From Acidobacteriota bacterium (lineage in GTDB: Bacteria > Acidobacteriota > UBA4820 > DSQY01): 34,104 nucleotides of DNA. Below the pieces are notes generated by a model that was given only the letters and a program-made list of their open reading frames with translations, did not search any database and was not told where the DNA came from. Below, in pieces: positions 1 through 34,104 of the stretch. The stretch spans positions 1-34,104 of the forward strand of contig JBFMHB010000034.1 of assembly GCA_040752915.1 (NCBI GenBank), in the 5' to 3' direction. The number at the start of each line of letters is the position of its first letter. Position 1 is the first letter of the stretch. The position numbers were made by a program, and so were the translations under genes.

Positions 1-30
1 CTAGCGCGCCCGCCCCTGCCGCATTTCCGT

Positions 31-246
31 GGGAGGCGCCGCTGAACGCCGGTCTCTCGTAGGGGCGGCCCTCCGTGGCCGCCCGCCTTCGAAGGCAGGC
101 CCCTCGGCCGATGCGAGCATCGGCCGCTACGCAGACCTCCCTTTCATTGAGTTTGCTTTTCGCATTGTGTCGCTTATTCGCTCTTTGCTTTTCGCTTTTC
201 TCCCAAATTCCAAATCCCAAATCCCAAATCCGAAATCCCAAATGCC
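31..246 (+). repeat. Mosaic hairpin/heptamer repeat, copy 1
   Basis: First of three direct copies (others at about 1584 and 3445). In order it holds an 8-bp stem (GGGCGGCC at 63-70 with GGCCGCCC at 77-84), the self-complementary GCCTTCGAAGGC (85-96), and a 9-bp stem (CGGCCGATG at 105-113 with CATCGGCCG at 118-126). A T/C-rich spacer leads to AAATCCC-type heptamers (203-246). Compared with the other copies it lacks about 34 bases carrying the GGTCCTTG/CAAGGACC hairpin and lacks the REP-like tail. A pyrimidine tract follows directly. Confidence 0.85.
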
Positions 247-368
247 TTCCCCTTCCGCCTTCCGCCTTCCCCTTCCCCCTTTCGCCTTCCCCCTTCCCCC
301 TTCCGCCTTCCCCCTTCCGCCTTTCGCCTTTCGCCTTCCCCCTTCCCCCTTCCGCCTTTCTCTTTGTC
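241..368 (+). repeat. Homopyrimidine CCTTCC(G/C)-type tandem tract
   Basis: About 125 bases almost entirely C and T on the plus strand, built from 6- to 8-base units such as CCTTCCG, CCTTCCC and CCTTTCG. It ends about 40 bases before the yceH start, so it lies in the yceH leader or promoter region. Such tracts can adopt triplex structures and can change length by slippage. No function can be assigned from sequence alone. Confidence 0.85.
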
Positions 369-409
369 CCCATCCCCCGTCTCTGCTACCATCGCGCGAG
401 GAGGGCCCC

Positions 410-1087
410 ATGCGCGTCACGCTCACGCCCGAGGAGGTCCGCGTCCTCGGAAGCCTGGTCGAAAAGTCCGTCACGACGCCCGAATACTATCCCCTGAGCC
501 TCGTGGCCGTGACGGCGGCCTGCAACCAGAAGTCCAGCCGGGACCCCGTGGTCTCCTACGAGGCGCCGGTGGTCCAGGCGGCCCTCCACGGCCTGCGCGA
601 CAAGCACCTCCTGTGGGTGGTTTCGGGCCCCGATTCCCGCGTGCCCAAATACAAGCACCGCTTCCGGGAGGCCTTCGACCTGTCGGAGGCCGAGGCGGCG
701 GCGCTGTGCCTGCTGCTCCTTCGGGGTCCGCAGACGGCGGGAGAGATCAAGGGTCGCGCCGAGCGGCTCTTCTCCTTCCGGGAGGTGGCGGAGGTCGAAT
801 CCACCCTGGAGGGCCTCTCCCGGCTCGAGGAGGGCCCCCTCTGCGTCCGGCTCCCCCGCCAGCCCGGCCGCAAGGAAGCACGGTGGGCCCACACCCTCGC
901 GGGGATGCCGGATACGGCGGAAGTCTCCCGGGTGGAGGACGGGGCGGCCCCGCTCCTTCCTCCCGCCCCCAGCGTTCTCGAGCGCCTGGCCTCCCTGGAG
1001 GAGGAGGCGCGGAGCCTCCGGGAGGAGGTCCGCGCCCTGCGCGTCGAGGTGGACGAACTACGGGCCTTCCGGAACGCCCTCGAATGA
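410..1087 (+). CDS. yceH: YceH family protein (DUF480)
   Basis: A 225-residue protein of the YceH/DUF480 family, whose usual length is about 215-225. The family folds as winged helices and its role is poorly defined. The N-terminus is diagnostic: an L-x-P-E-E-x-R-V-L-G-x-L-x-E-K start, then the Y-Y-P-L-S-L and A-C-N-Q-K-S-S-R-D-P-V blocks. The C-terminal 35 residues are a Leu/Glu/Arg heptad typical of a coiled coil. The ATG at 410 was chosen because a GAGGAGGG-like ribosome site lies just upstream and the family's conserved start begins there. The open frame reaches back to 29, but that part is repeat and pyrimidine tract and is not believed. The folA-like gene starts 10 bases downstream, so the two are probably cotranscribed. 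Confidence 0.93.
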   Translation: MRVTLTPEEVRVLGSLVEKSVTTPEYYPLSLVAVTAACNQKSSRDPVVSYEAPVVQAALHGLRDKHLLWVVSGPDSRVPKYKHRFREAFDLSEAEAAALCLLLLRGPQTAGEIKGRAERLFSFREVAEVESTLEGLSRLEEGPLCVRLPRQPGRKEARWAHTLAGMPDTAEVSRVEDGAAPLLPPAPSVLERLASLEEEARSLREEVRALRVEVDELRAFRNALE

Positions 1088-1097
1088 GGCCCCCGCC

Positions 1098-1607
1098 GTG
1101 AGGCTGACGCTCGTGGCGGCGGTGGCTCAGGACCGGACCCTCGGCTCCGGCGGCCGGATCCCCTGGCACATCCCCGGCGACCAGGCTCGCTTCCGGGATC
1201 TCACCTGGGGCCGCCCCGTTCTCATGGGCCGCAAGACCTGGGAGTCCCTTCCCGCAAAGCCCCTCCCGGGGCGCGAGAACGTGGTCTTGAGCCGCGATTC
1301 GTCCTTCGCGCCCCGAGGCGCCCGCCTCGCGCATTCCCTGGAGGAGGCCCTGGGGCCTTACGCCGAGCAGGAGGGCGACGTGTTCGTCATCGGCGGAGCG
1401 GACCTCTTCGCCCAGACCCTGCCCCTTGCGGCCCGCCTCGTCCTCACCGAGGTGCCGGGGCGCTTCGGTGGGGACGCCGTTTTTCCCCCCATCCCCGCGG
1501 ATTTCGAGATTGTGAGCCGCCAGGAGCACCCGGGGCCGCCGCCGTGCGCCGTCGTCGTCCTCGAGCGGCCCGCCCCGCGGGTCTTGTTCCGCGGGAGGCG
1601 TCGCTGA
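1098..1607 (+). CDS. folA: Dihydrofolate reductase
   Basis: A 169-residue dihydrofolate reductase, which reduces dihydrofolate to tetrahydrofolate with NADPH in the cytoplasm. Seen: the N-terminal A-V-A-Q-D-R-T-L-G, the I-P-W-H-I-P-G-D substrate loop, the R-P-V-L-M-G-R-K-T-W-E-S-L-P cofactor motif, and V-F-V-I-G-G-A-D-L-F. Length fits the family. The start is a GTG ten bases after the yceH stop; no strong ribosome site is visible, so translation is probably coupled. The last eight or so codons and the TGA stop lie inside repeat copy 2, so the repeat appears to have replaced or trimmed the original C-terminus. The catalytic fold is complete before that point. Confidence 0.95.
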   Translation: MRLTLVAAVAQDRTLGSGGRIPWHIPGDQARFRDLTWGRPVLMGRKTWESLPAKPLPGRENVVLSRDSSFAPRGARLAHSLEEALGPYAEQEGDVFVIGGADLFAQTLPLAARLVLTEVPGRFGGDAVFPPIPADFEIVSRQEHPGPPPCAVVVLERPAPRVLFRGRRR

Positions 1608-1887
1608 ACGCCGGTCTCTCGTAGGGGCGGCCCGCCGTGGCCGCCCGCCTTCGAAGGCCATCCTCCCCGCAGCGGTCCTTGCCTGCAAGGACCATCCCCT
1701 CGGCCGATGAGAGCCCCGGCCGCTGGGCAGACCCCCCTCTTTGTGGGTTTGCCTCTTGCCTCTTGCTATTTCGCTCTTTGCTTTTCGCCTATATCCCAAA
1801 TTCCAAATCCCAAATCCGAAATTCCAAACGCCCCTTTCGCCTCGCGTTTTTAAGACTGGGAAAATAGGTGGCTGTCCCTAGTTTTTC
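1584..1887 (+). repeat. Mosaic hairpin/heptamer repeat, copy 2
   Basis: Full-length copy. It holds the GGGCGGCC/GGCCGCCC stem (1625-1646), palindrome GCCTTCGAAGGC (1647-1658), stem GGTCCTTG/CAAGGACC (1674-1693), a decayed version of the CGGCCGATG stem (about 1703-1724), paired CCTCTTG units, AAATCCC-type heptamers (about 1797-1830) and the REP-like tail. Its first bases overlap the end of folA. About 72 bases separate it from the next gene. Confidence 0.88.
1858..1887. repeat. REP-like imperfect palindrome (a)
   Basis: The arms are AAAATAGG (1861-1868) and CCTAGTTTT, separated by TGGCTGTC; they pair with one bulged base. An identical 30-base element lies at 3719-3748. It resembles the short REP palindromes mobilised by Y1-type REP-associated transposases, but none is encoded here, so that link is inference. 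Confidence 0.6.
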
Positions 1888-1959
1888 ATCCTTTCTTGCC
1901 TCCCGCTTCGAAAGGGACCATCTTTTGTCCGCGGCACGATTCGAGGGGAGGGGTGGATC

Positions 1960-3360
1960 ATGGGCAAGCGGCTGATCGTCACGCTTTTCTGCCTCGCGTC
2001 GCTGGCGGCGGGGGCCCAGGCCATCGTGGCCGACCACACGTGCGCGGACCTCTCGGCGGTGCCCGCGGAGGCCCTGAACCAGGCCCGCCAGAGCCTGCGC
2101 ATCGGGTACGGCCACACCTCCCACGGGAGCCAGTTGGTGACGGGCATGGAGGCTCTGAGGGCCTCGGGAGACCCGCGTTGGGACTTCGAGTCCACGGGCT
2201 GGGGGCTGGAGCCGGGCGTGTTCCTGAATGACTCCTGGGGCAACGCGGGGGGCGCCGAGGACCTCGGCCACAACGGCGACTTGACCTGGCGCGACGCTAC
2301 AGAGGCCATGCTGGCCCTGCCCGGCAACGACCGCAACGTGGTGGTCTGGTCCTGGTGCGGGGGAGTGAGCGACAACACGACGGAGGGCATCCAGGCCTAC
2401 CTGGACGCCATGGATGCGCTGGAGGCCGCCCACCCCGCCGTGCGCTTCGTGTACATGACGGGACACCTCGACGGCACGGGTTCGGAGGGCAACCTCCACG
2501 CGCGAAACGAACAGATCCGCGCCTGGTGCCAGACCCGCGGCAAGGTTCTCTTCGACTTCGCCGACATCGAGAGCTACGACCCCGACGGGGCGACGGATTA
2601 CCTCTCCCTCTACGGCACCGACGGGTGCGAGTACGATTCGGACGGCGACGGGAACCCCTGGGGGGACGCCAACTGGGCCCAGGAGTGGACGGCGGCGAAC
2701 CCCAGTTCGGACCTGGCCCAGGCTTGCGGTTTCTGCGGCGATTGCGCCCACTCGGAGCGCCTGAACTGCGTGCGAAAGGGAGCCGCCTTCTGGTGGCTCC
2801 TGGCGCGGCTGGCGGGGTGGGAGCCCGCGCCCGGCGCGCCCCGCATCACCCTCCAGCCCGCCGACGCCCGCATCGCCCCCGGCGAGACGGCCTCCCTGTT
2901 CGTGGCCGCCTCGGGACAGGCGACTCTCGAGTACCAGTGGTACGAGGGCGTCTCGGGGGATACGGGATCGCCCGCGCAGGGCGGACAGTCCCCCTCCTTC
3001 ACGACGCCCCCGCTCTCCGCCGACGCCTCCTACTGGGTGCGCGTCACGAACGGCCTGGGCCACGCCGACAGCCGAACGGCCGTTGTGACGGTGACTCAGG
3101 CCGAGCCGCCGCGGGTGGATTCGCTCTCGAAGAAGTCCGGCCCCTTCCGCATCGTGGTGCGGGGGGCGGGCTTTCAGCAGGGGGTTCGGGTCTTCCTCGG
3201 GGGGACCGAGTGGGGAGGGGTGACCTACAAGGGCGAGGACCGCCTCGTCCTCAAGGGCGCGGGGCTCAAGGACCAGGTCCCCCGCGGGGTGGCCGTCCTG
3301 TTCCGTTTCCTCAACCCCGACGGCGGAGAGACTTCCCTCCTCTGGACCTGGGGCGGCTAG
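1960..3360 (+). CDS. Secreted protein with Ig-like and C-terminal beta domains
   Basis: A 466-residue exported protein of unassigned function. Residues 1-21 form a signal peptide (positive start, hydrophobic core, A-G-A-Q-A before the likely cut). Residues about 25-285 form one domain with the motifs G-Y-G-H-T-S-H-G-S-Q, V-V-W-S-W-C-G-G-V-S, F-V-Y-M-T-G-H-L-D-G and F-D-F-A-D-I-E-S-Y-D-P-D-G. The alternation of strand ends with Gly, His and Asp is reminiscent of an esterase-like fold, but I cannot name the catalytic residues. Residues about 290-380 are Ig-like (Q-W-Y near the middle, Y-W-V-R-V-T-N near the end). The last 80 residues look like an IPT/TIG-type beta domain. The ATG follows a GGGGAGGGG ribosome site. 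The gene sits alone between repeat copies 2 and 3. Confidence 0.8.
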   Translation: MGKRLIVTLFCLASLAAGAQAIVADHTCADLSAVPAEALNQARQSLRIGYGHTSHGSQLVTGMEALRASGDPRWDFESTGWGLEPGVFLNDSWGNAGGAEDLGHNGDLTWRDATEAMLALPGNDRNVVVWSWCGGVSDNTTEGIQAYLDAMDALEAAHPAVRFVYMTGHLDGTGSEGNLHARNEQIRAWCQTRGKVLFDFADIESYDPDGATDYLSLYGTDGCEYDSDGDGNPWGDANWAQEWTAANPSSDLAQACGFCGDCAHSERLNCVRKGAAFWWLLARLAGWEPAPGAPRITLQPADARIAPGETASLFVAASGQATLEYQWYEGVSGDTGSPAQGGQSPSFTTPPLSADASYWVRVTNGLGHADSRTAVVTVTQAEPPRVDSLSKKSGPFRIVVRGAGFQQGVRVFLGGTEWGGVTYKGEDRLVLKGAGLKDQVPRGVAVLFRFLNPDGGETSLLWTWGG

Positions 3361-3444
3361 CGCCGGTCTCCCCACGACCCCGCGGCTGGCAGGCGGCCTC
3401 CCTGGCCGCGATCTCTGAATCACTCTCCGGGCGGGCTGCGGATC

Positions 3445-3784
3445 CTGTTCTGCGGGAGGCGTCGCCCGACGCCGATCTCTCGCAGGGGCGGCCCTCTGTG
3501 GCCGCCCGCCTTCGAAGGCCATCCTCCCCCTAGCGGTCCTTGCCTGCAAGGACCATCCCCTCGGCCGATGCGAGCATCGGCCGCTTCGCAGACCCCCCTC
3601 TTTATGGGTTTGCCTCTTGCCTCTTGCTTTTTCGCTCTTTGCTTTTCGCCTGTTTCCCAAATTCCAAATCCCAAATCCGAAATCCCAAATGCCCCTTCCG
3701 CCTTGCGTTCTTGGAACTGGGAAAATAGGTGGCTGTCCCTAGTTTTTCAAATTCCAAATCCCAAATCCGAAATCCCAAATGCCC
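3445..3784 (+). repeat. Mosaic hairpin/heptamer repeat, copy 3, with second heptamer block
   Basis: It holds stem GGGCGGCC/GGCCGCCC (3486-3507), palindrome GCCTTCGAAGGC (3508-3519), stem GGTCCTTG/CAAGGACC (3535-3554), the perfect 9-bp stem CGGCCGATG/CATCGGCCG (3562-3583), heptamers (about 3656-3692) and the REP-like element (3719-3748). A second heptamer block follows (about 3748-3782) and runs into a short C/T-rich stretch like the one after copy 1. The stretch 3361-3444 upstream holds no gene I can see. Confidence 0.88.
3719..3748. repeat. REP-like imperfect palindrome (b)
   Basis: Second copy of the 30-base element seen at 1858-1887, identical over its length. The arms are AAAATAGG (3722-3729) and CCTAGTTTT. 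It sits between two heptamer blocks. Confidence 0.6.
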
Positions 3785-3868
3785 CTCTTGCCTTCCGCCT
3801 TTCCCCCCGTCTCCCTGTCTCGCCCGGGCCTTCCCCCGCCGTAGAAAATTCTCCACGTTGGCGCCCTT

Positions 3869-3896
3869 GGAAACTTTTTCGCGCGCCCTGCGTTTC
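3869..3896 (+). promoter_or_regulatory. Candidate ECF-sigma promoter for the fasciclin gene
   Basis: GGAAAC (3869-3874) is followed by TTTTT and, after a 16-base spacer, CGTTTC (3891-3896). This matches the general GGAAC-N16/17-CGT layout of extracytoplasmic-function sigma promoters. The start codon is 90 bases downstream. This is inference from spacing and motif only. Confidence 0.4.
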
Positions 3897-3985
3897 ACCC
3901 ATCAGCACTCAGGCGTACTGGCCGGTGGGGCCCTCGTGGAGGCCCGCCGGGGGGCCCTCCGGAACTCGTACCCGAGGAGGATGCC

Positions 3986-4537
3986 ATGAAGAAGAGAACC
4001 CTCACCGTCGCGGCAGGTCTGGCGCTCCTCGCGTTGGTCCTTGTTCCCGTCGGCGCGCGCTATCCCACGGCGGACAGCGATCGGAACCTGCCCCGGATCG
4101 ACCTTCCCCTCCGGCCCATCGTCGTACCGGCGGCCGCCATCGCCGCCCAGGCCGAGAAGGCCGCGGACCTCAAGATCATGTCCGCCGCCATCCAGGCCAG
4201 CGGGCTCGAGGAAGCCCTCAACACCCGCGGCCCCCTCACCCTCTTCGCCCCGAGCGACGCGGCCTTCGCCAAGCTCCCCAAGGAGCAGGTGGAGGCCCTC
4301 TTCGCCGACCGAGAAAAACTCCGCGCCTTCGTTCTGAACCACGTGGTCTCCGGCGCCGTGACTTCGCGCACCCTGGCCCTCCTCGACGAGGTGAGGGACG
4401 TGCGGGGCTCCGAACACACCGTGGCCGTCACGGGCCGAGCGTTGAAAGTGGACGGCGCCCGGCTCGTCCGCGCCGACGTCAAAGCCGCCAACGGGACCCT
4501 CCACGTGGTGGACCAGGTTTTCCTCCCCGCCGTTTGA
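3986..4537 (+). CDS. Secreted fasciclin (FAS1) domain protein
   Basis: A 183-residue exported protein made almost wholly of one FAS1 domain, a fold used for adhesion and surface contacts. Residues 1-25 are a signal peptide (M-K-K-R-T start, Ala/Leu/Val core). The FAS1 marks are clear: L-T-L-F-A-P-S-D-A-A-F near residue 90, L-N-H-V-V near residue 117 and the terminal N-G-T-L-H-V-V-D-Q-V-F-L-P block. The ATG follows GAGGAGG at good spacing. It appears monocistronic, with a strong terminator 31 bases after the stop and a candidate ECF promoter upstream, which would suit an envelope-stress or surface regulon. The ligand is unknown. Confidence 0.92.
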   Translation: MKKRTLTVAAGLALLALVLVPVGARYPTADSDRNLPRIDLPLRPIVVPAAAIAAQAEKAADLKIMSAAIQASGLEEALNTRGPLTLFAPSDAAFAKLPKEQVEALFADREKLRAFVLNHVVSGAVTSRTLALLDEVRDVRGSEHTVAVTGRALKVDGARLVRADVKAANGTLHVVDQVFLPAV

Positions 4538-4567
4538 GACATGCGTCACAAAACCTCGCATTCCTCG

Positions 4568-4600
4568 AAAGGGGAGCCCCGCGGGCCGGGCTCCCCTTTT
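4568..4600 (+). terminator. Rho-independent terminator after the fasciclin gene
   Basis: A perfect 12-bp stem: AAAGGGGAGCCC (4568-4579) with GGGCTCCCCTTT (4588-4599), 8-base loop, closing with a four-T run. It lies 30 bases past the fasciclin stop. Confidence 0.88.
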
Positions 4601-4754
4601 CGCTTCGATGGAGGCCGCGCGAGGCGAGAGCGGGCGGGCGTTTCGCCCCCGTTCCGCCCCCTGTCCTTCCCCCCTCGGCCGCTTGGGAGCAAGCGCCCGG
4701 ACCCATTGAAGGGCCCACGGACCGGGACGAGATTGATCCAGGAGGGAGGCGCCC

Positions 4755-6401
4755 ATGGGAGGGGACGGGAGGCTCCGGCTCGTTGCCTGGTTCCTGGCGC
4801 TCCTCTGGGCATGGCCCCTTCCCGCCGCCACCTACCTCGTGGGCCCCGGCCGCCCTTACCCGAACCTCCAGGCGGTGGCGGATTTCCTGAATCCGGGCGA
4901 CGTGGTGGAGGTGGACGGAAACGCCACCTACCCGGGAGGCGTGGTCTTCGAGCGGCCCGGCTCCCCCGAGGCGAAGATCGTGATCCGGGGGATCCGGGTG
5001 GCCGGGAACCGGCCCGTCCTGTCGGGAAGCACGAACACCGTCACCTTCGCGACGCCCGATCCCGACACCCCCGAAGCGGGGGCGAACCACTACGTCTTTG
5101 AAGGATTCGATGTGACGGGGGGCTCCTTCCGGGGCCTCTACCACCAGGCCCACGACCTCACCGTGCGCGACGTGCGCGTCCACCATTGCCCGGCCCACGG
5201 CATCCTGGGCGCCGACCAGGGATCGGGGTCCCTGACCCTCGAGCACGTGGAGGTGGACCACTGCGGAAACGGCACGAGCCAGCACCAGATCTACGTGGCC
5301 ACCGACGAGGTCCACCATCCGGGAAGCGTTTTCCGCATGGCCCACTGCTACGTCCACGACGGGACCGGCGGCAACAACGTGAAGAGCCGGGCCGAGCGGA
5401 ACGAGATCGTCTCCAACTGGATCGAGGGGGCCTACTACCACGAGCTGGAACTCATCGGCCCCGACCCCTACGGGGCGCCTGACGGATGGAGCGAGGGCCT
5501 GGTTCGCGAGGATTCGGACGTCGTCGGGAACGTGCTGTGGAAGAGGAACACCTTTTTCGTGGTCCGCTTCGGGGGGGACGGCACGGGCCAGAGCAACGGG
5601 CGCTACCGCTTCGTACACAACACCGTGGTGGCGGGCACGAGCGCGGTTTTCCGGATCTTCGACGGGATCCAGAGCGTGGAGATGCACGACAACGTCTTCT
5701 GCCGCGCGGACGGCGGCGCGCCGAACCTCCTCCGCACGGCCGAAGCCGAGTGGACCGACGGGGAGCAGATCGCCGGACGCAGCAACTGGGTGCGTACGGG
5801 CTCCACGAACGTACCGGCCCAGTGGACGGGGACGCTCTACGGAACGGACCCCGGCCTGACGGACCTCGGCGCCTCCGACCCCCGCCCCCTCCTTGGAAGC
5901 CCCCTTCGGAACGCCGCCGCCACGGACCTCTCCGGCCCGCCCGGTTTCCCCTTTCCCGACCCCGAGCACCCGGTCCCCTTCCATCCGCCCCTGCACGCCG
6001 TCTCGGTGCCCGGGCAAGAATCTCCCCGGCCCTTCGACTGCGCCCCGGACATCGGGGCCTACGAGTTCCCTCCCGCCGTCGCCGTGGTGGCCCGATTGAG
6101 ACTGGCCCAGGGAGGGGCCTTGTCCTGGGACCGGGCCCCGGGCGTCTCCGCCTACGACGTGGTGAAGGGCGACCTGGGCCTTCTCCTCTCCTCGGGAGGG
6201 GACTTCGGGTCGAGCCTCCTGGCCTGCCTGGAGAACGACTCGCCCAACGCGGAGGCCGCCGACGGCGAGACCCCGGAGGTCGGAGGGGGGTTCTACTACC
6301 TCGTGCGAGGGACGCCCGGCGGAACCTACGACTCGGGCTGTCCAGGCCAGGACGCGCCGCGAGACGCGGAGGTGGCGGCCTCTCCGGCCGCCTGCCCGTA
6401 A
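4755..6401 (+). CDS. Secreted right-handed beta-helix protein
   Basis: A 548-residue exported protein of the pectate-lyase-like parallel beta-helix type. Residues 1-25 are a signal peptide ending P-A-A. The body (about 28-430) shows helix coils: Y-L-V-G-P-G-R-P-Y-P-N-L-Q-A-V at the start (typical of the N-terminal cap), then repeated I-V-I-R-G-I, V-F-E-G-F-D-V-T, V-R-D-V-R-V-H-H and L-E-H-V-E-V-D-H-C-G-N rungs, and a closing D-I-G-A-Y-E-F motif near 435. The last about 110 residues form a separate beta domain (L-S-W-D-R near its start, F-Y-Y-L-V-R-G and Y-D-S-G-C-P-G-Q near its end) that I associate with secreted Acidobacteriota proteins. No catalytic residues can be assigned; the substrate could be polysaccharide. 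The ATG follows AGGAGGGAGG. Only nine bases separate it from the convergent ettA stop. Confidence 0.85.
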   Translation: MGGDGRLRLVAWFLALLWAWPLPAATYLVGPGRPYPNLQAVADFLNPGDVVEVDGNATYPGGVVFERPGSPEAKIVIRGIRVAGNRPVLSGSTNTVTFATPDPDTPEAGANHYVFEGFDVTGGSFRGLYHQAHDLTVRDVRVHHCPAHGILGADQGSGSLTLEHVEVDHCGNGTSQHQIYVATDEVHHPGSVFRMAHCYVHDGTGGNNVKSRAERNEIVSNWIEGAYYHELELIGPDPYGAPDGWSEGLVREDSDVVGNVLWKRNTFFVVRFGGDGTGQSNGRYRFVHNTVVAGTSAVFRIFDGIQSVEMHDNVFCRADGGAPNLLRTAEAEWTDGEQIAGRSNWVRTGSTNVPAQWTGTLYGTDPGLTDLGASDPRPLLGSPLRNAAATDLSGPPGFPFPDPEHPVPFHPPLHAVSVPGQESPRPFDCAPDIGAYEFPPAVAVVARLRLAQGGALSWDRAPGVSAYDVVKGDLGLLLSSGGDFGSSLLACLENDSPNAEAADGETPEVGGGFYYLVRGTPGGTYDSGCPGQDAPRDAEVAASPAACP

Positions 6402-6410
6402 CAGGCTCCC

Positions 6411-8087
6411 TCAGCGCGTGAGCTTCCGGTAGGTGATGCGGTGGGGCCGCTCGGCGGCGGCCCCGAGGCGCTTCTTCCGGTCCTCCTCGTAGTCGCGGTA
6501 GTTCCCTTCCACGAAGACGGCCCGGCTCTCCCCCTCGAAAGCGAGGATGTGGGTCGCCACCCGGTCCAGGAACCACCGGTCGTGGCTCACCACGACGGCG
6601 CACCCGGCGAAGCGCTCCACGGCCTCTTCCAGGGCCCGGAGCGTGTTCACGTCGAGGTCGTTGGTGGGCTCGTCGAGGAGCAGGAGGTTGGCGCCGGAGC
6701 GGAGCATTCGGGCCAGGTGGAGGCGGTTGCGCTCGCCTCCGGAGAGGACGGCCACGGGCTTCTGCTGGTCTGCCCCGGTGAAGTTGAAGCGCCCGCAGTA
6801 GGCCCGCGCGTTCATCTGGACCTTGCCGAGCTGGACGGTGTCGTAGCCGTCCGCGATGGCCTCCACCACAGTCTGGTCGTCCCTGAGGCTCGAGCGAGAC
6901 TGGTCCACGTGGGCCAGCTTCACCGTCTCGCCCACCCGGACCGTCCCCGAATCGGGCCGCTCGGCGCCCGTGATGAGCTTCAGCAGGGTCGTCTTGCCCG
7001 CCCCGTTGGGGCCCACCACCCCCACGATGCCCGCCTTGGGAAGCCGGAAGGAGAGGTCCTCCACGAGCAGGCGGTCCCCGTAGCCCTTGGAGACCTTCTC
7101 GAACTCCACCACCACGTCGCCCAGGCGCGGGCCCGGCGGGATGTAGATCTCCAGCTCCCGCGAGGTGGTTTCGGGCTCGGCGGAGAGGAGCTGTTCGTAG
7201 GAGTTCAGGCGGGCCCGGCCCTTGGCGTGGCGGGCCTTGGGGGCCATGCGCACCCACTCCAGCTCGCGCTGGAGGGTCTTCTGCCGGTCGCTCTCCTGCT
7301 TCTGCTCCTGCCGCAGGCGCTCCTGCTTCTGTTCGAGCCAGGAGGTGTAGTTGCCCTTCCACGGGATGCCCTGGCCCCGGTCCAGCTCGAGGATCCAGCC
7401 CGCCACGTTGTCCAGGAAGTAGCGGTCGTGGGTGACGGCGATGACGGTCCCCTCGTAGTTCTGGAGGTGGCGTTCGAGCCACGCCACGGTCTCCGCGTCG
7501 AGGTGGTTGGTGGGCTCGTCCAGAAGGAGGATGTCGGGCTTCTGGAGGAGGAGGCGGCAGAGGGCGACGCGCCGCAGTTCTCCGCCGGAGAGGACGCCGA
7601 TGGGGGTGTCGCCGGGGGGGCAGCGGAGGGCGTCCATGGCCAGTTCCAGGCGGGCGTCCAGGTCCCAGGCGCCGAGGGCGTCCAGCTTCTCCTGGACCTC
7701 CCCCTGCTCGGCGATGAGCCGGTCCATGTCCGCGTCGGGGTCCGCGAAGCCCTCGTTGATCTCGTCGTAGCGCTTGAGGAGGGCCACCGTCTCCGCGGCG
7801 CCCTCCTTCACCACGTCGAGGACCGTCTTGTCGGGATCGAGCTTCGGCTCCTGCGGCAGGAAGCCCACGCTGTAGCCGGGGGAGCAGTGGACCTCGCCCA
7901 GGATTTCCGTGTCCAGGCCCGCCATGATTCGCAGCAGGGAGGACTTGCCCGAGCCGTTGAGGCCGATGACGCCGATCTTGGCCCCGTAGTAGTAGCCCAG
8001 GTAGATGTCCTTCAGGACCTGCTTGGGGCCGTGGAGCTTGCCCACGCCCACCATGGAGTAGATGACCTTCGTCGTCTCGTTGGCCAT
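6411..8087 (-). CDS. ettA: Energy-dependent translational throttle protein EttA (ABC-F ATPase)
   Basis: A 558-residue ABC-F protein, the usual EttA length (about 555). ABC-F proteins bind the ribosomal E site; EttA gates entry into elongation according to the ATP/ADP ratio. Seen: Walker A G-L-N-G-S-G-K-S (42-49), signature L-S-G-G-E (166-170) and Walker B L-L-L-D-E-P-T-N-H-L-D (187-197) in the first cassette; a charged linker (about 240-320); then Walker A G-P-N-G-A-G-K-T (359-366), L-S-G-G-E (448-452) and L-L-L-L-D-E-P-T-N-D-L-D in the second. There is no membrane domain. The start M-A-N-E-T-T-K-V-I-Y-S-M matches EttA. It is the last gene of a minus-strand translation block but probably has its own promoter. 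Confidence 0.97.
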   Translation of the reverse strand: MANETTKVIYSMVGVGKLHGPKQVLKDIYLGYYYGAKIGVIGLNGSGKSSLLRIMAGLDTEILGEVHCSPGYSVGFLPQEPKLDPDKTVLDVVKEGAAETVALLKRYDEINEGFADPDADMDRLIAEQGEVQEKLDALGAWDLDARLELAMDALRCPPGDTPIGVLSGGELRRVALCRLLLQKPDILLLDEPTNHLDAETVAWLERHLQNYEGTVIAVTHDRYFLDNVAGWILELDRGQGIPWKGNYTSWLEQKQERLRQEQKQESDRQKTLQRELEWVRMAPKARHAKGRARLNSYEQLLSAEPETTSRELEIYIPPGPRLGDVVVEFEKVSKGYGDRLLVEDLSFRLPKAGIVGVVGPNGAGKTTLLKLITGAERPDSGTVRVGETVKLAHVDQSRSSLRDDQTVVEAIADGYDTVQLGKVQMNARAYCGRFNFTGADQQKPVAVLSGGERNRLHLARMLRSGANLLLLDEPTNDLDVNTLRALEEAVERFAGCAVVVSHDRWFLDRVATHILAFEGESRAVFVEGNYRDYEEDRKKRLGAAAERPHRITYRKLTR

Positions 8088-8110
8088 TCGGAAAAGACCT
8101 CCCCGGTGGG

Positions 8111-8116
8111 ATTGTA
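8111..8116 (-). promoter_or_regulatory. Candidate extended -10 element for ettA
   Basis: Read on the minus strand the sequence is TGC followed by TACAAT, an extended -10 hexamer 24 bases before the ettA start. No good -35 is visible at 16-18 bases. Confidence 0.5.
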
Positions 8117-8452
8117 GCAGAGGAGCGCGGGCGAAAGCGCCGAGTGCCGCCCTCCATGAGATCCCGTCCGAAAGGCCCCGCGAACCGAGGGAGGAGCTTC
8201 GACTTCAGGCCTTTTCAAGGCTCCCCTTGCGAATCTGTGCGTCTCGAAGGGTGGGGCAGGCCGCGTCGGACCGATTGCGTCGTCAGTCTTCGGCGTCTCG
8301 CTCCTTACGCACATCCCGGTACGCCTGCGTCGCGGCCGCCTCGGCTTCCTGGCTGGGGCTCCGGCCCACCGGCGCCGGGACGACGCTTTCTCCGCTTCGC
8401 TGCGAAAGTGAATCCAATATCGGCGTGGCACAGATTCTCGAGACGAACCCTT
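8117..8452. other. 336-base intergenic stretch with no convincing gene
   Basis: It lies between ettA and the rlmI-like gene. Open frames cross it but none has a ribosome site or family-like composition. It contains CCGGCGCCGG and TTCGC-T-GCGAA palindromes. The part from about 8270 to 8400 has the feel of a dispersed repeat, but there is no second copy here to prove it. Confidence 0.5.
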
Positions 8453-9643
8453 TTACAACACTCTCACGAAGAGGGCCTTGAGGTAGTCGCCCTCGGGGAA
8501 GCCGAGGAGGACGGGGTGGTCGGGCGCCTGCCCCCGGGCTTCGATCAGGTGGGCCCTGCGCCGGGAGCGCGCCGCGGCTTCGGCCACGAGGGTCCGGAAG
8601 GTCTCGCGGTCCACGTGGTAGGAGCAGGAGCAGGTGACGAGGAGGCCGCCCGGGCGGACGAGGGAGAAGGCGAGTTCGTTGAGGCGGCGGTAGGCCTTTT
8701 CGGCCTCGGTCAGGTGCTTCTTGGACTTGGCGAAGGCGGGGGGGTCGCAGACCACGGCGTCGAAGGAACGCCCCGCCCGCCTCAGGGCGGGCAGGACATC
8801 GAAGGCGTCTCCGTTGTGGACTTCGCACTCGGGCAGGCCGTTTCGGCTCAGGTCCTTTTCCACCGCCTGGCAGGCCGAGAGGGAGGCTTCCACGAAGGCG
8901 GCGGAGGCGGCCCCGTCGCGAAGGGCCGCCATGCCCCAGGCGCCTCGGTAGCAGAAAACGTCGAGCACGTCGGCTCCGGGAGGGAGGCGCTTCAGGAAGG
9001 CCCGCACGTTCTCGCGCTGGTCGAGGAAGAGGCCGGTCTTCTGGCTGGCGCCGAGGTCGAGCTCGAAGCGCAGGCCCAGGTACTCGGCGGACACCTCCGG
9101 CGCCTCGCCCTCGGGCTCCCACCGCACCTCACGGCGCAGGCCCTCCAGTTCGCGGGAGGGCGCGTCGTTTTTCCAGACGATCCGCCGCGGGTTCAGGAGC
9201 GACCGAAGGGCCGCACCGAGGCGGTCCGAAAGGGCCTCCATGCCGGCCGTGAGGACCTGGACCGCCAGGGTATCCCCGTACCGGTCCACGATCAGGCCGG
9301 GGAGCTCGTCGGCCTCTCCGAAGACGAGGCGCGCGCAGGCCTCCCCGGGATAGACCGCGTCCCGCCGGGCCGCCGCGGCGGCCAGCCTCGCTTCGAGCCA
9401 GTCGCCGGGAAGGGCGTCCGCCCCCCGTGCGAGCCAGCGCACGGCGATGAGGGTGCGAGGGTTGTAGGCCCCGACGCCGAGGGGCTCGCCGCCCGGCCCG
9501 TCCACGTGGACGAGGGAGCCGGGCTCCAGGGGCGGAACCTCCTGGAGTTCGTTGGAGAAAACCCACGGGTGGCCCGAGAGGACCCGCTTCAGGCGGCCTT
9601 TCTGGAGTCGGAGGCGGGGGGGCTTGTCGGGGGACGGGCTCAT
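8453..9643 (-). CDS. rlmI: RlmI-type class I SAM-dependent rRNA methyltransferase
   Basis: A 396-residue protein, the expected length for the RlmI family (23S rRNA m5C methyltransferase in E. coli). The N-terminal about 75 residues fit a PUA RNA-binding domain (G-H-P-W-V-F-S-N-E, then G-V-G-A-Y-N-P). The C-terminal half is a Rossmann methyltransferase: K-T-G-L-F-L-D-Q-R-E-N motif, D-V-F-C-Y-R-G-A-W-G as the SAM loop, V-C-D-P-P-A-F-A-K as the catalytic loop, and T-C-S-C-S near the end supplying the expected cysteine. The open frame extends upstream to 9742, but the ATG at 9643 has a GGAG site six bases before it and starts just ahead of the PUA domain. It is downstream of proS by 106 bases. 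The exact rRNA target could differ from the E. coli enzyme. Confidence 0.88.
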   Translation of the reverse strand: MSPSPDKPPRLRLQKGRLKRVLSGHPWVFSNELQEVPPLEPGSLVHVDGPGGEPLGVGAYNPRTLIAVRWLARGADALPGDWLEARLAAAAARRDAVYPGEACARLVFGEADELPGLIVDRYGDTLAVQVLTAGMEALSDRLGAALRSLLNPRRIVWKNDAPSRELEGLRREVRWEPEGEAPEVSAEYLGLRFELDLGASQKTGLFLDQRENVRAFLKRLPPGADVLDVFCYRGAWGMAALRDGAASAAFVEASLSACQAVEKDLSRNGLPECEVHNGDAFDVLPALRRAGRSFDAVVCDPPAFAKSKKHLTEAEKAYRRLNELAFSLVRPGGLLVTCSCSYHVDRETFRTLVAEAAARSRRRAHLIEARGQAPDHPVLLGFPEGDYLKALFVRVL

Positions 9644-9661
9644 GACGGACTCCGCGAAGGA

Positions 9662-9677
9662 GCGCTCTCCAGAGCGC
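9662..9677. other. Perfect 7-bp hairpin between proS and the rlmI-like gene
   Basis: GCGCTCT and AGAGCGC with a CC centre. It sits in the 106-base gap between two minus-strand genes. No T-run follows, so it could be a weak attenuator, a processing site or a REP-type repeat. Confidence 0.45.
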
Positions 9678-9749
9678 GACTCCGTCCCTTGAAAAGGCAT
9701 TCGCCGCAGGACGTTCCGCTCGGCCTTGGAGAGGCCTCCCACCTTTCGA

Positions 9750-11587
<1,838 letters not shown>

Positions 11588-12829
11588 ATGAAGATCCTCG
11601 TGTTCGGCGGGAACGGGAAGATGGGGCGGGCGGTGGCCTACGACCTCGTCCGCGAAGATTCGGTGGAGCAGGTGGGGCTGGCCGCCCGGCGTCTGGACGC
11701 CCTGGACGCGGCGCGCAGGTGGCTCGACAGCCCGAAGGTGGCCATGCACGCTCTGGACGTGGCCGAGGCCGACGCGGTGAAGCGGCTCGCGGTCCGCTAC
11801 GACGTGGTGGTGTCCACCCTCCCCGACCGCCACACCTCCTACGCCCTGGCCCAGGCGGTCCTGGAGGCGGGGGTCCACCACGTGGACATGCTGGAGGAGT
11901 ACCACCTCCGCCCCGATCTGTACGAGACCGAGGGTCTGCGCCTGCCCGAGGGGATGGACCTCTACGCCTACGGGGACTACCTCCACGAGACGGCCCTTCG
12001 AAACGGGGTGACCTTTCTCGACGGCATCGGCTTCGCCCCGGGGCTCTCGAACCTCACCTGCGGGGAGGCCATCCGGAAACTCGACGAGGCCCACACCTGC
12101 ATCGCCCGTGTGGGAGGCATCCCCTCCAAGGAGGCGGCGGCCAACCACCCCCTGCGGTACATGATCACCTGGGCGTTTTCCCACGTTTTGCGCGAGTACA
12201 ACGTGAAGCTCTTCGTCCTCAAGGGAGGGAAGCAGGTGGAGGTGGACGCGGCCACGGACCGGGAGACTTTCCGCTTCGACCGCTTCGGGGTGGACGAGGT
12301 CCTCGAGTGCGCCGTCACGCCGGGCATGCCGAGCTTCATCTACACCCGGCCGGGCCTCAGGGAATTCTCCGAGAAGACGGTCCGCTGGCCGGGCCACTGG
12401 GGCGGCGTGGAAACGCTGAAGGAGTGCGGACTTCTGGACCTCGAACCGGTGGAGGTGAACGGCGCCCGGGTGGTTCCGAGGGAGGTTCTCCTGGCCTGCA
12501 TCGAACCCCGGTTGAAGCCGCGTCCCGGGGAAGGCGACGTCTGCGTCATGTACAACACGGTGACGGGCATCCGGGGGGGAAAGCCCGTCCGGATCACCTA
12601 CCACATGTGGGAAGGGCCTGACCCGGTGAGCGGCATCTCGGGCATGGGCCGCGTCACGGGATTTCCGGCGGCGATTTCCGCCGTCTTCATCGGGAAGGGG
12701 CTCATCAAGGAGCGCGGCCTCGTGGCCCCCGAAGACGCCATCGCCGGCCCCGTCTACGAGGAGTTTCTGAGGGAACTCGCCCGGAGGAACATCCGCATCC
12801 TGGAGACCGTGGACGCACAGGAGTCCTGA
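11588..12829 (+). CDS. Saccharopine dehydrogenase family oxidoreductase
   Basis: A 413-residue NAD(P)-dependent enzyme. The N-terminus is a Rossmann loop (V-F-G-G-N-G-K-M-G-R-A-V), followed by A-A-R-R and D-V-V-V-S-T-L-P motifs typical of the saccharopine dehydrogenase NADP domain; the rest fits its C-terminal substrate domain. Relatives act on amine-linked amino acids: saccharopine reductase, lysine 6-dehydrogenase, carboxynorspermidine synthase. I cannot choose among these from sequence alone, and no lysine or polyamine gene is nearby. The open frame begins at 11330, but the ATG at 11588 directly precedes the Rossmann motif and has an AAAGGCGG site. ygfZ follows 86 bases later on the same strand. 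Confidence 0.85.
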   Translation: MKILVFGGNGKMGRAVAYDLVREDSVEQVGLAARRLDALDAARRWLDSPKVAMHALDVAEADAVKRLAVRYDVVVSTLPDRHTSYALAQAVLEAGVHHVDMLEEYHLRPDLYETEGLRLPEGMDLYAYGDYLHETALRNGVTFLDGIGFAPGLSNLTCGEAIRKLDEAHTCIARVGGIPSKEAAANHPLRYMITWAFSHVLREYNVKLFVLKGGKQVEVDAATDRETFRFDRFGVDEVLECAVTPGMPSFIYTRPGLREFSEKTVRWPGHWGGVETLKECGLLDLEPVEVNGARVVPREVLLACIEPRLKPRPGEGDVCVMYNTVTGIRGGKPVRITYHMWEGPDPVSGISGMGRVTGFPAAISAVFIGKGLIKERGLVAPEDAIAGPVYEEFLRELARRNIRILETVDAQES

Positions 12830-12915
12830 CCGCTCCGGGAAGGCATCCGCGTTCCGAGCTGTTTCATCCTCTCCCGCCGCCCGGGAAGGGCGGATAGGGG
12901 AAGGAGCGCGGAGCC

Positions 12916-13974
12916 ATGGACGCACTGGACCGGGGATTTCACGAGGCGCGCGGAGCGAACTTCCGGGCCCGCTACGGCCGCGAGCGGCTCACGGCCTACG
13001 GCCCCTTCGACCAGGAATACGAGGCCCTCGAGCGGTCCGCCGTTTTGCTGGATCTCTCGGACCACACCCGGGTGACCCTCTCGGGGGAGGACCGGGGCCG
13101 CTTCCTCAACGGTCTCGTCACCCAGCGGGTGGATGACCTCTTGCCCGGCACGGGCGCCCATGCCTGCTTCCTCGACCGGCGCTCCCACATCCTGGCCGAG
13201 GTCCGCGTTTTCGCGACGGAGGATTCGCTCCTGCTCGAAGGGGAGCCCGGCCTGGGTTCCTTCCTGGTGGAGAGGCTCCTGAAATACCGGCTTTCCTCCC
13301 GCGTGGCGGTCTCGGACTGGACCGAGGGCTCCTCCCTCCTTTCCGTCCAGGGACCGCTGGCCGGCGAGACCGTGGGGGCCGTTCTGGGTACGGACGGCGC
13401 GGGGCTTTCCCCCTGCGGCCACACCACGGCCTCCTTCGGAGGAGCGCCCGTCCGGATCCTCCGCGTTCCCCGAACGGGCCGGCCCGGACTGGACCTCCTC
13501 TGTCCCCGGACCCACGCCGGCGACCTCTGGCGCGCGCTCGCCGCGGCGGGGGCCCTGCCCGCGGGATGGGACCTGTTGGAGACGGCACGCACCGAAGCGG
13601 GCCTGCCGAGGTTCGGGGCGGACCTCACGGAGGAGACCCTCTTCCCCGAGGCCCGCCTTCCCGGCCACGTTTCGTGGGACAAGGGGTGCTATTTGGGGCA
13701 GGAGATCGTCGCACGGGTCCGGACGTACGGGAGCCTCAAGCGGGTCCGAACCGGGCTTCTCGTGGACGGTCCCGTGGAACCGGGCGACACCGTGAGGGTC
13801 AAAGGGCGCGACGCGGCCCCGCTCACTTCGGCGCGATTCTCTCCCCTGGTCGGCAAGACCTGCGCCTTCGCCTACCTCCATCCCGCCCTGGGCGCCGAGG
13901 AAGATGCCCGGATCCTCGTGGCCGGTCCGGCGGGCGAATACCCCGCCACCGTCGCCGCTTTTCCGTTTATCTGA
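12916..13974 (+). CDS. ygfZ: Folate-binding protein YgfZ (GcvT-like)
   Basis: A 352-residue protein related to the glycine-cleavage T protein. YgfZ binds tetrahydrofolate and supports assembly or repair of certain Fe-S enzymes. The diagnostic YgfZ signature K-G-C-Y-L-G-Q-E is present, with its conserved cysteine at about residue 258. The N-terminal L-D-L-S-D-H-T-R-V-T-L-S-G-E-D-R and F-L-N-G-L-V-T-Q blocks match the family. The ATG follows AAGGAGCGCGGAG. A separate A-type Fe-S carrier gene lies 2.3 kb away. The gene ends 58 bases from the convergent photolyase stop; no clear terminator lies between. Confidence 0.93.
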   Translation: MDALDRGFHEARGANFRARYGRERLTAYGPFDQEYEALERSAVLLDLSDHTRVTLSGEDRGRFLNGLVTQRVDDLLPGTGAHACFLDRRSHILAEVRVFATEDSLLLEGEPGLGSFLVERLLKYRLSSRVAVSDWTEGSSLLSVQGPLAGETVGAVLGTDGAGLSPCGHTTASFGGAPVRILRVPRTGRPGLDLLCPRTHAGDLWRALAAAGALPAGWDLLETARTEAGLPRFGADLTEETLFPEARLPGHVSWDKGCYLGQEIVARVRTYGSLKRVRTGLLVDGPVEPGDTVRVKGRDAAPLTSARFSPLVGKTCAFAYLHPALGAEEDARILVAGPAGEYPATVAAFPFI

Positions 13975-14032
13975 GAAGGGACCCGCCCCGACGGGACGGA
14001 TTACAATCCCTGGCGTTTCGCCGTATCCCTCC

Positions 14033-15418
14033 TCACAGCCGTCCCTCCTCGACGCCCCGGATGTAGGCCTCCACGTCGAACTTGCGGCGGCAGCCCCCCT
14101 CCGACATGGGGCGGATCAGGCCCAGCACGGGCTTGTTCGGAGGCCACGGGCGGTCGTGCTTGCCGCCCACGGCCCAGGCCACGCCCGCGTACCCGTTGGG
14201 ATCCCGGCCATCGAGCTGGTACCGGTCGTTGAGGCGGACGGCGATCTCGAAGGCCTCCGCGGGCGAGGCCGTCCACTCGAGGATCTTCTTGGCCCAGTAC
14301 ATGCGGAGGTAGCCGTGCATCCAGCCGGTCCGGACCATCTGGGTCTGGGCGGCGTTCCAGAGGCGGTCGTGGGTGTCGGCCCCTTCCAGCCGGTCGGATC
14401 CGTAGAGATGCGTGCGGGGGTCTCCGGCGTGGGCGGTGAGGGTCTTGAGGGCCCAGGGCTCGCAACCGGAGAGTTGGTCGCAGCGGGGGTTGAAGGCCGC
14501 GAAGTTCACGGCCAGCTCCCGGCGCACGATGAGCTGCTCCAGGAAGGCCTCCCGGTCCTGAGCGGGTGCGGCCGCCTCCCGCACCGCGAGGGCCACCGTG
14601 CGGGGGCCGATGTGGCCGAAGTGCAGGTAGGGGGACAAGCGGCTCGTGGCCCGGCGCGACGGGTCGTTCCGCCCCGAGCCGTAGCCCGCCAGGCGCTCTC
14701 GGACGAAGGCGTCGAGGAGGGCCATCCCCCGGGAGGTCCCACCGACGAGGCCGGAAACGGGGGCCGCCGAGCGGTCCATGGGGAAGCCCTCGAGCCACGG
14801 GTCCTCGTGCGGTCGCGAGAAGAGCCCGGACCGGGGCTCCCAGCGGACTCTCGGCCGCGGATCCTCGACCGGTTCGAGAAAGGCGGGAAGGAGTCTCTGG
14901 ATTCTCGGCCTCAGGGTGCGCGCCGCGTATTGCTCCTTCTCGAGAAGCGCCGAGGGGACGATGACATCGGCATCCACGGTCCAAAGGGGGACCCGGAGAA
15001 CCTCCGCGGCCCGGCGGCGCCACCGCTCGGGCTCCCGGAGCGGGTTCTCGTCGCCCACCACGAGGGCCGGCCGGACCTCCTCGCAGAAGGCCGCCAGCCG
15101 GTGGTCCGGATAGGGTCGGAATACGAACCCCACCCCCCGCGCCCGAAGGGCCTCCGCCACGTCCCCAACTCCCTGGGCCAGGAAGGCGTAGTGGCGCCCA
15201 TTGGCGTGGGGATAGAAGGGCACGGGCGCAAAGAAGGTGACCACCGGAAGCCCGAGGAGGTCGGCGGCGCGGACGGCCACGTCGAGGGCCGGGTTGTCCA
15301 CCCCCCGCTGGGCCCTCTGCATCCAGTGCACGACGCAGGTGCCCTCGGGATCCGGAGGCCCCCCGCGGCGCACCCGGACCCTCGGGTCCCGGGCCAGGGC
15401 TTCGAGCGGGCCCGTCAC
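14033..15418 (-). CDS. phr: Class II deoxyribodipyrimidine photolyase
   Basis: A 461-residue flavoprotein that uses light to repair cyclobutane pyrimidine dimers. Class II marks: W-M-Q-R-A-Q-R near the N-terminus, R-R-E-L-A-V-N-F mid-chain, M-H-G-Y-L-R-M-Y-W-A-K-K-I-L-E-W, L-N-D-R-Y-Q-L-D-G-R-D-P-N-G-Y-A-G, and W-A-V-G-G-K-H-D-R-P-W leading to G-L-I-R-P-M-S. Length suits the class (about 450-480). The start is a GTG at 15418 that overlaps the upstream methyltransferase stop as GTGA; it places the usual V-R-V-x-R-x-G-x-P leader before the W-M-Q-R motif. An in-frame ATG exists at the M of W-M-Q-R but would cut into conserved sequence. Translation is probably coupled to the methyltransferase. 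Confidence 0.95.
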   Translation of the reverse strand: MTGPLEALARDPRVRVRRGGPPDPEGTCVVHWMQRAQRGVDNPALDVAVRAADLLGLPVVTFFAPVPFYPHANGRHYAFLAQGVGDVAEALRARGVGFVFRPYPDHRLAAFCEEVRPALVVGDENPLREPERWRRRAAEVLRVPLWTVDADVIVPSALLEKEQYAARTLRPRIQRLLPAFLEPVEDPRPRVRWEPRSGLFSRPHEDPWLEGFPMDRSAAPVSGLVGGTSRGMALLDAFVRERLAGYGSGRNDPSRRATSRLSPYLHFGHIGPRTVALAVREAAAPAQDREAFLEQLIVRRELAVNFAAFNPRCDQLSGCEPWALKTLTAHAGDPRTHLYGSDRLEGADTHDRLWNAAQTQMVRTGWMHGYLRMYWAKKILEWTASPAEAFEIAVRLNDRYQLDGRDPNGYAGVAWAVGGKHDRPWPPNKPVLGLIRPMSEGGCRRKFDVEAYIRGVEEGRL

Positions 15419-15990
15419 GCCGGTTCCTTCCGGAAGGCGAAGGCGAAATACTGGCTCGGGTTGTAGAACTCCATCCCCCGGAAGCAGAGTCCGGCCTGGA
15501 GGATCAAGGCCTCCACGTCGTGGTGGTGCAGGCGGTGCTCGAAGGGGGGGCCTTCCTTCTGCCGGATCTTGGACCACTCCATGACGACGACGGGGGACCG
15601 GGGCTTGGCCACCCGGCCGAGCTCGCGGAGAAACGCGACCGGGTCCTGCGCTTCGTGGAGGACGAAGCAAGCCAGGACGAGGTCGGCCGCCCCGTCGGCA
15701 AGAGGAAGGCTGGCCTCTCCGCAGATTTTCGTCTCCACCCAGCCTGGGGGGCCCTTGGCGATCAGGTGCTCGAGCATCTCCTTTGAGACGTCCAGGGCCA
15801 CCACGCGGCCCGACGGACCGACGATCCGGGACGCGGGGAGGCTGAAGAAACCCGTGCCCGCTCCCACGTCCGCGAAGGTCATTCCCCTTTTCAGGCCGAT
15901 CTTCCGCAGGATTCCGGCCGGCGGCATGGCCCGGCGCCTCTCCGGGCTTTCCAGGCGCCCTACCTCGGCGGGGTTGAACTTCTTGGTCAT
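15415..15990 (-). CDS. Class I SAM-dependent methyltransferase
   Basis: A 191-residue methyltransferase of the Methyltransf_11/25 type. Seen: F-A-D-V-G-A-G-T-G-F-F-S-L-P (SAM loop), V-V-A-L-D-V-S as the acidic end of strand 2, A-D-L-V-L-A-C-F-V-L-H-E as motif for strand 4, and a P-F-E-H-R-L-H-H-H-D-V tail region. The frame is open to 16071, but the ATG at 15990 has GGGAGG just upstream and begins the conserved part. The substrate is unknown; small molecules such as arsenite or quinone intermediates are possible but not shown. It overlaps the photolyase start by four bases. An 8-bp inverted repeat lies 73 bases upstream. Confidence 0.85.
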   Translation of the reverse strand: MTKKFNPAEVGRLESPERRRAMPPAGILRKIGLKRGMTFADVGAGTGFFSLPASRIVGPSGRVVALDVSKEMLEHLIAKGPPGWVETKICGEASLPLADGAADLVLACFVLHEAQDPVAFLRELGRVAKPRSPVVVMEWSKIRQKEGPPFEHRLHHHDVEALILQAGLCFRGMEFYNPSQYFAFAFRKEPA

Positions 15991-16062
15991 TCCGCCTCCC
16001 TCGAAGCTCAGTCTTTCTAGCACGGGGGGGCCTCCGGACGCCACGTGGGGACTTGCCCATCT

Positions 16063-16082
16063 TTGTTGCACCTATGCAACAA
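16063..16082. promoter_or_regulatory. Candidate operator: 8-bp inverted repeat
   Basis: TTGTTGCA (16063-16070) and TGCAACAA (16075-16082) around CCTA. It is a perfect dyad in the divergent region between the methyltransferase (15990, minus) and the Fe-S carrier (16277, plus), closer to the former. Its size and symmetry suit a dimeric repressor site; no regulator gene is adjacent. Confidence 0.5.
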
Positions 16083-16276
16083 CAGATTTCGCGGTGAAAC
16101 AGGGAGGACTCGGCGGCCCTTCCATCTTTCCCCCTGGTGAAACGCCCGTCCCGCGGGGTTCGAGGGCCCATCCGGAGGGTTCCTTTCCCGGAAGAAGAAC
16201 GGGCGCTCCGGCCGTGGCACCGGGGTTGCTCTCCCGGACTCGGTTGGCCCACGGCTGGGCCTCTGAGGAGGAAGCG

Positions 16277-16600
16277 ATGATCGAACTGACCGAACAGGCC
16301 GTGGAGGCCGTGAAGAGCTTCAGGAAGGCGGAGGGCCGCGAGGTATCGGGACTTCGCATCGCCGTCGTGGGCGGCGGGTGCAGCGGATTCCAGTACGACC
16401 TCTCCCTGGCCGAGAAGGCCTCCGAAAACGACGAGGTGTACGACTTCGGGGGGCTCTCCGTCTTTGTGGACAAGACCTCCCTGATCTATTTGAAGGGCAC
16501 CGTGGTGGACTACGTCAACGACCTGCGGGGTTCGGGCTTCGTCTTCCAGAATCCCAACGCCCAGACTTCCTGCGGGTGCGGTCACTCCTTCGAAGCCTGA
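16277..16600 (+). CDS. A-type iron-sulfur carrier protein (IscA/ErpA/HesB family)
   Basis: A 107-residue protein, normal for this family, which delivers Fe-S clusters to target apoproteins. The three ligand cysteines are all present: C35 in G-G-G-C-S-G, and C99 and C101 in S-C-G-C-G. The N-terminal I-E-L-T-E-Q-A-V and the V-F-V-D-K-T-S block also fit. The ATG follows GAGGAGGAAGCG. The frame stays open upstream for about 700 bases without family homology, so the short form is preferred. ErpA and IscA cannot be told apart here. No isc or suf genes are next to it; ygfZ is the nearest Fe-S-related neighbour. Confidence 0.93.
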   Translation: MIELTEQAVEAVKSFRKAEGREVSGLRIAVVGGGCSGFQYDLSLAEKASENDEVYDFGGLSVFVDKTSLIYLKGTVVDYVNDLRGSGFVFQNPNAQTSCGCGHSFEA

Positions 16601-16654
16601 CCATTTCGCGGGGAATTGGCACACCCCTTGCTTTGTTAGGAGTAGTCCCAAGCC

Positions 16655-16851
16655 GTTGAAACGGCAAGGAGGCCGAAAGGCGAACGAGACGCTTTCCCAA
16701 GAGGATCCCCCCTCCTCTCAAAGCTCCCCGGCCGAAAGGCCGGGGAGCCCCCCTCCAGGGTGGAAACGGGGCGAATGATCGGTTTCCCATGAGGATCCCC
16801 CTCCTCTTGTACTGCTCCCCGGGACCCCCCTCCCGGGGAGCGCCTTTTTTT
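16655..16851 (+). repeat. Tandem duplication of a two-hairpin unit
   Basis: Unit A (16655-16748) and unit B (16759-16851) share, in order: a GGAAACGG-like start, GGCGAA-GA, TTTCCCA-GAGGATCCCCC-TCCTCT and a GCTCCCCGG hairpin. Each has a small GAGGA/TCCTC hairpin followed by a strong 11-bp stem. In A the strong stem GCTCCCCGGCC/GGCCGGGGAGC closes on a GAAA tetraloop (16723-16748). In B it is GCTCCCCGGGA/TCCCGGGGAGC (16814-16841) followed by seven T. Unit B lacks about 14 bases present in A. It lies 55 bases after the Fe-S carrier stop. Confidence 0.75.
16814..16851 (+). terminator. Rho-independent terminator in unit B
   Basis: Stem GCTCCCCGGGA (16814-16824) with TCCCGGGGAGC (16831-16841), a six-C loop, then GCC and a run of seven T. 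It would end plus-strand transcripts from the Fe-S carrier gene, about 240 bases past its stop, or a separate short RNA made from the duplicated unit. Confidence 0.85.
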
Positions 16852-16950
16852 GGGTCGCACGTCGGGAAACGCGCGAACGGGGGGAGGCGTCCACGCGACG
16901 GCTCCGGTCCATCCCCCGCCTCCGTTCCTCTCGAGGTTCGCCGGACCGCC

Positions 16951-18444
16951 TCAATCCCCGTCGTAGGCCTGAAGGACGACCTGCCCACCCGGTCCGTCGA
17001 AGACCATCCGGTAGTCGTTCAGGATGTCCCTGCCGAGGATGCCGTACAGAGGCACCGGGAACCGCTGGGGCACGTCCGTCACGAAGATGATTCGCCGATC
17101 GTAGCTCTTCGGCCCCATCGAAATCCTCACCTGTTCGGCGACTCCTGACGTGAAAGCTCCCGACTGTCCCAGCCCATAGAGCTTCCCATACTTGCCCGAG
17201 TTCACCCGGATCCCAACTCGGGGAGCGTACAGAGAGCTCAGAAGGGTGTAGGGGGCCCCGGTGTCGAGAAGGAAGGGAAAGGGACCTCGCCCCTGGAGGA
17301 GGACCGGCACGATGGGCACGCCCCGGTGCCACAGGACCGGGAGAGGGAACCCGCGCTCCCCGAGAAGGGTTTGGGGCTTTGTGCCCGAGGGCCACAAACC
17401 GAAACGGCCCTTCCGCCGGTCGTAGAGAACCACCCCGTCCAGGAAGGGCCCCAGCCCGATGTAGCCGGCCTTGTTGCTCCAGAACTCGCTGTCCCGGACG
17501 TTCACCAGGGCGGGAAGCCTTTGGATGTGCAGGCCCGCCGCCTCCAGGCTCTCCACGAGCACGACGTGGGTCCGTCGGCGCCCCCGATATCCCCATCCCT
17601 CGGCGGTGGTTTCGGAGAGAACGGGCAGATTGAGCCGTCGGATCAGATCTTCGTTCAGCAGGAGGGAGTCGCTTCCCGTGTCCAGGGCGATCCACGTGTC
17701 CCTTGTTCCGTTGAGGCGGAGGGGAATGCTGGGCTCCCGGTAGATCTCCCTGACCCTCGCGAGGGAGGGCGTCTCGGAAGGGAAGGAGACGAGCGTCCCC
17801 CCGCGGGAAGCGAGGGCTTCCTGCAACCGGAGTTCGTCTTGAAGCTCCTCGGAATCCGGGAGCCGGGCGGACAGGGCGCGCAGGCGATCCACCCTGCGGG
17901 AGGACTCGGGATCCAGGCGGGCGGAGGAGGCCTCCACGTTGGGGGAAACCCGGGTTCCCTCCACCCTGCCCCCCCAGAGGAGACGGGAGAGGCCCTCCTC
18001 GTCCCTGCGGAGCTGGAAGACCGTGGCGGCCTTGGTCAGGGCCGTGGAGCCCCAACGCCGGTCCTCCAAGGCCCGCTGGTAGGCCTCCCCCGCCCCTGCG
18101 GGATCGAAGGCATAGAGCCGGCAATCGCCCTGGAGGAGAGCCGCTTCCGGGTCATCTGGAAATCGGCCCGCGAGCTCCTCCGCCGAGGCGAGTGCCTCCG
18201 GCCAGCGCGCCGCCTCGAGCAAGGCCTTGGTCCGGGCGATGGCGATGCGCAGATTACCTGGGTCCTGGCGATGGGCCTTCCCAAGGACTCCCGCCGCCTC
18301 TTCGTAGCGACCCTCTTCCAACAGGGCGATTCCCCTGGCCAGCCCCGTGGAGATCGGCTCTTGAGCCGCCAGCCAAGAAGCCCACAGGAGGAGGGCCGCG
18401 GCGGCCCACCCCCTGCCGGCACCGAATTCACCGATCCTGCTCAT
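16951..18444 (-). CDS. Exported TPR protein with two retropepsin-like aspartyl protease lobes
   Basis: A 497-residue protein. Residues about 10-28 are a signal sequence (W-A-A-A-A-L-L-L-W-A-S-W-L-A-A-Q). Residues about 30-150 are TPR-like helices (G-I-A-L-L-E-E-G-R-Y-E-E-A-A near the start). Two aspartyl-protease lobes follow. Lobe 1 has A-L-D-T-G-S-D-S (D255) and ends with Y-I-G-L-G. Lobe 2 has L-L-D-T-G-A-P-Y-T (D394) and ends with G-I-L-G-R-D. Each lobe carries the hallmark D-T-G and a hydrophobic-hydrophobic-G motif, so one chain could form a complete two-aspartate active site, as in pepsin. Substrate unknown; probably periplasmic. The ATG follows GGAGG at short spacing; another ATG six codons upstream is possible. 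It is divergent from gltX. Confidence 0.85.
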   Translation of the reverse strand: MSRIGEFGAGRGWAAAALLLWASWLAAQEPISTGLARGIALLEEGRYEEAAGVLGKAHRQDPGNLRIAIARTKALLEAARWPEALASAEELAGRFPDDPEAALLQGDCRLYAFDPAGAGEAYQRALEDRRWGSTALTKAATVFQLRRDEEGLSRLLWGGRVEGTRVSPNVEASSARLDPESSRRVDRLRALSARLPDSEELQDELRLQEALASRGGTLVSFPSETPSLARVREIYREPSIPLRLNGTRDTWIALDTGSDSLLLNEDLIRRLNLPVLSETTAEGWGYRGRRRTHVVLVESLEAAGLHIQRLPALVNVRDSEFWSNKAGYIGLGPFLDGVVLYDRRKGRFGLWPSGTKPQTLLGERGFPLPVLWHRGVPIVPVLLQGRGPFPFLLDTGAPYTLLSSLYAPRVGIRVNSGKYGKLYGLGQSGAFTSGVAEQVRISMGPKSYDRRIIFVTDVPQRFPVPLYGILGRDILNDYRMVFDGPGGQVVLQAYDGD

Positions 18445-18502
18445 GCGGCCTCCGCAACCCATTACAACACGCCAAGCCGCCCCCGTGCTTCCGGCCCGCC
18501 GG

Positions 18503-18531
18503 TTGGCTCCGAGGGCCGCCTGTGCTACCTT
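18503..18531 (+). promoter_or_regulatory. Candidate sigma-70 promoter for gltX
   Basis: TTGGCT (18503-18508), a 17-base spacer, then TACCTT (18526-18531) preceded by TGC, giving an extended -10. The gltX start is 53 bases downstream. Confidence 0.5.
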
Positions 18532-18583
18532 GGCGGAGGCCCCGGCCCGCCGGGGCCTCTCTTCCATCCGACCGGAGGCACCC

Positions 18584-20005
18584 ATGTCCGTCCGCGTCCG
18601 CTTCGCCCCCTCTCCCACGGGGTACCTGCACGTGGGAGGAGCCCGCACGGCCCTCATCAACTGGCTCTTCGCCCGAAGGCACGAAGGCTGTTTCGTTCTG
18701 AGGGTGGAAGACACGGACGAGGCCCGCTCCACGCCGGAGATGACCCAGGTCATACTGGACGGGCTCGCCTGGCTCGGCATCACCTGGGACGAAGGTCCCT
18801 TCCTCCAGTCCGAACGGAGTCACCTGTACCGGGAAACGGCCCGGCGTCTCCTCGACGCGGGAAGCGCGTACCGGTGCTTCTGTTCGAAGGAAGCGCTCGC
18901 GGAGAGGAGGAGCGCCGCGGGGAAGCCGGAGGAGTGGAAGTACGACCGGCGCTGCAGGGGCCTGGATCGGACCGAATCCGACGCCCGCGCCGCCTCGGGC
19001 GAGCCCTTCGTGGTCCGTTGCGCGGTCCCCGACGAGCCCCTCCAATGGGACGACGTGGTCAAGGGCCCCATCCGCTTCGAACCCGGGGAAGTCGAGGACT
19101 TCATCCTCCTCCGGTCGGACGGAACGCCCACCTACCACCTCTCCGTCGTTTCGGACGACGCGGCCATGGGCATCACCCACGTGATCCGGGGGGAGGACCA
19201 CGTCAGCAACACGCCCAAGCAGATCGCCCTTTACAAGGGGCTTGGCCTCGCCCCCCCGGTCTTCGGCCACCTTCCCCTCATCCTCGGCATGGACAAGCGG
19301 AAGCTCTCCAAGCGGCACGGCACGGTGTCGGTGCTGAGCTACCGGGACGAGGGCATCCTGCCCCTGGCCCTCTTCAACTACCTGGCGCAGATGGGGGCCA
19401 ACCTCGGGGAAGAGCCGTGCCTCCCTGTCGAGGAGATCCTCCGCCGCTTCGACCTGGATTCCCTGAAAAAGAGCCCCTCGGTCTTCGACCGCGAACAGCT
19501 CCGCTTCGTCAACGCCAAGATCCTAGGAGAAACCCCCACGGACGAACTCGGATCCCTCCTGCCCCCCTTCCTGGCGGCGGAGGGGCTCGCCCCGTCGGCG
19601 ATCCCCGAGCCCGCCGTGGCGGTCCTGAAGACCCGGGCCCACGATCTGAGGGAACTTGCCGCGTGGATGCGGCCCTTTCTCACCGAGGTCTTTCCCTACG
19701 ATGAGAAGGGGCGCGCCAAGGCCCTCAAGGACCCGGCGGCCCTCCCCGCCGTGGCCTCCCTGGCGGAGCGCCTGGCGGAGATCCCCGAGGCCGACTGGAC
19801 GCCCGCCCGCCTGGAGGAGGTCCTCCGCCGCCACGCGGAAGCGTGCGGGATCAAGGCCGGCGCGCTCATCCACCCCGTGCGGCTTTTTCTCACGGGGCGC
19901 TCCGAGAGCCCGGGGATCTTCGACGTCCTCTGGGCCATGGGAAAACCCGGAACCCTCTCGCGCCTTCAGAGGGGGGTGAGGGAACTTGGACCAGCGAATT
20001 CTTAG
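18584..20005 (+). CDS. gltX: Glutamyl-tRNA synthetase
   Basis: A 473-residue class I synthetase that charges tRNA-Glu. Seen: F-A-P-S-P-T-G-Y-L-H-V-G-G-A-R-T at residues 7-22 (HIGH motif H-V-G-G, 16-19), L-R-V-E-D-T-D, I-R-G-E-D-H-V-S-N-T, and K-L-S-K-R-H at about residue 240 (KMSKS equivalent). The stretch C-F-C (about 100) and a later Y/C pair could form the zinc site of some GltX proteins. The C-terminal anticodon domain ends with F-D-V-L-W-A-M-G-K. The ATG at 18584 has GGAGG six bases before it; the frame is open further upstream but only the short form fits the family. ftcD follows after 63 bases, which contain a small GCGCCC/GGGCGC hairpin. Confidence 0.97.
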   Translation: MSVRVRFAPSPTGYLHVGGARTALINWLFARRHEGCFVLRVEDTDEARSTPEMTQVILDGLAWLGITWDEGPFLQSERSHLYRETARRLLDAGSAYRCFCSKEALAERRSAAGKPEEWKYDRRCRGLDRTESDARAASGEPFVVRCAVPDEPLQWDDVVKGPIRFEPGEVEDFILLRSDGTPTYHLSVVSDDAAMGITHVIRGEDHVSNTPKQIALYKGLGLAPPVFGHLPLILGMDKRKLSKRHGTVSVLSYRDEGILPLALFNYLAQMGANLGEEPCLPVEEILRRFDLDSLKKSPSVFDREQLRFVNAKILGETPTDELGSLLPPFLAAEGLAPSAIPEPAVAVLKTRAHDLRELAAWMRPFLTEVFPYDEKGRAKALKDPAALPAVASLAERLAEIPEADWTPARLEEVLRRHAEACGIKAGALIHPVRLFLTGRSESPGIFDVLWAMGKPGTLSRLQRGVRELGPANS

Positions 20006-20068
20006 GAGCGCCCGTCGGGGCGCGACGGCGCCCCCAGACCGCTTCTTTGGAACTCCAGGAGGGTATCC

Positions 20069-21901
20069 ATGGCGAAGATCGTGGAATGCGTCCCCAATTT
20101 CTCCGAGGGCCGCGACGAGTCGGTGATCCGGCAGATCACCGACGCCATCGAGTCGGTAGAGGGCATCCAGCTCAAGGACGTGGACCGCGGCGCGGAAATG
20201 AACCGCGTGGTGGTGACCTTTTTCGGCCCCCCCGACGCCGTGGAGGAGGCGGCCTTCCGGGGCATCGCCAAGGCCGCCGAGGTCATCGACATGTCGAAGC
20301 ACCACGGCACCCATCCCCGGATGGGGGCCACCGACGTCTGCCCCTTCGTCCCCGTGAACGAGGTCACGATGGAGGAGTGCGCGGACATGGCCCGCCGTGT
20401 GGGCCGGAGGGTTGGGGAGGAATTGCGCATCCCCGTATACCTGTACGAGCACGCCGCCTCCCGCCCCGAGCGACGAAACCTGGCCAACATCCGCCGGGGC
20501 GAATACGAGGGCCTCGCCCGAAAACTCAAGGACCCGGAGTGGGCGCCCGATTTCGGCCCCGCCATCTTCAACGCCCGGGCCGGCGCCACCGTCCTGGGGG
20601 CCCGCGAATTTCTCATCGCCTACAACGTGGACCTCAATTCGCGCGCCAAGGACCACGCCACCGACATCGCCTTCGAACTGCGCGAGAAAGGGCGGTCGGT
20701 GCGGACGGGCAACGTGAAGCCCTTCTACTTCATGGGAAAGATCCTCAAGCACGAGCCCGGGAAGTTCTTTTGCGGCTCGTGCGACCAGGTCGCCCCGACG
20801 CCCGCCGACCTCTTCGACCACATCGAAAAGGCCCACGGGTACGACGGCCGGGCCCTCTACCGCCTGAACGACGTGGACCCCGATCGTCTGACCGGGGAAT
20901 CCGTGAAAAAGCCCGGCATCTTCAAGGCCTGCAAGGCCATCGGTTGGGAGGTGCCCCAGTTCGGGCGCTCCCAGATCTCCATCAACCTGACGGACTACAA
21001 GGTGACTCCCACCCACGCCGTCCTGGAAAAGGCCCGCGAACTCGCCGCCGAGAGGGGCCTCGTGGTGACGGGCTCGGAAATCGTGGGCCTCGTCCCGCTG
21101 GCCGCCATGATGGAGACGGGGAAGTTCTACCTTCGGCGCCAGGGCCGTTCGGCGGGCGTGCCGGTGGACGACGTCCTGGAGACGGCCGTCCAGAGCCTGG
21201 GTTTGAGGGACGTGGCCCCCTTCGACGTGAAGGAAAAGGTCATCGGATACCCCTCGGTCCCCGAGGACGCCCTCATCGCGAAGCGCACCGACGCTTTCGT
21301 CCACGAGGTCTCCCGCGATTCCCCCGCCCCGGGCGGCGGTTCCGTGGCGGCCCTGGCGGGCGCGCTGGGGGCGGCGCTGGCCTCCATGGTGGCCAACCTC
21401 ACGGTGGGAAAGCCCGGGTACGAGTCCGCCTTCGACGACATGGCGGCCGCCGCCGAGGAGGCCCAGGAGGTGAAGGACCGGCTCCTCCGAGCGGTGGACG
21501 AGGACACGCGAGCCTTCAACGCCTACATGGACGCGCTCCGCCTCCCCAAGGGCACCGAGGCCGAGAAGGCCGCCCGAAAGGCCGCCCTGCAGGCGGGCCT
21601 CAAGCAGGCCGTGGCCGTGCCCTTGGAGACGGCCCGCCTGGGGCTCCGCGCCATGGCCCTGGCCCGGCGCGCCGCCGAGTCGGGAAACAAGAACTCCGTT
21701 TCCGACGCGGGCGTGGGCGCCCAGATGGGCTTCGCGTGCGTCGGCGGGGCCTGCCTCAACGTGCGCATCAACCTGCCGGGAATCCTCGATGGGGATTTCG
21801 TCGAAGAAATGAAACGCGCCGCGACGGAACTCGAGAACGACGCCCGCCGGCTCCTCGAGGAGACCCTCGCCGTCGTGCTCGCCAAGATCGAGAAGAAGTA
21901 G
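20069..21901 (+). CDS. ftcD: Bifunctional formimidoyltransferase-cyclodeaminase with zinc-finger-like insertion
   Basis: A 610-residue fusion, longer than the animal enzyme (541). The formimidoyltransferase part moves the formimino group from formiminoglutamate to tetrahydrofolate (histidine degradation); the cyclodeaminase part then makes methenyl-THF. Seen: E-C-V-P-N-F-S-E-G-R start, the catalytic-histidine block K-H-H-G-T-H-P-R-M-G-A-T-D-V near residue 80, I-S-I-N-L-T-D-Y near 305, and the cyclodeaminase opening P-A-P-G-G-G-S-V-A-A near 420 with D-A-G-V-G-A-Q later. Between the two lobes of the transferase there is an extra segment (about 220-290) with C235-x2-C238-x12-H251-x4-H256, a C2H2 zinc-finger pattern. 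The ATG follows CAGGAGGG. No hut gene is present nearby, so the histidine link is from family knowledge only. Confidence 0.94.
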   Translation: MAKIVECVPNFSEGRDESVIRQITDAIESVEGIQLKDVDRGAEMNRVVVTFFGPPDAVEEAAFRGIAKAAEVIDMSKHHGTHPRMGATDVCPFVPVNEVTMEECADMARRVGRRVGEELRIPVYLYEHAASRPERRNLANIRRGEYEGLARKLKDPEWAPDFGPAIFNARAGATVLGAREFLIAYNVDLNSRAKDHATDIAFELREKGRSVRTGNVKPFYFMGKILKHEPGKFFCGSCDQVAPTPADLFDHIEKAHGYDGRALYRLNDVDPDRLTGESVKKPGIFKACKAIGWEVPQFGRSQISINLTDYKVTPTHAVLEKARELAAERGLVVTGSEIVGLVPLAAMMETGKFYLRRQGRSAGVPVDDVLETAVQSLGLRDVAPFDVKEKVIGYPSVPEDALIAKRTDAFVHEVSRDSPAPGGGSVAALAGALGAALASMVANLTVGKPGYESAFDDMAAAAEEAQEVKDRLLRAVDEDTRAFNAYMDALRLPKGTEAEKAARKAALQAGLKQAVAVPLETARLGLRAMALARRAAESGNKNSVSDAGVGAQMGFACVGGACLNVRINLPGILDGDFVEEMKRAATELENDARRLLEETLAVVLAKIEKK

Positions 21902-21952
21902 CGGGGGACGGGCGCGCCGGGGTCCGAGCCGCGGACGGCGTCGGGCGGGCGG

Positions 21953-22867
21953 TCAGGGCATCGGCCCCTCCGCCAGGGAGCGGCAGACCATGTCGATCCA
22001 GTCCTTCCGCGTGAAGGAGCCGTCCCACGCGGCCCAGTCCTTGAGGACGTCGGCCTCCTGGATTTGGGCCGGAGTCTGGCCCCGGCCCCACTCCCGGCGC
22101 ACGACGTCGATGGTTTGAAGCAGCATGGCCCGATACGCCCGAACCTCCTCGGCGGTGAGATCTTTCCCGTGGCCGGGGATGATCCGGGCGCCGGGAGGCG
22201 CCAGGTCCAGGACCCTCTCCAGAACCTCGGGGAGCCTGAGGGCGGAGCCCCCGTGGTCCACGTCCACGAAGGGGAATTGCCCCTGGAACACGACGTCGCC
22301 GACGAAGAGGACGTTGGCGCGTTCGAAGAGGACCACCGAATCCCCGTCCGTGTGGCCTCCCGTCAGGGGCACGATGCGGATCCGCTCCCCGTTCAGGTCC
22401 AACCCCACCTCCCCCGTGAAGGTCAGGCGGGGCCTGGCCTCCGGCGGAAGGGCCTCGTGGCTCTCCCCCAGAAGGGTCTGGCCGCTCGAAAGAAGGGGCA
22501 GGACGGACCTGTGGGCCAGGATGACCGCCCCTTTCCCCAGACTCCCGTTGCCCGCCGTGTGGTCGAAGTGCCAGTGGGTGTTGACGATGTAACGGGCCTC
22601 CCGGGCGCCGATCCGTTCCAGTTGCTCCTCCAGGGCCTTCTGAGCCTGCGGGAAGCCCGTGTCCACGAGGAGGGTCCCCTCGGGGCCCTTCAGAGCCAGG
22701 ATGTTCACCCATTCCACGCGGACCTTGTGGAGCCCTCCGCCCAAGGACACGACTTCCGCCCGCGGCGGCCGGGCCTGGGCGGATGCGCACACCCCACCCG
22801 CAAGCAGGGTTCCCGCGGCGAGGACAAGGAAGGCCGCCGTACCTCTCCATCTTCGAAGAACACTCAT
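21953..22867 (-). CDS. Exported metallo-beta-lactamase-fold hydrolase
   Basis: A 304-residue exported protein with a signal peptide (residues 1-31, L-V-L-A-A-G-T-L-L-A-G-G core). The zinc motif H-W-H-F-D-H (98-103) is intact, as are G-G-H-T-D-G-D (second-site His), G-D-V-V-F (bridging Asp) and P-G-H-G. This fits the broad MBL family (quinoprotein relay or lactonase types) rather than a proven antibiotic lactamase. The substrate is unknown. Its ATG overlaps the TGA of the LolA-like gene (ATGA), so the two are translated together. It converges on ftcD with 51 bases between and no clear terminator. Confidence 0.9.
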   Translation of the reverse strand: MSVLRRWRGTAAFLVLAAGTLLAGGVCASAQARPPRAEVVSLGGGLHKVRVEWVNILALKGPEGTLLVDTGFPQAQKALEEQLERIGAREARYIVNTHWHFDHTAGNGSLGKGAVILAHRSVLPLLSSGQTLLGESHEALPPEARPRLTFTGEVGLDLNGERIRIVPLTGGHTDGDSVVLFERANVLFVGDVVFQGQFPFVDVDHGGSALRLPEVLERVLDLAPPGARIIPGHGKDLTAEEVRAYRAMLLQTIDVVRREWGRGQTPAQIQEADVLKDWAAWDGSFTRKDWIDMVCRSLAEGPMP

Positions 22868-23616
22868 GGCCCCTCCTGCCCGATCCTTCCCCGCGCCTCC
22901 CCGGGCATCTCGAAGCGGCCGTCCTCCAACGGGATGTTGATCTCCACCTTCGTGACGGAGGCCCGGCCCGTAAATGCCCAACCGCTGGAAGTCATGGTGC
23001 GCGGAAAAAGAAGACCCTCCACGGGAACGTAGTCTTGAAGGGTTCGCTCGACCCGCGCCACCGACCCTTGAATCGAAATCTCCCCCACGATCCGCGTGGG
23101 AAGGAAGGTGGTCCCGTCGAGCCAGTAGATGACGCGGATCCCCAGGGGAAGCGTGACCGCCAGTTTGTGGTGCGGCTTCGCCTCGTACGACTCCATGCCC
23201 AGGTATCGCGCGGGGTGGTCGAAAAACGCTGGAAAAAGGAAGGCGATGTCCAGCTCGAAGTCCCGACCCTCTTCTTCGGGCAGGAGCTTCGGGCCGGGGT
23301 CTCTCCCGTCCTCCGGCGGAGCGCCCTTCAAGTAGCCGGCCCGTTTGCCGTCGAAGACGAGGATGTAGTCGGCGGACTCGCTGCGGATCCGGTCGGGGCG
23401 CTTGATCTCGTGCGTCACCGTCCTCGGCTTGGCGGCGGGAGTCATCTGGATGCGGAGGGTGCGGACGGCGGCGATCCTGTCGGCGCCGCCCATGGCCGCG
23501 GCGCACCGGGCCACTACCTGCGGAGCCGTGAGGGGAGGGTCCGCCGCGCCTGAGGCCAGCCCAGAAAGCAGAAACGTGAGGATCAAAGTTCTCCGAATCG
23601 CCGTGTAATCTCCCAT
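22864..23616 (-). CDS. Exported LolA/LolB-like protein
   Basis: A 250-residue protein with a signal peptide (residues 1-24). The mature part has the look of the outer-membrane-lipoprotein-sorting fold: A-A-A-M-G-G near residue 40, then R-P-D-R-I-R-S-E, paired short beta strands with V-F-D-G and Y-W-L-D-G, and L-P-T-R-I. Such half-barrels bind lipids or lipoproteins, often in the periplasm. It starts one base after the methyltransferase stop, with GAGGGG inside that gene as the ribosome site, and overlaps the MBL gene by four bases. The tight coupling suggests that MBL and LolA-like proteins share a task. Confidence 0.7.
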   Translation of the reverse strand: MGDYTAIRRTLILTFLLSGLASGAADPPLTAPQVVARCAAAMGGADRIAAVRTLRIQMTPAAKPRTVTHEIKRPDRIRSESADYILVFDGKRAGYLKGAPPEDGRDPGPKLLPEEEGRDFELDIAFLFPAFFDHPARYLGMESYEAKPHHKLAVTLPLGIRVIYWLDGTTFLPTRIVGEISIQGSVARVERTLQDYVPVEGLLFPRTMTSSGWAFTGRASVTKVEINIPLEDGRFEMPGEARGRIGQEGP

Positions 23617-23617
23617 T

Positions 23618-24313
23618 TCAACCCCTCTGCGCCGTATGTTTTCTCAAGACGTTGAGCCTGCACACGGAGCGGAATCGGAATTTCTCGAAGGTTGTACCGC
23701 CGTTTCGGGCCAACCCCTCGGTGACTCGGCGTGCCTCCTGAAGGATGCGGTCCCTGCGGATCGGGTCCTCCTCGAAGACTTCCATCAAGCGGGCGAAATC
23801 CAGAAAAGACCTCTCGATGTAATAGAAGGACTCGAACTCCTCTTTCAGCCCATACGCGCCCGCGGATCGAAGGGCCTCGTAAGCGGCCGCCTGGACCTTC
23901 GACTCGTCTTCGTGGAGCCGGACGACCTCCGAATACGCTCCAGGGCACGCCACGGGCTCCACGAAATAGGCTGCCCCACATGGGGACAAGATCCGCTCGC
24001 ACTCCAGAAGGGCCGTGGGCATATCATCCCGCGGGACGTGGTGGAAGCTTGCGACGTAGTAAACGAGGTCGGCACACCGATCTCTCAAGGGAAGCGCTTG
24101 AGCGGCCCCCGCGAAAAACCTCTCTGCGCCGCTTGCTGAGGCCGTCAGGGCCTTGGTGATCATCCCCCAGGCGTCGAGGCCCACGGCCCGAGCGCCCTGG
24201 GAGGCCATCCAGCGGACGAGGTCCCCTGTACCGCAACCGACGTCCACAGTCACTCTACCGTTGAAGGCGGCAAAGTCGGAGAGCACTTGGGCGTGGGACT
24301 CTACTCTTCTCAT
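23618..24313 (-). CDS. Class I SAM-dependent methyltransferase
   Basis: A 231-residue protein with V-T-V-D-V-G-C-G-T-G-D-L-V (SAM loop), A-V-G-L-D-A as the acidic end of strand 2, and A-D-L-V-Y-Y-V-A-S-F-H-H-V (motif around strand 4), of the Methyltransf_11 kind. The remainder, rich in Glu and aromatic residues, is probably the substrate cap. The ATG at 24313 overlaps the stop of a 58-codon ORF (ATGA). The frame is open upstream to 24499 but that part is low-complexity Arg/Gly and is the shadow of the small ORF. A GAAGGGAA site is 11 bases before the ATG. Substrate unknown. Confidence 0.83.
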   Translation of the reverse strand: MRRVESHAQVLSDFAAFNGRVTVDVGCGTGDLVRWMASQGARAVGLDAWGMITKALTASASGAERFFAGAAQALPLRDRCADLVYYVASFHHVPRDDMPTALLECERILSPCGAAYFVEPVACPGAYSEVVRLHEDESKVQAAAYEALRSAGAYGLKEEFESFYYIERSFLDFARLMEVFEEDPIRRDRILQEARRVTEGLARNGGTTFEKFRFRSVCRLNVLRKHTAQRG

Positions 24314-24486
24314 GGGCCAATGGTTCCCTTCAAGGCGACGATTCGGACCCTCTCGCCTTCGATTCGAAGGTCCGCCTCGTTCCATCCGATTTCCAGGACG
24401 GCAGTTTCCAGGAGGACCTCCCCACCTTGGCGACCCCCGTGTTCTTCTGCTGGATGGACCACCCCTCCCACGCCCCTCGTGATCAC
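24310..24486 (-). CDS. Candidate 58-residue ORF overlapping both neighbours
   Basis: A short frame between the NTF2-like gene and the methyltransferase. It starts with GTG at 24486, overlapping the upstream TGA as GTGA, and ends with TGA at 24310, overlapping the downstream ATG as ATGA. I translated it codon by codon and found no internal stop. The first 20 residues are Gly/His-rich, but the rest (E-V-L-L-E-T-A-V-L-E-I-G-W-N, then D-L-R-I-E-G-E-R-V-R-I-V-A-L-K-G) reads like a real beta-rich protein. No family is recognised. It could be a small coupled protein or the C-terminal remnant of a longer deleted gene. No good ribosome site is seen. Confidence 0.5.
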   Translation of the reverse strand: MITRGVGGVVHPAEEHGGRQGGEVLLETAVLEIGWNEADLRIEGERVRIVALKGTIGP

Positions 24487-25631
24487 TCGATCTTGTCAAA
24501 GCTGAAGTCGCGGTAGTTGACGCGCTTGACCAGCCGCGTGACGCTCCCCGACGCCTCGCGGACGAAGGTCACGCCCGACTTGTAGCCCTTGGTGAAGAAC
24601 TCGGTCTCGGATTCTGGGAAGATCTCGATCCTGGGCTCGTCCGCCGGTTTGAGGAAGATCCGGCTCCCCTCGACGATCACCTGCCAGATGGCCCCGGATT
24701 CGCTCCGGTAGGTCCCGGCGTAGTCGGCAAGGACGCGGAAGTCGATGGGTGCCTCCTTCTTGTCGTTGGGCACGTTCTCCCAGAGGACGTTGACGATCTG
24801 CCAGCGGTCGCGTAGCTTGACCATGCTCAGGTGCTCCACGTGGTAGGCCGAATCGACGCGCACCGTCGCGGTGGTCCGGGCCAGATCGCGCACGGTCACC
24901 TTGATCTGGCGCTGGTCCGCCGGCGTGGCCTTGTCGCCGCCCTGGCGCGTCATTTCGAGAAACCTTTCTCGATCCTGCTGCCAGAAGAAATCGTCCCCGG
25001 CCACGGTGACGGCGGCGATGCGCCGCACGAATTCGGGGTGGAGCACCCGCTCCACCCTGGCGGCGTCCCCATCGAACCAGCCCTCGGCGTAGTCGAGCGC
25101 CGCCTGGGCCGCGTCGGCCCCCTGCGACTGCAGTCGGGCCTTGGCCTCGGCCACGACCTTGTCGGAGGCGAAGGAGAAATGCATCTGCACGATGAGCCAC
25201 CGGCCCGCACGCTTTTCGAGGATCCCGGTCCAGCGCGTGTCCTTCCAACCGATGGGCCTGCCGTCCCACTCCCCGAGATCGTCGAGGATGCACGACCACC
25301 AGGCCACGTCCCCCGACCGCGACACATCGATGCGCATTTCGCGGATCTCCATCTTGGTGGCCTTGAAGCGCGGGTCCATCCAGAAGTCGAATCTCTTCAC
25401 CCACTGGTCCCAGCCGACCGTGATCTCGGAATCGGGGTTGAACATGAACAGCCGGTCGTCGCGGGCGATCACGCTCTCCGCGAGAGGCCGGTCCTTGGTG
25501 AGGGCCCAGCCGATGGAGTCGCGGATCGTCTTTTCGATGACCCCCCGATCGCCGGGGCGGGCCTCCTCTGCCGACGAGGCCAGGGTGACCAGGGTAGCGA
25601 GAACGGCGAAGATCGAGGCGATTGGTTTCAT
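24483..25631 (-). CDS. Exported protein with two NTF2/SnoaL-like domains and a C-terminal beta domain
   Basis: A 382-residue protein with a signal peptide (residues 1-20, ending A-S-S-A). Residues about 30-155 form a SnoaL_3-like domain (F-N-P-D-S-E-I-T-V-G-W-D-Q-W then G-D-V-A-W-W-S and G-R-W-L-I-V-Q-M-H-F-S). Residues about 168-285 resemble a lumazine-binding/SnoaL unit (A-L-D-Y-A-E-G-W-F-D-G-D-A then L-R-D-R-W-Q-I-V-N-V-L-W). Residues about 290-375 are like the DUF3471-type beta domain often found after serine beta-lactamase-like hydrolases. No catalytic role can be named. The start is three bases after the truncated CPBP gene, whose last codons double as the GGAGAG ribosome site. Confidence 0.8.
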   Translation of the reverse strand: MKPIASIFAVLATLVTLASSAEEARPGDRGVIEKTIRDSIGWALTKDRPLAESVIARDDRLFMFNPDSEITVGWDQWVKRFDFWMDPRFKATKMEIREMRIDVSRSGDVAWWSCILDDLGEWDGRPIGWKDTRWTGILEKRAGRWLIVQMHFSFASDKVVAEAKARLQSQGADAAQAALDYAEGWFDGDAARVERVLHPEFVRRIAAVTVAGDDFFWQQDRERFLEMTRQGGDKATPADQRQIKVTVRDLARTTATVRVDSAYHVEHLSMVKLRDRWQIVNVLWENVPNDKKEAPIDFRVLADYAGTYRSESGAIWQVIVEGSRIFLKPADEPRIEIFPESETEFFTKGYKSGVTFVREASGSVTRLVKRVNYRDFSFDKIE

Positions 25632-25634
25632 GGG

Positions 25635-26012
25635 TCATCTCTCCTCGCAGGAAAGCGTCAGGAAAAGCAGCTTGAAAAAGGGCCGCACACTGGTCAGGCG
25701 GATGTCGTCGAGAGATTTCGGAAACGAGCGTTTCCCTGGAGGGATTCTCAGCCAATAGGGCACGAGGACGTGCGCGAGGATGTGGCTCACCGCGAAAAGG
25801 GCCGCCGTGCTCGGGGCCGTCAAGTCCTTCATTTCGTTCGGCAGATTGAGGATGCCGTAGAGGAAAGAGGCCACGAGGGCAACGCACGCGGCCTGGACCG
25901 CGAGCACCACGAGGAGGGACCGCCAAGGATGCCCGGCGAAAAGGACATTCTCTCTCTGGCCTCCGATGTCGCCCTCCAAGGCGTTCCCTGATCTTGTACC
26001 GATTGGGTTCAT
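25635..26012 (-). pseudogene. Truncated CPBP-type membrane protein (N-terminal part only)
   Basis: 125 codons with one clear membrane span (about residues 30-55) and a second weaker one (about 68-88). The stretch R-S-F-P-K-S-L-D-D-I-R-L-T-S-V-R-P-F-F-K-L-L matches the region that in CPBP-family proteases comes before the catalytic helices (E-E-x3-R, F-x3-H, H-x3-N). None of those motifs follows: the frame stops right after L-S-C-E-E-R, within the ribosome site of the next gene. I infer a deletion that fused the front of a protease gene to the leader of the NTF2-like gene. A genuine small membrane protein is the alternative. Confidence 0.6.
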
Positions 26013-26153
26013 ACCCTCACGCCTTCCCCTTCCAGTCCTACTCCATAGAATCTGCCGTGCTCGCTGGCCTTGGCTCCCGGCGGACCCTTCAAGGTACTTT
26101 TCCTTGAGCCTCCGCGACTCGCGCGCAGACCGAGTCAGTGTCCTGGAGGCGTT

Positions 26154-26477
26154 TCAGGACCCATCGTAGGCCTCCAGCGCCGCGGGCAGGGACCGTGTGA
26201 CCCCGTGGCCCGCGGCGGGGAGCCCGAGCAGAACGGCGCTGATCACTTCTTCGCGGGAGGCGCCGTTTTCCCTCGCCGCCCTCGCATGGAAAGGCACCCC
26301 GCTCTGCAAGCCAACCGCGGCGAGAACCGACAGGTACGCCAGCGCGGAGGTCTTCTTGTCCAGGGCGCTCGCCGCGGAAAGTCCTTGAACCATCTCACCC
26401 CAGACCTTCGAGTGGCCCGGCGCTTCCTGCATGAAAGCATGAAACGCGACGCTGATGAGGGGCTGTTCTTCGGTCAT
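26154..26477 (-). CDS. Carboxymuconolactone-decarboxylase/AhpD-like protein lacking the redox cysteines
   Basis: A 107-residue single-domain protein. The helix motif L-A-A-V-G-L-Q-S-G-V-P-F-H-A-R-A-A-R-E-N-G-A-S-R-E-E-V matches the CMD/AhpD core, where the usual form is C-x2-C-x3-H-x-R-x-A. Here both cysteines are replaced (Leu and Gly) while the histidine is kept, so disulfide-reductase activity is not expected. Decarboxylase-like or other non-redox chemistry remains possible. The ATG at 26477 follows GGAGGAAG; the frame is open for 20 more codons upstream without homology. It lies 69 bases after the serine hydrolase stop. Confidence 0.85.
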   Translation of the reverse strand: MTEEQPLISVAFHAFMQEAPGHSKVWGEMVQGLSAASALDKKTSALAYLSVLAAVGLQSGVPFHARAARENGASREEVISAVLLGLPAAGHGVTRSLPAALEAYDGS

Positions 26478-26546
26478 GGCTTCCTCCCCCGAATGTTCAT
26501 GGGCCGCGGGCGTGAAGCACGAGAAGCGCCTCGTCAAAGGAGCGCC

Positions 26547-28262
26547 TCACCCCCGGGCCGGTTTCCCTCCCAAATAAACCCTGGAAAACGAAAAGCCACC
26601 CACTGACTCGTGCCACAGGGTAAACCCCGTCACGTCGCCGGCGGCATCGCGGGCCAGCCTCAGCTCACCGAGGGAACAGACGAGGATGTCCTTGCCCGCG
26701 CAGGCCAGGTCGTGCGTACCCACGGATCTGCGCTGCGAAACCTTGAGCCGGCCATCCTCCCTTGTGATGGAGTACACGGCTCCCAGAACGGGACTGTAGT
26801 AGAGGCCCGTCACCGCGGCGGGCCCTGCGGGCTCCTTCGTGCTTTCGGGAATCCGCGAGGCTGTCAGGAGAGTCCCCTTCAGGTTCAGCTCGATCTTCTC
26901 CGCAGGCCCGGCTTCCGGAGCAAGAGCCCGGACGACGATATCCCCTTCGGCGTTGGACACCGAGCCTCCGTCTTTGGGAATGAGCCGGACGTTTCCCTGC
27001 CCCAGGTAGGTCCCCCAAGTCTCCTCCCCATCGACCGACAGGCAGACAAGGTCGCCGCCGCCTTCCAGCCGGTAGGTGCCCAGCAGCCGCTCCCGGAGGG
27101 CTCCTGCTTCCCCGGAAGGGAAGGGCGGCGCCGCCCGGGTCTTGCTTTCCGTCCGTTTCAAGGACGTCTCGCCGAAGAGCACAAGATCGAGTACCGCGTT
27201 GCGAACCTCCAGGGGATCGATGTTCGCGCTGTTGCACAGGACCGCGACGCCGAGATCGGATTGTGGGCAATAGGTCATGTCCGACACGAACGCGGCATCC
27301 GAACCTGCATGGCCGACGGTCGCGTTGCCTCGGTATTGGCCCTGGGCGAGACCCATGGCGTAGGGCGCCTCCTCGCCGCTGGTCAGCCTCCCGGGTGTGC
27401 AGAGCTTCTCGAAGAGCGCCGCCCCGCCGATCTGATTGTTCCTGAAGTTCAGCATCCACCTGGCCATGTCCGCGGCGCTGGTGTAGACGAGTGTCGGGCC
27501 CGGGATACGGGCGTTGGTGATGTACTTCTTCAGAGCCCCCTCGGAGCACCAGTAGCTTTCAGCCCGGTCCTCCACGATCGCCACTTCGCTCTCTGGGACT
27601 CGCGTGCGGCCCATGCCGAGAGGTCCGAACAGGTTGTCTTGAATCCAGGCACTGAAGGTCTGCCCGGTTCGCCGCTGTATGATCTCCGCCAACAAGGCGT
27701 AGTTCGTGTTGGAATAGCTCCACCGGGTCCCTGGAGGATATTCCAGGCCCGCCCCGGCCTTGAGGATTTCGTGTACATCGGAGAAGGTGCGGTGATCGCT
27801 GGGGAATAGCCCGGCGTATTTGAACAGCTTCAGGTACTCGGGCAGGCCGCTGGTCTGGTACAGCAGGTGGGCGAGGGTCAGCGGCGACCCGTAACCGGGC
27901 AGTTCGGGCAGGTGCTTGTGGACGTCGTCCGCCGTAGAAAGCAGACCCCGCTGCTCGAGGAGCAGAATGGCCCAGGCGGTGAAGTGCTTGGAAACGGACC
28001 CGACGTTGAGAACCGTCTCGGTTGTCATGGGCGTTCCCGTCTCCACGTTGGCCAGTCCATAGGCCTCGCAGAGGAGGATCTTCTGGTCCTTGACCACGGC
28101 CACAGAGAAGCCGGGACCTTCCTTCGCGACGATCTTGGATGCGAGGAGATCGATCTTCGCCTTCAGCTTCCGGTCGGTCGGGTCCGCTGGCCCCTTCGGC
28201 TGGCCGATTGCGGAGCACGCGATCAGAGCCAGCCCGACGGCGATCTCCACCATCCTGCTCAT
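26547..28262 (-). CDS. Exported serine hydrolase (class C beta-lactamase/penicillin-binding family)
   Basis: A 571-residue protein with a signal sequence (residues 1-20, containing a Cys at 15 that could also act as a lipobox). The serine-hydrolase domain spans about 35-370. S-V-S-K (S89, K92) is the nucleophile motif, Y-S-N (183-185) the second motif and H-A-G near residue 331 the third. Such proteins act as D-amino peptidases, esterases or beta-lactamases; the substrate is not set. The C-terminal 200 residues are beta-rich and resemble the accessory domains of this family. Three close ATGs exist; the one at 28262 was chosen because GGAGG is 8 bases upstream, while the first ATG lies too close to it. 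Confidence 0.92.
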   Translation of the reverse strand: MSRMVEIAVGLALIACSAIGQPKGPADPTDRKLKAKIDLLASKIVAKEGPGFSVAVVKDQKILLCEAYGLANVETGTPMTTETVLNVGSVSKHFTAWAILLLEQRGLLSTADDVHKHLPELPGYGSPLTLAHLLYQTSGLPEYLKLFKYAGLFPSDHRTFSDVHEILKAGAGLEYPPGTRWSYSNTNYALLAEIIQRRTGQTFSAWIQDNLFGPLGMGRTRVPESEVAIVEDRAESYWCSEGALKKYITNARIPGPTLVYTSAADMARWMLNFRNNQIGGAALFEKLCTPGRLTSGEEAPYAMGLAQGQYRGNATVGHAGSDAAFVSDMTYCPQSDLGVAVLCNSANIDPLEVRNAVLDLVLFGETSLKRTESKTRAAPPFPSGEAGALRERLLGTYRLEGGGDLVCLSVDGEETWGTYLGQGNVRLIPKDGGSVSNAEGDIVVRALAPEAGPAEKIELNLKGTLLTASRIPESTKEPAGPAAVTGLYYSPVLGAVYSITREDGRLKVSQRRSVGTHDLACAGKDILVCSLGELRLARDAAGDVTGFTLWHESVGGFSFSRVYLGGKPARG

Positions 28263-28342
28263 CGCCATTTCCTCCTTCGCCTGGATACTCGAAGATCCCT
28301 TTCCGCCTATCGCACCTTCCGCGGAGTTGCGTTTCCCCGGAT

Positions 28343-30163
28343 TCACTTCGCCCTTGCGATCCCCGCTACCTCGAAGCTGTCGCCGGGAAACCTCGGCGCT
28401 TCGATGGGGACGGTCAGCTTCGCTTTCTCGGCTTCCTTTGCGAAGAGCGCGCAGGCGGTCTCGCTGTTGCCGGCGTGCATGGGGAAAAGAACCTTTGGGG
28501 CCAGTTTCTCGGCGGTGTAGTAGACGCCCAATCGCACGGCCTCCACGTCGCCGAAGCCGCAGCCGCTTACGGGCGCGAAGAGGATGTCGGGCTTGAGCCC
28601 CTTCTCGGCGAGGTAATCGATCTCCGCCTTGAAGGGCTCCGAGAAGTCCTTCTTGCGGTTCGCGTGGTCACCCGAGTGGAGGAGGCTCACGCCGTCGCAC
28701 TTCACGAAGAAACCCACGCCGCCATCGTTCGCCGCGATGGTGGTGACCTCCGCGCCATCGAAGGATTGGGTGGTCCGCGGGGCCATCTTGGCGTAGCCGG
28801 TCTGGTTCGGAGGGTCGAAACCCGTGACGATCACGAGGCCGGGCATGGCCTTTTTCCAGTCGAAGATGGCCGGGGAATAGTGATCCCGGTGGGCATGGGA
28901 GACGAAGACGATGACGCGCCGGCCCTCGAGTTCCTGCGGGACGATCCACCCGTTGCGAAAGGACGGCGTGTCGCCCATGTCTCCGGGGCGGCTGTAATCG
29001 AAGATCAGCAGGCGGTTTCGGGTCCGCACGGCCCAGCTGCTGTGCCCGAGGTAGGTCACCACGGCTTCCCCATCACGGGAGGGGGGGGTGAGGACCGGCG
29101 GCTCCAGGCATTCCTTCGAAGGCTCTGGACAGGCCTTGGAGAGCGCTTCGACCGTCTTGACCTGGCCGTAGGCGCGCGCGTAGTCCATGGCGGTCCTTCC
29201 CGTGGCGTCCTTCGCACCGGCTTGCGCGCCTTTGGCCAGAAGGGAAGCGGCCACGTCGGAATAGCCGAACACGGCGGCGAAGTGGAGCGGCGTCCGTCCC
29301 TCCTTGTTGGACGATTGGGAGCAAGCCCCCGAAGAAAGCAACAGGTGCGCCAGCTCCTTCTCGCCGAATTTGAGGGCCATGACCACCGGCGCGTCGCGTC
29401 CCTCCATCCGGTAGTTCGGGTCCGCGCCCCGCTTGAGCAGGGCCCTCGCGCCAGAGGGGTTGTTCCCGGACAGGGTGAACAGGAGGGGGGTCCAACCGTC
29501 CTCCGTCCGGACGTTCGGCGAGATCCCCGCGTCGACGAGCAGGTCGATCATCTCGGGACCGCCGCTCCAGGCGGCCAGGTGCAGCAGAGTCATGCCACGT
29601 TCCTTGCGGAATCCGGGATCGGCTCCCTTCTCGATGAGGAACTTGGCCACGGGATACTTGTTGCGCTCCACGGCCAGCGAGAGGACCGAGTTGCCCACCC
29701 GGCTCTTGTCGTCCTTCAGGTCCGCTCCGCGATCGAGTAGGAGCGCGACCGATTCGACGCTGTCGCTCGCTGCGGCGTAGAAGAGGGGCGTCTCGTTGTC
29801 CACCTCTCGGGCATTCAGGTCCGCGCCCCGCTCGAGCAGAATGCGGATCACCTCGGGATGGCCCTTCCAGGCCGCCATGTGGAGGGGCGTGAGGCTGTAT
29901 TTTGTCTCCTTCCGGTTGACTTCGGAGCCATGGTCCAGGAGAAAGACGACCACGCTGGCCTGGCCTTCGAAACAGGCGTGGTGCAGGGGAGTACGCCCGT
30001 CGGTGTCGGCCTCCCGGACCAGCTCGGGCTCTTTCCCAAGGAGAGTCTTCACGGTATCCAGATCGCCCCGCTTCGCCGCCTCGTGGATTTCACCCGCCGA
30101 AAGGGCTGGAGCGACGAGAATCGCCGTCCAGATCCAAAGCCATCGGTACCATCTACGTGTCAT
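28343..30163 (-). CDS. Exported ankyrin-repeat / metallo-beta-lactamase (UlaG-like) fusion
   Basis: A 606-residue fusion. Residues 1-23 are a signal peptide. Residues 24-345 hold about nine to ten ankyrin repeats, with the T-P-L-H-x-A/A-A turn visible at about 58, 92, 125, 192, 225 and 291. A short Cys/Pro linker follows. Residues about 366-606 form an MBL domain of the UlaG/RNase-Z-like type: Y-L-G-H-S-S-W, H-A-H-R-D-H (423-428), G-D-H (498-500) and P-M-H-A-G (H563). The metal ligands look complete, so the domain is probably an active hydrolase with the ankyrin part as the binding platform. The ATG at 30163 follows GGAGG and overlaps the upstream TPR gene by 11 bases. The open frame upstream of the ATG is a shadow of that gene. 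Confidence 0.92.
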   Translation of the reverse strand: MTRRWYRWLWIWTAILVAPALSAGEIHEAAKRGDLDTVKTLLGKEPELVREADTDGRTPLHHACFEGQASVVVFLLDHGSEVNRKETKYSLTPLHMAAWKGHPEVIRILLERGADLNAREVDNETPLFYAAASDSVESVALLLDRGADLKDDKSRVGNSVLSLAVERNKYPVAKFLIEKGADPGFRKERGMTLLHLAAWSGGPEMIDLLVDAGISPNVRTEDGWTPLLFTLSGNNPSGARALLKRGADPNYRMEGRDAPVVMALKFGEKELAHLLLSSGACSQSSNKEGRTPLHFAAVFGYSDVAASLLAKGAQAGAKDATGRTAMDYARAYGQVKTVEALSKACPEPSKECLEPPVLTPPSRDGEAVVTYLGHSSWAVRTRNRLLIFDYSRPGDMGDTPSFRNGWIVPQELEGRRVIVFVSHAHRDHYSPAIFDWKKAMPGLVIVTGFDPPNQTGYAKMAPRTTQSFDGAEVTTIAANDGGVGFFVKCDGVSLLHSGDHANRKKDFSEPFKAEIDYLAEKGLKPDILFAPVSGCGFGDVEAVRLGVYYTAEKLAPKVLFPMHAGNSETACALFAKEAEKAKLTVPIEAPRFPGDSFEVAGIARAK

Positions 30164-30431
30164 GCGACCCTCCTTGAGCGCATCCAGTGCGCAGTTCGCG
30201 CAAGCGATGGAGGTGCGCCCGGGCCTGTTCCACCTCGCCCTTGGCGAGGTACGCCTCGCCCAGGCATGCGCAGATGGCCGGCGACTCGGGAAAGACGCTC
30301 GCCATGTTCCGAAGGAACTCCAGTGCCTCCTCCACGTGTCCGTCCCGGAGCAAGCCGCCGCCCAGGGCCAGGATTTCCTCCTCCACGGTCCGGGCTTTTC
30401 CGCGAAGGGGCGGTATGGGCTCAACCGTCAT
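30153..30431 (-). CDS. Small TPR protein
   Basis: A 92-residue cytoplasmic protein built around two TPR-like helix pairs: G-L-L-R-D-G-H-V-E-E-A-L-E-F-L (about 30-44) and C-L-G-E-A-Y-L-A-K-G-E-V-E-Q-A-R (about 60-75). The ATG at 30431 has GGAGG before it. Its end overlaps the start of the ankyrin/MBL gene by 11 bases, so it is the first gene of the minus-strand series and is probably coupled to the second. The partner is unknown; a protein-protein adaptor role is inferred only from the fold. Confidence 0.72.
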   Translation of the reverse strand: MTVEPIPPLRGKARTVEEEILALGGGLLRDGHVEEALEFLRNMASVFPESPAICACLGEAYLAKGEVEQARAHLHRLRELRTGCAQGGSHDT

Positions 30432-30742
30432 GTGCGCCTCCTGGCACCCTGTACGGTGACGGCCATGGGGAAGTTCTCGCAAGTCTTTATTATTCAACGC
30501 GATGCGAACAAACAAGGCAGGCTCGTCCGTGCACGACGACCTCTCGTCACGCCAGGGTGTCCGTTCGTCCCCCCGAAGGGTGGAATGACCCGCGCCCGGG
30601 CGGACGCGGCCCGGCCCGAAACCCTGTTGGCGAGGTGGGGGGAAGGGCCCGCCGGCTGCCGCTCGTCCCGGACAACGGCGCGTTCGTCCCCCTCCCCTTT
30701 ATCACCCGATAAGGAATGGCATAGCATGACATGGGGTGAGCG
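30432..30742. other. Divergent control region between the TPR operon and the LytS-type kinase gene
   Basis: 311 bases without a gene. It holds a candidate promoter for the minus-strand operon (30487-30515), two exact direct repeats CGTTCGTCCCCC (30562-30573 and 30681-30692), and a small dyad TTATC/GATAA (30699-30712) just ahead of the kinase gene. The direct repeats are candidates for a response-regulator site. Confidence 0.5.
30487..30515 (-). promoter_or_regulatory. Candidate sigma-70 promoter for the TPR/ankyrin operon
   Basis: On the minus strand: TTGTTT (30515-30510), 17-base spacer, TAATAA (30492-30487). The AT-rich -10 stands out in GC-rich surroundings. The TPR start is 56 bases downstream. 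Confidence 0.5.
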
Positions 30743-31891
30743 ATGCAGGCGGACAAGGAATCCACGGCGGCGATGGCCGCCGGAAACCGGCGGGGGCTTT
30801 TTGCTCTGGGCGTTTTCGCCGCCTTGACCTTGACCGGCGTCTTTTTTGCCGCCGAACTTTACTTCGGCTTCTTCGGTTCAGAACTTGACAAGCCCTTCTC
30901 CTACTACCTCATCTGGACGCTCTCCACGGCCTGGAGTTGGCTCGCCGTTTTTCCGATCCTTCTCGCCTGCGCGCGCCGCTGGCCCTTCACGGCGGAGCGG
31001 TGGGGCCGCTCCCTCGCGGGGCACGCGCTCTGCTTCCTGGTCGTAAGCCCCCTGCAGGTTACATTGGACATTCTCCTGACCACGACGGGGTACGCACTCG
31101 ACCGGGGCACCCATCTGCTGGCCCTCCTCAGCCTTTCGGATCAGATGTACGCCTCTGGCCTGGCGGGCGCCCCCGTCCCCTTCGCCCTTCTCACGGGCCT
31201 GATTCACGGCATCGGATATTACCGAAAGTACCGGGAGAGGGAATTGGACGCATCTCGCCTCGGGAACGCCCTCGCCCTGGCCCGCCTCCAGCAGCTTCGG
31301 TCTCAGGTCAACCCCCACTTTCTCTTTAACACCCTCAACGCCATTGGAGCCCTCAGCCGCCGGGACCCGGAGGCGACGAACCGGATGATCACGCTCCTGT
31401 GCGCCCTGCTGCGCCGCTCCTTGGATTCGCAGACCAGGCAGATGGTCCCCCTCGGGGAGGAGGTGGCCTTCGCGATGGACTACCTGGAGATCGAACGCGT
31501 GCGGTTCTCCGACCGCTTGAAGACGGTCTTCGACGTTCCCGACGACCTCCTCGACGTCGAGGTTCCCAGCCTGATCCTTCAACCCCTCGTGGAGAATGCC
31601 GTCCGCCACGGCATCGCACCCAGGTCCGCTCCGGGCCTGGTCACCGTGAGCGCAAGGAGGACGGAAACCTCCTTGAATCTCGTCGTGGAGGACGACGGCG
31701 CGGGCCTTCAGCCGGCTCGGGGGAATTCCGACGGGCTCGGTCTGCGGCTCACGCGCGAACGCCTCGAACTCCTGTACAGGGGCGCCGCCCGATTCGACGT
31801 GTCCGTCCGCGCCGGCGGCGGCACCATCGCAACGGTCACGCTGCCTCTTCCAGCCGGCGGACACGAGCCGCATGGGGAGCCCACAAGATGA
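30743..31891 (+). CDS. LytS/YehU-type membrane sensor histidine kinase
   Basis: A 382-residue histidine kinase. Four hydrophobic segments lie at about 18-42, 53-76, 90-113 and 138-158. A short linker leads to the His_kinase motif Q-V-N-P-H-F-L-F-N-T-L-N (phospho-acceptor H192) and then an HATPase domain with L-V-E-N-A-V-R-H-G-I, D-D-G-A-G and G-L-G-L-R-L. There is no PAS or GAF sensor domain, so sensing is presumably by the membrane part. It overlaps the LytTR regulator gene by four bases (ATGA), so the two form a two-component system. The signal is unknown. Confidence 0.94.
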   Translation: MQADKESTAAMAAGNRRGLFALGVFAALTLTGVFFAAELYFGFFGSELDKPFSYYLIWTLSTAWSWLAVFPILLACARRWPFTAERWGRSLAGHALCFLVVSPLQVTLDILLTTTGYALDRGTHLLALLSLSDQMYASGLAGAPVPFALLTGLIHGIGYYRKYRERELDASRLGNALALARLQQLRSQVNPHFLFNTLNAIGALSRRDPEATNRMITLLCALLRRSLDSQTRQMVPLGEEVAFAMDYLEIERVRFSDRLKTVFDVPDDLLDVEVPSLILQPLVENAVRHGIAPRSAPGLVTVSARRTETSLNLVVEDDGAGLQPARGNSDGLGLRLTRERLELLYRGAARFDVSVRAGGGTIATVTLPLPAGGHEPHGEPTR

Positions 31892-32667
31892 CGCTCAGAG
31901 TCGTGATCGCGGACGACGAACCCCTCGCTCGGGACCAGCTTCGCCACCTTCTCTCGACCGAACACGACGTAACCATCGTCCGGGAGTGCGCCAACGGGCC
32001 CGAGACCGTGGCGGCGGTGCGCGCGGACAAGCCCGACCTGCTTCTCCTGGACATCCAGATGCCGGACCGGGACGGCTTCGAGGTCCTGTTCGAATTGCGG
32101 CCCGAGGAGACCCCGGCGGTCATCTTCGTGACCGCTTACGACCAGTACGCCTTGAAAGCCTTCGAAGTGCGGGCCCTGGACTACCTCCTCAAGCCCGTCG
32201 ACCCCCGGCGCCTCCGGGAGGCCCTCCGTAGAGTGGCCGCTCAGGGCCCCCGTTCCGCCGCCGAGCAAGACAAGGACCGGCTCGCCGATTTGTTGAGGGA
32301 AGTCTCCGAGCGCCGCCGCTCCTACCAGCGGCTCGCCGTCCCTTCGGGGGACAAGATCCTCTTTCTTCCGACGGAGAGCATCTTCAGTTTCGAGGCCTCC
32401 GGCAATTACGTCCAGATTCACGCGGCCGGGGGCAAGTACCTGCGGCGCCAAACCCTCTCCAGCCTTGCCGAGCGCCTCGACCCCGAAAGGTTTGTTCGGG
32501 TGCACCGGTCGTGGATCGTCAACGTGGATTCCATAAGGGAACTCGTGCCCTGGTTCCGCCACACCTTCATCCTGGTCCTGGAAAACGGCCAGCGCATCCA
32601 CATGAGCCACACCTTCCGCGACGCCATCGACGGGCTTCTCGGCAAGCGCCCGCCCAGCGCCACCTGA
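31888..32667 (+). CDS. LytTR-family response regulator
   Basis: A 259-residue regulator. The receiver domain is complete: D9-D10, phospho-acceptor D55 in L-L-L-L-D-I-Q-M-P-D, F-V-T-A-Y-D with the conserved Thr, and the L-L-K-P-V-D lysine. The LytTR DNA-binding domain covers about 150-250 (F-E-A-S-G-N-Y-V-Q-I-H then F-V-R-V-H-R-S-W-I-V-N). LytTR proteins bind paired direct repeats, often in front of their own operon or nearby genes. The open frame runs far upstream but the ATG at 31888, overlapping the kinase stop, is the only sensible start. The nearest candidate targets are the divergent TPR/ankyrin operon and its own promoter region. Confidence 0.95.
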   Translation: MTLRVVIADDEPLARDQLRHLLSTEHDVTIVRECANGPETVAAVRADKPDLLLLDIQMPDRDGFEVLFELRPEETPAVIFVTAYDQYALKAFEVRALDYLLKPVDPRRLREALRRVAAQGPRSAAEQDKDRLADLLREVSERRRSYQRLAVPSGDKILFLPTESIFSFEASGNYVQIHAAGGKYLRRQTLSSLAERLDPERFVRVHRSWIVNVDSIRELVPWFRHTFILVLENGQRIHMSHTFRDAIDGLLGKRPPSAT

Positions 32668-32734
32668 GCGCCGCCACCGACCCGCGCCTCTGAGCGAAGG
32701 CTGCCGCCCCAATGGCGGGCCCGAGAAAATTGGA

Positions 32735-32754
32735 GCCCCGGGACTACCCGGGGC
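32735..32754. other. Hairpin after the LytTR gene
   Basis: GCCCCGGG (32735-32742) with CCCGGGGC (32747-32754), 4-base loop. No T-run follows, so it is at best a weak or rho-aided terminator. It abuts the larger structured region next to it. Confidence 0.5.
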
Positions 32755-32755
32755 C

Positions 32756-32870
32756 CCGTGAGCGCCCATGGTGCCGCCGCGCTTTCGCTCGCCGGCCTAT
32801 CCGGCGATCCGGGGCTTCTGATTGGCCGCAGGACGCCCCGAGAATCGGCCGCGCGCACGGGCGCTCACGG
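32756..32870. ncRNA. Candidate multibranched structured element
   Basis: Outer stem: CCGTGAGCGCCC (32756-32767) pairs perfectly with GGGCGCTCACGG (32859-32870), 12 bp with 91 bases between. It can extend by GTGC/GCAC and GCGC/GCGC. Inside are a 7-bp hairpin TCGCCGG/CCGGCGA with loop CCTAT and a CGGGGC/GCCCCG stem. This is the layout of a folded RNA of about 115 bases. Strand is undetermined, and no known RNA family is recognised. Confidence 0.4.
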
Positions 32871-33176
32871 AAAGGGGTTGTGAGGTTATGGAGGCAAGGA
32901 CGACGGGAGCCTGCCGGTCCGGCCCGAAGCGGATAGTCTTGTGTACGGGCGGTCGTCTCATGATCGGCTCCCTCCGGCGGTTCTGCCCGCCTTAGGACCA
33001 TCATCGGACGCCGACCCTCGGTCTTCCAGGAATTTGGGACGAACCGTCCGTTCCGGAGGACCAGGGCACCTGCGGCGGTGGCGGCGTCCCCGGAGCCGGA
33101 TGGCACCCGGCCTGTCAGGGCGCCGTCATCCGGCTGCCGGAGGGCGATTGCGGGCCTTTTGGAGGGGAAAAAGACG
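32871..33176. other. Intergenic stretch with no gene seen
   Basis: About 300 bases between the structured element and the terminator of the TonB-dependent receptor gene. Open frames cross it on both strands but lack ribosome sites and family features. Confidence 0.5.
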
Positions 33177-33203
33177 AGGAGCCCCGGCATGGCCGGGGCT
33201 CCT
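33177..33203 (-). terminator. Rho-independent terminator of the TonB-dependent receptor gene
   Basis: A perfect 12-bp stem, AGGAGCCCCGGC (33177-33188) with GCCGGGGCTCCT (33192-33203), loop ATG. Read on the minus strand it is followed by CGTC and five T. It lies 28 bases past the receptor gene stop. Confidence 0.85.
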
Positions 33204-33230
33204 TTGTGAAGAGGAAGCGTGGGAGAGAGG

Positions 33231-34104
33231 TCAGAAGGTCCAGCGGATGGCAAGGCGGATCCGGCGAGCCACCTGGTGGCCGGTTTCCTTGCCAAAGTAG
33301 GGATAGGTTTGATTGGCGCCGACGTCGTGGTTGTTCCAGGTCTGTTCCACCGCCGTGGTGCGCTGTTCGTTGGTCACGTTGAAGATGTCGGCGCGCAGGG
33401 CCAGGTTGGACTTCCAGAGCTTGAAGGTGTACTGGGCGCCCAGGTCGATCTGCCAGGTGTTCGGCGTGCGGCCCGCGGTGCCGCGGGGGGCGCAGAAGCC
33501 CTCGTCGGTGCCGTAGAGGTCGTCGGCGCCGAGCTTGGAGATGGGCGTTCCGCTCTGGAGGGTGAAGGAGCCGGAGAGCTCGAGGGGGATGTTCTCGAAG
33601 AAGTACCCGCCGTACACCTTCAGGACGTGCGTGCGGTCGTTGGGCAGGAGACCCGACGCGTTGACCAGCAGCTGGGGCAGGTCGTACTTGGAGGTGATGT
33701 TGGGGTCGAGCTGGCCGTTGTCGTTGGAGAAGAGACCCTCGTAGTTGCCCTTCAGGCGGCTGAGCACGTAGGAGCCCTGCAGCATCCAGTGGTTGGAGAA
33801 GCGCTTGTCGGCAGTCAGCTCGAGGGCCTTGTAGATGCGCGTGGGCTTCGGGAACGTGTAGTTGGACACCGTCGTGACGCCGTTCTCCGTCCGCGGCAGG
33901 GGCTGGAAGATGCCTCCCCACTTGTCGGGGTTCGTCACGATGTAGGTCAGGCCGCCGTCGAGGGAGATGTCCTCGATGGCCCGGCCCAGGGTCCGGTAGA
34001 TGGCCCGGGCGCCCACCGAGAAGTCGGGGCGCACTTCGTACTGGAAGCCGAGGATCGTTTCGTTGTTGTAGGAGCCCTTCAGGCTGCCGCCGTTGGGGCC
34101 GCCC
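33231..34104 (-). CDS. TonB-dependent receptor, Oar-like (3' part; runs off the window)
   Basis: The last about 290 residues of an outer-membrane beta-barrel. The frame is open to the window edge, and the earlier part (N-terminal plug domain, signal peptide) lies outside. Seen: alternating beta strands with Y-N-N-E-T-I-L-G-F-Q-Y-E, W-M-L-Q-G-S-Y-V-L-S-R-L-K-G-N-Y-E-G-L-F (typical of Oar-like proteins), N-D-R-T-H-V-L-K-V-Y-G-G-Y near the last third, L-R-A-D-I-F-N-V-T-N, and an aromatic C-terminal end W-T-F, the usual signal for barrel insertion. Such proteins import or export large substrates, and Oar-like types are abundant in Acidobacteriota. The substrate is unknown. Its own terminator follows. 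Confidence 0.9.
   Translation of the reverse strand, partial: GGPNGGSLKGSYNNETILGFQYEVRPDFSVGARAIYRTLGRAIEDISLDGGLTYIVTNPDKWGGIFQPLPRTENGVTTVSNYTFPKPTRIYKALELTADKRFSNHWMLQGSYVLSRLKGNYEGLFSNDNGQLDPNITSKYDLPQLLVNASGLLPNDRTHVLKVYGGYFFENIPLELSGSFTLQSGTPISKLGADDLYGTDEGFCAPRGTAGRTPNTWQIDLGAQYTFKLWKSNLALRADIFNVTNEQRTTAVEQTWNNHDVGANQTYPYFGKETGHQVARRIRLAIRWTF

Follow-up and report, generated by a model that had tools for sequence, protein, structure and literature searches.

Regulatory RNAs of the Acidobacteriota are, to our knowledge, little described, and a narrow literature search found almost nothing. The described RNAs most similar to the present element come from other bacteria. We take ar14 of the Rhizobiales to be the same family as SmelA075/099. 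SmelA075 and SmelA099 form several hairpins with varying stems, and their C-rich loops, which contain CCUCCUCCC, have been called anti-Shine-Dalgarno (anti-SD) (PMC3927594). In Rhodobacter and other alphaproteobacteria, a DUF1127 gene is followed by CcsR1-4/CIN1, homologous C-rich small RNAs (sRNAs) derived from the 3′ UTR (PMC10253847, PMC8625941), with an RpoH promoter in front and a Rho-independent terminator behind the fourth unit. The 6C RNA/B11 of Actinobacteria has two stem-loops whose C runs pair with ribosome-binding sites, and mutation of the cytosine-rich loops of B11 has implicated them in repression (PMC10470900). CsrA sponges of the CsrB/RsmY type carry repeated hairpins with GGA.

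Here we describe an element that follows a hesB/ErpA-like gene in a stretch of 34,104 nucleotides from an Acidobacteriota genome (the window; contig JBFMHB010000034.1). As in the CcsR/CIN1 operons, a protein gene precedes several C-rich units, with a predicted alternative-sigma promoter in front and a predicted Rho-independent terminator at the end. Unlike them, the locus has an A-type iron-sulfur carrier gene in place of DUF1127, sigma-54 in place of RpoH and two units in place of four, and it belongs to a different phylum. Its small loops read UCCCCC(C), UCCUC forming the 3′ side of the stem, whereas the CcsR RNAs hold CCUCCUCCC fully within the loop. Several hairpins with C-rich loops are shared with ar14, but the loop here can be UCCCCCC, the short stem is conserved and no genomic context is shared. 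Two stem-loops with C runs are also common to 6C/B11, but the stems differ and 6C/B11 has no known link to hesB.

No Rfam family was found at the gathering threshold in the window or in the corresponding loci of relatives (five loci). The weak matches below threshold include the C-rich anti-SD sRNAs ar14 (RF02344; 25.5 bits against a threshold of 58.8, the best weak match by bit score), 6C (RF01066; 22.9 against 47) and CcsR1 (13.4 against 65.3). By these tests, the element lies outside the ar14, CcsR and 6C families. We consider it a probable new member of a type of regulatory sRNA already described in other bacteria.

Two homologous hairpin units downstream of hesB

The first-pass annotation of this DNA had described two units of about 95 bases sharing motifs, each with a small GAGGA/TCCTC hairpin and an 11-bp stem. 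Two homologous units are indeed present at 16655-16851 (Table 1), and both their similarity and the folding energy exceed every shuffle. The best local alignment of one half against the other scored 50, compared with a mean of 17.0 (s.d. 2.6, maximum 33) for 2000 dinucleotide shuffles, and the folding energy of the region was -113.5 kcal/mol (z = -4.52; 0 of 200 shuffles as low). Each unit consists of a GAGGA/UCCUC hairpin of 5-6 bp with a C-run loop, followed by a GC stem of 10-11 bp. As had been noted, the stem of unit 1 ends on a GAAA loop and that of unit 2 on a T-run reaching 16851.

The stem and T-run of unit 2 form the strongest terminator-like site within 16000-17100. Two G-U pairs in the GC stems favour the plus strand. 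We infer that the plus strand gives rise to a structured, non-coding transcript some 160-210 nt in length, whose last stem would serve as the terminator.

Table 1 Features of the hesB-RNA locus (positions in the window)
Feature	Position	Strand	Remarks
Dyad TTGTTGCA-CCTA-TGCAACAA upstream of hesB	16063-16082		perfect 8-bp arms
Sigma-54-type promoter of hesB, TGGCACCGGGGTTGC	16215-16229	+	perfect TGGCACNNNNNTTGC match
hesB/ErpA-like A-type iron-sulfur carrier gene, 107 aa	16277-16600	+	Pfam PF01521, E = 1.1e-21; TIGR00049, 3.2e-37
Second sigma-54-type site, TTGGCACACCCCTTGCTTT, between hesB and RNA	16617-16631	+	perfect match; predicted start near 16642
RNA unit 1	16691-16759	+	covariance model 74.2 bits, E = 9.2e-27 (match to a training sequence); homologous units in 5 other loci
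Small hairpin of unit 1, AGAGGA-UCCCCCC-UCCUCU	16700-16718	+	C-run unpaired
GC stem of unit 1, 11 bp, GAAA loop	16723-16748	+	compensatory changes across relatives
C-rich linker motif CCCCCCUCC	16748-16756	+	directly 3′ of stem 1; CCCUCC or longer in 6/6 loci
RNA unit 2 with terminator	16781-16851	+	covariance model 66 bits, E = 2.0e-23 (match to a training sequence)
Small hairpin of unit 2, GAGGA-UCCCCC-UCCUC	16791-16806	+	C-run unpaired
Terminator stem and T7	16814-16851	+	stem 16814-16841, A-CCCCCC-U loop; T7 16845-16851

Conservation of sequence and structure

Across the 12 units of six loci, the hairpin GAGGA-UCCCCC(C)-UCCUC is invariant save for one C more or less, and the loops of the long GC stems diverge. 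The earlier description of a conserved structure with diverged loops thus holds for the long stems and fails for the small hairpin, whose C-rich loop is conserved more strongly than the rest of the element; this motif had been missed. Compensatory changes, which the first-pass annotation had proposed to look for, occur in the GC stems, where four pairs show two-sided changes and one of the stem pairs is G-C, A-U or C-G depending on the unit. The covariation score is 0.149, against 0.043 for shuffled alignments and at most 0.035 for slid controls; as the sequences are few and related, this supports the stems rather than proving them. Being the same in every copy, the small hairpin offers no covariation. 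RNAalifold mispairs unit 2 when given the full tandem, owing to the variable length of the C-run. Between genera, the RNA is about 73% identical (all columns, gaps counted), compared with 50-59% at the third codon positions of hesB. This conservation and the covariation of the GC stems support the function at the RNA level that had been suggested.

The conserved sequence could also be protein-coding, either as a short peptide or leader in unit 2 (ATGAGGATCCCC...) or as an ORF on the minus strand. An ATG is found in unit 2 in five of six copies, and on the minus strand GGAGGGGG is followed by an ATG. However, the C-run comprises either 5 or 6 bases, and one-base gaps occur in the spacers even between the near-identical G005 and G002; such changes break the reading frames and argue against a conserved coding frame. 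The second copy in G001 (below) also lacks the ATG. We rejected this explanation and attach next to no credence to it.

The tandem small hairpins, with their unchanging AGGAU and C-loop, might instead be binding sites for an RNA-binding protein, with the RNA as a sponge or scaffold; multiple copies would suit titration. In the best-known case, that of CsrA, the CsrB/RsmY sponges resemble the element in their repeated GGA hairpins. Here, however, the GGA is in the paired arm and the loops are C-runs, and CsrA was found in none of nine genomes searched, while a control search recovers it from E. coli, among others. A CsrA sponge was therefore rejected. Binding by another protein is possible, and we consider the protein-binding explanation as a whole quite improbable. 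Of the RNA-level options raised initially, a tandem small RNA fits best and the CsrA form of protein-binding hairpins falls away, while a regulated terminator is a possible reading of unit 2.

Sigma-54-type promoters at the hesB locus

The product of hesB scores 113.1 bits against the ErpA equivalog, just below the cut-off of 117. The first-pass annotation missed the sigma-54-type sites on either side of the gene. The promoter upstream of hesB has the -24/-12 layout, with a ten-base distance from GG to GC. Sigma-54 (rpoN) is encoded in the genome. There are 14 perfect TGGCACNNNNNTTGC sites in the genome (3.07 Mb), against 4 in a reversed control, and two of the 14 lie on the plus strand at this locus, at 16215 and 16617. 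A scan of the locus for sigma-70 promoters gave none.

TTGGCAT-N5-TTGC is found at the same place upstream of hesB in four relatives that carry the RNA (G001, G004, G005 and G002), so that the sigma-54-type hesB promoter is present in five of five genomes with the RNA. Between hesB and the RNA, these relatives have no sigma-54-type site with up to two mismatches; the site at 16617 is therefore specific to the window genome.

The dyad upstream of the hesB promoter has imperfect counterparts, GTTGCACCGATGAAAC / GTTGCGAAGCTGAAAC, in the same four relatives (by eye), and is possibly the binding site of a sigma-54 activator. A GTTGCA-N4-TGMAAC dyad together with repeated TGAAAC half-sites was seen upstream of the hesB sigma-54 site in the window and on L034, L031, L036 and L037. 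Elsewhere, perfect sigma-54 sites (L103, L109, L104, L108 and L101) precede, by eye, a pilin-like gene, a response-regulator gene and several genes for secreted proteins; such sites could serve to outline a small sigma-54 regulon.

Occurrence in related genomes

A DNA search of 60 genomes found the tandem in the four relatives named above, which represent two sister genera of the same family as the window genome. The pair is thus present directly 3′ of hesB in five genomes from three genera. For G004 and G005, the second matches appear to be duplicates of one locus at contig ends. In G001, a second copy on another contig (L032, 1735-1925) keeps both units after a decayed hesB 3′ end (52.8% identity over 36 residues, with CGCG changed to RGCA), which indicates that the RNA can outlast the gene.

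A covariance model built from the 12 units, those of the window included, was searched over 396 genomes of the phylum, and no further convincing tandem pair was seen outside the genera g1-g3 among the matches read. What these matches showed was either an isolated GC-rich terminator stem or coding sequence. Two genomes of genus g4 (G003 and G006) have hesB, and lack both the RNA and the sigma-54 site of hesB. Given the tandem in g1-g3, the matches read elsewhere and the absence from g4, the element appears to be a family-level RNA as far as seen. Scanning a contig collection gave nine stretches, seven of them from four Acidobacteria MAGs already among the relatives; an Anaerolineae MAG and Acuticoccus gave one match each, which were taken as chance. 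In G011, of the same order, one GAGGA-GCCCC-UCCUC hairpin with a terminator lies between two genes, one of which likely encodes a cytochrome (L049, 1501-1567). It is either a chance match or a distant single-unit relative and was left out of the homolog count.

Tandem hairpins are REP-like and G001 has a second copy, which would suit a mobile or dispersed repeat. The element is confined to a single locus in its own genome and in the majority of relatives, and each copy follows hesB or a hesB remnant. With copies this few and so placed, a mobile repeat was rejected and seems hardly credible. G001 also contains two hairpin pairs of nearly the same sequence, AAGGAGGGGC...GCCCCTCCT with a GC stem behind it (L034, 6401-6473; L071, 1113-1185), which seem to be a dispersed repeat unrelated to the tandem RNA.

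The constant position after hesB, together with the T-run that ends unit 2 in the window, also suits another explanation, in which the RNA does no more than close the hesB mRNA at its 3′ end, the two hairpins terminating and stabilizing the message without targets in trans. Where the contig reaches, hesB and a converging protease gene flank the element in relatives (L005 and L033; a long minus-strand ORF in L034). Termination, however, does not call for two copies of an invariant GAGGA-UCCCCC-UCCUC hairpin or for an additional sigma-54-type promoter lying between hesB and the hairpins. G005, G002 and the second copy in G001 have weak T-runs, and this second copy survives beside a decayed hesB. 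We regard this explanation as unlikely, though it deserves to be kept in view.

C-rich motifs and predicted pairing with ribosome-binding sites

The motif CCC(C)UCC occurs at three sites common to all six loci, namely the two small-hairpin loops and the linker after stem 1. The window alone has a fourth, the six-C loop of the terminator, and four CCCCUCC in 210 nt were reached by 2 of 5000 shuffles. In all six loci, the C-runs of the small-hairpin loops are predicted to be unpaired (0.8-1.0), and the linker motif is largely paired in single-sequence folds. Several hairpins exposing C-runs with CUCC are a feature of the anti-SD class. The element has such hairpins, with the C-run exposed and the adjoining UCC paired: UCCUC is held inside the small hairpin, and until this opens only the C-run is free.

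The reading that we favour, and hold to be rather likely, is an sRNA that comes from the sigma-54-controlled hesB transcript or from its own promoter, pairs with G-rich ribosome-binding sites and lowers translation. The RNA would be made as the 3′ UTR of the hesB transcript and probably processed from it; in the window genome, it is probably also made from the sigma-54-type promoter at 16617-16631. The exposed C-runs, continuous with the UCC of the stem, probably pair with ribosome-binding sites of the GGAGGGGG type, and the translation of other mRNAs would probably be lowered. In this way the control exerted by the hesB operon would extend to the post-transcriptional level, like that of the DUF1127-CcsR operon in Rhodobacter. 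Such an RNA would add a conserved family absent from Rfam 15, would point to a further origin of C-rich anti-SD sRNAs in a different phylum, and would tie one such sRNA to an iron-sulfur carrier and to sigma-54. We know of no other case of this combination, from a search that was not exhaustive.

A bolder and tentative proposal is that the iron-sulfur carrier operon carries its own anti-SD sRNA under sigma-54 control so as to reprogram the translation of many mRNAs with G-rich leaders when iron-sulfur insertion is needed. If true, this would be an independently evolved counterpart of the iron-sparing control of the RyhB/IsrR type, built on C-rich loops.

Ribosome-binding sites matching the C-runs do exist, as the genome has 80 GGAGGGGG-N3-10-ATG sites against 21 in a reversed control, an enrichment that largely reflects the general G-richness of ribosome-binding sites. 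Any G-rich leader scores well in a ranking by duplex energy, which therefore yields candidates only. Candidate targets with GGAGGGGG in their leaders are genes on L144, L148 and L116; the product of the one on L144 resembles, by eye, histidine ammonia-lyase. Hfq is present in the genome. By eye, the GGAUC-CCCCC-UCCU of the small hairpin resembles the 3′ end of the genome's own 16S rRNA, GGAUCA-CCUCCU.
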